Assembly: GCA_030549335.1 (NCBI GenBank)
Contig: CM060188.1
Coordinates: 10,540,001 to 10,604,000, forward strand
Source: Pontederia crassipes
Lineage: Eukaryota; Streptophyta; Magnoliopsida; Commelinales; Pontederiaceae
Length of the DNA: 64,000 nt
Reading direction: 5' to 3'
The notes beneath the pieces are model-generated. The model saw nothing but the letters and a program-made list of their open reading frames with translations, was not told where the DNA came from and did not search any database. Shown one piece after another: positions 1 to 64,000 of this stretch. The first letter of the stretch is position 1, and the number at the start of each line of letters is the position of its first letter. A program made the translations under genes and the position numbers.

Positions 1-2736
1 GGAGACCTCGACGGCGTGCGGCAGATCCTAGGAGAGATTGACGCGCAGATGACGGGAACTCCCGGTGGTGCGGAGTTCGACGCGGAGGTCGCTGAGATCC
101 GGGCGGCAGTCGTGAATGAAGTCAACGAGGTCGACGAGACGGCGTTGTTCATCGCTGCCGAGAAGGGCTTCCTGGACGTGGTGGTGGAGCTGCTCAAGTA
201 CTCCGATCGGGAGAGCCTTGCAAGGAAGAACAAGTCCTCATTCGATCCTCTCCATGTGGCCACGAGAGAAGGTCATCGAGGTGAGCGGAAGCCATTGAAT
301 TGCTCTTCGTAATGTTCTCATAAAAATTCCGCCTTTTGCAAATTTTCTCTATTGCACTGGCTTAGAACAATAACAATAAGCAAGTTCTGGTAGTACAACA
401 AAAGGTACAACTTTGGAAGCAAACTTGCCGACAAGGACCAGATGTTCCTGTAAACTTTGAGATTAATCAGAAACAGTCGAAGTATAAATCTTGTGGCTTT
501 GTCGTGGGATGGGTAATTCAGAGATGTAAAAACATATATGTCCTCATGTTGTAGCATCCCATGATTCACACTTTTATCTGAAAGTACATCGTTTCTTTGG
601 GTTTTGTCTTCTATTTGTTATAAATTGAATTCCTGCATCTTCTATCTGCACCTCCTTGACATTCATTGCTGTTTCTTTTTGCTTCATCTGTCTAGTCTTT
701 TTTATGGGGACTGTCTCTTACTGTAATCTTTTAAATTTTAGGGTAGCATTGGGGTACCTTACTAGTAAGTTTACCTAGCTTTCCTCTTTAGTTCTGCAGT
801 ACTGAATTTCTCTTTGATTGCTTTTAAAGTTGTACTTGAGGAATCTCAAAGAACTTCATTGAATGTTTAGATTGATATGCTTTAGGAATCACGAGTTTAA
901 AAAGGTAAATGTGTTTCAAAATCTAATTACTCCCTCTGATACTAGATTAGTACAACAGAAACATCAATTCTTTAGTTGTTTCCGGGAGTTTCTTTTTTAT
1001 CAAGAATAAGTATAATAGAGAAATTACAGTAGCACATCACGATGTTATCGCGCATAATCACCAATTAAAGCTCAGGACACAACCAAGAACCATCTATTTT
1101 AGTGTGATGTTGGCAGCATATTCCTCTCAAGTTTTTTGTTGTATGTGGAAAATATTCAGGAAGTTCACTAATTATTAGTCGTATACAGCAATAATCCAGG
1201 TACTTTTGGATCATGACCCAACCCTTGTCAAGACATTTGGTCAATCAAATGCAACTCCCCTTATCACTGCAACAATAAGAGGTCACACTGAAATTGTCAA
1301 CCTATTGCTTGACCGAGATTCAAGCTTGATTGAGCTAACAAAGAACAATGGAAAAAATGCTCTTCATTTTGCCGCACGGCAAGGGCATGTAGAAATTGTA
1401 AGAGCATTGCTTGCAAAAGATCCACAGCTTGCCAGAAGAACTGATAAAAAGGGCCAAACTGCTTTGCACATGGCAGTCAAAGGAACAAACTGTGATGTGG
1501 TTAAAGCACTCGTGGAGGCTGATCCAGCCATTGTAATGCTTCCGGATAGAGCGGGAAACACGGCTTTACACATAGCAACAAGGAAAAAAAGAGCAGAGGT
1601 ATCATTCTTGAGCTCTTCTGTGATTATCATTTTACTGTATTTTTACTACTATCTCTGGATGAATTACAGTTCATTCGCTGGTTTCATTTTTGCTCGGTGA
1701 ATATTAGTCAAATTTGTTTATTTTCTTCTTTCTACTTTGTGATGTCCTATGTCAATGATGGATGTTCAGTCCCAGATATGATCTTAAAATCATTGTTCTT
1801 TTATATTGACAATTTGTAAAGGTCATTATGGGCATGAACCAGTTTCAAACTCTATGGAATCATATTCTTTCTCAGTATATTTTGAAATTTTCACTTTTGC
1901 AGATAGTAAATTTTCTGCTCCTCCTGCCGGATACACATGTGAATGCTCTGACAAGAGATCATAAAACTGCATTCGATATTGCTGAAGGGCTGCCGCTATC
2001 AGAAGAGTCTGCTGAGATTAAGGAATCCTTGTCTCGCCATGGTGCAGTTAGAGCCAACGAACTAAATCAACCACGAGATGAATTGAGGAATACTGTGACC
2101 CAGATAAAAAAAGATGTCCATATTCAGCTAGAACAGACAAGGAAAACAAACAAGAATGTCCATGGCATCGCAAAGGATCTTAGGAAGCTTCACAGGATAG
2201 GCATAAATAATGCCACAAACTCTGTTACTGTGGTGGCTGTTCTCTTCGCAACCGTGGCATTTGCAGCCATCTTTACAGTGCCCGGAGGAACTAATGACGA
2301 CGGAACAGCAGTAGTTCTGGAAAGAGCATCGTTCAAGATATTTTTCATTTTCAATGCAATTGCACTCTTCACTTCTTTGGCTGTGGTGGTGGTCCAGATA
2401 ACCCTTGTCAGAGGAGAGACGAAAGCGGAGAGGCGGGTTGTTGAGATCATCAACAAGTTGATGTGGTTGGCTTCTGTGTGCACTACTGTGGCTTTTATAG
2501 CATCCTGTTACATTGTGGTTGACCGGCACTACCAGTGGGCAGCTATTTTGGTAACACTCATAGGAGGACTGACAATAGCTGGTGTTCTTGGGACCATGAC
2601 TTTCTATGTTGTAAAGTCCAAACGCAATCGTTCCATTAGGAAGAGGGAGAAATATTCAAGGAAAAGTTGCTCCAACTCCTGGAATCACAACTCTGAGATA
2701 TCTGACTCAGAGGTTGACAGGATTTATGCCATTTGA
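1..2736 (+). CDS. Ankyrin-repeat protein with PGG domain, ITN1-like (5' partial)
   Basis: Exons: <1-280, 1189-1598, 1903-2736; phases join cleanly (Gly-His-Arg|Ala-Ile-Ile-Gln-Val-Leu-Leu across intron 1, phase 0 at intron 2). The window begins inside exon 1, so the start is missing; 507 residues are visible. The first ~270 residues are ankyrin repeats, with motifs such as NGKNALHFAARQGHVEIV and GQTALHMAVKG. The C-terminal third carries the PGG domain (FAAIFTVPGGTNDDGTAV, around visible residue 355) and four hydrophobic stretches (roughly 338-355, 375-400, 418-437, 442-467), followed by a basic, Ser-rich tail. Proteins of this plan, such as Arabidopsis ITN1, sit in the plasma membrane with cytosolic ankyrins and are tied to salt/ABA signalling and defence; that role here is inference from the family. 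The last exon reads through to TGA at 2734-2736 without damage, so the gene looks functional. Confidence 0.93.
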
Positions 2737-4275
2737 TGGAATGCTTTATTTTCAAACAACCATGATTCTTTCCAGACATGGCCGCTGGAGCTGCTTAACA
2801 CATCTCCATCAGAATCTGTCAGCTTTTAGAAGTAACCATGAAGTAATAATGGCTTTGTATTTGTCATCTTACGATGAACTTCTTGTAACTTGCAAGTAGC
2901 TAATATCAGGGAGATGCTTCATCTGAGGCTTATACTTGCAATCTCAATCCCACAGTTTGCCCCTTTTGTATGAGCACAGCAGTTAGCAAATGGCCACTTT
3001 AGTAAGGGAATAAGTAAGTATTACTGAAGATATGCTTCAACAAAGATGTGTGTTTCCTGTGCATCTGTTGTATCCTGTTTGACACCCTCTATGATTCCCT
3101 CTCCATGGAATGTGCATGGTAAAGCAAAATGATGATGGAATTTTGGGACTGCTCCAAGTAGGGATTCATGGATGGCATGAGAGTTCCATTGTTAGTAAAA
3201 CACTAAAGAATCTTGCTTATTAGGTTACTGCTAGGCTGGGCTCACAATAAGTCAGAATTGCTACAAGATATATCTTACAATCTTCAACTTTGACCTTGAA
3301 CTTTAACGAAACAAAATGTTAATTGGATCATACATAGTAGCCATGTGACTGATGGATGCGTACATGTTAAAAAAAAAATCAGACAGAATAATAAAAAACA
3401 AGGAGTAATATGCAGGGCGACCTGAATTTCCAATGCATGCTTATATCGATGGAGAAGATCTGAAGGAGAAATATTTCTCATCGGTGCAGCAAGTGCTTTC
3501 AGAACTGAAGAATACGACGGACAATGGAACATTCATCTCCCCACCCTGGGAGAGCTTCTTCAGTTACGTGCTGCCTGGCAGCAGAAGATTGCGTTAGCTC
3601 GATCAGTGAATTTATATCTTCTATAACTCGAGGTAGATTTATTGTGAAGTCGTCTAGTTTTACTGTAAACTAATGAACACTTGTTCCCTGTCTACCCATG
3701 ACATATTTTCGCCGATGGCGGGTTCAAATCTCATCTCCAACATTTTAATGCTTTTTAACATTGTGCACCAGTGATAGTTTTTTTCCCACAAAGTCTTACG
3801 AACTTTTTAATTTAATGTGTTCGATTTTATGATAAATTTAAATTACCTGTATTTTAATAAATTAATTTGAAAATTGAATTTTCTCTTAATATGATGGATA
3901 GTTTTTTATAGTATTTGATGTTTGATAGTTTTTTATATTCTTATAACAAAAATATAAATATAATTTACTGTTCACATTACATATTATTATTTTCCTCTAT
4001 TTTATATTATTCATGTTAAAGATGTGAACTAGAACATTATAAAAAAAACTTTCAGTTATTGACTTGGAAATAAATATTATTGATATTAATTTTTAAATTA
4101 TGAAAATATAAAAATGTTTATAATATACTATTATAGCATATATTTTATATGGGTCCATTTATTCATTTTTCCACAATTTTGACTTAATCAATTTTACTTT
4201 GAAAAGGAGTCCTAAGAGAATTCCATTGGATCAATTAAAAAATGTAATATACAATTGGTACATAGATATTTTGTA
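2737..4275. other. 3' flank and AT-rich spacer
   Basis: It begins with the probable 3' UTR of the ankyrin/PGG gene, with no clear poly(A) site chosen. From about 3700 on it becomes very AT-rich (mononucleotide runs of A and T). Short open frames on the minus strand (3284-3532) have no recognisable domain or start context. I see no gene. Confidence 0.6.
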
Positions 4276-4974
4276 TACTAGAGTTTTAACGATGGGTATC
4301 ACCGAGGAATCATAAAGAGGCATAAATATATAATTGTCAGCAAAGTTGTTTCTTTATTTGTATCTGTTCTTTATTTCATTTTTAGAATTTGGTTTTCCAT
4401 TTTCAATTTCTTTAAAATGGAAAAAATAAATTTTTTATTTATCTTTTTGTTCAAATCCAAAAATTCTTCTTTTTGATACATAGGTCTAATGAATTTTTTA
4501 AGACCTATCCATTTGTTTACCCTTTTATTACCAATCCATCAAAACTAAATTTATTTGATTGATACATGTACCAATTTGACATACACATATATTCGAAAGA
4601 TTTTCTTGAATCATGTGATGAGGGGGAGGTGTATTCGTGAACCGAATTCTTGTAAATAAAAAAGAAAATGTCTATCGCTTTTTAGTCTTTCCGACTTAGG
4701 GTAATTGATAACCAAATTTTATTTGAACATTGAATGAACAAAGAGTTTTTTATTACTAAATAAAAAGTAAAACCTTGCTCGCGAAGTAAATCATTGCACC
4801 TACAATCCAACCAATTAGGAAAGAATCAATAGATTTTTTCAGGAGTGATTCATCCTTCTCGAACGCAGCATGCCATAGAAAGTCTTTGTGAAATAACTTT
4901 GATGGGAATAAAAAATAAGGCGTTAAGAGACCCTCTAGCCCAAATCTAAACACTCTAAGATTCTTTTTCAAACA

Positions 4975-5795
4975 TGCTCCTATTTCGAGTCAAGGGATAG
5001 ATAGAGACATCCCATTGCACTGATCGGGGGGCGCCCATAGTGACTGAGGGGGTCGAAGATTAAGAAGTTAGTTATTTGTACCAAGTATTCTTCTTATGGC
5101 TAGATCTAATCTCTTGGCCCCTACAAAAAGGAAATAGAATTTCATATTCTTCCTTTCAGAATGGGAGGATTAGGGAAGTCCTATTGATTATTGCTTTCTC
5201 GGGAAAAGCATGAAACAAGCTTGAATGTTACAATCCCTCTGTCACCCCATAATGAAAGGGTGAACTCGTAGTTCTTGGTCTGTGAAGGGTGGATTGGTAT
5301 TATTATGAATACGACAAAATCAGCAATGAACTCCCAATGTATATGAAGGAATGTGGTTCGTTCGACAAACTCCTACCTATATATCTATCTTTAAGATGTT
5401 TGGATTTTTCAAAACTCCATAGACATAACTTTTACCAAAAGTTTATTGTGATTTTTTTGTTCAAATAACAATTAAAGTGAAGCAAGTAAGAAATGATGGA
5501 TCTATTTATGATAAATAGATACATTTTACAAGTATGTTATTACGAGCGGTTCCTACAAAGAATGAGACAAAATAATGCTCGAGATAACAATCCATACACT
5601 GAGAAGGGATGTATGGATTATCGAGAAGAGATGAGCCATGGTGGTCCCCTCCGGATCGCCCAAATCTCACGAGTAAATCGAAAGTTAGATATACATTAGC
5701 TCACCCAAATCGCCCCATCTATTTTTTTAAGGAGAAGTTCGGTTTCAAACTCTACCATGCTAATGTGCTTTGGATGATCCACATCTCTGAATATT
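4975..5795 (-). pseudogene. Fragments of the plastid trnI-GAU group II intron (ycf68 region)
   Basis: The plus-strand text around 5008-5300 (cccattgcactgatcgggg, ttggcccctacaaaaagg, ccataatgaaagggtg) and around 5585-5795 (gatgtatggattatcgag, gtggtcccctccggatcg, tggatgatccacatctc) reads as the reverse complement of the intron in the plastid tRNA-Ile(GAU) gene, the part that overlaps ycf68. The match is interrupted by about 280 bp of other sequence (5294-5576). Neither tRNA exon is present. The identification rests on remembered plastid sequence, not an alignment. Confidence 0.68.
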
Positions 5796-6006
5796 TTGGG
5801 GTATCTTTGATACGGGGATGGAGATGTAAAAAATATTACCAATTTCACCATGAGCCCAAGTATCATATTTGGTTATTTACTAAATATCCTTTTGGAGGAG
5901 AAGGGGTGGATGATTTAGAAGATATTATTATATGGTTAGGTTCTAAGACGTTGATAAGATCCTTCCATTTAGCAGCACGGATGACATAACCTTAACGTTA
6001 ATGGCA

Positions 6007-6112
6007 ATGATCAAACGAGAAAGTCTTATGGTGGATACCTAGGCACCCAGAGACGAGGAAGGGCGTAGTAATCGACAAAATATTTTGAGGAGTTGAAAAT
6101 AAGCATAGATCA
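6007..6112 (+). pseudogene. 5' end of plastid 23S rRNA gene (rrn23 fragment)
   Basis: The stretch contains the hallmark start of plastid/bacterial 23S rRNA: tggatacctaggcacccag, gaagggcgtagtaatcgac and gagttgaaaataagcatag. Only about the first 105 nt of a ~2.8-kb gene are present; the match stops abruptly before the next conserved block, and the following sequence is rpoB. It therefore cannot make a functional rRNA. Confidence 0.85.
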
Positions 6113-6114
6113 CG

Positions 6115-6206
6115 CGATATGTATTGGCTACTGTGAATCATTTGATCGGAATGAAATTTGAAATGAGTACACTTGACGATATGAATCACTTGAAAAATAA
6201 ACGTAT
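6115..6206 (+). pseudogene. Plastid rpoB fragment
   Basis: One frame reads [19 protein letters not shown] followed by [12 protein letters not shown], which is the well-conserved plastid RNA polymerase beta segment ([25 protein letters not shown]). About 30 codons of a ~1070-codon gene are present, joined directly to the 23S rRNA fragment. The two genes lie far apart in plastid genomes, so the junction arose by rearrangement. Confidence 0.75.
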
Positions 6207-6553
6207 TCATTCTATAGTGGACCATGAAAAAGATTTTATTCAACATGTTCTATTCGATCAGATAGACGACCCAGCCACATTTTCTTGAATTCTCAAACAT
6301 TTATATTTATATGATATATCAGTATTTCATATTTATAATAAAACTTTTAAATATTGATTCTTTTCTTTCTTATTTTATTCTGCACCAAGGGATCTGTTTG
6401 ATTCACTAAAAAGGTTGGGTCAATCTTAATTTGCCTCTAAAAAATACTTTAATTTGTCTTCCTGTGACCAATTTTTGTATCAAATTCTGCTATGTACCCC
6501 TTCAACTTTTGTCTTTTCACGTATTTATCCCAGCCTCTTCGGCAGCTACAAAA

Positions 6554-6622
6554 TGGGCTAATATAGAGGGTAAAATGAGGCCCACAAAAACTTGTAAAGG
6601 AGCACCGAAGCCCAAACCCTAA
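6554..6622 (+). promoter_or_regulatory. RPL35 promoter elements: site II motifs and telo-box
   Basis: TGGGCT at 6554-6559, AGGCCCA at 6578-6584 and AGCCCA at 6609-6614 are site II type elements (TGGGCY in either orientation). They are followed at once by a telo-box AAACCCTAA at 6614-6622. This combination, about 100-170 bp upstream of the start codon, is characteristic of plant ribosomal protein genes and is linked to TCP and telo-box-binding factors. Promoter function is inferred from the motifs and position. Confidence 0.8.
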
Positions 6623-6721
6623 GAATTAGGGCTTTATACCAACCTATAAATTGTTTCCGCCGCGCCATTTGTTGAATTTCTTCTCCTCCCTCACCTTCTC
6701 CGGCGATACGCAGCGAGAGCA

Positions 6722-8003
6722 ATGGGTAAGAACGCCGTCGATCTCCTCCCTCTCTCTCCCTCCTATTTTATTACTTCGTAGATCTCACATCTCGAACTTT
6801 TCTCCGCCGGCGATGCTGAGCAGCGCGCATCAAGGTGCACGAGCTCCGGGGGAAGACGAAGGCGGAGCTCCAGGCGCAGTTGAATGACCTCAAAGCGGAA
6901 CTCTCCGGCCTCCGCGTGGCCAAGGTCACGGGCGGCGCCCCCAACAAGCTCTCGAAGATGTAAGGCGATGCGGCATCCCATGCTTCTCTCCTGATTCGGC
7001 TGACATAATGTTTCGGCTTTGTGCTGTAAAGATTCGATTTTTTTAATCGTATGAACTGGGACATTGCAGCAAGGTGGTGAGGCTGTCGATTGCTCGGGTG
7101 CTGACAGTGATCTCGCAGAAGCAGAAGGCTGCGCTCCGGGAGGTATACAAGAAGAAGAAGTACATCCCCCTTGACCTCCGCCCCAAGAAGACCCGCGCCA
7201 TCCGCCGCCGCCTCACCAAGCACCAGGTACTATCTCACGTCCCTCGTTCCTCATTTCTTTCTATGGTTCCCTCGATGCAGGGAATATGTTGATCCTTCAT
7301 CGCATCACGGAACTCAAGTTTTAGCATACATTCTATTACAAGTCGAATGCTACCTGGATGCATGTGCCCTTAACATTTTTCAAATGTTCCTGTGATCATT
7401 TGATTGACGAGATATTTGTGATGCAATATACGCTATCATTTAATTTCGTCAAATTTCTTCTTCCATCATGGCCAATTTGTTCTTGATTCCATGGTTAGTG
7501 CTCTCTGTAATTTGTTATACCAGCTATTAGTACACTTTCCTTGTAGCCTTGTTCATCAAATATATTAGCATGGCTACGAAATTAATTCGAGTCTTCTGAA
7601 AATAGATGCTAAATTGCTGCAAAATTGATCTGTAGAAGACTCACACGGAAAGTGCAATTGTTTCTTCATGTATTTGCTTGGAGTTCAGGAAATTGTAAAC
7701 CAAGCAAAGATTATAATAGTGCACACCTTAGCTTATGCAATAAGATTTGCTGATGTATAGGGTTTTTCTTCATCTGAATTATCCTTCCATAGCTATATCA
7801 GTGTTATACTCATGCCCCCATGATTTAATTAGCAGTGTCTCTCGTAGTGGATGCCCATGCAATTTTTGATTGTTTTATAGATCCATCTCTATGTGATTGG
7901 ATCCACTGACGTTTGCTATTCCAAGCAGGAATCTTTGAAGACAGAAAGGGAGAAAAAGAGGGAGAGGTATTTTCCGATGAGGAAGTTCGCCGTCAAGGCT
8001 TAA
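6722..8003 (+). CDS. RPL35: 60S ribosomal protein L35 (uL29)
   Basis: Exons: 6722-6725, 6824-6959, 7070-7226, 7929-8003. The product is 123 residues, the usual plant length, beginning [12 protein letters not shown] and ending F-A-V-K-A. The first coding exon holds only ATG plus one base, and the first intron follows at once, a layout common in ribosomal protein genes. The L29 core ([19 protein letters not shown], then [13 protein letters not shown]-like text) and the basic C-terminal half ([20 protein letters not shown]) are intact. uL29 sits near the peptide exit tunnel of the large cytosolic subunit. The last intron is about 700 bp. Upstream telo-box and site II motifs fit growth-linked ribosomal gene control. 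Every exon is open and in phase, so the gene appears functional. Confidence 0.97.
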
Positions 8004-9755
8004 GGGTCGTCGAATGAAAGAGAGATGTTGAATTCTTAGGCCTGAAGTTACCTGGATTTTGATATTAGTGACGTCTGATGTTTTTCTAGATTCTGTTCTC
8101 GTTCTATGGATGATATGTCTCAAACATTTATCTCATGATGTTTTGTAGTATTTGAGTGGTTACATTGATACCTCTCCTCGTCTCCTTTCTAGAGTGGTTC
8201 GATGTTGTTTATGATGCTGAAAATGGACATGATCTTTTCCATGAGGGAACGGCTAATATCAGAACTTCTTGATGTGTAAGCCATGACACACTGCAAGGAA
8301 GTGTAAAAGAGAAGTGATGCTTTGGTTCTGCATGCACCATAACTATGATCAACTAGATAAAAAAATATGACAAAAATCATTGGATACATATTCGAATATA
8401 ACTAAGGCCATACACAATGCAATAAATGCTTAAATATTGTAAAATTAATTTAGATAATTTTTTTGTGGAGGAACATCGGAGAATACGGATTAAATAAATT
8501 TTATATATTTTAATAACAGGGGTAAATTTTATATATTTTAATAACAGGGGTGGAATGATTTAAGTCCTTTACAGACAAAATTATTCTTTTTTATTATCAA
8601 ATTAAATTATTTCTCTTTTTATTAAATTAAATAATTTTTTATTTCTCTCTTTTACATACTATCTTTTTCTATCTTAAATATCACATTTGATAAAATATTT
8701 ATTTATTTATAAATATTTATCTCTCAATTATTTTTAAAAATAGATGAATAAAATAGCTCAAAAAACAAAGAATATAATAAAATAGAAAAAATAGGCAGAA
8801 TAAAAAAAGAAAAAAATAGTGGTAAAAAACAAATATTTATTACTCATTAAAAATTATTATTAATTTTTATATAATAAAAAAGTAAAAATAACTTTTTAAT
8901 AAATAAATTTTTATTTTTTTATTCTTTATATTTTTTATAAATTATAGCCAGAGTCCAAACATATACCACACTTCATCAGTCTCATTTCTCACCGCATCCC
9001 TCAAAGGGATCCTAAGGATTTTTTTAATAAATCCATTTAAATATTTTTCCGTTTCGAATCTAAGCCTACGGGCTTGGCCCAATATTAAAGTATGCAGTCA
9101 TACTTGTGTACAATGTTTTAGTTTTTCCAGTTGGTAACTAATTAAATATTTTCATTCTTTATCCTATGGCCTTGGCCCCATGAAAGTATGCGGTCCATAC
9201 TTTTGTACAATATTTTTAGTTTTCTATTTGGTAACGAAGAAATCTTATTCAAAATAATAAAAAAAAATTGTAAAATACTAAATCAGTGTCTTTAGATTAA
9301 CAAAGATATCTTGCTCAAAACAAATAAATATATTTTTCGTAAGTAGCAAAGATTATAACAGTACAATTGTGTTTTCACTTGTAAATTAAGTTAACACATT
9401 GTTAAACGAGGTGTTGCACCTAGTGATATTTAATGGATTAGAGGGACTCCTAATAATTTTGGTCAATTGAATTTTGACCGAACATCGGATGGTCCGGACA
9501 TATCCATTAATTGAACGGATTATTATCGAACAAACTAATAGACTTTTTGACTTGTTTGCCCTGTTTAGGTGTAGTAGACTTTAATGGAGATCGATTAATG
9601 AACGAATCAGACAAGCTCAATAACTTCTTAAAAAAATTTATTCTTGAATTTTTTAAAAATTTGGCATTTCTTTTTTCTAAACTTTCTTATATTCTTTTTA
9701 TAATACGTTAATATAATAATATAATAAATTGAAAAAATGGGAAAAAAACTAATAG
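8004..9755. other. RPL35 3' flank and AT-rich spacer with a small tandem duplication
   Basis: The probable RPL35 3' UTR runs for a few hundred bases. Beyond about 8400 the sequence is strongly AT-rich with no coding signal. A 28-bp unit is perfectly duplicated in tandem at 8495-8522 and 8523-8550. A loose direct repeat of about 50 bp (cttggccc...tatgcagtcatactt and its variant) lies at about 9070-9130 and 9170-9225. No gene is seen. Confidence 0.6.
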
Positions 9756-9809
9756 CGACCACAGTGGGAGTCGAACCCACGACCTTCTGATCCGAAGTCA
9801 GACGCGCTA
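9756..9809 (-). pseudogene. Truncated tRNA-Arg (UCG), 3' half only
   Basis: Read on the minus strand, the sequence has an anticodon stem-loop (TCTGA-CTTCGGA-TCAGA, anticodon TCG), a variable loop, a perfect T-arm (GTGGG-TTCGACT-CCCAC) and the 3' acceptor strand GTGGTCG. The 5' acceptor strand and most of the D-arm are missing: upstream of TAGCGCG the sequence becomes unrelated AT-rich DNA. It cannot fold into a complete tRNA. It is about 54 nt instead of ~73. Confidence 0.85.
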
Positions 9810-10059
9810 AGTTGTTTTTGATTTAACATACTCATTGAAAACAAAAAGTCATAGCGTTATTGATTCTTTAACTTCCACTACCAAGTACACCTGATTCATT
9901 CAGATTCACGAGTTCCAGCTCATGACATGCATTTCTATAAGGACTACATAGTTTCTAAAAGAGGAGAATGGATGGGACAGCAAAAAGATGGATAGCTCTA
10001 GTCGCCATTTATTCGAAGGCCTTCGCGATGCATGCATGCAGCAGTACTCCACGTACATC

Positions 10060-10437
10060 TCAAGCACCTGTTACGTGCATTCCAAAACGAGCAGAGAGTT
10101 CAGCTTAACGCAATTAAACGTCAATCGACACATGCATATAGAACTTACTGCAGGTGATTGCGGGGACGTGGCACATGAGCGGCAGGCGAGAGATGATGTC
10201 GAGCGCACTGCAGGCGCAGGTCTGGTTGATGTTGGCCACAGATCCGCAGCACTCCTGGCTGGGGGTGCCGGTGCCGCCGGGGACCAGGTACGGCGCGCAG
10301 GCCATCAGCTGCCCGATGTGGGCGGCGCAGTCCTGAGACCGCGCCACCTGAGCATGCCAAGACAGCGCCGTGAGCAGCACCGCCACCGCCAACAACAGCG
10401 GCCTGGATACGCCGGAGGTGACCTTAGCAGCAGCCAT
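10060..10437 (-). CDS. Non-specific lipid-transfer protein (8-cysteine motif), small secreted
   Basis: Exons on the minus strand: 10437-10149 and 10067-10060; product 98 residues. An N-terminal signal peptide (MAAAKVTSGVSRPLLLAVAV...) with likely cleavage just before Gln-Asp-Cys precedes a complete eight-cysteine motif: C, MAC, ECC, CAC, LMC, ITC. Four disulfides and a hydrophobic lipid-binding cavity are expected in this family; proteins of this group act in cuticle, pollen wall or membrane lipid traffic outside the cell. The second exon is only 8 nt and adds Ser-Ala-stop after the last cysteine; the donor (GTAAGT) and acceptor (CAG) both fit. An upstream in-frame extension to 10533 exists, but the methionine at 10437 directly precedes the signal peptide and is preferred. 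Confidence 0.88.
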
Positions 10438-10653
10438 TATCTTCTCGCCGGTGAACTGTTCTTTGCAGGGAACTGTGATCGATTTGTGGGGGTACTCTCG
10501 TACTGAGCAGCGTGCACTACTTTTCTGAAGCATTCAAGTGGCACCACCGGACGCATTTATGTACGGGAGTTGTCCGGATGCGGATCAATCTGCATGACTT
10601 ACCTGCGATCACTTCTCAGTCACACGTTTCTGATCAAGGAAACATCACAAACG

Positions 10654-10665
10654 CATGCATGCATG
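10654..10665 (-). promoter_or_regulatory. RY-type CATGCATGCATG repeat upstream of the lipid-transfer gene
   Basis: Overlapping CATGCA (RY) motifs lie about 217 bp upstream of the lipid-transfer start codon. RY elements bind B3-domain factors (ABI3/FUS3/LEC2) and mark seed- or embryo-expressed genes. A second run of CATGCA sits downstream of the gene at about 10028-10040. The motif is palindromic and short, so function is only suggested. Confidence 0.4.
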
Positions 10666-12492
10666 GGAAAACTTGCAATGGGCAGCCTGAAACTAAACGA
10701 AAACGACTGGAACATCGCCGTTGATGAGACTTCAATAGAAGGGAAATGAATCCTGTGATCACTGATGATATCTTATGTATATATATTTTTTTAAATTGCT
10801 TAATTATAATTTAGAAGGTCATTGATAATGCTAATACAGTTATTAAAATTATCAACAATAATTATATTTTTATTTTTCTTAATTTTTTAGACATTATAAT
10901 CTTACGGATATAATTGTTTTTTTAATACATTACTATGTTGTGAAATTATTGACATGAAAAGTGCGATCATTAAATATAATATTCTTTCGTTGTGTGTCTT
11001 ATTCATCATAGTCAATGTATAATTCGGAGAGTTATAGAATTGTTCGATCATTCTTTCGTCTTCTTTTGCTTATTTATGAACTTATCTAACATTAAAAGTT
11101 TCTTTGTTTAGGTCTTAATATAGCGAAAAAAAATGACGGACCAAGTCGGATGATTTTGATGTCTGCCCAAAGGCCTGGGAGTTCAAAATCTAAGTCAACT
11201 AATAAGGACCATAAAAGATAAGCTTCTGTTCAAGATTATTTCATCCTTATCCATAAGATTTTTGCATCTTTTTTTATTTTTTATTTTATGTTTCTAATGC
11301 AAATGACAAGTTAATTCTACGGACTACTTGTGTGTCAAATATGGATGGACTATGTTCAAAATAATATTAAATGTCACATCAAATCAAAATATATAATTCG
11401 AATTTATCATTAACTTAATGCAAGTGAGTGGAACGATACGATGAACTCGAATGGGTAAAAGATTATTAGTAGGAAACACCGGCAATATATGTTCTTCAAT
11501 TTCAATCCCCTTTATAATAGTCAAGTTTATCATTCTTTGAGTGCATTCCATACACGATCCTTGGTACATTGTGTATAACTTATTTTTTTCCCATGTTAAA
11601 TTGTTTCTTGACTAAATTCGATAATTAGAATTAATATCAAAGATTTCTCCTTTATTTCAATGATACAAAAGAACGTAAAAATATATTAACTTCACTGTTA
11701 ATTGGAATACTCCCACAGAATTATTTGAACGTACGAGAGCAAAACAGATGTCTACAATTGAATTAAGATTTAAAATATTATCGAACGCATATGTTATGCA
11801 GATGGGAAAAAAATACACATCACAAAGTATTCTTATTACCACATATAAATTGTATTATAATAATAATAGAACACCTAAGTTAAACATTATGCTTTTTCAT
11901 TTACATTATTTATATTTATTTATCATCTAATGCAACATCTTTGTCATCAACTAAAATAAATTTCTTTGTTAACTACTGTAGAATCGTTCAACTTCCATTT
12001 TCATAAATTCAACTTGGATGTTGATGATGAAGACACTTTACCTAAACCTGGCTCTTTATCTTTATGTAATGTAATGCATAAGGTACTAAATCATTATCTC
12101 ACCTTACTCCACTTACTTCCTATTGCTTTACCTCAATAATTATCCCATATTTTAACTAATATATTTTTAATTTATTTCTTCAAGATTATTTTTTTTAAAA
12201 AGCCAAATAAATTAAAGAATCAATGGACTGAGACAATCTCAAAGCAACCAATCTTTGCACGTGCGGAGCGTGTGATCCACCGGTCAGTTGTCAATTTGGC
12301 ACGCTTCTTTTCTTCAAAGTGTTTATTATTTTTTTCCTCTCGATCTCAAGCTGCGAGAGGAAGGGGAGGGACGAGCACGACGATACAGAGACGTAGTAGC
12401 AGAAGAAGCAAGTGCGTCCCTCCGCCCGGAACTGCCGGAGATCTCCGTGCTCTATCAGCCCTCGCCGTCTGATCTCCCACCGGCGGCCCACG
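10666..12492. other. Spacer between the lipid-transfer and UXS genes
   Basis: It is AT-rich for most of its length with no supported gene; small frames near 11.4-11.9 kb are chance. The last ~200 bp (from about 12270) become GC-rich and CT-rich and probably hold the UXS promoter and 5' UTR. Confidence 0.55.
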
Positions 12493-15400
12493 ATGAAGCA
12501 GCTCTACAAGCAGCCCAGCATCAACCAGCCCCAGATCCCCACCTACGCCTCCAAGCCTGCGAAGCAGCCGACCCACCATCACCACCGCTCCTCTGCCTCC
12601 GGCACCTCCTCCTTCCTCCGCTCCGCCGCCGGGTACCTCCTCCGAGAGCAGCGCCTCCTCTTCGTGCTCGCGGGCGCCCTCATCGCCTCCACCTTCTTCC
12701 TCCTTCAACCCTTCTACTCCTCCTCCCTCTCCGCCTCCGCGTCGACCGCCGCCGGCACCGTCCACCGGCACCATGTCTTCCGCCATCCCTCTACCATCTC
12801 CTCCTACGGCACCGGCGTTGAGGCGACGGCCGGGAGGAGGGTGCCGGTGGGGCTGAGGAAGCCATCGAAGCGGATCGTGGTGACAGGAGGGGCGGGGTTC
12901 GTCGGGAGCCACCTCGTTGACAAGCTGATCGAGAGGGGGGACAGCGTGATCGTAATCGACAACTTCTTCACCGGCCGGAAGGACAACGTCGTCCACCACT
13001 TCGGAAACCCGAGGTTCGAGCTCATCCGACACGACGTCGTTGAGCCGATCTTGCTGGAGGTCGACCAGATCTACCACCTGGCGTGCCCGGCGTCGCCGGT
13101 GCACTACAAGTTCAATCCCATCAAGACCATCATATCCTTCTCTTGATTTCATTTTGGCTGCGTGTTTTCTGATCTGAATACGATTTCAAATCTTGATCTG
13201 TAGGACAGCCGTTGACTTCTTACTGCACTCACCATTGTGACATTATCATTTCTTACATGAGCCCAGATGTGCAAAAAAATTTAGTGCAAGACGAGATCCC
13301 AGGTTGCGAAACTTTTGGTTTTAGGTTGAGTCTCTATTAGCTCTTTTATAGCTTTAGTTCAGAGGCTATGATGTTCTAAATTGCTTCGAAGATTCCCTGC
13401 TTAGCTATTCAAGGTAGAATCTGATATTGTGTGTCTGTTTATTGGGTTGGAGTGAATTATATCGTATGCCTCTTACTTATTTTCATGAATTCCTGATGTC
13501 ACTGATTGTGCTAAACGGATGTTCATAGACGAAGGCACATTCTTTGAAACCTAAGGGACCGAATTGGTAGAATTAGTATGAATTTTATCATTGTATGAAT
13601 AGAAGTGTCAAAATAAGGAAGCCAGGAGACAAATATATGACCCCCTAAAAAAAGATAGTTATCATGGTATTGTTCTACTTGATTCCGGTACCTTTCTTAA
13701 CTTGTTTTATTACTTGTAAAGATGTCATTTTCAATATAGTTGTGGATCAAGTGTTACTTTGATGCTTTGGTGACCACAAGGTCTCAACCTCTCAGGTTCC
13801 GATCACAAAAACATTTTTAATGAGTGAGCAACACGAGAGTGCATATATATGCTCCTCATAGACAATTATCTAGAAGACACTTGACACACAATGCTTAACA
13901 GTGCCTTCTCTTTTTTTTATAAGAAACAGTTCTTGGTTTGGAAGAATTGCTTTGTGACCTTAACATTTTATTACAAGACAAATGTGATGGGAACATTGAA
14001 CATGCTCGGGTTAGCAAAGAGAATTGGAGCCCGGTTTCTCTTGACAAGTACAAGTGAGGTTTATGGTGACCCACTCGAGCATCCTCAGAAGGAGACTTAC
14101 TGGGGTCATGTTAACCCTATAGGTTAGTAGTTCATCACCTTTGGTCTTCCATGTTTTGAGTTCCTTCAATTGTAGCTCTTCTAAGATTTAGTATGCATCA
14201 TCAGGTGTGAGGAGTTGTTATGATGAAGGAAAAAGAACTGCAGAAACTTTGACCATGGATTACCATCGAGGTGCAGATGTTGAGGTAACTTGGTCCTAGG
14301 CTCAGAATACTAATTGGCCTGACAGTAGTTATATTTATCGTCACAATTAGCCAAACCAAATATTGTGTTTCCTTGAACTACAGATGAAATTATTCATTTC
14401 TAACTCATTATGTTTTGCTAAAGTATGTATTCCCATTTTGGATAAATATACTCTTGAGGCCCCAAACTGTGTAGTTTGTATTCATGTTGTGATAAATAAC
14501 TCTTTCTACTGATAATACTTTTTCCTTGTGGCTCTATTTGGGAAGGCATGTGATTATGGTGTTACATTAACTCTTGCCTCTGTGCAGTTCCGGTTCTATC
14601 CAGTGGGACAATCTTCCAAAACTATCATAGAACAGATTCTGATCTGTAGATTTTCTTTTTAGGGACTCTGATCTGTAAAATTTAATTTGATATGGCATAT
14701 TTTGAGCTCAAGTTATGAAATGCCAAACACCATGCTTTAAAGGAACTTCTTATCAAGTCCCTTTGCCTGTTGGTGATGTTAGGTAATATTGCATATGAGC
14801 TTGGACACCTGTCACTAGTAATTTCAGTTAAAGCTTTTGGTGCCTCGAAACGTATTGCATTCTTTGGAATGCCATGATTTGTCGTCAAATTAATCTTGTA
14901 TAAGCTCTAAGTAAGTTGGAAAAGAGACCCTGGTGTATTGAACCTTTGAGGGGAAAAAGAAATTGATTGAATTCAACTGTATTATGTTATAATAATTGGA
15001 GATATCCAAGCCTGTTGACTGTCCTATCATATGCATGCATAAGCCAATATCTCTTCGGAGACATCATTGGGGTTACCATTCCCCGCTTTGAATTTTAACC
15101 TTCTTTTTATTCATTACTGTACTAAGGTTATGCCTTCTTTTTTCACCAAAAAAAAATGCATGCATAAGCCAGTGAAAAAGATTGTGATTTCTTGCATGAG
15201 TGCATTCTGACTTGTGTATTACAATTTGTATGAATAAACAACTAGAAAGTTCCATCTGACTTTGACTTTTTTTGTTCTTTTTTTTGGGTTGATGCTAACT
15301 CCTTCATTGGTTAAAATTCTATGTACCACATGAGATGTCTTGATCTTGTACTGCCATATGCCTCCTCTTGTCAGCATTTGTTTTCTTTGTCAACTTTCCA

Positions 15401-16563
15401 TTTCTTTGGAGTAATATTTATGGAACTGAAGCATCACAACCATATTTCAGGTCCGTATTGCACGCATATTTAATACTTATGGCCCTCGCATGTGTCTAGA
15501 TGATGGACGTGTAGTCAGTAATTTTGTTGCGCAGGTATCTTTTTTTTGCAGTATAACGCAGGTTTCTTCTGGCTTTCAAGCATTAAAATCATACTATGTA
15601 ATAAAACACTCATATTCCATGATTTTCAGGCCCTCCGTAAACAACCAATGACAGTTTATGGTGATGGCAAGCAAACCCGAAGTTTCCAATATGTTTCAGA
15701 CTTGGTATGAAATATTGTTTCTGCAAGGGACAATCTCAACAATATTTCCAGCCGTGTTATGTTTTAGTCATTCATATCTTTTTCATTCACTCTATGTTGC
15801 AACTTTATTTGTTTCAGTCATTCATTATATTTTTCTTCATTCACTCTATGTTGCATCTTTTTTATTCATATAACTCATTTTTATCTTGTGATTCAGCATA
15901 GTTATCAACTTATCATAATTTGGGACATCCGTAGGTTTCGACATAAGTGACATAAATGTGCATTTTCTTATGACATGACATATATGTACAATCATCGAAG
16001 ATTCCTTTTAGAAACTTGTCATGTGTTGATACTGTCTTACACCTCCATTATCCAAAACAATTAGCTCTGAAAATGCTCTTGCAATGTAAATTTCTCTTTT
16101 CTTTTCCTGCACAAATCCATCAGGTCGATGGACTGATAGCACTGATGGAAGGTGAACATATTGGACCATTCAATTTGGGGAATCCAGGGGAGTTCACCAT
16201 GCTGGAGTTAGCTGAGGTATGCTCAGGACAACTATATATTGTTTCTACCTTCTTACTAACCTAAAACCTAAAAAATGTCCTATACCCTATCTTATATCCT
16301 CCTATATCCTATAATAGAACTTAGATATTATATCTTCTGTTTTGTTCTAAAATGTGGTCAACTTTCTTCAGGTTGTGAAAGAGACAATTGACCCTTCTGC
16401 AACGATTGAGTTCAAACCCAACACTGAAGACGACCCTCATATGAGAAAACCTGATATCACAAAGGCAAAAGAACTGCTTAACTGGGAGCCAAAGATTACG
16501 TTGCGCCAAGGACTACCACGAATGGTGTCCGACTTCCAGAAACGCCTGGAAGACTTGAAATAA
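12493..16563 (+). CDS. UXS: UDP-glucuronic acid decarboxylase (UDP-xylose synthase), membrane-anchored type
   Basis: Exons: 12493-13131, 13975-14122, 14205-14284, 15451-15534, 15630-15704, 16124-16216, 16372-16563; 436 residues with all phases joining. The enzyme converts UDP-glucuronate to UDP-xylose, the xylosyl donor for xylan and other wall glycans. An N-terminal transmembrane segment (about residues 55-71) after a short cytosolic tail marks the type II Golgi form. The short-chain dehydrogenase fold follows: NAD-binding GGAGFVGSH at 132-140, TSTSEVYGD around 237-244, the catalytic Tyr-Lys pair in SCYDEGKR (Y268, K272), then [11 protein letters not shown] and [14 protein letters not shown]. 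Intron 1 is an AT-AC U12 intron; the others are GT-AG. Exon 1 is much more GC-rich than the rest. No damage is seen. It is tail-to-tail with the dirigent gene, 440 bp apart. Confidence 0.97.
13132..13974 (+). other. U12-type AT-AC intron of UXS
   Basis: The intron begins ATATCCTT, the exact U12 5' splice consensus, and ends TTAC. CCTTAAC, the U12 branch-point consensus, lies about 10 nt before the 3' end (13958-13964). There is no usable GT donor at the needed position: the reading frame requires ...Lys-Thr-Ile | Lys-Thr-Asn, which is met only by AT...AC ends. Removal is expected to need the minor spliceosome (U11/U12/U4atac/U6atac). Confidence 0.93.
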
Positions 16564-17002
16564 TTCTCAAAAACATGAAACTAAGTTTTGTATCATATGA
16601 TGTGCCATCATCTCATTTTATATAGCTAATTTCCATTATTAAGTTAGGTATATATTCTTCTACCATTTCCTGCAGCGGAAGTTCATTTGTTGTTGTAAAG
16701 ACAAAAAATATGCATTCATAGCTTTTTCTTTTGTTTTGTGGGCAAGTTCATGTATTGATGCTTTTAAGTGAAAACACCCTTGTACTCATTATTTGAGTTA
16801 TCTCAAACACTTGAAAATATATATTCTTTTGCACCTCCTTTCCAATTCCCATATGATGTCTTTGGATAATTATATGATACCATCATGCCATGCAGGTATT
16901 TTAATTATATTAGAACAATATATAGCTTCATAGATATATGTAAATATGAGATCCATACAAGGATTCAAATTACATCATGCAGGAAATGGCTGTTCTTAAT
17001 AA

Positions 17003-17917
17003 TTAGGAGAGATAGATGGAGAACTGCAAGAGGGTTTCCGCAACATCCTCAGCTGCATTCTGCTGCCCAGTTGGATGAACAGCGCGAATGGTGGCATATC
17101 CTTTGGCGTTCAAATACTTTCCTGTGCCTCCAACTATGGCGACGTTGGACTCTGCAACAGTTGTGCAGTAGACGCCGAAGAAACTGAGGGTGTCCGCGCA
17201 GCCTTCGCCGCCTCCATGGAAGGCGGTCGTCATCATCAGCGTCATACTGGTTCCATCTTTGGAGCTCGCCACGAAGAACCCCTGGGCTCTTCCGACACTG
17301 TTGGAGCCCTTCTCCTCCCCTTCGGCGAGCTCCTCGTCAATGGCAGCAGTGGTCGTGCCAAACAGAAGACTACTCTGCGAAGCTGCCCCTGCTGCAGGAG
17401 AGCTCAATGCATTGCCCATTGGAGCAGTAGTGCTTGCAGGTTTGACACCATTAGTATTGTCATGGATATGAGCTGGAAGTAACATTGAGGCGCCAAGTAC
17501 ATCGTGCATGAAAAATGTCAAAGGTTGATCAGTTCCTGCGGCTCCGCCGACAATGAGCGGCTGCTGCACCGAAGGGGAAACTTCTGGTGGAGTCATCATG
17601 GTAGGGATGGTTGCAGGATCAGCAGGCTGAGGGGTAACAACCGACATCGGTGCCATTGATGATAGTGGACTGTTTGCTGCAGGGCTGGCAGCATTTGCCT
17701 GCGAGGGTGCAGAGGGAGAGGCAACAGCTGACGGATCAGTTGCTCCGGGGTTTGCATGATGAGGTTGTGGTACCGTGGCTGCCGGTGCAGCCGCTGGAAT
17801 CGGCTGCTCATCGAGGAGGATGCGAGATGAGCTGATGCACTCTGTCATGGCAAACAACAACACCAAGTACATTGCTGTTGCAAATGCTGTCGACCTGGAA
17901 TCGGGGTGTTTGGCCAT
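17003..17917 (-). CDS. Dirigent protein with long Ala/Pro-rich linker (ESB1/DIR-like)
   Basis: Single exon, 304 residues. A hydrophobic segment at residues 11-30 looks like a secretion signal. Residues ~36-130 form a low-complexity Ala/Pro/Ser linker. The dirigent domain spans ~132-302, from LTFFMHDVLGAS through FGTTTAAIDEEL, VGRAQGFFVASSKDG, FFGVYC and IVGGTGKYLNAKGYATIRAV to FSIYLS. Dirigent proteins steer radical coupling of phenoxy radicals; members with this N-terminal extension (Arabidopsis ESB1/DIR10 and relatives) act at Casparian strips and in lignin deposition. The start at 17917 was chosen because it gives the signal peptide; an upstream in-frame extension to 18013 crosses the TATA box at 17997-18004. 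The exact wall role is inference. Confidence 0.93.
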   Translation of the reverse strand: MAKHPDSRSTAFATAMYLVLLFAMTECISSSRILLDEQPIPAAAPAATVPQPHHANPGATDPSAVASPSAPSQANAASPAANSPLSSMAPMSVVTPQPADPATIPTMMTPPEVSPSVQQPLIVGGAAGTDQPLTFFMHDVLGASMLLPAHIHDNTNGVKPASTTAPMGNALSSPAAGAASQSSLLFGTTTAAIDEELAEGEEKGSNSVGRAQGFFVASSKDGTSMTLMMTTAFHGGGEGCADTLSFFGVYCTTVAESNVAIVGGTGKYLNAKGYATIRAVHPTGQQNAAEDVAETLLQFSIYLS

Positions 17918-17996
17918 TGATTGGAGATACAAGCTGGAGGTAGAAGTTAGTGAGATGCAGTGAACGATTTGATTCTGCTTGTGCCGAAATCGTACG

Positions 17997-18004
17997 CTTA
18001 TATA
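17997..18004 (-). promoter_or_regulatory. TATA box of the dirigent gene
   Basis: TATATAAG on the minus strand lies about 80 bp upstream of the start codon at 17917, a normal distance for a plant TATA box plus a short 5' UTR. It also argues against the upstream in-frame start at 18013. Confidence 0.65.
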
Positions 18005-19489
18005 GCGGTACAACTTGTCTTTCTGACTCCAGAATGTGCTTGTAACATGTCATGGAGTTGTTCTTTTGATATTGCATTAGGTAGCAACCTAAACCCATCT
18101 GAGTGCAGTTGAGGAACTGCTACGTTGCAGATTGTTTTGTGCTGGAAATTTTACACTTAATGGTTCTGCATCTGACAAATCACATTCACTGCATACAAAC
18201 CTTCATATAAGGAGTAGTTGGAATCCTCTGGTGTAATTTTTTGGGAAGATCTTACCAAAGAACTTTCCAAGAACTAAGATAAAAAAAAAACTGTGCTAAG
18301 TTTTAACTTTCTTGCAGCAAGCGGCAGAACAAAGAAGCTAGGGATCCTTGTCATGGGCAGATCAAGAATTTAGTTATTGGTGAACAATGAAACTTCTTGT
18401 TCGATTTGACCCAATTCAAAAGGGCAACAAATTAGGAATGCGTCACTCTGAATCCCTGATTTACTGCACCCGACTTTTCCCCTGCCTTTGATGATAAGCA
18501 CAAAGCTGCAGCCAGGGGACATGCAAAGGTTGCGAAGAATGTATGGAACACCGCTGAGGTCAAAAGAATATATGTCTCATGACCACATGACAGCGGGTGC
18601 CAGGAGTGCATTCTTCAGGGACAGAAATTTTACTACCCTCAGAAGGAGTCCTCTCTAACTCTAAGGATTCTGTCATGCGCCTCAAGCCCAAGAACTGATT
18701 CCTTTTACCACTTATTTATCTGTTCCTTTTGAGGTGCACTGCTGTTCCTGATATGCGAGCTTTGGGTGATGCACTGTGCTGCCTGCTGTTGTTGGTCTTT
18801 AGGTTGCTCCGGATTCAAACACATATCAGATGCTCACTACTGCTTAATTACCCTTTTCCAATGCTGCCTGGTTGACGTGGCTGCTGGGAACAGCTGCAAC
18901 TTTTGCTTTAAAAAACCGAGGACAGGACCTAAAGGAAGGAATGTTTTAGAATATGAGATCGTTACTGCTTTCTATTAGGATAAATTGCGAATTTCGAGAC
19001 AAATTACAAACAGCAGCACTAGCTTGATCAATTTCTTAACTTTTTCTTATATATTTTTTGGTGAACTCTGTGGATTAATACATTCAGGTTGTATGTCAAA
19101 TGGAATAAGGTCACTGACATTGGAAGGCCAGGCAGGTTGTCGAAATTCCTGATCTTTAACAAAATATTTTGAATATGTGAACATATGCTAAAAGCTTTGA
19201 TTATGTTTTTTTTTTCTTTCCATGATCGAGTTATGCAACGTACATTTCTTCTGGATTATTCAGCATGTGCCCAAGCAACTTTGAACACTGTATCCAAACA
19301 TAAGAATACCATCCTTGTACTAAGTGATTAACAAAACGATAGAAGGTGAGGTAATTTGATAGATGTGTACATTTGGCTTTCATCTTTAAATTCTTCCTTG
19401 TTAGAAAGGCTTCTGACTTGTACTAAGTCGACAATAGTTTGCCTTGCACAACGTGATCTAAACAGGTTTCTGTCACACTTCATCTCAAA
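18005..19489. other. Spacer between the dirigent and NaKR-like genes
   Basis: This is unique-looking sequence of moderate AT content without a supported coding region; the 70-residue frame at 18766-18978 shows no domain. It probably holds the dirigent promoter (left) and the 3' end of the NaKR-like gene (right). Confidence 0.5.
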
Positions 19490-19866
19490 TTAGAATGATG
19501 CCGAGTAGCGCGGGGGTGACGACCAGAACTGCGCGTTCTTCACCTTGGAGACGCTGTTGAGCACTCCTAAAGGCGTGACGTCTCCGATCACTGTCACCTT
19601 CTTCTTCGGTAAGTCTATGCTGAAAGATGAAACACCTGATACATCAACTTGGTTAGAAGACCCCAAAACATTGAGTCTGACATTTTTGTGCGCACAAAAA
19701 AAAAAAAAAGATCAGAATACTAAAGAACTGTCACCTTGCATCTTGGAGATGTGCTTCCTCACCTTCCCTTCGCAGCCCTTGCAATGCAGAGATACTCTCA
19801 GCTCCACAGTCTGGACATGGATTAAATCAGACGTTACTTCCAGAACATTATTGAAGTAAAAATCAA

Positions 19867-19913
<47 letters not shown>

Positions 19914-20399
19914 CATGTATTGGACATGTACCTGGTCTTCCTGTCTTCTGGTAGAAGAAGATGGTCTCAGAACAGCCGGTTCATCGCTTCCGATACGTTG
20001 AGGCTTAGCACATTGAACAGGTAGTAGAGGAGAAAGCGGCTCAGGAACAGGAAAGAAATCGAAAAATCCTCCGGTCTTATCGTTCACTTTGAATCTGGAC
20101 GAGTGCAGGAGGTACCGAGAGGAATCAACAGGGCTACCCACGAGGCGAGAAGATTGTTTATCTGAGCCTTGCCTGGTATCGATTTGGTTATGGATACCAA
20201 GCTTGGAGCTGCATGGCCTCGTTTTTGTTTTCTGGGGGTCTCTGAGATGGACAGGAGGTGTGCTAAGATCATTAATGGTTCTTAGCGTTAGAGGCTGAAG
20301 GACAGATCTACGTTCTATGCTTTTGCAGATTGCTGCAGAAGAAGGAGATGCGCAGGAGAAGCTCATCCCTCTCATCTTCTGAACTCTCAGCGGAGCCAT
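19490..20399 (-). CDS. Heavy-metal-associated domain protein, NaKR-like
   Basis: Exons on the minus strand: 20399-19932, 19810-19735, 19635-19490; 229 residues. Residues 1-156 are a basic, Ser/Pro-rich region without a named fold. The C-terminal ~70 residues form an HMA domain: TVELRVSLHCKGCEGKVRK (Cys166 and Cys169 of the CxxC metal site), HISKMQGVSSFSIDLPKKKV, TVIGDVTPLGVLNSVSKVKN, then AQFWSSPPRYSASF. This architecture and the SKVKNAQFW ending match the SODIUM POTASSIUM ROOT DEFECTIVE (NaKR) family, whose Arabidopsis founder acts in phloem ion loading and florigen transport. The HMA domain is split across exons 2 and 3 at Gly (phase 1). Intron 1 carries a GATA microsatellite. Confidence 0.9.
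19868..19913. repeat. (GATA)n microsatellite in intron 1 of the NaKR-like gene
   Basis: About eleven perfect ATAG/GATA units in a row. It lies 19 bp downstream of the intron 1 donor on the gene's strand, so length changes could affect donor context. Confidence 0.97.
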
Positions 20400-23300
20400 G
20401 ACTGCATATAACTGTGTTTATTTGATGGAGGGGGAGGAGAAGCTTCACAAGGGAGAATGGCCTGGTGTGCATTTAAAGGTTGCAAAAAGGTGGCAAAGTT
20501 TGCATTGCACTGTCTTCAATATCATAATTAACCAATCAAACAGATTCTCGCCTATCTCAACACTGATAATAATTAGTGCTACCTTAGGACTTGGGCTAGG
20601 ACTGTACTATTTCATCATTTCTATAACAAATAATATGAATATGATTGTATAATTAACTTTAAGTTGTCCCAATAGGCTATCGAGTTAAACTTCAATAAAA
20701 ACTTGGTCACAAGTTCATTTACGTGCCTTGAGAACTAAAATCAACAATCTGCTGAAACATTCTGTGTACTGAAGTAGCTATTTTTTGAACGGGGCTTCAA
20801 AGTTTGCAATAGCTTCTTTTTCTTTCTTTCTTTTTTTTTAAAATCAGACTTTAGTCTCTTTGTTTTCTCTGGATTTTGGTCTGATTTTACCAAAATACGT
20901 TACACCTATCTCCAATGACTTATAGATGTTGGACTAATTCATATGCATATTTAGGGGACTCGTTCTCGTTGAGTGATCGCCAAGAGTGTTGTTTTACTAT
21001 TAGAAGCTTCGTTTAGCAATCCTTTTTTCAAAACTTTAACTATCATACAGTAGTAGAAGAGTGTGGTTTTACCTATTCATTGCACACGACAAATTAGCAC
21101 TTGAATTAAAAGACACTACCCGAATCTGATTCTAGAGAAATTGGAAAGGGAATAATATGTATTTGCCATGGGCAGTAAATCTGAGTAATAAATCCTAGCT
21201 AGGAAGATCCAGGATGAGACTTTTCCTAGCCAACATCACCGATTCTCTTCCCACAAAATATTGGAATCGGATGCTTTTCTGACAAAGTTTGTACCCTGAG
21301 TTAGCAGCACTACTTTCATCATCTGAGTCATTCGATGTGAAATGAACAATTTTGATCTGAAAAAAAAAAAAACAAAGTTGATCACAGGTGAGCTGATGCT
21401 ACCATACTAATGTTAAACTGGGATATGTCACATTATTGGCACAAAGTGAAGATTGAGCTCGAATTAGACTACTCGAATTGTGCGATCATGTAATCAAAGT
21501 AAGTAATGTTTCATGTCATGTGATGTTCCTCATCATTCGCTTATTAAGCACTGAATATCATCAGAAGAAAAAAGGAACTTCCCAATGAGCAGTGGATCCT
21601 AAAGGCATGTTTCGTTTCTTGCCATCCTTCTCAGCCCCCTGGTTCCTGGTCCTCTCGATTGCAACCTGCCACCATTACTACCAATTCTTTTTATGTACAG
21701 TGAGTACTTTCTTTTTGTGCTTGCATGTTGACCACTGCCCTGTGCATCTTTTCATCCTCTGCAGACATTGTTTACATCTCCTTTTAACTCCAAACATGAC
21801 ATTTGAAATTATGATCTGCACTTGGCTGAGCAAATGGATTTGCTTTAGGCATATAAGATTCCCTACATGTCTCAAGGAGAAATTTTATTTAATGACGAAT
21901 ACAAGATAACGGAGATTAATTACATGTTGATTAAGACAAAAATAAAAAAAAAAGTTAAAGTTTTGCTTTGGGCATTGTACAGTGGGGGGCCTCCAAGTGC
22001 ACTTTGTGTGTTCCTTGTGGTTTCTGCGTCCTTTTGGCGGCAGAAAGAGAGGAGAGAGGAAGAATAATGTGACCAGAGGATTCATGTTTGAAATTTGTAT
22101 TTGAATTCTTCCTTGGCCTCTTTTCCTCACAAGGGGGCTCCTTGGGCTTAAAGTCTCATGATTAATCCTAAGCATGCTTGCTTTAAGCTTGCCTAGCTCA
22201 AAGTAATGATGCTTGTTGATAAGAGTTGTTCTTCTACTTTTAGATATCTACAACTCCTTGAAGAATCTCATTCTTACCGGCATTTGCACAGTTATCTTTT
22301 TTATTTCATATCTATTTATTTGCACATAAGAAAGTAATTATAAAGTCTGAGACTCTCGAGAAATGCATGCTAGGAAATCTTGCATCTCACCATTTGCAAG
22401 AACACCTCATTTGATGTGTTATTTTATCCATTTCCTTTATTTATTCTTAGGGAGAAGTTCACATCAAGAAAATAAATTAAGCTCGTCGTTAGAAGAACCT
22501 TCTAACGCTAAAACTCTTTTTTATCTTGGATTTTTCATCCGCTTAAGTAAGATATGATTAATGAAGATTACAATTCCAAAATTTTGTTGAAGGGTGAACT
22601 GTGGACTTGATATGGGAAAACAGCAATGGGTCTTCAAAATGAAGTAGACAAATAGAGGATGGAGAAATTTATACAAGAAAGAACACCAATCAACTTTAAT
22701 GTAATGAACAATCTACTGAACAAAATTATGAATCTCTGGGGTCCTCGAAATTAAAAGAGCAGATTTTTTTTTTTTTTTGAGATTTATCTATAAGCAAACA
22801 TGGATCTTAACCAGACACAGCATCGTTTGCATGGGGTCCTCTGCAATGATTTTGCAGATTGATGAGGAGCGAGGACAACCCAAAACTATACCGTGGTATC
22901 CCTGCCAAGTTGAATTACCCAAAGGCAGAGGAACCATGGTTGGACATGGAAGTGAAGCATCATAAATGCAACGCCCATAATTGCTAAGATGGTACCACCT
23001 GTACTTTGTTAGTATCTGTTGCTATCCTACTTATTTGTATCTTTTGCCTCCTGCAAGTTATTGAAGGCTTCTTTTTCGAGTTACAATGTGACAGGGATTG
23101 TGAAGGATATTTGGATCCGAACATGGAAAACAAGGCAAAAGAGTAACTAATAGAAAAATCATTATCATTTTAGTTTGTCCTATCATAGAAAAAGGTTTAC
23201 ATTTGTTCTGGAACAGACTCGTACCATTGTCTTAGACGGCCTGCACGTTACAAATTGACTCGGATGACACAGTGGCCCAGTAAGGTTCACAGTTTTTTCC

Positions 23301-23675
23301 ACACAGACAGAGAGGGAGGGGGGAGAGAAAGAGATATCACAAACTTCAGCTAAAAGGTACACTCTCAGAAATATGTACAATCAAGAGCATTTCCTGTGTC
23401 TCGTCATATATCTAACAAAATAGTTCAAAGTGCCATGAGTTTTAACATGGCCCTATGGAGATGGCCATATAGGCAATTCTGCAGAAAATAACACTTATTT
23501 ATTCTCTTTGTACCCTATAGAACAGACTCTTGGATGTTACATGGGTAAAAGTTGACATCTGCTACATGGAGGAGGCGCCCCACAGCTTCTGCCTGGAGTT
23601 TAAATGCAGCCAAGATTAGTGAACATGATAGCTTGTTGTTTCCAGACTGACTAATCAGTATATCAGCACATCCCT
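20400..23675. other. Spacer upstream of the NaKR-like gene and downstream of the TRM gene
   Basis: This is about 3.3 kb without a supported gene. Open frames (20398-20652, 21592-21909, 21885-22175) lack domains and codon bias. The right end, from about 23400, probably holds the 3' UTR of the TRM/DUF4378 gene. No clear transposon ends were seen. Confidence 0.55.
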
Positions 23676-26600
23676 TCAGTTTGAACATTCTAAATTTAGC
23701 AATACAACTTTAGCTGAACCTGCACTTCCAGAAAAGTCAGCAATAAGTTCTTCCAAGAGGTCATCATTCAACATCGTCTCTATCTCTTTACCGATGAACT
23801 GTAATTCATCTTCCAGGCTTAACCACCTCGGATCAAGGACATTCTCAGGTCCATTACTTATATTTTCCCTTTGCTTGACCACCATTTGCCATAATCCTTC
23901 AACAAGATCATCACGGCCATAGGCATGTCGATATCTCTTTGACATAATCCATGGATCCAGATCCATGCACGGTTCAACCATAGAAGATAATATGCAATTG
24001 GTTAAATCAAACAACAACTTTCTTTCTGATCTTGACCATGATGTAATTGCTCGGTACTTTTTCTCAAGTTTATTAAAGACATGTTGGTCCACTGGATAAC
24101 TTGTTGATTGGAAGCAATCAGGGAGCCGGTCTTGGTTTGCACCATGTATACCAGAATCAATTAGCATATCTAGCACATATGAGAAGTCTCTGTCATCTTC
24201 ATTCCTAAATGCTTGAATTATCTGTCCTGTTGGTATAGATAAGTGATTGTCAACAGCACAATCTTCATCACTCGACGCGCCTATGTCTGAGTCATCTGCA
24301 TTGCCACCAGACTCCAACTTAAGAAGTTTGAGTTGCATTCTAAGTTCTGAGATCAAATGAAAAATCCAGGAACAAATCATCAATTTGCAGGAGTTGAAAA
24401 TAAAAGTTTAAATTATTAAGTTGTAGCTTGCCTTGAAGATCTGCACTTATTTTCTCAAAGCATCCTGAAGCAGAACTTTCTTCCTCAGATGGTAGCTCGA
24501 GAACAGAGACAGGGCTTGGTTGCTCACACTCCTTTGAACAAAGGGAAGGACAAGATTCATCAACCTCTGGTTGATAGAGAATCGGATCTACTTGAGGACA
24601 GCAGACTGATGTTTCCTGGAGGCATAAAATTTACTATTAAGTGAAATGACCAATATTGTACAACAAGAAATGAAAGCAATGAGTGCATGGAAACCACATA
24701 AAACACATGGAAGACTGAAACAATAACCTGCACCAAAGGACAAGACCCAAATTTTTTATATGCCAGAGTCACTACACCTACAACCTTTATGTTATCTAGC
24801 AAATGGGAAATATAAACAAACAACCTTTCAACAAATGTCATAGTGTAATATGCCTTAAATTTAATACAAAAACAAGAGATCCATCAAAACAGTATAGCAA
24901 AAAACAAAACATTCATCAGTGAACCAATCATAATTTCTAATTAAACCATGCATGACACTGGAAATTCACCTGAATGACAACATCATTCTGTTCCTTTCCA
25001 GGCAATTCTTCATTTTCTATTGGAACTAGAAATGATTGCTTCACTTGCTCTATGGGAGAATTGGAAGAATGCACCTCGTGTTCCCACAGAGGAATTGAAG
25101 CAGTCTCATGCATGTCCTTTCTGTCAACAGCTTCATCGACAGGTACAGAGTGCAAAAGCTTAGTTTCTGAGAAATGCTCTACATCAGCAGTCTTCCTTGG
25201 TTCTTCTGAATGTACATGAATTTCACGTTCAGGTACCATAATGTCCTCCCTGGTTGAATGAAATGCTTGGAATTTGCTCGTATGATGAGGAGATTTCCGA
25301 ACCAGCGATCTTTCCTGGATGTTAGATGTTCTCTCTGGAAAATTTTCTGGCCCCATGTGTAGGACATCTTTCAGCATGCAGTAGCTATTACTTCCACCAT
25401 GGCGCTTTATTTTGCTTGATTTTGTACCTTCAGAAGCAGAAGACAAAGTAGGAAGAGATTTCGACTGTTGAAGATTTCTGGAGTTCCCATCCTTCCAGCC
25501 GTCCTTGCTGCTAATGCCCAATGGATAACCACAGGCACCAAAGGATTCATTCTTAGAAAATTTCACACCTGACACTTTCCTCTTTCCTGTGGAATCAACA
25601 GTTGAGCTTGGCATCTCTATGTCAGATAACGCAAGCATTTCACCCAGTGTGCTTGAGCCTCTATCTATAAGCCCCATCTCCTGTAATCTGTAACTCATCT
25701 TCCATCTTTCAGACAATCGTTTTCTAGCTTCTCTATTCATCGATGATTCAGTTGAACAAGAGGATAATGGGCTCAAGCCATTACACCATTCATCAAAGGG
25801 GTCAGGAAGCTTGCAAAATGCTCCAGAGTTGTTCATCTTAGAAAAATCTGACAAAGAGGATTCACTCTGAAGATAAGCATTTAACTCTGAGATATTTCCC
25901 CTTTTAGGACGGGTAGTAACATTCTGCCGCATATGTCTTGTAATTTCTCTTGAAACTTTTGGTTTGGGGTTCGAATGTTCCAAATTAGTAGAAAATTTCT
26001 GTCTTTCTCTTCCTTCCCTAGGTATCTCTTTTTGTGTTCTAGAGCCAAAATCGAAATTCTCATATCCGAACGAAGCAGATCCCGCCATCTTTTGAGCCTT
26101 TTTAAGACTTGGCTTTAGCACAACTATGCGGGTGGCATGACTACGGGTCTCTGTATTATCCATAAATCGAGATACCGATGACTTCTGTCTATGGCTGTCC
26201 ACATGGTTTGTTGCATATTTCTGTAGATGGGAACATTTTCCATGATTGTCTTCCGGTCTAGACCAAACTTCAGTAGCTCCAAATTTGGCACCTTTAGATG
26301 ATTTCAATATTGTAATCTGTCCAGGAACGGGAGAGGATGACTCATGGTTAAGATCTTGGAGATGCTTTGTGAATAAAGATTCCGGGTCCTGGAGAAATTG
26401 TAGTAGAAGATCCTTGTTGGAATCTAAGATTTCCAATGCATCATTTAATTCTTTAGAGCTCTGAAGTGCTTCGTCAGTTGAGAGACGCTTTGCGTCCATG
26501 AATTTCTGCCTTATAAGATCAATGTCAGTCTCAGCTCTTTTGGAGCTTAACAATCCTTTCCTTGTCGATTGACTCCTGTGTGTTTTAAGTTTTGATGCCT

Positions 26601-29062
26601 CCATAACCTCAAAAACATCTTTGTATTCTTGGCTCTCTTTAGGGTTCATGTTCTGAGATACATGCTTCGCATGCTTATCAACAGCTTGAGCAGGAAGTGT
26701 ATCAAGACCCATCAACCTTGCAACCAAACTTGGTGAAGTACGTTTAGTTTCCATCTCTTTTGTTACCTCTTCATCTATTAATGCTTTAATTGGAATCCTG
26801 CTTGCCTTCTTAGATGAATGTCTTTTGAAACCAAGTGAAAGCTACAAGCACAGAAATATTGATTCATGTTAGTGACTCCTTACGAAAGACAAACAATATC
26901 AAATATTGTGGTAAAATATATGCTAGAAAATCTGCTAACAGAAATAAGTCAAACATCCTATGGTTGTCAAAAATGAAATCATTTATCAGCATCTTAAAAT
27001 AATGTGATCTGCTAACAGAAATAAGTCAAACATCCTATGGTTGTCAAAAATGAAATCATTTATCAGCATCTTAAAATAATGTGATCTCCATTTTTTATGT
27101 GTATTTTATTATGGATCTCCAGTTCTTCATCGAAGTTGGAATCACTTGCATTTTAGCTCTTATGAATTTAACTTTCAAGAAACATCACAAGAATGAGAAA
27201 AAAAGCAAGCTTTTCAAAAGTAAATGGAAATATAATAAATAAGTCAAACAGGATAATTACGGATTTTTCTTCAAATGTGCAGACACCATGATGAACAGAC
27301 TCATACGTGATATCTGATTCATTTCTCCCTCTTGCAAACTGAACTTTATCTGAAAAAAGAGATCATTGACGATACACTTAATAGAACCACAGAATCATAA
27401 AAGGAAACAAATGTTATAGTATTTTTGCATTCAAGCTGAAATTCTTTACTGCAATTTAGCTAAGATTTCAAGCACATAAACATTGGACAAAGAGCTCTGG
27501 TTGCTCTCATCAAAAAAGAAAAAAAAGAGCTCTGGTTGCAGCTACCTTAACGTGAATGTGGCAAAGGATTTGTAAGCATTTGAAAGAGATTTCATCTCTC
27601 TCTAGAAAAAAGAAAAAAAAGAAGAAGAAAATAAATTTCATCTTATTACCAACTTATGTAAGATGATGTTCATCAAATGGAAAGTACAACTAGAAAGATT
27701 GCATTTGCAAAATAAACTAAATGATTGCATAAGATGGTCCCAAGCCCGGATAAAGGAGGAGGGTTGTGTTAGACCCCGACAGCCAGCGTAAAACCCTGTC
27801 GAATCTCATCGACATGGATCAACGAATGCGGAATGGCATCGTATGATCCATGTAGCCGACCCCACCTAGTGGGATAAGGCTTCGTTGTTGTTGATGTTGA
27901 TCAATATTTATATCCCTGCCGCCCCAAGGAACGTCAAAATAACATATTTCCACATAAGATGGCATGGCAACAGAGATAGCATCTGTTATCAGTGATACAT
28001 ATCGACAAACATCCGTGTGGAATGAGAATACATTACCTCTTCTTTGAGAGGAATGATATTACTTGCAAATGAGCTTTGTCTACCTAGACACATTTTAGCA
28101 AAACTAATAAAGGAAGACTTCAGCACACTAATAGCCCGTCAGCCTCCGGAGTATAGGAGGGAGAAGAAATGTAGTGGGAAATGAAAGGGAGGAAAGATGG
28201 CAAGTTTTACAGGTAAAGACCAATTCGCAGAAGAAGAATGAGGTCGATTCTACAACCAAAACATGAGCAGGAAAGAAAATAAACAAGACAAAGGAAACCA
28301 GGGACCATTAACAGAAAACCAACCCTTTTGACCCTAAATGATTGATAGCATACATCCTATCATTCTGAAATATCAACAAAACAAATTAAGCCACAATAGA
28401 AGAGCATCACCTAATCATGCCATGAGGAAGAGAATTTAGGGCACGCATCCATTCTACTTTGAAAAGTAGCTGGTGAATACAAACAGCATAGATAAGTATA
28501 TAACCAAGTATGTGATAGTGCGCAAATCACAGTTCTACCAGCATAACATAAGTCAGATCATCCCATTAGTGGGTCAAAGTAAAACTAGCAATTTTCCAAA
28601 GGATACAGCAAACAAAACCAAAACAAACAGAAGAAAAAAAAAACCTCGCAATACAGTTATTACTCAGCTATGGAAAAATAACCATTTGGAGGACAAAACA
28701 TTATCATAATTGTTAAGTTTTCCTCATCTTGCAGGGCCTCTTTCTTTAACTAAGAAGAACAGCTGCATCTCAGCTAACATAGCGGAGCAGCAGGATACTA
28801 GACATTAATAATTCACAGTACTGAGTTGGCAAATTGCACCAAAAATGCCGGTCTTTCATAACACCACACCGGTACCGGAACCCTTTAATTCACAAGAAAC
28901 CCACGTTTCGAGCATATCAAAAGGAGCAAAACCTTCAAGACGAGAAGTAGCAAGAACCGTACCATTTCTCCGAGCAGGTTTTGCCGCGATCCCACTGGAG
29001 ACGAACTCGTCCTGCCGCCCGGTCTTCTCCTTGCGCCGGGATCTGCTCAGACTCGGATACAT
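23676..29062 (-). CDS. TON1-recruiting-motif (TRM) family protein, VARLMGL and DUF4378 domains
   Basis: Exons on the minus strand: 29062-28963, 27349-27261, 26841-24970, 24615-24432, 24346-23676; 971 residues, all phases joining. Near the N terminus, KRHSSKKASRIPIKALIDEE and then VARLMGL (residues 103-109) form the DUF3741/VARLMGL signature. A long Ser-rich, disordered middle is encoded by the 1.87-kb exon. The C terminus holds DUF4378 (about 800-962), ending DDLLEELIADFSG. Proteins of this plan (TRM/LONGIFOLIA relatives) bind TON1 and PP2A at cortical microtubules and shape cells and organs; the role here is inferred. Exon 1 is the least certain part: its ATG at 29062 is plausible and its phase-1 end (Asn-G|) fits exon 2 exactly, but upstream starts cannot be excluded. 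Intron 4 uses a GC donor (24431-24347). Confidence 0.9.
26932..27085. repeat. Perfect 77-bp tandem duplication in intron 2 of the TRM gene
   Basis: The 77-bp unit beginning ctgctaacagaaataag occurs at 26932-27008 and again at 27009-27085 with no difference seen. Perfect identity points to a recent slippage or replication event. It lies within the intron between exons 2 and 3 and does not touch splice sites. Confidence 0.95.
27735..27903 (+). mobile_element. Non-LTR retroposon 3' end (RTE-type LINE or derived SINE)
   Basis: The sequence runs from ggtcccaagcccggataaag through gccagcgtaaaaccctgtcg to ccgaccccacctagtgggat, aaggcttcg and a (TTG)n-like tail at 27889-27903. This 3' region with a simple-repeat tail is shared by plant RTE-type LINEs and the SINEs that borrow their ends. 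It lies in the long first intron of the TRM gene, antisense to it. No reverse transcriptase remains. The 5' limit and target duplication were not resolved. Confidence 0.65.
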
Positions 29063-29324
29063 TGCGCAATTCCGAGCGAATCCCGCCTCTCAGGACGCCC
29101 GCCCCCCGATCGACCGCTCCAGTGAGCTTCGACGACGAGCTCTCGAAACCAGAAGCCAAGAAGAAAATGCAGAAAAGGGAAACGGAGCAGAGGAGGAGGA
29201 CGAAGAGGTGGTGGTGGTGGGGGAGTAAGTGATGGGAGGGCGGGCGCAATTAATGACGGCGTTGCGGAGAGAGAAAGGAAGCCCAAAAGAAAGGCGTTTT
29301 TCAATTTTTGTTTTTCCTTCTTTC

Positions 29325-29349
29325 GGAGAGAGAAAGAGAGAGAGAGAGT
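29325..29349. repeat. (GA)n run upstream of the TRM gene
   Basis: Purine run of mostly GA units about 260 bp upstream of the TRM start codon, equivalent to a CT-rich stretch on the gene's sense strand. Such runs are common in plant 5' UTRs and core promoters. Confidence 0.8.
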
Positions 29350-29710
29350 AGGAATGCAAGTGGGTTTTGTTTTCTTTTAGTTTTGTTTTCGTACTGGATT
29401 TTGAGGGAAGGAGGAGAGAGGATAAATATATTTACTAATTTCTTTTTTTTTCTTTTTCTTGTTGCTAAGTTTTTTACGTTGGGAACAGGAAATAGTAATA
29501 AAATGGTATAATAATATATCGATATATTAAACCATTATAATAATAATTAAAAAGCTGGGGGGCTGTTTGAAATTTCAAATCCCCTTCGACCGGCTTCTGA
29601 CACTATTTTTGCTCGCTCACTAGGCGCCAAAAGGGCCTAAGGCCCTATCGACCAGAGCTCCTATAGGGGCGTCCGCACGCGGACAGTTTCCCGTGCGAGG
29701 CTATCATTTT

Positions 29711-30095
29711 AATTTGAGAAAAATATATAGGTAGAACATTTGACGTAGAAGTATAACACTTATATTATTTATTAAATTAATAAAATAAATATATAATAAT
29801 ATAAAGTATATATTAAATAATAAATATAATTAAGATCAAGATTATCGAATTATTCGATGATAATAATTAAGTTATTTTAACAAATATGATTAATTCAATG
29901 ACTAAAATTTATTTAATCTTAGATGATATTTTTTTATTATCAAATTATGTCAATAAATATATATTACTTCATCTAAAAAATATATGATTAATTTGATAAT
30001 AAATTATAATTATTAAGTTAATTAAATAATAAAAAAATAAGCGTTCTACATCAAGATGTAGAGCGGAGTGCTCTACATACTCATTAACCTTTTTT
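29711..30095 (+). repeat. AT-rich dispersed repeat, copy 1
   Basis: This element starts gagaaaaatatataggtaga and ends near gtgctctacatactcattaa. It aligns by eye along most of its length with 36008-36334 plus 36717-36745: shared blocks include tagaacattt, ttaaattaataaaataaat, tattatcaaatta and ttctacat...cattaacct. The family has no coding capacity and resembles a MITE or solo relic; class unknown. Confidence 0.7.
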
Positions 30096-31944
30096 AATTT
30101 TAATTTAAGCAAACATGCGTTTTCTTTTCATGGATTGTAACAAAATGAGATTACGGAGTGCTAATTTTGAAAATACTTGATGCTTTTTGTTTTTCTTAGA
30201 ATTTTAAATGCATATATTATTGTAAATAAAAGTAGCATTTAATTTGATATTGTTTATTTGGTGTATAGAAGGGGAATTTTCATAAAATAATGAAGGTGAC
30301 AAAATAAAATATTGATGTATGAGGAAGGACTTTGTTCAAGGTTAATAAATTGTTTACTTTTTTTTACAAAAATGAAAGCTTGCAATCATATATCCCGATA
30401 ATAATTAAGTTAATTATAGAAAGTAATGAAATAATTTTTGAACATGAACATCAGAGTAAATATTTCAGACATTATTTATTTACTTAATTATTTATCTCGA
30501 AAATAAATAGTGTGAACTCATTTAAATAATTCATTGTACTCTTATGTCCTCTTTATTATATCCATAATTAAATTATTGGGGGGACGAGGGTGTGATGCAA
30601 TACTGCAATGGCACATTTCTTAATGTATAATAAATAAATAAAAATCAATGCAAGTTTCACTACATTTTTATTTCAACTTTACTTTGTCTATTATTAAGTC
30701 ATTTGGTTTCCATTTGCAATTTTAAAAAATAATTAATGATTTTGCGCGATCGTATTTTATGTACAGATATATTACTAAAAATACGCAGTAATTGTTTTTT
30801 ATATTTAAAGATAACAAATTTGTTATTAACCTTAGTTAAAAAGTCCATTAAAACATAAAAAGAGTAAATTAAGGATGAATTGGTGTATTATTAATTTAAT
30901 TAATTGATTACTCAACTTTCCACTAAAATGTATTATCACTTTACCAATAATATATATTATTGTTGATGTAAATAATAATTAAAATATTTTAAAAATTACT
31001 AAAATATCTTCAATTCTTATTTAGACTTTTGGTCACATATTATTTAAAGATAAACAAAGTAAAAAAATTGATATTGACAAGTTAAGGTAATGAGTAAATC
31101 ATAAAAGATTGAAAAAAGAAGTGAAATCGTATTATTTATTAATAAATATTTAAAATTTTGAAACTCTAGTTAACCGAATATTTCAATTTTAATCACCTTA
31201 AATCATATTCAGACTTTTAAATTTCAATTTTTTTAAATCATTTTTCAGGTCGGATAGGCTTTTCAAATTTGTCGAGTTTTTTTTACACCCCTACTTGAAA
31301 TTCAATTATGTGCCAACCATGGTTGATTAAATATTTTACTAGTTTAATAAGAATGAATGCAGATTATCGCTTTATTTTCGATCAAATTTTTTAAAGTGAT
31401 TGGAATGGGGACATGAACATGAACAGAAACAGGGTTACACTTGTTGTTAATCTGCTCTCCCTCTCTTCTCGTGCAATAAAAATAGAAAAAATGACAGAAA
31501 AATAGACAGACACATTCACGAAAAAGAAGCCAAGTGGACGCAAGGAGACGATCGATCCAACAGAACGGAAGAAGTGGAAGAGGAGAGAGAAAGAAGGAAG
31601 AATCCAAACATCAGCAAGCGACAAATCAGAATTTAATGGCTACGACAAAACATGATTTTTTTTAAAAAATGTATGCTAATTTCATGGATACCGCAAAAAG
31701 AAAATCTACATGTCGTATGTTATTTCTTTAACTTGTTGAGACAAATCGACAAACATAATAAACTAATTTTTTTGGGGGTTCCTGTCCTCTGTGTTTCTTT
31801 TCCTTACGGTCGTGGTTACTATGAAATCCTTTAAATTAATTTTTAAATACACCCCTGTTATATATATATATATATACATATTTTTTTAATAAGTTCTTCC
31901 TTTATTTTCAATAGTTTTTCTTCAAAGGAAAAAGTTTCTTTAGA

Positions 31945-32350
31945 GTCAGTAGGGTTGACCCACAAACTCGCTAACCCGACTCGACTGGTCGAATTCGTGG
32001 TCAAGTCAGGATTTGTGGATGGGTCGGACTTGACTCGACCTTGATTCCGGTCTTTGACTCGAGTTAACTCGACCCGACTCAAAGGTTCTTTTTTTTATTT
32101 TCAACTTATATTTTATATAAAAAAATAAAATATACATTAAAAAATCTTTTAAATGTATAATATAATATTGAAATTTTAAAAAAATTATTTTATGCTTTTA
32201 AAATAAATAATATATTAATTTTATATTAAATAATAGAAAAAATAAGAACAAATTTTTTTAAAAAATTAATGATGGAATAATTCGATCCAACCCGACTCGA
32301 TCTAGTCCAATCCTCAAAAGAGTGTTAACTCGACCCATGAGCACTCAAGT
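31945..32350. repeat. Repeat with ACCCGACTCGA-type ends, copy 1
   Basis: Outer parts are rich in gggtcg/cgaccc and gactcgac motifs in both orientations (31950-32085 and 32280-32345) around an AT-rich core. The same plan appears at about 36335-36716. The inverted arrangement of the GC-richer ends suggests a small non-autonomous DNA element. Boundaries are approximate. Confidence 0.55.
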
Positions 32351-33397
32351 ACTAACTGAAATAATAAGAAAGAAAGGCGAAAGATCATAACCATCGTCCA
32401 TGATATCTTAGGCAAATGTTATCACTTCTTTTTTCATCGGATATGTCCGACAATTGCAAAACGATTACTTTTTTCGATATTTTTTAGATAGGCTTTATTT
32501 TCTTAGCTTAACATAATTAGCCCCTTTTCTTTAAGATAAAATAATAATCTTAATAATCTTCTTCTTCATCCGACCTAATCAAGGTAACATTTTTTCTAAT
32601 TTCTTCTTTTTTTCCAAGAAAACTCATCAAGCAAAAAAAGGGGGTCAACTTTGCAAGAAAATTTCTCGCACAAATCACAAATCATGGGAAGCCATGTTGA
32701 TGAACAGCAGCTTATTAACATTAAATAAGGGAGACAATGTGATAAATGACAAAATCTAAATTATGATGCTTGATTGGGAAGATGACAGAAACGTGCAAGT
32801 TCTATTTAGATTCTATAGATTGATAGATGTCCCCCACCCCCATCAGTCACTCACTTCCTTGGGCCCTGTGTTCTTTCTTCTTCTTCTACTTTCTCTCCCC
32901 ACACCATAGACGGATGAGAAGTTTATGGAAGTGGGGGCATTAAACAGTTCCCTTCTTCCTCATGGCATCGGCATTCAGAACTGTACCACAGTTCCCATTG
33001 CCTCATACCAGGGACTTCATTCATTTAATTCTCCTGATTGGGCAATTATGACAGAAACAAGTCAAAACCTAGTAATTCTTCATCTTCTATTTTTTTTAAA
33101 AAAAATTATTGTTAATTTGCAATGCTTTGATTCAGATTCAGGATCATTGTGCATAACAACATTTTTTTCCTCTGCTCTTTTGATGTCCTTTTGTAATTCA
33201 AACTGTAATCCATATGTATCATCAAATTCTGTTATTATTATTTTTTTCAATTTCCGGTGTTTAGAGAGCGGTGTCAATAATTCTAACACATGTGACACTG
33301 CGTATCATCAAATTCTTGTTATATTTTTTTTGTCAATCTTCGGTGTAAGCGGTGTCGACAATTCAATCCATACGACATTACAAAGCATTGTCCACGG

Positions 33398-33525
33398 ATT
33401 TGAGATCGATTCACCATCGAGCCTAACTAATTTGATTAGGATCATCCCGTGTCGCGTACCTGACAGTGACAAAGATTTGAGATCGGTTCACCATCGAGCC
33501 CAACTAATTCGATTAGAATCATTTT
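33398..33525 (+). repeat. Degenerate ~76-bp direct repeat
   Basis: The block gatttgagatcg.ttcaccatcgagcc.aactaatt.gattag.atcat occurs at about 33398-33450 and again at about 33474-33526, with a handful of substitutions. It lies inside a long but featureless open frame (32925-33617) and explains part of that frame's length. Confidence 0.8.
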
Positions 33526-34525
33526 GTGTCGTGTACTTAATAGTGACAGATGAGACTTTTAATAAAAATATTCTGCATTCACAAAGACTCGAACTCAAAA
33601 TTTTATTTAAGCAATAAGAAATCGTTTACCATTCCACCCTAACTCCTATTGATAAATTCTTGTTATTTTTACATTATTGAAGTGGAGTCCATGAGGTAAA
33701 AAAATTAATTGTTTGATCAAAATGATCAAAATACGGAGCTAATCCAAGGGATGTTCCATTGCCAAAGGAATGTTTGGATACATTGATATGAATTATAACT
33801 GGAGGGATGCATTGATAAGAACAATGACTTAATTCCTTATTTTGATACCAAATAATCTTTAATAACCTCTCGAGACCGTTTGGTTGCAAAATTATAATAG
33901 AAGAATAAAAAAAAGATATTATGAAAAATATGATATATTTTTTACGTAGAATGAAATTTTGTTATCTGTGCCATTTTTTATATTCCATCAAATAAAAGGA
34001 ATATGATTATCCAATTTGAAAAAAAAATGTTTATAGTGTTTTTTATGATTTTTTAGATGATTTTATAAAATTGAGATGTTGACAATAAGATGATATTTTG
34101 ATCATTTTTTATGGCTTTTGGATTTATTTCATAATTGTTTCGTTATATTCTACCGATATTTCTGCGTTAAATGGCCCAAATAAAAAAATAAAAATATATC
34201 TTTTTAAAATGGGAAGTGATTAAATATTGCTAAAAGAGTCAGTAACATCGAAGTACACAGTTTGAACTATTTTCTAAAGAGAATTATCATTCCAAAGATA
34301 TTGGCCAAAGAAAGATGGCAGAAGTAATACACACTACATATAAATTTAAGTAACTCAAAAATCATGAATTGGTTACGTCTATAAAAGGCAACTTATTCCC
34401 ATAAATTATATACTTACTTCATCGAACCTCCAAAATATCCTTTTTATTTGTTTTAAAAGATAAATCAAAATAATGATGGTTTAATTGCATAGCTTCATGA
34501 CACATTCTTGGAGGCTTAATTTTTT

Positions 34526-35694
34526 AGTAAATTACACGATTAGTCTCCAAATTTTGAGTCATTTTCAAATTGATCCCTCAACTTCAATTTGTAATCAGAA
34601 CATTCTTCGTCTTTGATTTTCTTGCACGATTAGTCCTTTTGACCGGTGATAGTGGATTTTCTGGTTGCTTTGTGTACGTGGTCGACACGTGAGCCGTTTC
34701 TTTTTCATCCACGTCATTTAAGTCATCCATGTCATTTAACATTACAAAATCAAATAAATTATGCGGATCGTCCTTCAACTTTTTGTCGATTTCTAAATGA
34801 TCCCCCAGCTTTAATATTATTGCACGATTCATCCACTTGATCGGAAAGAGACAATCTCTCGATTATCTTGCTGACGTGACATAATAAAATATAATAAAAA
34901 ATTTAATTAGTTGATATCGCACGATAAAAAATAATATTATAAAACTTTAAGAGCGTGGGCGAGCTAGCAAATGGGTGCCAGCCCTCTCTCCAGAGGGCGA
35001 GCTGGCACAAGGGGCGTCGGCCCCCCTATATCGAGTGTTCGAGTCCCTCTTTCTCCGCCAGTTCTAATTACAATTACTTGAGAACTTTCAATTTCGAAGG
35101 AATTTCGATTCCTTGACTTTATCATAGGTAAATATATGGAATAGAGATAAAATAATAAAAAAATTTAGAAAAAAACCAAGGAAAAATAAATCTCTTTTTT
35201 ATTCTTCACGCCAGGATTAATTTTTATTCTTCGCTCGTCGGTGTCCTTTGTGCATTTTTTATTTTTTTATTAATTTTATAAGTTTTTATTAATATTATAT
35301 TATTTTTTATTTGTGCTATGTCAATAAATTAATTTTTTATTATATTTTATTATGTCACGTTAGCAAGATAATCGGAAAATTATCTTTTACCGGTCAAGTG
35401 GATGAATCGTGCAATAATATCAAAGTCGGGGGACCGTTTAGAAATTGACTCAAAGTTAGAGGACGATCCGCATAATTTATCTGATTTTATAGCATTAAAT
35501 AACGCGAAAGACTTAAATTACGTGGATAAGAGAGAAATAGCTTACGTGTCGGCAATCAGGAAACCCACTATCACTAGTCAAAAGGACTAATCGTACAAGA
35601 AAATCAAATATGAAGGACATTCTGATTACAAATTGAAGTTGATGGACCAATTTAAAAATGACTCAAAGTTTGAAAACTAATCATGTAATTTACT
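34526..35694. mobile_element. Fold-back DNA element with ~380-bp inverted terminal repeats (MULE-like, non-autonomous)
   Basis: The left arm (34526-34912) begins agtaaattac.cgattagt and the right arm (about 35318-35694) is its inverted complement, ending actaatcatgtaatttact. The arms match over nearly their whole length with scattered substitutions. The ~400-bp interior holds a GC-rich block (34955-35065) and no transposase. Long inverted arms without coding capacity fit a Mutator-like or fold-back element, but I could not identify a clean 8-10 bp target duplication. A related single arm lies at 55693-56015. Confidence 0.8.
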
Positions 35695-36007
35695 CCTCAA
35701 TTTCTCGGTGTCATCTTCAATTTACTACTTTTTTTCTAGATGTTACAAATGATGAAAAGAGATGTAATAGGAAGAAATGAATTGATACATAGAATTAAAC
35801 TGAATATTTGTGTTTTTTATCAAGAATTGAATGATGCTCTCATAAAAGTAATAATTTGATGTTTGGATGCAACTATTGCATGAAGACGAGAATTAAACAT
35901 CCACGTGACTTTAAGAGACCACCTAAAAATAATGATGTTTGATATAATTTCAGAACTCGTATATACGTGTGATAAAAAAAATTTAGTAATGTAGCTATGA
36001 TATTGAG

Positions 36008-36770
36008 GAAAATATATATGTAGAACATTTAAGGTAGAAGGAGTGTAGAGCATTAGTTTTATTTGTTAAATTAATAAAATAAATATTTGTTAATTTAAAG
36101 TATATATGTTGAACAGTAAAGATGATTTAAAATTATGATCATCGTATTATAATTATGACCAAGTCATGTTAACCGATTAATTTAATAATTATAATTTATT
36201 TAGTCTTAAATGATACATTTTTATTATCAAATTACTTAAATGAAAATATATTATTTAATCTAAGAAATATATAATAAGTTTAATCATAAATTAGAAATTT
36301 TAAATTAATTAAATGACAAAAAAGCTCTCTATCAGGGTTGTTCACGAGTCTGGTCAAACCGATCCGACTCAATCAGTGCCAACTCTCTTTCGATGGTTGC
36401 ATCCGTTCAGGTCATATGGTCATATTACTCGACTGCCATATCTTTAACTTTTTCTATTATTTAATATAAAAATATTATATAATAATTATTTAAAAAGTAT
36501 TAAAATATTTTGTTAAACATTTAAGTATTATTTTACACATTTAAAATATTATATTTTAAAATTTTTATTTTCTTAATACAAAATATAAGTTGAAAATTTT
36601 TAAAAAATCGGATTTTCGAATCGGGTCGAGTCTACTCATATCGAGAAATTTTGACCCATACCCGATCTGATCCAAGGTCGGGTCGAGGTTCGGTCGGATC
36701 TGACTTGATCACCTAACTGTTCTACATCTCATTAACCTCTATGATATATGCATTCATTATACTTAAAAAA
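36008..36770 (+). repeat. AT-rich dispersed repeat, copy 2, interrupted by another repeat
   Basis: 36008-36334 matches 29711-30065 and 36717-36745 matches its last ~30 bp (ttctacatctcattaacctc). Between them sits the unrelated ACCCGACTCGA-type repeat (36335-36716). The order of events is therefore clear: this copy was present before the second element entered it. Confidence 0.65.
36335..36716. repeat. ACCCGACTCGA-type repeat, copy 2 (nested)
   Basis: GC-richer flanks with gatccgactcaatc and cgggtcgagtctactc / aggtcgggtcgaggttcgg surround an AT-rich core, the same plan as 31945-32350. It is inserted into the older AT-rich repeat. Ends are approximate. Confidence 0.55.
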
Positions 36771-38285
36771 AAATCGTTCTACATTATCTTTACATACATT
36801 TACCTACATTATAAAATTGGGTGCGACGTCTTCTTGAGAGTTGAAAATTTTTCTTCATCTTGGGATGTCGATCATTGCCAACAGACATTTTGAAGCCATA
36901 ATTTTAATAATTAGAGATTAATTTTCAATGTTGTTGTTCTTATATCGTTCTCAAGAATGCATGTCATAATATCTCTGTCAACAAAATAATGCGGTCTACT
37001 TAAAACTTTGAATAATGTTGGCTGGAGCCATTAGAGCATGAAATCACGGACAAACAACAATTATTTCACAGCTTTAACAGTCTGTCCATCTGTCTTCATT
37101 TCAATCACATGGAAAAGTGTCGCATTCAATCCCAACCAAATCATGCTAAGTATTCATTGGAAAATCGACTTAGTCGATAAACAAGTTTACTTAAGGATTC
37201 TCGTGAAAAAACTAACAATCACAAGTTAATCTCCAACACACAACAATTGGAAATTTTGGTAATTAAATTTTAGACAATCATGCCAAAATAATGACATAGC
37301 CGCCTCAGCATTCGAAAAGCGACATCTGAGTGATTAACTCACACGACACTAATGATCGTACACATTGATCATAAACTGATTTTTATTAATCTACTTAGTC
37401 TCAAATAACAAACTCGACTGTTGTTAATAATCCAAATTCAAGTCTTAAAATCATTAAGCAAGTCAAGAAATAAATCATTATTATTTTATTTTTTAAAATT
37501 TTAAATTAATCGAATGCTAATAATTTAAAATATTGAAAGTCTCCATTAAAAGGGACTTCCACTGTAACTCTCTTTTCATATAACAAAAAAAACTACACAT
37601 CATGGCAAAGAAGCCAAGTTGTTCAAGAGACAGACACCTGTTTTCTGCTTTAGGCTTGAAAATACTATGCTAGGATTTGCTTTTGAGTAAAAAAAGGAGG
37701 AGGAGGTTACATAGGCGTGAAACGTGTCAATTTGATCTTGGACCCAACCCACATTTCAGTGTGTTTGATCCTTTCTCATTGAAAAAAAAACAACCTATCA
37801 GGTCACAAGCAAAAAGGAAGTAGCTAGTACAAAAAGTTCTATACCCAATGACCTGGCTACATGTGCAGACATTGTTTCTTCCACAAATTTCAATGCAAAA
37901 TTTTACAAAGGTCAACACATGTTCATGTGAGTACCATTATGTCTCTCAACATTACACAACACGAATCATGATGTTTTTTGGCTCAAAACCTTCACCAAAG
38001 CTACTTTTCCCACTTGCTTTGATTCGTGTTCTAAAAGTTCCAATTAACTGGAGTTGCAAATTTACTTCATTTCGAGCAGCCTACATCTTTTTAGGTTGAA
38101 TCTTGATCGGAAAATTATCATTTTTTATGAGTTCAAATAATAAGTTTGATTATGTAATTCCATTCTCATGCATCATTTTTTGCTATCCAATTATGCACTA
38201 ACTCATTCTATATGTTAAATAACAGGTTCCATCGAGTTATAGAATATTTTGACAATTAAGTCATATATATACTCCATTTTATGTT

Positions 38286-38379
<94 letters not shown>

Positions 38380-40063
38380 GCTAAAAAACTTGTTTGGTGC
38401 AATGATGAACATTTCCAGCTCAATCATGTCCCACTTCTCAGCACGCTTACCGAGGGAGGGGAGGGACAGGCACTACAACCAAACAAAATCCACATTCTAC
38501 GGATTGGTGTCCACTCACCTAGGGACAAACACCCTTCACAATCACAACTTTTCAAACCCAATCATACAAAATATATGCAATATAAATATTACTTTGAAAT
38601 CACAACAATCCAAGATACACATAGATCAGGACTCGATTAACAACCAACCTATTCTTGTTTTTAATCTTGTGATACTGCTTGTGGATTATTATTTTCCTAG
38701 GATTTGAAGACAGTAAAGTAATAAGTGATGATGATTTCTTAGTTCCATTGTGTTACAATGGTTCAGAAGAAAGATTAGCTCATAAGTCTATTTTCAGGTA
38801 ACTTCAATCTGAGCAGATGAGAATGTTTTTGTAAATTGTTACTACAAGAGAAAGTTTCACTCTGCACATGAAGCACAGCCCAAAGACTAATCCAACTTTG
38901 ACAAAAATCGAGTATTCATTCTTAAACAAATGTATTGGATAAGCCAGGTATCGGTAAAGAATCAATTGTTCTCTAGTATACAAGAATCATGCTACTGTTG
39001 AAAGAAGACCTTTCCATTCCTATCTCGACAAATAATAGGCATGAAATAAATGCCAGCCTTTTCCCCTGGAGAAATAAGTTTCAACTGCATGCCACCTGAT
39101 ATTTTAGCAAACTGTTAATGTTAATGACAAGTGCCACATGCAAATTCAGGTCACCTGTAGGTGTTGGGAAAAGATTAATGAAGATAAAGCTAATTCCAGT
39201 CAGAAAAAAACTCAGGCATTAGAGTGCAAGAAAAAGTGTTAAACTGGCATATGTACAAAGTAAATGCATTCAACAATAGTGTCTTCTTTTCCCAAGTCAT
39301 AGATGATGTATAAATCAGTGAAAATTTGTTTACAATCCCTGGATTCTGTGTTTCACGGCATTGGTTTTGCATAGTGCACAGGAGCTGATAAAAGGCATGA
39401 AGTTCTCAACCACCAAGAAAAAGAGTAGTCAGATGCTCAATCTCGATACTACTGAGTCATCAGCATTCTGAACTGTTGCTCCACATCACTAGTATCTCTA
39501 GTTGACCACCAACCTAAATGTCGTTGTACTTTTTCATATCATAACTCTGTCTTACTCAGTTTGCAAGAGAGCTTGCTGCATATCTTGTTGAATACTTTCC
39601 AATTAATATCATTATTTATTACTAGTACTTCTACTCGTCAAGGACCAGAATTTTTTAGACTTGTAGCATTTATCATGTATGCCAGTAGCAACTGATGAAA
39701 ATGTAATAATATATGACATATACGAAAGAAATTGAAGTAATTTGCATAACTTAATCTGAACTGTTATATGTCTCATATCTTCTATCTTTTCCTGTTGATT
39801 TTCTTTGGCTTTTCATATGATGTTTACAGTTTTCAACTCTTTTCTTTCATGTCATGGATGACTGATTTGCAGATGCTTTTATGGATTAAAAATCATCAAA
39901 AGTGCACTGGAAAAAAAATGCAAGCAGACCTTGTTACATGAAGATATTTGGTGATATCAACTTCTATACTTCGAAAGTGAAAACTAATTAATTTGATAAG
40001 CTTGAAATAACCAGCTTGCACAAGCATGTAAAGATAATGCATATAGGCAAAGCAAATTTTACC
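36771..40063. other. Spacer with a long TAA microsatellite
   Basis: No gene is supported. Frames here are short or are produced by the microsatellite (38249-38707). The right part (39-40 kb) is closer to single-copy composition and probably contains the 3' flank of the M50B-like peptidase gene. Confidence 0.5.
38287..38379. repeat. (TAA)n microsatellite, about 31 units
   Basis: 93 bp of uninterrupted TAA units. It is long enough to be highly length-polymorphic. Confidence 0.98.
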
Positions 40064-43000
40064 TCATGAAAGAATAACAAGACCAAGGTAAATGGATGCA
40101 CAAAGGAAGGCAAATGATATTAAACCCCTGCAATCAAAATTTAGGAATGATTCAAAGAGATAAGAATGCACAATAAAACTTTTTTTCCAGACAACACAAT
40201 AGTACATTTGAAGACAGCAATTTATATCTAATGTGACTTTGTTTTGCAGAAACTTACCAGATAACGCCCCATGCAACACCATTACAAGGACAAGGACAAA
40301 TCTCAGCAAATTTCTCAGCATCACTTGAATTAACTCTTCGAGAAATCAAATCATCATATATATCTGTCGCATAGAAAGAAAGAGGCAAATGGTGTGTATT
40401 ATAGATCCTGGTTATTAGCATTCCAACATTACTACTACAGAATTTTGACTGTATTCATCAATTAAAGAGAATCTCATAAAATTAATTTTCCAACTTTACC
40501 ATAAACGGAAAACAAGCTGTTCATCACACCTGCAATTGCATAGACTTAGCCATTATCTTCCGGTTAATACGTAATAACATAACTATCAGATACAAAAGAA
40601 GATTGTTGTATTCATTTACCTATGAACAGAATGACATATCGGAGAATGTGGACTGGTGTGAATACTTGTAAAACCCAAACAATGGCAATAAGTATGATGA
40701 ATCCTATTAAAAAGAAAAAGCATAGAACTTAGTAATGCAAATCAGACTTTGTTGTCAACTCCATTGATCAAAATAAAGCAGATATAGCGATACTCACCTA
40801 TACAAAGTCCTCGAAGCAACCACTGAACATATAGGAAAAAAATTCACACATAAGAAGACTGTTAAGAAAGACAACTCAATTTTGGTAATGAGAAGCTTAG
40901 GAGGAAAGAAAAATATCTGACTGAATGAGGAGCTTACATTCTTGGCAACGAATAGCACGACAACCAATGCAACTATGAAGCAACCAGCTGCAATTCTTGT
41001 GGTGAGAAGATTAGTAGACGCGAGAATGAAAACCATTCCCCAAAATGATGAGCCAAGATCTGAAAGGAATGGAGAAACATGTTGCTGTTGACCACTATGT
41101 GAATAAGACATTTTACAGAAATATATCGGCTTTCCAAGAGTAAAGCACTAGATTTTCTAAAATCCAATAGTTTATGCTATGAATGCACAATGTCAGCTGA
41201 ATAGTGAAAGGTATGAAATTTTATTACATCCAGCAGGTAAAATGATCCAATATATGCCACCACGTGTTTGAGTGACTCCTCCCTCATCTGCATGGACTTG
41301 TATGCCTTCAACCTACAAGAAAATATAGCCCTGTTGAAAGCATCACTTCAGAAATAATGGTTGGCCTCTTATCACCAACAAGAAACTTTGGCTTAGCTTA
41401 CTGCATTAACCGTAATGAATATGCCTGATGATGCCTCACATTCATACAACACAACCAGTAAAAAGAAAGCCATTAAGTTCTCATTAGGCATTTTGACAAA
41501 ATTCATATACTAGCATTTTCCTTTATCTCTATCATTAGATGCTCTAGGCATTGTTGCATGTCACAATTACCTCACTTGTTTGATTCAAAATTCATTAAGA
41601 GGAAGAGAATGTAAATAATGGGAAGAGAAAGTACGGAAGGGAATGCAGGGGAATAAAGGTGAATAATTACTTCTATTTGGTTGATATCATTAAAGGGAAG
41701 GGAATGAATGAATGTTAAGTGAAAAGATTTTATCCTTTATATATATACTTATATATTTAATTTATATGGTAAAAAATGAAAACCCATGTTAAAGATGCCT
41801 TTCCCCTCCTTTCCACCCTGGGGTGAAAGAAAAATGGGATATTAGGAAATGAAAGGGAAAGGAGGGGACTTTTCCCTCTGTTTTCCTCCAACTTAAATCC
41901 AAACAAACAGGGGGAGTTGATTCCCCTTCTTTCTCTTCCCATCAATTCTCCTCCTTTTACCCCCTGCCAATTGGGGTCTGTTTGATTCAAAAATCATTAT
42001 GGGAAAGGGAAGGGAAAGGAAGAGAATGAAGGAGAATAGTTAACCTTATTTTGGATGACATGAGTAATGGGAAGGGAAGGAAATGAAGATTTAATAATAA
42101 ATTCATTTAGATTATTTTATCCTTCATATGTATATTTATATGTTAAGTTTATAAGACTAAATATGAAATTTTGTTTTAATTATACATTTCCCCTCCTTTT
42201 CACCCAGATTTTTGGAGGGGAAAGAAAAACGAGATATTGGAGGGGAACAAAAGGGAAAATCCCCTCCTTTTCCCTCCAACATAAACTCAACCAAACAAAG
42301 GGAACATGTTCTCCTGCTTTCCCTTCCCCCTCTTTACCTTTCTTTTACCCCCAACCAAACACCCTTAATTAGGCAATGGCGGAGATTGGGTAAAAATGAA
42401 AGAGAGGGAAGTATAAGAAAAATGCACACAATGAACATGGGTTGTATAAGCAGCTTTCCACTTCAACAAAATGTTATGAGGGCATGTGCAAAGGAATCAA
42501 AGCCTAGTATTTTCCTAAAAGAAATTAAACCGAGCACAAAATATGTTGACCAGGCAGACGACTTCCCCAAAGCAACGTCCTGGACAACCAAGCTCTAGCT
42601 AGCAATACCCGTTGTCCTCAGCATCTACGGCACCCAAATTGTTCTCTCCTTACTGAGTTCTAGACTCATAAAGGACAAAATCTGAGAGATGGTCATACAT
42701 GCCACAAGAAGGTCAATACAGTATTGAAGATGAAGTTTCACATCTTTTATCTCAGCTTTTATCAGCATAAGAATTTCTGGAATATGTTCAGCATCGATCA
42801 ATGGTAGGTTGACATACGAAATATGAATCGTAGTACGCAGATCTAATTCAAGAAGCAAAACGTGTACAATAACAAATATGCAAAAAAAAAATCAAAATTT
42901 TGTGACCCCCATATTTTGAATGAAAACTTACATCTCCACATGTCAGTTTACAGGCGAGGGCGTGACTGGTCTCGTGCAGGAACACGGTAATGAGCTTGAA

Positions 43001-43230
43001 GGGCCTCAATAGAAATGTCCTCCACAACTGCAAAGAGATCGAACACAGAGTAAACCAGCAAGAACAGCACTAGCAATCGGACGCCATCACCGGTGATCAT
43101 AATGCATCACAGAATCCGAAGAGGCGAACAGGAGGCGAACCAAAAAGATGACGACTGTGGAGATAGCTACTGCGGCGATGAAGACCTTCTGCTTGCGCTC
43201 GCAGCAGTCCTTGAGCTCCCAATTCGCCAT
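40064..43230 (-). CDS. Membrane metallopeptidase-like protein with HExxH (M50B-like)
   Basis: Nine coding exons on the minus strand: 43230-43141, 43027-42932, 41312-41228, 41059-40938, 40822-40798, 40703-40620, 40529-40500, 40363-40258, 40127-40064; 233 residues with every phase matching. The protein is mostly hydrophobic, with several transmembrane segments. A zinc-type HETSH sits at residues 48-52 (FLHETSHALACKLTCGD), followed by VEGIQVHADEGGVTQTRGG and LGSSFWGMVFILASTNLL; it ends LCASIYLGLVILS. This matches the plant peptidase M50B-like family of unknown substrate; bacterial relatives of the clan cut substrates inside membranes. Protease activity is inferred from the motif only. Exon 5 is a 25-nt microexon. 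Intron 2 (1.6 kb) carries two tandem MITE-like repeats. No damage is seen. Confidence 0.92.
41577..41975. mobile_element. MITE-like element, tandem copy 1
   Basis: It begins gtttgattcaaaattcatta and ends in a purine/pyrimidine-skewed right half (tttcccctcctttccaccc, ccaaacaaacaggggg). It is followed directly by a second copy in the same orientation, with which it shares length, layout and most motifs. It lies in intron 2 of the M50B-like gene. It has no coding capacity. Confidence 0.7.
41976..42370. mobile_element. MITE-like element, tandem copy 2
   Basis: It starts ggtctgtttgattcaaaaat and ends acccccaaccaaacaccctt; the ends form an imperfect inverted repeat (GGTCTGTTTG / CAAACACCC), a pattern common in small plant DNA elements. 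The internal layout is the same as the preceding copy: GGGAAGGGAA-rich left part and CCCCTCC-rich right part, so the element is partly self-complementary. Confidence 0.7.
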
Positions 43231-43710
43231 GAGAAATCTGGACCAAAGCACAGAGCGGGGTCGCCGATATCTAGCAAAGATTTGTTCTTGCTGAACCGTA
43301 GATTTCCCGGATCCGACAGGAAGAACGAAGCGCAGGAGTTGGTGAGAGGAGGAGACAAGAGAAGGGAGGTGGTGGTGAGGGAAACGGCAAGCAAAGTTCC
43401 GCGTTGAAGGCTTCTGAAACTTTTTCAAACGCTTTAAAATTGAAAAGCCAAACGCTGTAAAATTCAAAAGGCTTAAAAAATTAATTATTTTTTTTCTATC
43501 AGAAGAGAAGAACCAAGTGATGAAGTCTTTAATTCAAATTCAGGCAAAAAATGAGCAACAAGAAGATGAACAATTCAATCTGCAGGAGGTTTCAAAAGAT
43601 GGACCTTTTCTCTTTTTCTTCCTTGCAGAGTTATTTTGATTGGTTCAAATGATGAGGAGGAGATGGATGTGCAGAAGTATCTTCTCTGCAGTCAAACTCC
43701 AGTCTTTCAA

Positions 43711-43711
<1 letters not shown>

Positions 43712-43771
<60 letters not shown>
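43712..43771. repeat. (ATT)n microsatellite, about 20 units
   Basis: 60 bp of uninterrupted ATT units, about 480 bp upstream of the M50B-like start codon. Confidence 0.97.
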
Positions 43772-43772
<1 letters not shown>

Positions 43773-45129
43773 GTAAGGAAGGAAATTATTGCAGCAGCCA
43801 GCCTTTTTTGGTGAGCAAAAAAAGAAAAAAAAAACTGCAGCAGCAACTCGTCGGATTCTTCTAATTGGCCAAGTCTTCTCCAATCCATGAGAGATGTCAG
43901 AAGGTGGATTGGTTCGTCCGAACCAGGTTGGATCCGAACCGGGTTGGACCTGCGCAACTTGGCCGCTAGAGAAGTTTTGTCGAGGAAGTAATTCTATCCA
44001 ATGAAGAAAAATTGCAAATGTCGAAATGAAGTCACATGATTTGTTTTTAAGAATAATTCTTACTTATCGTTTTTTTAAAAAAATGAAGACCGCTGCTACT
44101 TTTTTGATATTTTAACAATAATAGGCCAAGACCATGAACATAGAACTGTTCCCGAGTCGTGCCCAATGAAAAGTCTGAAAATCTCAAGCCGTCGGATCAA
44201 TTCGGGATGTTGAAGAATATTATTTATTGGATTTTCAAGCGTGTTTTTTGTCAAATGAATTTACACATTTTTTATGTTTTTTTTCATCAATAATTTTAAA
44301 AATTATTTATGATAACAAAATACAATTTTTTTCCATAATAAATTATAAATACTGATTATATTTATTATGAAGGATTATAATATGCATAAATTTATAAAAA
44401 TTTGAAAATAATAAAATATACTTATTGCTTGATTTGAATTATATTTTTGTTATCATCAATTATCTTTTAAATTATTGATGAAAAAGATATCAGAAAAAAA
44501 TAAAAAAAAGTTATTAGCACTTATTTTAAATTAGGAACCAGTTCTTTCCAAAAACGGTTCATTTAAAACAATTCAAATTATTTAAAGCGAGTTGTCTTGA
44601 AAACAATTTAAAGCAAGTTATCTCCAATTGCCAATTACAGGAATTTGAATAATTTAAAGCAAGTTATTTTCGGTGATTATTTTAAACAAAACATTTTTAA
44701 GATCATTTCGAGCAAATTCTTTTCAAAATCATTCAAAGCTTCTTGAAAGTTATACAATTATTATACCCACTTCGAACTGGACCGGCGAGCTCCACTAGAA
44801 TGAAAACCCGGTTCGGTCTGACAGAGTGGGGCTCATCATGGACCCGACCGCTCCACCTTAGACTTGCTCAGTCAATGAGCTATAAATTGATCAGGACCTC
44901 TTTTTATCATCTAAGACAATGAAATTATAAAAGTGGAAATATGCACATACTGTTATAGATTAATGTAGATTAAGCTATTTGCTGATCCTACTCAATAATG
45001 CGAATTGATCCCATATCCAGGTCCCATGAATTGATTGAAAGGAAAAGGATTTGCTCGATTTGATGTACCACCAAAAACAGTCTTACCAACCAGACCTACA
45101 AGTCTACAGAACATTCAATACCAGGGTTG

Positions 45130-45361
45130 CGGCTGCGTTTGGGAGAGATTTCTCAGGCAGCAATTTTTGAGAGAAAGCTCAAAAAAGTGCTTTTGGCCAC
45201 AGGAAGGAGCAGCCAACTTTTTAAAAAGCACAAAATTGGCTGCCAATCACAGCCATTATTTTGAAAAAGCAATGCCAATTTTTTTTACCAATCAGCAAAT
45301 GGCGAAAAGCAAGTGATCTGCCACTCAAAGCACCCATCCAAAAGCACTCCCAAACGCAGCT
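45130..45361. mobile_element. Small MITE-like element with GCTGCGTTTGGGAG ends
   Basis: gctgcgtttgggag at the left (from about 45133) and its exact inverted complement ctcccaaacgcagc at the right (ending about 45361) bound about 230 bp with further internal inverted matches (aaaaagtgcttttgg / ccaaaagcac). Non-autonomous DNA elements of this size and end type are common in plants. The family is not named and no target duplication was resolved. Confidence 0.72.
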
Positions 45362-46713
45362 GATCACACAATAAGCTTCAAAGCAAGATAGAACAAATAA
45401 TATTAGAGTACATCAGTAAGAACGAGTGCATTATCAAATATGTGCACATCATATTCAGGATGGTGAGTTCATAATTTCATATTGCTAATCAAAGCCGATT
45501 GATGCCCATAGGGGGTTGAAAGAAAAGAAAATCATCTCGAACACAAAGATTTAAACATGTGCAGGATTTGCGGTTTGGCTATAGCATTGATCAGGCTTCA
45601 TAATGAAAAATATAGTAGATGAAAAAGTTGTTCCCCGGTAATGATGTTAGAAGTTCAATTTTTCAGCAAATATCAACTGTAAAAACTCCAGGGAGAAGAA
45701 GGATTGAAGAACAAAGCGAAGCTATATGGGATAACATGAAAAAGAGCACACTTACTTGGTTGATGCCAATATTTGAGTGTGCAAAGTAACTATGTTCTCA
45801 ATGAGTCTACTCAAAGTTACAGTTGTTGAAGGCAGATCAACTGTTACCAGGTATAATACAAAAATAACTTCCCAATGCAGCCAATTTTAACATCACAAAA
45901 GGCACATAATAGATAGCACATAGCAGCATGACCATCACGATCATCAAGGGAAAATATTGCAACTAAAAGACCTTCACACAATTATTTCCGATCTCTTAAG
46001 CAATTAGAATAAAATTATTATTCCTACTAGAGTAAAGACCAAATTTTGATACCTTAGGAACTGTAAGCAAAACAACTCCTCTAACAAGAATTAAAACACT
46101 GGTGCAAAAAATTTCTACCAGGAAACCTGCAGTACCATTCACTTATTGATTGAGAGACTGCCAACTACAATGTACAACGAAAACTTCTTGCCTGATGCTC
46201 GAGTTTCCCCTTCATTGTTTCTGAGATATATCTGCATATGATTAGCGAAGACAGAATTCCACAGAAATCAGGGGGGAAATGAATGAAAAAGTGAAAAAAA
46301 AAAGGAAATGAAATTTGAAGTTGCCTGTGGGAAACAAGAAGAAAATAACAATACTTGGGGTAGGTGTCTTTCTTAACAGAGAGAAAAAAATATCATAACC
46401 ATCGTTGAATTAAGCATCATTCAAAAGAACAAAATAAACCTGCTAAGTTTCAGTCCGAGTTTTCAAAACATATTTACTTCTTTGGAAGTTATGAAGAAGG
46501 CAAACAGAATGCCATTATGGCCAATTGACAGTCGTTCTCCCAAAAGTACAAAAGCAGCCTACAACCTGTATTTGGAGCTCAACCAATGAAAGGAACTAAA
46601 ATATAAATAACACTACACTACAGAGACTAACAAGATGATGGAAAACTTTGCTAAGCAATGAGGTAATTGTCTCAATATAATCTTCATTGCGTTCCTTAGC
46701 ACAATCTACCAAT

Positions 46714-47775
46714 TTAATTCTTCAACGCAGCATTTCTCCGGTTCTCGTCCATCTGTCCGAAAACCTTCATGGCGACCATGTTCTCATTGAAGTACTGGGC
46801 GTAAGGATGGCCCTTAGGGACGAGCCTCCTGTACTTTTGGAACTGTTTCTCTGCCTCGTCCTTCTTCCTCATCAGCGTGTAAATTATCCCCTGGCAGAGG
46901 TAAGGCCGGAAGTCCCTCGGCTCCTCCTTCACCAGCTCCTCGTATATCTTCAAAGAGTCATCGTACTTCCCCTCGATCACCCGAATCTGCGCCATGAGCA
47001 GCTTGAAGTCCCTCAGGTCCTGCTTCCTCTTGGACTTCCTGCAGAGCTCCATCGCACCTTCGACCCTCTTCAAGATAGCATCCAATTCCCCCTCAGCCTC
47101 TCCTTCCGATTGAGAGGCGGCCATGACGAGGCCGTGATAGGCCTCCACTAGGAAGGGGTCCTTCTGGAGCAGTTCCTCGAACAGCTGCTTGGCGGTCTCG
47201 GTGTCGCCGCTGTAACTCTGGAGGTGGGCCTTGAGCAAAGGCAGGTCCTTTTCTTCGGGATCCAGTGCGATGAGACGGTCGACGATCTCGACGGCCTCAG
47301 AGACCTTGCCGCTCTTGATCTTGGCCTCCATAAGGGCGCGGAGGCCCCGGACGTCGTCGGGATTGCTGGCGAGGTGTTCCTCAAGGATCCTCTCCTTCTC
47401 GGCATCGGGGACGGCCGATGATTCCTGGTTTTCCTCGATGGAAGAGGCGGCGGCGGGTGTAGAGGGGGAACCAGGGGGGCAGGCGACGGCGACGGCGAGA
47501 GCGGGGACGGGGGAACCGAGGCGAGCGAGGAAGAGGGCCGCGGCGGCAACGGTGGCAGCGGCGAGGGCGGTGACCGGGTTAGAGGCGGGGGATGTGGTGG
47601 CAGGACTGCTGGAGGGGTTGTGGGAAGCCCGAAGAGGGGAGAAATGGCGGTGCTTGCGGCGGCAGAAAGGCCTGAGGGAAGGCGATTTGTGGGAGAAAGC
47701 GGCGGACGGAGGGGAGATGAGAGGGAAGTGGAGGCGGAGGCGGGCGGAGGGATGGGCTTGGCAGAGCGACTCCAT
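46714..47775 (-). CDS. SG1: SLOW GREEN 1-like chloroplast TPR protein
   Basis: Single exon, 353 residues. The first ~60 residues are Ser/Pro/Arg-rich and acid-poor, like a chloroplast transit peptide. A hydrophobic Ala-rich stretch follows (about 68-98, PVTALAAATVAAAALFLARL). Tetratricopeptide repeats fill the rest: EHLASNPDDVRGLRALMEAK, EAVEIVDRLIALDPEEKDLP, TAKQLFEELLQKDPFLVEAY, DDSLKIYEELVKEEPRDFRP and KKDEAEKQFQKYRRLVP. The order and text match SLOW GREEN 1, an Arabidopsis TPR protein needed for early chloroplast development, of similar length (~330). The gene is strongly GC-rich in its 5' half, which produces long false frames on the other strands. A TGGGCC element lies near 47948, about 170 bp upstream. 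No damage is seen. Confidence 0.9.
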   Translation of the reverse strand: MESLCQAHPSARLRLHFPLISPPSAAFSHKSPSLRPFCRRKHRHFSPLRASHNPSSSPATTSPASNPVTALAAATVAAAALFLARLGSPVPALAVAVACPPGSPSTPAAASSIEENQESSAVPDAEKERILEEHLASNPDDVRGLRALMEAKIKSGKVSEAVEIVDRLIALDPEEKDLPLLKAHLQSYSGDTETAKQLFEELLQKDPFLVEAYHGLVMAASQSEGEAEGELDAILKRVEGAMELCRKSKRKQDLRDFKLLMAQIRVIEGKYDDSLKIYEELVKEEPRDFRPYLCQGIIYTLMRKKDEAEKQFQKYRRLVPKGHPYAQYFNENMVAMKVFGQMDENRRNAALKN

Positions 47776-48462
47776 TGCTGTCGTGCTTCGTTCCTTCCGA
47801 GCAGACAGCAGACTTCTAAAACCCTGCGACGAGAGTGCGCGTGTGAAGGGAAGTGATGATATTTGGTATTTGGCATTGGAATAATAATAGAATCTAAAGA
47901 TGGATCTTGCTACATCTTCTACAAATGGCCTTCATTTGGGCAACTAATGGGCCGGCGTGGAGTCCATATAGTTTAAATAGGAGCTTACTCCTCCTAGATT
48001 CAGCTAGAATTAGTAAATTAGAGATAGTTTATTCATAAAAAATAGTTACTACTGTTTTTTATTTTATTGATATTATTTTTATAATATAAAATTGACCAAT
48101 TGAAAGAATTTTGAGGTCATTATTAATAAAAAAATGATGATCAAAATATATGAATTGATTTATTAATCTAAGATGTTTATGCATTGTCCATTACGATTTT
48201 CGTTCCACAATTCCAGGAATGTCAACGAACATAGAAGGCTATTTTTATTAGAATGTGGCTTCTCTTGATCTTTACTTCTTCTTTTATGGGTCTGAACATT
48301 CCAGACAACATCCTAGCTTAACAAAGGAACAAAATCATAAACCATGGCATATGAATTTCTAAATTTAAGTTATCTGCCTCGTAGTTTTATAGTTCTCTTG
48401 GATTGCTTGGCCAGTTAAATTTAGATATATTCAATATCTAACACCATCTCTTTGAATCTCAG

Positions 48463-48819
48463 GGGATCCAAGATATTTCCTAGGCCTAAATGATGATTCA
48501 GAACAAGCTTTTCTCAAAGAACAGTGTGCACTTGATGAGCATCTCCAGAGTCGGGTACATAGAGTCATCTCGTTCTTATTTTCCAGTTCATTCTCGACAT
48601 CATTAAAACAAAGCACGGACACTGTGATCATAAAAAAAGGTTTCATGTTGATTTACTTTTAATCATACTTTCTTTTGCTCCTCCTCTTTTTTAATGTCCA
48701 GAAATGGCACATACTCATTTGCAGGGCCCATATATAAATGGCGAGAACATTTCTTCTGTTGATTTGAGTAAGGCAACAGAACTGTCCAATCCTGAGGTTG
48801 CATTTGATCGTTTCAAAAG
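48463..48819 (+). pseudogene. Dehydroascorbate reductase (DHAR) pseudogene fragment
   Basis: Two exon-like pieces with correct spacing survive: 48463-48554 and 48725-48819. The first reads GSKIF, then after a frame change FLGLNDDSEQAF...CALDEHLQSR; the second reads GPYINGENISSVDLS...NPEVAFDRFKS. These match the GSKIFP...[39 protein letters not shown] region of plant DHAR, including the exon junction after the His/Arg. The first piece has a frameshift and a short deletion, LAPKLYH is replaced, and the donor after the second piece is lost (AAGTTT). No N-terminal thioredoxin-fold exons with the catalytic Cys were found nearby. It is a dead fragment, probably of a duplicated or transposed gene. 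Confidence 0.78.
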
Positions 48820-50385
48820 TTTGTATTTGTTCTTCCATGTCCTATGTATGGGGGCTGATGATGTTGGGTATTTTGTGCTTTTCTTCTTTCATGTTGCCTC
48901 ACTAATACTCAGTGATCTTTTCACTTCAGATGAATATTATGTTTTGTTTTGTATTCGATGCCTAAGAAAAAAAATTGTGATTCAGCTACCTATGCCTGTT
49001 GACTGCAATCCCTTTTATTCCAGTGGCTCCATTGGCTCCGACAATGAAGGAAACTAGGAAAGTGATGTTAATGGTCTTCTGGCATTCTAGCCATCTTCAG
49101 TGTTACATCAACCAAAAATTTATGATTGACATTTTTGTAATCTTTTCTGATCCTGCTCTTGGACCAATGTGGAGACAACTTATGTTTTGTTATACCTTTC
49201 ACTCCTATTTGATTAAAAGAACATCCTCGAGACAGGGATAGTTGTCCACAGGGGATAAAAAAGTTGACAAGAATCATTCAAAAAAGTTTTTTGGAGTTGC
49301 GAATGGTGCATCAGATGCACATATGTTCTGCAGTAGTCATGACTCGTGATAAAACTCCCAATGCATCATTATGCATGTTATAATATATATATACACACTA
49401 TGAAGACAATATTGCGGCCATCCCTTTATCTTCTCTAAGTTTTCCTTTGCTTGTGGTGTGAAATTGATTGGGTGATGAGAATTGACGCCATTGTTTGAAT
49501 TGCTGCATTCTGCTGTCACTTTTTAGGCGATAATCTTTTGTGATGACCAAGACTGCGGAGGAGCATGCCATTGCTCGGTGGGCATGTCATTTTTAGGCGA
49601 TAATCAAATCAAATGCTTGAACAAATGGTATGGGCAGAGCCTTTAGGCCCGTGATCCCAGGTTCATGTGCAGCTTTGGTTAATGCTTTAGCTTCATAAGT
49701 ATTAAAGGAGACCTCAAACAACTCATCACAAGCGATATCAACAGTTGCCATTTACTTAATGAGCTGATGCACTCTTATCAAAATATTTTGTAATTTTAAC
49801 CTTGTATCAACTTTTTTTCGTTTCCTTTCTTGTATAACAACGTAATCCTCAAAATATTCCTATTTGCTAATATTCTAATCGAGCAGCCTTTTAACTCAAA
49901 TTTCTATTAATTGAATTCTACCATTATACCCATAGCTGGATAATTTATAAAAGCAAGCTTCATGATCTGAAACTGCTTAAGGTTTAGTTTGTGCGTTAAC
50001 TTGTCATACTTCAAATAAGAGTTGTTCAAATGGTAAAGACTTTGATTCATCTGTCTCCATCTCAAACTTGTAAATCGGTTGCATAATAATCCGGACTGAT
50101 AATCAAATCAACAAGCCGCATGACAAGAAAATGATTGATATATACAATCATAATGATACTAAACACTGTTTTGGTGCCCCAAATTTGCAGAGGCTGCAAC
50201 CATTCAATTTGGGCCCCTAATTAATCAAAATGTCACGATCTGTAATAAGAATCGCAGCACTAATTGAAGTGGAAATTTTCTGATGGAGAGAACTGAAATC
50301 GACCCCTTTTTATTAGCTGCTACCACTAATCTAAACTGAACTGAACTAGTTGATTAAGAGACTTTTATGTATAAAATGAATTAAT
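48820..50385. other. Spacer between the DHAR relic and the TIGR01589-type gene
   Basis: AT-rich sequence with no supported gene; the DHAR relic does not continue recognisably. The 48-49 kb frames on the plus strand are short and lack splice support. Confidence 0.5.
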
Positions 50386-50778
50386 CTACTCTGCGTTCAG
50401 GAGCAGACTTTGGAGCTTCTCCAGGCTCTCCTCCTCCAGCGTCGACTGCTGCCGTCTCCGGCACTCGTACTCTGAAAAGAACTCCTCGTTCTCCTTCTCC
50501 ATCTCCTTCCAAACTACATACAGATAACACCCAATTCTGATCAGCGTTAATTCCTGCAGACATATATTGTAATGCAAGGGATCGAGGAATTTAGTACATG
50601 TAGTCCATGTGTACTGACCGGTGGAGGTGATGACAGGCATGATGTTGGCACGGTCCTTGAGCAGCCCCATGCACTCCTCCATGCTCAAGTGGAACAGCAG
50701 GCACGTCTCAATTAGGTGCTGCACCTGAAATGATATCACACACTATAAACACAGATTTACTTCACCCATGTTCAAGCA

Positions 50779-50858
<80 letters not shown>

Positions 50859-50971
50859 GATTCAGTTTTCTCTCAGGAAACTAGCAAATAGGTAACTTCT
50901 ACTGATCAGCTTAATTAAACGATGACAAAACGTACCATTCTAATGTATGATTCAGCTGAAGCATCTCTCAT
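50386..50971 (-). CDS. Small plant-specific protein, TIGR01589-type
   Basis: Exons on the minus strand: 50971-50936, 50724-50619, 50513-50386; 89 residues, phases matching. The protein begins MRDASAESYIRM|VQHLIETC and continues MEECMGLLKDRANIMPVITS, TVWKEMEKENEEFFSEYECR and an acidic tail. The pattern (Y-I-x-x-V-Q-H-L-I-E-x-C-L, ITSTVWKELEKEN.EFF) is that of a conserved angiosperm family of unknown function known as TIGR01589. No transmembrane or signal segment is seen; it is likely a small helical protein. The start at 50971 is the first methionine close upstream of the conserved block; the frame stays open for a short way further upstream. Introns are short, and intron 1 contains a 74-bp CT microsatellite. 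Confidence 0.85.
50783..50856. repeat. (CT)n microsatellite in intron 1 of the TIGR01589-type gene
   Basis: About 37 uninterrupted CT units between exons 1 and 2. Confidence 0.98.
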
Positions 50972-51009
50972 GCTTAGACTCAACGTTTCAAGATCCAAAA
51001 AGAGAGCTG

Positions 51010-51038
51010 GAGGGGGGGGGGGGGGGGGGGGGGGGGGG
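51010..51038. repeat. Poly(G) run
   Basis: 29 consecutive G residues about 40 bp upstream of the TIGR01589-type start codon (poly-C on the gene's sense strand). The exact length may be affected by sequencing error in homopolymers. Confidence 0.85.
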
Positions 51039-51817
51039 TGAGAGAGAGAGTGGGGGAATGATTCGATGAGATATTGCAGGGGAGCTATTTATATAGACGG
51101 GTAAAGAATAAAAGATCCTGCAGAGGCGTCCTAGCTGGACAAGGGGGGAGAGAGAGGGGCCACGTGAGAGGGTGGAGATCATTGGATGAAACGAGATTGC
51201 GGGGATCTTGTACACACAATATATCTGAGTAAAAGTGAAGATCCTGCAGGGCGTGGGCATCCAAGTCGGACAAGAGCCACACCCCTTCACATGCCCCGTG
51301 GGCCTTCGTTAATCATCCTCTTTCTCGCGCGTGACGAAGCAAATTTTAGCAGGATGTTTCATCCAGAATCCGGCGGCCTCGCTCTGGTTCTTATCCTCCA
51401 CGCAACAACAATCCTTGGTGCTTGTCAAATACTCAACGTACGTGGTAAATTTCCTGTAGCCAACTAGCCACAGAGAGAGAGAGAGAATATGCCCTGCAAA
51501 TCTAGGGCGACACGGCAAGGATCAGGTATCAGATTGCGACATATATGCCAAACGAATATAGCGTAGCACAGAGGTTTCCTTGTAATCATCGTAAAAGATC
51601 AAGTATGAATTCCATCAGGGTCATAATAAGGCTAATGAATGAGCAAAAATAAAATGTAAACCAACCATAACGCAACCGAGCCATGCACGAAGAGGCCATC
51701 AGACTGCAAGCACAAATTAACCATGAAGGACAGCAAGGTCGAAAGGGGAAGAAAATGGAAGCCAAATAGGGCGATCATTATTTGAGAGGGGACAAAAAAA
51801 AAAGTTCGTGTAATGTA
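51039..51817. other. 5' flank of the TIGR01589-type gene
   Basis: No coding region is seen. An approximate direct repeat is present: aagatcctgcagaggcgtcc...gagctatttata-type text near 51075-51140 recurs as aagatcctgcagggcgtggg near 51238-51260. A second GA run sits at 51473-51486. Confidence 0.45.
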
Positions 51818-51876
51818 CACAACCAAAAGGAAAAACAGATCAGAGAAGATTAACTTCAGGTTGCAAGAAGAAATAA
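51818..51876 (+). repeat. Left piece of a cupin-unit repeat (copy C), split by the CACTA element
   Basis: The sequence acaaccaaaaggaaaaacag, agaagattaacttcaggttg and caagaagaaataa matches 57968-58025 and 62595-62655. Its continuation is found on the other side of the CACTA element, at 57102-57345 (cacatgaagcatcgg..., cctatgcatgg, gaaagaatcttgagcattc). It is a degenerate ~300-bp remnant of the unit that carries the cupin gene. Confidence 0.85.
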
Positions 51877-52860
51877 TACTACAAGAAAAACACCGATTTC
51901 CGACGGTTCGTTTTCGAAGGACGAAAATTCGTCTGAAATACCGTTTCGGCGGATCGAATAATCCGTCGAAATTATCGTCGGATAAGTTTTCGACGGTTTT
52001 AGCCGTCTGAACTTACGACGGTTGAAAATTCGTCGAAACTTTCCGTCGAAAATTTCGATCGTACCCGTCGAAGATATTAAAATCGGCTGATCCATTTCCA
52101 TTGTGGTCTTTCGACGGTTTCGACGGTTCAGACCGTCGAAAGTTTCGACGGTTCACGTATCCGTCGAAAGTTTCGACGGTCTTAGCCGTCGAAATATCTT
52201 AACGTTAATGGGTTATCTGTATTTTATTTTTCGACGGTTTCGACCGTCGAAAGTTGCGACATTTCACAGAACCGTCGATATTTCGATGGTCAGACCCATC
52301 GAAATGTTAACTAATTTTAATTCTATTTTAAATATTTTCGATGGTTTTGACCGTCAAAAATGAAAATTTATAATTTATATAATTTTATTTCACTTGATAT
52401 ATATTATTATATATTTCGATGGTTAAAACCGTCGAAAGTTTCGACGGTTTGGAGAACCGTCGAATGTTTTGACGGTTCGTCCAATGGGTTTGACCGTCTT
52501 AATTCGAATTAATATTTTATTGTATTTACCTATTTCTTGACGGTTCCGACCGTCAAAAATTGGCTATATAAATATCCGACCCCACTGTCACTTCCTCGAT
52601 TTTCCTCTCTTTTATACTCGATCGCCAGCGCAAGAGACGTTCGGCGGCGACCTCTGTTGACCTTCTTGGCATTCGCACTCCACCAAACGCCTGCCAGTTG
52701 GACCGTCGGCTATCGGCGCCTGTGTCCAATATTTACCTATTGCGCTCGCTCGCCGCCTGAAGCCGTCGTCCGCCGCCAGCAGGCCGACCCGCCGCCGCGT
52801 CTGCAACCTCCGTCTCCAGCGCAGGTAGGCTCTCCGGCCTCTCTCTTAGCCTCCGCCCTC

Positions 52861-53006
52861 CATGCTCTCTCCGCCCTCCCAGATCCGGCCGCCCTTCGTG
52901 CTCTCTCCGCCCTCCCAGATCCGGCCGCCCTCCGTGCTCTCTCCACCCTCCCAGATCCGGTCGCCCTCTATGCTCTCTCCGCCCTCCTAGATCCGGCCGC
53001 CCTCCG
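52861..53006 (+). repeat. 36-bp tandem repeat, about four units, in the CACTA element
   Basis: Units of the form cgtgctctctccgccctccc plus agatccggccgccctc follow each other with a few substitutions. In one frame they give repeated Ala-Leu-Ser-Ala-Leu-Pro-Asp-Pro-Ala-Ala. The repeat explains the long open frame at 52537-53220, which has no other coding evidence. Confidence 0.88.
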
Positions 53007-53639
53007 CGCATGGCGGGCAGATCTGGTCGCCACGGCGAGCAGATCTGGCCGTCACGATGGTCGGATACGATCGTCCTCCACGCGTGGCGGGCAGATCTGG
53101 CCGTCGCAATGGATCCGGCCGCGCTCCGTTCATGCCGCGGTGGCCGCCGGATCCGCCCTCCTCGTGCTGCGGCCAGATCTGGACGCGGAGGCGGCCGGAC
53201 CTTTTCATCTTGATTGTTAGAGATAAAATCAAGAATGCAAAACAAAATGTATTTGTTGTTTGAATGCAAAACAAAACAATTTTATCATAGGACATCATTG
53301 AGAAGCAATGGCTCGATCTACAGGTGCAAGATATTGTCTTTTTTTTCTTCTTCTTCCATTATGAGTAATTCAGACCATGCATCATATTCGATAATGAAGA
53401 TTGTTGGGTTGCACATTTCTTGTGCTTTGCAAGTAGGCATTGCTCCTTTCTTGTTTTCGTATTTGTTCTTAAGGGTTCTTGTTGTGTGGAAAGATGAGAT
53501 TTTTTAATAATTTCCAAAGAAGACCAGGGACAAAGCACAATGGTGTGTTGTAATAAAGACGAAGGCAAGAAGCAGGATAGAAATAGATGGCGCGTTACAA
53601 TGTGCATACCAAGATGACTCACATACTTCTGTGGCACCC

Positions 53640-53792
53640 ATTATAGATATCGAATTAGTCGACGATCTACATGATTCAGAACAAGTATTTGAAAACTTCG
53701 ATAATGCCGACATACAAAATGACGAGAATGCTTCGGACGAAGATGAAATTGAGACTACGTCATCTTCAGATGATGATGATGATGAATATTAG
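53640..53792 (+). pseudogene. Acidic C-terminal remnant of a CACTA transposase
   Basis: One frame reads IIDIELVDDLHDSEQVFENF, then NADIQNDENASDEDEIETTS and SSDDDDDEY before TAG. A run of acidic residues just before the stop, directly upstream of the second gene, is where TNP2-type CACTA transposases end. The catalytic part is absent from the element. Assignment is by position and composition, not by a conserved domain. Confidence 0.45.
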
Positions 53793-53984
53793 TCATGTGG
53801 TAACTCAGATGATGACTAATGTTATTATTAGCTAATGTCACGCTCATGTAATATTTTTATCTTATGACTATCGGGATCTTGTATTACGACTGTTGTTATC
53901 TTACGAATTGTTCACTTACGACTAATATTGATGTTGTATCCTAATGATTTATTCAAATTATCATATGTCGCCATATTGTACACA

Positions 53985-55690
53985 ATGTTAGCGATGCATG
54001 TTGACGATCATTCGGATCGGCGGATGCCTGACGAGGACGGTGCATTTCCATATTCGCTTCCATCTCGTGAGTGTTTGAAATAATGATCACAATTTTACAC
54101 ATAAACTTAATCAAATTAATTAATTTATTTTTTATAAGCGCTTTCGGGTATTAGGAATTGGTTCTCGAGTTATATGACACAAGACGTAACCGAATATGGT
54201 CAGGTCGAAATGTTGTCAAATTAGAGTTTTGTATCAATTGTGAATTTGACTTGCATTAATTTTTTTATCATGCATATGTTTCGTTTTGGTAAAAGAAAAA
54301 ATAAGGAAAAGGAGAAGGTCGTCCCTAGAGATAATTCGACTCTGCCAGCTCCTAGATCAGTTACAGGCATTCGCATAATAGAACGGCAGTCTCCTTCGCC
54401 AGCTCCTTCCTCTCACCCTGATATTGCGGACCTGGAGACACAATTGCCGGAAGAACCCATTAGAGCTCCTGATTCCGTGGAAGGCTCAGATCAGGCTTCG
54501 TCAAATCATGTGCACAAAGCATACTTACAGCCAGATGGTAATTTAGGGTAAGTGTTATTTTATGTATTTCGAATCCTTATTCATTTTGTGATTCACCCAT
54601 CGCATTTTATAATTTCGTATTCTTTAAGGTTTGTACCGTCGAAGCCCGTGGCTGTCGCAGTTACTAAGGTGTTGCGACATAGGTATACTGATGCGTGGCT
54701 TACATGGAGGGAAGTTTCTTATACCACGAGACAGATCTATTTAATGAATTTCAGGTATCCTTAGAAGCCAACTTGGTCATTAAAATTTATCTTCGTACTA
54801 ATTTAATTATTTTTATATACATGCAGGCTAATGTGTGGTGGGATCCCGATAATATGGAACAAATGTGGAAGGCTTTTAATTCTCGGTGCTCAGAGATTAT
54901 CCGCGATGCTTTCGGAAGCTCGAGTTGCTGGAGAATGGTCCAATTGGATCCCCGAGGCTATTTGGATCGAATTGTTACGAAAGTGGTCCATCGATGAGTA
55001 CAAATCAAAGTGCGAAAAAGCAAAAACAAGTCGAGAGTCCGACCAGGGAGCATGCTTGCATTCGGGTGGATCTGTATGCACGAGCACGATTGTCAAGAAA
55101 ATGGTAAAGTTTTTTAATATTGTGTCGACAAAATATTATACTTTATTTAACATTTTTAACTACAGTAGAAAGAGACGGGTAGACCACCTATTCATGACGA
55201 AGTATTTCTTCAAACTCATCAGAAGAAGAACAAAGAATGGATTTCATCATTTGCTCGGAAGACATATGTATGTAAATATAAGTGCCTCTTATTTTTTTAA
55301 ATTTTAAGTAAATCTATAAGATAGTAAAATCGTCATTGATTTATCTTATTTTTTTAATATCGTTGATTTATCCTTTTTCTAATTTCAGGAGTCTTAAAAA
55401 AAAGAGAAATCGAGCACATTACACAAGCCATGTAGGAGGGGACCACACCGCTGACCCTAAGACAACTTTGGACAGACCACGTCAGGGTGAAGAAGGGTCG
55501 CATTTACAGCCTCAGACCTTCTGTTAATACTGCAAATATTGGATATGGTCGTAAATCAATTTCATGTTCAGGTTCTTCTGGTCAAGGTATGAAACAAATT
55601 CTTGATCAGATGAGACAGGAGATCAGGCAAGAGATCAGGTAGGAGGTTACGCACGAAATCGGAAAGGAGTTTGAAGAACATGAACGTCGT
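53985..55690 (+). pseudogene. Second CACTA gene, Ptta/En/Spm (Transposase_24-type) protein, broken
   Basis: Exon-like pieces on the plus strand: 53985-54070 (MLAMHVDDHSDRRMPDEDGAF), 54270-54548 (FGKRKNKEKEKVVPRDNSTL...), 54628-54755, 54825-55105, 55166-55265 and 55388-55690. Conserved text of plant Transposase_24 proteins is clear: RHRYTDAWLTWREVS, WWDPDNMEQMWKAFNSRC, WIPEAIWIELLRKWSIDEYK, DEVFLQTHQKKNKEWISSFA and KKREIEHITQAM, then a Gln/Glu-rich tail. Such proteins are carried by En/Spm elements beside the main transposase. The last exon has in-frame stops (TAA near 55395 and TAG at 55640-55642, the latter where CAG is expected), and other frame changes are likely. Not functional as read. 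Confidence 0.8.
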
Positions 55691-55692
55691 AC

Positions 55693-56015
55693 CAAATCAA
55701 AGTTGCGGGACATTCTAGTTATAAATTAAAGTTAGGGGACTGTTTAAAAATCGACTCAAAGTTGAGGGACGATCCGTGAATTATCCGATTTAGTAATTAG
55801 TGTTAAATGACGTGGATGACTTGAATGACGTGGATGAAAGAGAAATGACTTACGTGGCGACCACATATGCAAGACAATCGAAAAATCTACTATCATCGAT
55901 CATGGGAACTAATTATGCAAGAAAATCAAAGATGAGAAACGTTCTGATCACAAATTAAAATTGAGGAATCGATTAAAAATTGACTTAAAATTGAAGAACT
56001 AATTGTGATGTCCCA
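55693..56015. mobile_element. Single arm of the fold-back element family, inside the CACTA element
   Basis: Text such as gggacattctagttataaat, actcaaagttgagggacgat, cgtggatgacttgaatgacg and ctactatcatcgatcatggg matches the right arm of the fold-back element at 35318-35694. Only one arm is present. It sits at the 3' end of the second CACTA gene, so it was either inserted into, or captured by, the transposon. Confidence 0.75.
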
Positions 56016-57101
56016 CAAAAGGAATCAAATTTTTTTTACTGCAGAGATTGTAGGAGGAACGAGAAGCAGGAGGAAACCAATTTTTTTACTATTGTTTTTT
56101 GTTGTTGTTTATCTGCACTGCGATTTTTTGTTGTTGTTCATTTATATTAAGTTTTTTCAGTGAATTTTATGTCAGGATAAATATTGATCATTGATAAATG
56201 ATTAAACGATCTAGATTACTCTTATAAATGAAAGTAGTGATGATCGAGGTGCCTTGCGAAAAGGTGGATCGAATTGCCAATTCATAAAGTTCTTGAGATC
56301 CGACGATCTCTTTGCTCGGCCCATGTGTCCATCTTCTTCGTGACCAAGACCACATCTCTTTGCTCGGCCCATCTCTTTGCTTACCATCTTTATGTTTCCA
56401 CAACATTATAATGATTGGCATTTGTGTTGGACAATTGTTATATTTGGATATTATGTGTTGTGTTGTGTTGCATTTCTTATGTTTAGATAATTGAAGTGTT
56501 CTGTGTTGACTTATAATTATGTGATGGACAATTGTTGTGTTACATATTATTATCCAAATGGATCCTTTGTTGTATTATCTGTTTGGATAGCCAATTTTTG
56601 AAATTTTTTTATTTTTTTATTGTTTTCGAAAACATTAAAAAAATTAATCATCAACAATTGATTTTTTCGATACTTATCGACGGTTCTAACCATCCGTATA
56701 AGCTTATAGACGGTCTTAACCGTCGCTAAGCATCGATGGTTTTAACCGTCGAAAGTTAACGATAGTTTGAGCTGTCGAAACTCAACTGTTGAGTCGACGG
56801 CTCAAACCGTCGATATGAATTTTTGACAGTTTGAACCGTCGATAGTATCGATAGTTCAAACCATCGATACATATCGACGACTCAAACCGTCTTAAATCTT
56901 CAACGTTCGACAGCCACGCCCGTCAGCTGGACCGTCGAAGATGTCGACGATTCAGAAATAATCGTCGCAAATCGTTTGCGACGCGTCATTTTTGCACGGA
57001 CGCTATTCGTAAAAAAATCCGTCGAAAAATGTTATTTTCGACGGTTCTAGTCAAATTACATACGGTTTTGACCGTCTGTAATAACTTATTTTCTTATAGT
57101 G

Positions 57102-57345
57102 CAACACATGAAGCATCGGAAAACAAATCGAAACCTATGCATGGACACAATGCTTGACCGATGTGTTGATTTTAATAATTCATTCATCAGAATGATGTAT
57201 TGTACAAAATTTTTGCATGATCCAGAGTGGAATGATTCTGCCAATGGATATATGCTCAATAGCTTTGAATGCTCGGGGCCTCCACTTAGAACATATGCAT
57301 GTGCGAATAGATCAAAGAAAGAATCTTGAGCATTCTTGTTTCACT
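57102..57345 (+). repeat. Right piece of cupin-unit repeat copy C
   Basis: Continuation of 51818-51876 after the CACTA element. It matches 58027-58280 and 62660-62860, including the segments cctatgcatgga, cattcatcag, cagagtggaatg and catatgcatgtg. It ends where the next unit begins (about 57353). Several small indels distinguish it from the other copies, so it is the oldest or least constrained copy. Confidence 0.85.
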
Positions 57346-57352
57346 ATACCTA

Positions 57353-59283
57353 AAATTTTCAAATTTATTAAGACTAAAATAATGACCTCTAAATTTTAGA
57401 ATCTTACACAACAAAAAATTAACACAAATGCACGATATCAAATTCACATGGAGAAAAAATTATCATTAAATTAGAGATATGTACACCAACTAATAATATT
57501 GACAATTAACGAAAGATAAAAATAACTAATAGACTATAACTACATAGAAAAGTTTAGCAATACTACACTTTTGAAATTTTGAATGAATCGATCTAAAAAA
57601 ACAAAGTATCTAATATAAATATAAGTGTATACCGAAATCAATGGAGAAAGATAGTCTCAAAATTAATTTCGTTACATTCACGTACATTAGATCTAGTCAT
57701 TCATCACAAATATACACGTCAACACTCACACCTTCGCTCCATTAATCAACTATCAACACAACAATTTCACTGAGAATTTAACGGAACTATTCTCGCAACT
57801 TAAGTTAACAATGGAAAAGATAATCCTTTTAAGAGCCTTCCCATAGGATCTATCTTGAAGCTCAACAATGAATACCCCAACACATGTGTTTTTAGGCTTA
57901 ATTTTAAGAATTCAATATCTAGTGTTATCGAAAGAAATGATTTTCACCTAATTTTAACAATTCAAAGCATACAACCAAAAAGAAAAACAAATTAAAGAAG
58001 ATTAACTTCTAGTAATTATAGGAAGAAACAATACATGAGGCATCATAAAACAACCTATGCATGGACTTCATGCTTGGCCGATGTGCTTATGTTAAAAATT
58101 CATTCATCAGAGCGACAAGACTTTTGCATAATCCAGAGTGGAATGGTTCTAAATATTAGGAACAATATGGATATATGATCAATAGCTTTCCGATACATTT
58201 ATGTACTGATGCTTGAGGCCTCCATTAGAACATATGCATGTGCAAAGCCCAGATCATAGAAAGAATCTTGGACATTCTTGTCCCATTGTACCTTAATTGA
58301 AAAAGAATTAAAGTAGGTCAGAGATGTTGAGTGCTATATAAACTATGGTGATCAAACCCTAAAGTTTACTCAATAATTATAATATACTAGAGAAATTTTA
58401 GGCCATCACATATATATTTAAAAAAAATGTCATGTTTGTTTATGGAAAATGCAATATTGCAATAAAAAAATAGATAAGTATTTTTCCTCTATATGTAATA
58501 TGAAAAAAGAAAAAAATCCATGGTGGATATAAAAATCATGTATTTTGAATGCAAATCAAATAATATTAATAAATAAAATATGTGACTTATGATTATTTCA
58601 GAGAGGCATCATTTTTTATTTTCTTAAATGTTTTAAATTTTTATTGTATATATATTTCTTAAATGTTTTAAATTTTATGGTGTGTGTGTGCGCACACATT
58701 TCAACCTTCTCTTTTTCTTTTCCATCTCAACCCCTAACTTATGACTAATTAAGTCAGTTCATGCCGTAGTAATCATCTTTTTCCATATCAAATTTAATGT
58801 TAAGTTCAAATTTAATTTTTCCATCACTAATCTTTCCTCTCCCCTATAATCCTCATATAATCTACACAAGAAAGGTAATTAATTATGATTAAATCTTACA
58901 TCGTATCAATAATTATCCAAAGATATTAAATCTTACATCGTATCATTTGTACCAATCGATTAGGTAATTTTTTAGACAACCGTAACATAACCTCATAGAA
59001 CTTAAAATTTGCAGCACAAACATTAAATGCATCACCATTAAACACCTCACAATTAACAAACTTATTTCCAAATTAAAAGAAAAGTCATCTCTTCGCTTGT
59101 TCATAATGTTTCCTTCGTTGGCAATCGTATAACCACCTAAAGACTTAAATTAGCCTTTTGAACTCTATAAATAATCTCATATTTTCCTTCGGACACTCTC
59201 ACTAAACCCCCTTCATTGCCAATTCTCAATGTTCACCTGCTTCTTGTGATATCTATTCTCTCCTTCCTCTCTTATCCTTCTAT
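57353..59283 (+). repeat. Upstream region of cupin unit A (tandem duplicate of 61984-63867)
   Basis: From aaatttattaagactaaaat (57361) to the start codon at 59284 this ~1.93 kb matches 61991-63867 closely, with mainly single-base changes and microsatellite differences (a TG-rich tract at 58680 versus a TA tract at 63225). The offset is 4630 bp at the left and 4584 bp at the right. It contains the promoter of the cupin pseudogene, including a TATA box. Confidence 0.95.
59166..59173 (+). promoter_or_regulatory. TATA box of cupin unit A
   Basis: TATAAATA lies 118 bp before the start codon and is conserved at the matching place in unit B (63750-63757). A pyrimidine-rich leader (tctctccttcctctcttatc) follows in both. 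Confidence 0.7.
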
Positions 59284-61185
59284 ATGGATCTCGACTTGAC
59301 TCCCCGTTTCTCGAAGAAAGCGTACGGTGGAGACCGAGGATCGTACTACACGTGATGCAGCAAGGAGCTCCCTATGCTCCTTGCCTTGGAAAAACGTGGC
59401 CTCGCCCTTCCAAGCTATTCCGACTCGGCCAAGGTGGCCTACGTCCTTCAAGGTGAAACATGCACGCCAATTCCCCTCATCTGCAAGCTTGATAATTCCT
59501 TACTTGTGTTAACTTGAATCTTAATTAGACCATGAGAAATATTTTGTTGTATACAATCTCTCATCTTGAATTAGATATTTTAAACTTTTCACATCTATTT
59601 AATCCATTTTTTTTCATTACAAGCACCTTACTTTAGCAACGTGAATATGACATATAACTTTTATATTCTAGATTTGTTATTCTGCATCAAATAAAATTTG
59701 ATATTGTCATGCATAAGTTAGCGACTTCTTTTAAAAAATAGAATCCCTTTTGTGATTAGGTGATTTCTTTGACAAAAAAAGGGAATTCTAGATGCTTTTA
59801 TCTTGATAAGATTTTAATCATTTATGCATTTATCTAAAAGATCCATGCCAAGGATGGGTGGATAATGTTTGTTTAAGGAAATGGTAGAAAAATTGTAGGA
59901 GGCCTTGAGTGAAAGTTCAATATCAAAATTGGGCATGCATCTATCAATTGCAGTAGTCTCCAACATTGTTCACCTCTTTAGAAAAATATATCTTAGAACC
60001 ACATAGATTAAGAATTGCTTGCAATGTCACTACAGTTACTAAGCCTCCATTTTTTCATGTTAAATTATTGTGGTTGATTGTCATGCATATTTCTACATTA
60101 TGATTGTCTAGCATATATGTGCACATTTCTTATTGGCAAGTGCCATAGTTATAAAACTAATGTTAAGAACCTTGAGGATATATATAAACTGACAAATGCT
60201 TTAAGTGGCTGTAGGAAGTGGAACTTTTGGAATTGTGCTACCGGAGGCCACCAAGGAGAAGGTGATCACTATCAAGAAGGGCGATGCCATTGCCCTTCCA
60301 TTCGGTGTGGTCACCTAGTGGTTCAATCCCAATGACATTGAGCTCATCGTATTGTTCTTGGGAGAGACTTCAAAGGGCCACACGGTCGGACAATTCAACA
60401 ACTTCCAAATCACTGGTGCTAATGGCATCTTCACCGGCTTCAGCCCCGAGTTCGTGGGCCGTGCTTGGGACCTCACCGTGGAGGAGGTCCACAACCTCGT
60501 CCATAGCCAAGCTAACTCCGGCATCATCAAGGTGAAGGACGACCAAGCCATGCCGCAGCCCTCGGCCGACGAAAGGGAAGGCATGGCCTTGAATTGCGAG
60601 GAGGCACCCTTGGACGTGGACATCAAGAATGGCGGGTGCGTTGTGGTGCTGAACACCAAGAACTTGCCATTGGTCGGCGAGGTAGGGCTCGGCGCCGACC
60701 TCGTGAGGTTGAATGGTCATGCCATGTGCTCCCCGGGCTTCTCTTGTGACTCTGCCTTCCAGGTAACATATGTTGTCAGGGGGAGCGGTCGTGTGCAGAT
60801 CGTGGGAATTGATGGCAAGAGGGTACTTGAGACCCATGTCAAAGCCGGATGCCTCTTCATCGTTCCTAGATTCTTTGTTGTGTCAAAGATTGCCGATGAT
60901 GACGGCATGGACTTGTTCTCTATCATCACCACTCCTAAGTAAGTTGAATAGCCTTCACCTTGTTTGTTCCATGACTTAGCTGTTGATGGCATACGACAGC
61001 GTACCTAAAATTTATTTGTGAAATTGCAGCCCTGTGTTTAGTCATCTGGCAGGAAGGACTTCGGTGTGGAAGGCCATGTCCTCAGAACTGTTGCAGGTCT
61101 CTTTCAATATCACGCCTGAGTTGGAGCAGAAGTTTAGGTCAACAAGGACCTCGAATGAAATCTTCTTCCCACCTGCAAATTAAGT
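59284..61185 (+). pseudogene. 11S-globulin-like two-cupin protein gene, disabled
   Basis: Exons: 59284-59452, 60215-60938, 61031-61185; splice sites and phases are still intact. The product would resemble the ~355-residue two-cupin proteins annotated as glutelin type-D 1-like or 11S-like (Arabidopsis AT1G07750/AT2G28680 group): MDLDLTPRFSKKAYGGD, then GSGTFGIVLPEATKEKV, IELIVLFLGETSKGHTVGQF, ANGIFTGFSPEFVGRAWDLT, MALNCEEAPLDVDIKNGG, MCSPGFSCDSAFQVTYVVRG, VKAGCLFIVPRFFVVSKIAD and a C terminus ending EIFFPPAN. Damage: codon 24 is TGA (59353-59355) where unit B has TGG; about 27-30 nt are missing after CCTATGCTC in exon 1; and the first Trp of the expected VVTWWFNP is TAG (60316-60318). The rest of exons 2 and 3 is open. 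Role of the family (seed or stress-related cupins) is inference; this copy is not expected to make protein. Confidence 0.9.
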
Positions 61186-61990
61186 TGATCGGGGCTATTC
61201 TTCTACCTTGATTGAGATAACTAATCAAAGAAGGCTCAACGATCAATCCTTGTTATTGTTGACATCTTTTCCTATATCTACGTCTGCTTGATGGTTCATA
61301 TGTGTAACTATTGAATTAAGCTTTTTGTAATTTCAATTAATGCAATTTATTTGTAACTACTACATAAAGTTCTCTTCCAAGGAGACAAAAACAATAATAA
61401 ATTTATTTGTTGACATTATAGAAATCCAAATGCTAAAATCAAATGAACTACCGTTTCTTGAAATATTTTATAATATATCAATCACAGGCGTCAAGTTTCA
61501 TGATGAACTTCGTGAGAGTGGTGCTTAGATCCTACATATATGTCTTAAGCTTCACAGGTGCATGTAGTAAATTGTATAATGTAACATATTCACCATATTT
61601 TACTCAACTGATCACAACTACTTACTCTTTTGTATCTTGAGATAGTGATGTTCTTAGCTAATTGTTTAAATGAGATAGTAGGTAAAATATATGTGTAACG
61701 AGACACATGGGCACTCTTTGTAAACTTTTCCTCGAAGAAATAGATAACAGATTGTATTATAAAATCCTCTATTATGTTATTTTAGCTATAAGCTATTTAA
61801 ACTTTTTATTACTAATTCAGAATATTCATGAAGTTGATAGTGCAAAGGTTGTTTGTTCCATCTGAGATTTCTGCAACAAGGAGCAACTATGCAATTGATA
61901 TGAAAATAATTATATAAAAAATATTTTTCACTTTTGTACTTATTTGCATGTCAGGAGCATAAGAATCTACAAGGAAAAGTGTGAATTTTC
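61186..61990. other. 3' flank of the cupin pseudogene up to unit B
   Basis: Probable 3' UTR (a cluster of AATTAA/AATAA-like signals near 61315-61345) and AT-rich spacer. No gene. The repeat junction with unit B lies at about 61984. Confidence 0.6.
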
Positions 61991-63222
61991 AAATTTATTA
62001 TAACTAAAATAATAACCTCTAAATTTTAGAATCTTACACAATAAAAAATTAACATAAATGCACGATATCAAATTCACATTGAGAAAGAATTATCATTAAA
62101 TTAGAGCTATGTACACCAACTAATAATATTGACAATTAACGAAATATAAAAATAAGTAATAGACTATAACTACATAGAAAAGTTTAGCACTGCTATATTT
62201 TTGAAATTTCGAATGAATCGATCTAATCAAACAAAGTATCTAATATAAATATAAGTGTATACCGAAATCAATGGAGAAAGATAGTCTCGAAATTAATTTT
62301 GTTACATTCACGTACATTAGATCTAGTCATTCATCACAAATCTACATGTCAACACTCACACCTTCGCTCCATTAATCAACTATCGACACAACAATTTCAC
62401 TGAGGATTTAACCTAACCATTCTCGTAGCTTAAGTTAACAATGGAAAAGATAATCCTTTTAGGATCCTTCCCATAGGATCTAGCTTGAAGCTCAACAATG
62501 AATACCCTAACACATGTGCTTTTATGCTTAATTTTAAGAATTCAATATCTAGTGTTATCAAAAGAAATGATCTCCACCTAATTTTAACAATTCAATGTAT
62601 ACAACCAAAATGAAAAACAAATTAAAGAAGATTAACTTCTAGTTACAAGAAGAAACAACACATGAGGCATCATAAAAACAACCTATGCATGGTCGCCATG
62701 CTTGGCCGATGTGTTGATGTTAAAAATTCATTCATCAGGAATGATATGGATATATGATTAGTAGCTTTCCAATACATTTTTGTACCGATGCTTGAGGCCT
62801 CCATTAGAACATATGCATGTGCGAAGCCCAGATCATAGAAAGAATCTTGGACATTCTTGTCCCATTGTACCTTAATCGAAAAAGAATTAAAGTAGGTAAG
62901 AGATGTCGAGTGCTATATAAACTATGGTGATCAAACCCTAAAGTTTACTCAATAATTATAATATACTAGAGAAATTTTATGCCATCACATATATATTTAT
63001 AAAAAAATGTCATGCTTTTTTATGGAAAATGCAATATTGCCATAAAAAATTATATAAGTATTTTTCCTCTATATGTAAGATGAAAAAGGAAAAATCCATG
63101 GTGGATATAAAAATCATGTATTTTGAATTCAAATCAAATAATATTAATAAATAAAATATGCTACTTATGATCATTTTGGAGAAGCATCATTTTTTATTTT
63201 CTTAAATGTTTTAAATTTTTAT

Positions 63223-63266
<44 letters not shown>

Positions 63267-63867
63267 TTTCACCCATCTCTTTTTCTTTTCCATCTCAGCA
63301 CCTAACTTATGACTGAGTAAGTCAATTCATGCCGTAGTAATCATCTCTTTCCATATCAAATTTAATGTTAAGTTCACCTTTAATTTTTGGATCACTAATC
63401 ACTAATCTTTCATCCGCCCCTCTAATCCTCATATAATCTACACAAGAAAGGTGATTAATTATGATTAAATCTTACATCGTATCAATAATTATCCAAAGAT
63501 ATTATACACGCGCATAAGTATGTCAATCATTTGTACCAATAGATTAGCCAATATTTTAGACAACCATAACATAACCTCATAAAACTTAAAATTTGCAACA
63601 CGGACATTAATTGCATCACCATTAAACACCTCACAATTAACAAACTTATTTCCAAATTAAAAGAAAAGTCATCTCTTCGCATGTTCATAATGTTTCCTTC
63701 GTCGGCAATCGTATAACCACCTAAAGACTTAAATTAGCCTTTTGAACTCTATAAATAATCTCATATTTTCCTTTGGACACTCTCACTAAACCCCCTTCAT
63801 TGCCAATTCTCAACGTTCACCTGCTTCTTGTAATATCTATTCTCTCCTTCCTCTCTTATCCTTCTAT
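61984..63867 (+). repeat. Upstream region of cupin unit B
   Basis: Close match to 57353-59283 (see unit A). It preserves the empty CACTA insertion site at about 62645-62660 (gaagaaacaacacatgaggc) and the TATA box at 63750-63757. Differences from unit A include a short insertion (about 63508-63525, with cacgcgcataagtatgtcaa) and the TA tract. Confidence 0.95.
63225..63259. repeat. (TA)n microsatellite in unit B
   Basis: About 17 TA units; the matching place in unit A holds gtgtgtgtgtgcgcacac, so the tract has diverged since duplication. Confidence 0.97.
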
Positions 63868-63960
63868 ATGGATCTCGACTTGACTCCCCATTTCTCGAAG
63901 AAAGCGTACGGTGGAGACGGAGGATCGTACTACACATGGTGCAGCGAGGAGCTCCCCATG
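63868..63960 (+). pseudogene. Cupin unit B: exon 1 cut after 93 bases
   Basis: ATG plus 30 codons (MDLDLTPHFSKKAYGGDGGS, then YYTWCSEELPM) match exon 1 of unit A and keep the Trp codon that is lost there. At 63961 the sequence leaves the exon and continues as ctatataaactatggtgatc, which belongs to the upstream region of another unit (matching 58334 onward). The gene is therefore truncated at a recombination junction with the shared bases tgct. Confidence 0.9.
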
Positions 63961-64000
63961 CTATATAAACTATGGTGATCAAACCCTAAAGTTTACTCAA
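63961..64000 (+). repeat. Start of a further cupin-unit copy (D), window edge
   Basis: 40 bp identical to 58334-58373 of unit A and to the matching place in unit B (ctatggtgatcaaaccctaa, agtttactcaa). It shows that the array continues beyond the window. Confidence 0.88.

Follow-up and report, generated by a model that had tools for sequence, protein, structure and literature searches.

Results

The window analysed here, a stretch of 64,000 nucleotides of the Pontederia crassipes genome (C6:10540001-10604000 of the 1.13-Gb assembly), contains on its + strand a seven-exon gene at 12493-16563, for which the gene model gives a product of 436 aa. The catalytic part of this product aligns with PDB 2b69_A (E 4.5e-135, covering residues 7-319 of a 322-residue query), and the product matches two epimerase/dehydratase families of Pfam, PF16363 and PF01370. 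Such a relation to solved enzymes over the whole catalytic domain strongly supports the identification of the gene as a UDP-xylose synthase (UXS, UDP-glucuronate decarboxylase), with the activity predicted accordingly. By the gene model and the position of a 19-residue hydrophobic stretch (score 2.02), exon 1 (12493-13131) encodes the N-terminus, the membrane span and the NAD-binding motif GGAGFVG, and it ends in ...NPIKTI. Exon 2 (13975-14122) is followed by exon 3 (14205-14284), with GT-AG introns on both sides, exon 4 (15451-15534), exon 5 (15630-15704), exon 6 (16124-16216) and exon 7 (16372-16563), which carries the stop codon TAA; introns 2-6 are all GT-AG. The N-terminal hydrophobic stretch marks the product as of the membrane-bound type, with a predicted Golgi location, a type that is Golgi-localised in Arabidopsis and tobacco (PMC10631120). 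A stretch of this kind, scored for membrane-type copies only, reaches at least 2.02 in all 12 of them. Downstream of the UXS gene and facing it lies a dirigent-family gene (17003-17917, - strand; Pfam PF03018) with a long Ala/Pro-rich N-terminal part. Other reading frames in the window include two with ankyrin repeats and a PGG domain at 1206-2736 (+ strand), which are probably a single gene, a small one of the lipid-transfer/protease-inhibitor family at 10162-10437 (- strand; Pfam PF00234, PF14368) and one with a cupin domain at 60352-60942 (+ strand; Pfam PF00190).

The first intron of the UXS gene (13132-13974, 843 nt) has the form ATATCCTT...gACCTTAAC...AC, starting with ATATCCTTCT and ending with CCTTAACATTTTATTAC, so that the junctions read ...AAGACCATC|ATATCCTTCT (13132) and TGTGACCTTAACATTTTATTAC|AAGACAAAT (13975). 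It interrupts K-T-I|K-T-N between codons (phase 0). Its 5' splice site ATATCCTT (13132-13139) agrees with the U12 consensus RTATCCTT at 8/8 positions. The U12 branch-site consensus resembles TCCTTRAC, and the motif of intron 1, ACCTTAAC, matches it at 7/8 positions; its core CCTTAAC lies at 13958-13964, and the letters between this motif and the terminal AC (13973-13974) are ATTTTATT, as read by eye for a polypyrimidine tract. The original prediction had placed an AT-AC intron at 13132-13974 and, some 10 nt ahead of its acceptor, CCTTAAC; the sequence bears out both statements, with 11 nt following the branch A. This spacing falls inside the 11-13 nt reported as the optimum for U12 introns (PMC3584512). 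If the intron were retained, the protein would stop after ...KTI-ISFS at 217 aa, the last four residues being coded by the intron.

An alternative, in which the junction would be that of an ordinary U2-type GT-AG or GC-AG intron and the AT-AC ends a coincidence, was weighed by pairing all donors in 13085-13249 with all acceptors in 13800-14019. Fifteen GT-AG or GC-AG pairs within these ranges do keep the frame open, as this alternative needs, but none of the 15 gives the conserved protein stretch, which is uninterrupted in PDB 2b69 (NPIKTLKTN, no gap) and ungapped for 10 residues on each side in 92/92 prokaryotic and viral relatives that cover the site. The stretch is regained in only three registers, namely AT-AC itself and the two shifts by one base, CA-TA and TA-CA. 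The claim that only the AT-AC ends restore KTI|KTN holds once these two shifts are added, and the warning that a tool restricted to GT-AG and GC-AG introns would go wrong here is borne out, no such pair in the ranges tried rebuilding the protein. A non-canonical AC-AG pair (13126-13977) is in frame but loses three conserved residues. Together with the conservation of ATATCCTT between subfamilies described below, which does not extend to the rest of the intron, these results make a U2-type GT-AG or GC-AG junction very improbable, and we rejected the 15 open-frame pairs as the true junction. The relatives at this site came from 93 examined, the remaining one (L213) stopping short of it. L213, which matches UXS over 23 residues at the edge of a contig, had also been considered as an intron case and was dropped, as a stop in frame lies just past the match.

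Motif frequencies by themselves were found to be uninformative. The window has 7 matches to RTATCCTT where 6.15 are expected, and one match to CCTTAAC-N8-16-AC where 2.5 are expected; at such chance-level frequencies the motifs alone prove nothing, and bare counts were rejected as evidence for a U12 intron. A scan of viral contigs with the pattern AARACNATHATATCCTT returned at least 120 stretches, which were taken as chance since the pattern is too degenerate, while the stricter pattern CCNATHAARACNMTNATATCCTT had no match in the viral contigs. As the frame limits the donor of intron 1 to three registers, a match to ATATCCTT is improbable, about 5 in 100,000 by simple arithmetic with equal base frequencies. 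The coincidence of the motifs with the only frame-compatible junction is beyond chance.

The genome also carries genes for the RNAs that would recognise such an intron. Three loci for U11 snRNA exceed the Rfam cut-off, one of them confirmed; for U12 snRNA one locus exceeds the cut-off and two fall below it, and again one was confirmed. Read by eye, the start of U11, TAAAAGGG, could pair with TCCTT, and the stretch GAGTAAGG in the U12 gene could do so with CCTTAAC. Judged from these U11 and U12 genes, the host appears to possess a minor spliceosome.

To place intron 1 within its family, we took the best-scoring UXS matches in the genome, 22 genes in all, which is a lower bound, and modelled their introns by spliced alignment, some introns near gene ends being doubtful. 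Left out were the fragments at C16:29330330 (residues 1-46) and C14:53176529 (residues 229-321, five stops), as well as single-exon matches of about 27-33% identity, which were taken as other epimerases. The set comprises 12 membrane-type genes (L244-L255) and 10 cytosolic-type genes (L256-L265). In a tree of 20 of these genes the 12 membrane-type members lie on one side of a branch with support 100/100; the tree omits the cytosolic-type L260 and L264, whose modelled translation ended early, and includes L265 as a short sequence. The DNA of the two partners on a chromosome pair agrees at about 95% (range 90.9-97.5%, 11 pairs), so the number of independent loci is nearer six for the membrane type and five for the cytosolic type. 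Between one such pair a large insertion is suggested, as the intron at 228.0 was modelled at 5614 nt in L250 and at 550 nt in its partner L248.

The 12 membrane-type copies all carry ATATCCTT...AC, in each case between the same two codons. When the four members of one membrane subfamily were compared without gaps with the eight of the other (4 x 8, 32 comparisons), intron bases 1-8 are 100% identical (32/32), and identity is 34% over bases 9-16 and 29% over bases 17-60; at the 3' end the last two bases are 100% identical and the last 3-20 are 15% identical. The donors of four other introns vary beyond the first two or three bases. This is what one would expect of an intron whose donor is read by the minor spliceosome. 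Across the 22 genes, a U12 donor of at least 7/8 combined with a branch motif of 6-7/7 within 45 nt was present in 12 of 174 modelled introns, all of them at the intron 1 site; among the remaining 162 none had both signals, and seven matched the donor at 7/8 positions without a branch motif.

At the branch site the C13/C14 copies agree with the window gene in having CCTTAAC; L245, its partner on C5, has ACTTAAC at unchanged spacing, a natural branch-site variant. In the eight paralogues L248-L255, CCTTAAT stands 22 nt (two copies), 26 nt (four copies) or 35 nt (two copies) from the intron end, so that a short spacing of 11-13 nt is absent from 8 of the 12 membrane-type copies; six of the eight paralogues have an AG between CCTTAAT and AC. 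AT-AG combinations are reported to be disfavoured (PMC3584512). With CCTTAAT at 22-35 nt in eight copies and ACTTAAC in the C5 copy, the branch site is weaker evidence in copies other than that of the window and the C13/C14 pair. For the window gene, the exact frame register, the branch site and the conservation together make the call of intron 1 convincing.

The cytosolic-type genes are organised differently at this place. In each of the 10 that were taken, a GT-AG intron lies 6 nt upstream of the AT-AC site and in the same phase, following the lysine two codons before it (...K|TIKTN or K|TLKTS). A U12 donor together with the branch motif occurs in none of the introns modelled for these genes. 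Introns 148.1 and 228.0 are exactly common to the membrane-type and cytosolic-type clades. For three further membrane-clade introns the distance to a cytosolic-clade intron is 6, 2 and 8 nt, and for a sixth, modelled in 4 of the 12 copies, it is 12 nt. Three of four membrane-clade introns within 8 nt of a cytosolic-clade intron corresponds to P of about 0.01 under random placement, in a test chosen post hoc.

Discussion

Our analysis of the window indicates that intron 1 of its membrane (Golgi)-type UXS gene is almost certainly a U12-type AT-AC intron, which would be removed by the minor spliceosome. Both the class of the intron and the identity of the gene had been proposed in the original prediction, and they are strongly supported by the 8/8 donor, the branch motif, the reading frame, the conservation and the matches to 2b69 and Pfam. 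U12 introns are not defined by AT-AC ends alone (PMC3584512), which leaves room for a U2-type AT-AC intron removed by the major spliceosome. However, the features that do define U12 introns are the 5' site and the branch signal (PMC3584512), and a 5' site matching the U12 consensus at 8/8 positions with CCTTAAC at 11 nt makes a U2-type AT-AC intron hardly credible. For the U12-type intron, we propose that U11 would recognise the 5' splice site by pairing with ATATCCTT, and U12 the branch site by pairing with CCTTAAC, and that the minor spliceosome would then join codon ATC (I) to AAG (K), giving the conserved KTIKTN stretch; the transcript is presumably spliced in this way, and by the minor spliceosome. 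The AT-AC intron would have been inherited within the membrane-type clade of this genome and kept by selection on its splice signals. We take intron 1 to be an ordinary, well-supported U12-type AT-AC intron that is old within its lineage.

The relation of this intron to the GT-AG intron of the cytosolic-type genes is less clear. The exact sharing of introns 148.1 and 228.0 implies that both clades descend from an intron-bearing ancestor, and the near-coincident introns of the two clades fit either conversion with sliding or separate gain. The AT-AC intron and its cytosolic-clade counterpart may be one ancestral intron, turned in the cytosolic clade from U12 into U2 type with both ends shifted by 6 nt, a possibility to which we give appreciable weight while leaning against it. 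The two shared introns and the clustering of three of the other four within 8 nt (P about 0.01, post hoc) speak for such a conversion, and a route by way of a cryptic U2 donor close to the U12 one has been described (PMC3584512). However, conversion requires that both ends moved by exactly 6 nt, and an independent gain at an AAG|A site would look identical. A wider scenario can be offered only as a tentative and rather doubtful speculation: the membrane clade would have kept an ancestral U12 AT-AC intron, and in the cytosolic clade its place would have been taken, by conversion or replacement, by a U2 intron lying 6 nt upstream, tying the Golgi but not the cytosolic supply of UDP-xylose to the minor spliceosome; in part of the membrane clade the spacing would have lengthened to 22-35 nt, the AC end being kept and used although six of eight copies have an AG nearer to the branch motif.

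The original prediction had made the output of this cell-wall sugar enzyme depend partly on minor splicing. This is too broad, since 10/10 cytosolic-type genes have a GT-AG intron near the site and no intron with both U12 signals was modelled in them; cytosolic UXS forms are also reported to dominate xylan supply (PMC10631120). It is plausible that minor-splicing dependence, as predicted here, concerns the membrane-type UXS genes only. For annotation, this clean and frame-locked AT-AC intron means that GT-AG/GC-AG-only procedures should err in all 12 membrane-type copies. The family also provides natural contrasts for testing minor splicing, such as CCTTAAC in the window gene versus ACTTAAC in its C5 partner, a spacing of 11 versus 22-35 nt, and sister enzymes whose introns, only 6 nt apart, are of the U12 and the U2 type.

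How far this case is new depends on existing lists. The main texts of PMC2426677, PMC2846911, PMC4892727 and PMC10639083 do not mention UXS, and that of PMC6310983 does not mention xylose. Among the matches listed in the open full-text literature, a scope that excludes the main Arabidopsis U12 list, we found no paper linking UXS with U12 introns. Zhu and Brendel reportedly compiled a list of Arabidopsis U12 introns in 2003, in which UXS introns are likely to stand already. UXS intron 1 is a new, or perhaps merely unlisted, case of a known intron class.

Within that class, the window intron shares with plant U12-type AT-AC introns the ATATCCTT donor, CCTTAAC, the 11 nt spacing and the AC acceptor, with no difference seen. 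The described rarity of such introns in plants agrees with an AT-AC share of 0.06% (PMC6310983), and AT-AC introns make up 13-26% of U12 introns in four plants (PMC7367187, Table 2). As the first intron of its gene, the window intron also fits the 5' bias reported for plant minor introns (PMC10639083). The eight paralogues differ, with CCTTAAT at 22-35 nt instead of the optimal 11-13 nt. Group II (membrane-type) UXS genes of other plants, such as tobacco NtUXS, likewise have six introns, an N-terminal membrane span in most members and GGAGFVG (PMC10631120); the main text of the tobacco paper is silent on splice-site class, 'splic' and 'U12' being absent from it. In contrast, the five UXS genes reported in lotus, with one intron or none (PMC12787360), are at odds with a conserved six-intron structure. 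Finally, the Group I (cytosolic-type) genes of the same genome encode a homologous enzyme and have introns 148.1 and 228.0 at the same position and phase, but they carry more introns, and in them the K|TIKTN GT-AG intron 6 nt upstream takes the place of the AT-AC intron.
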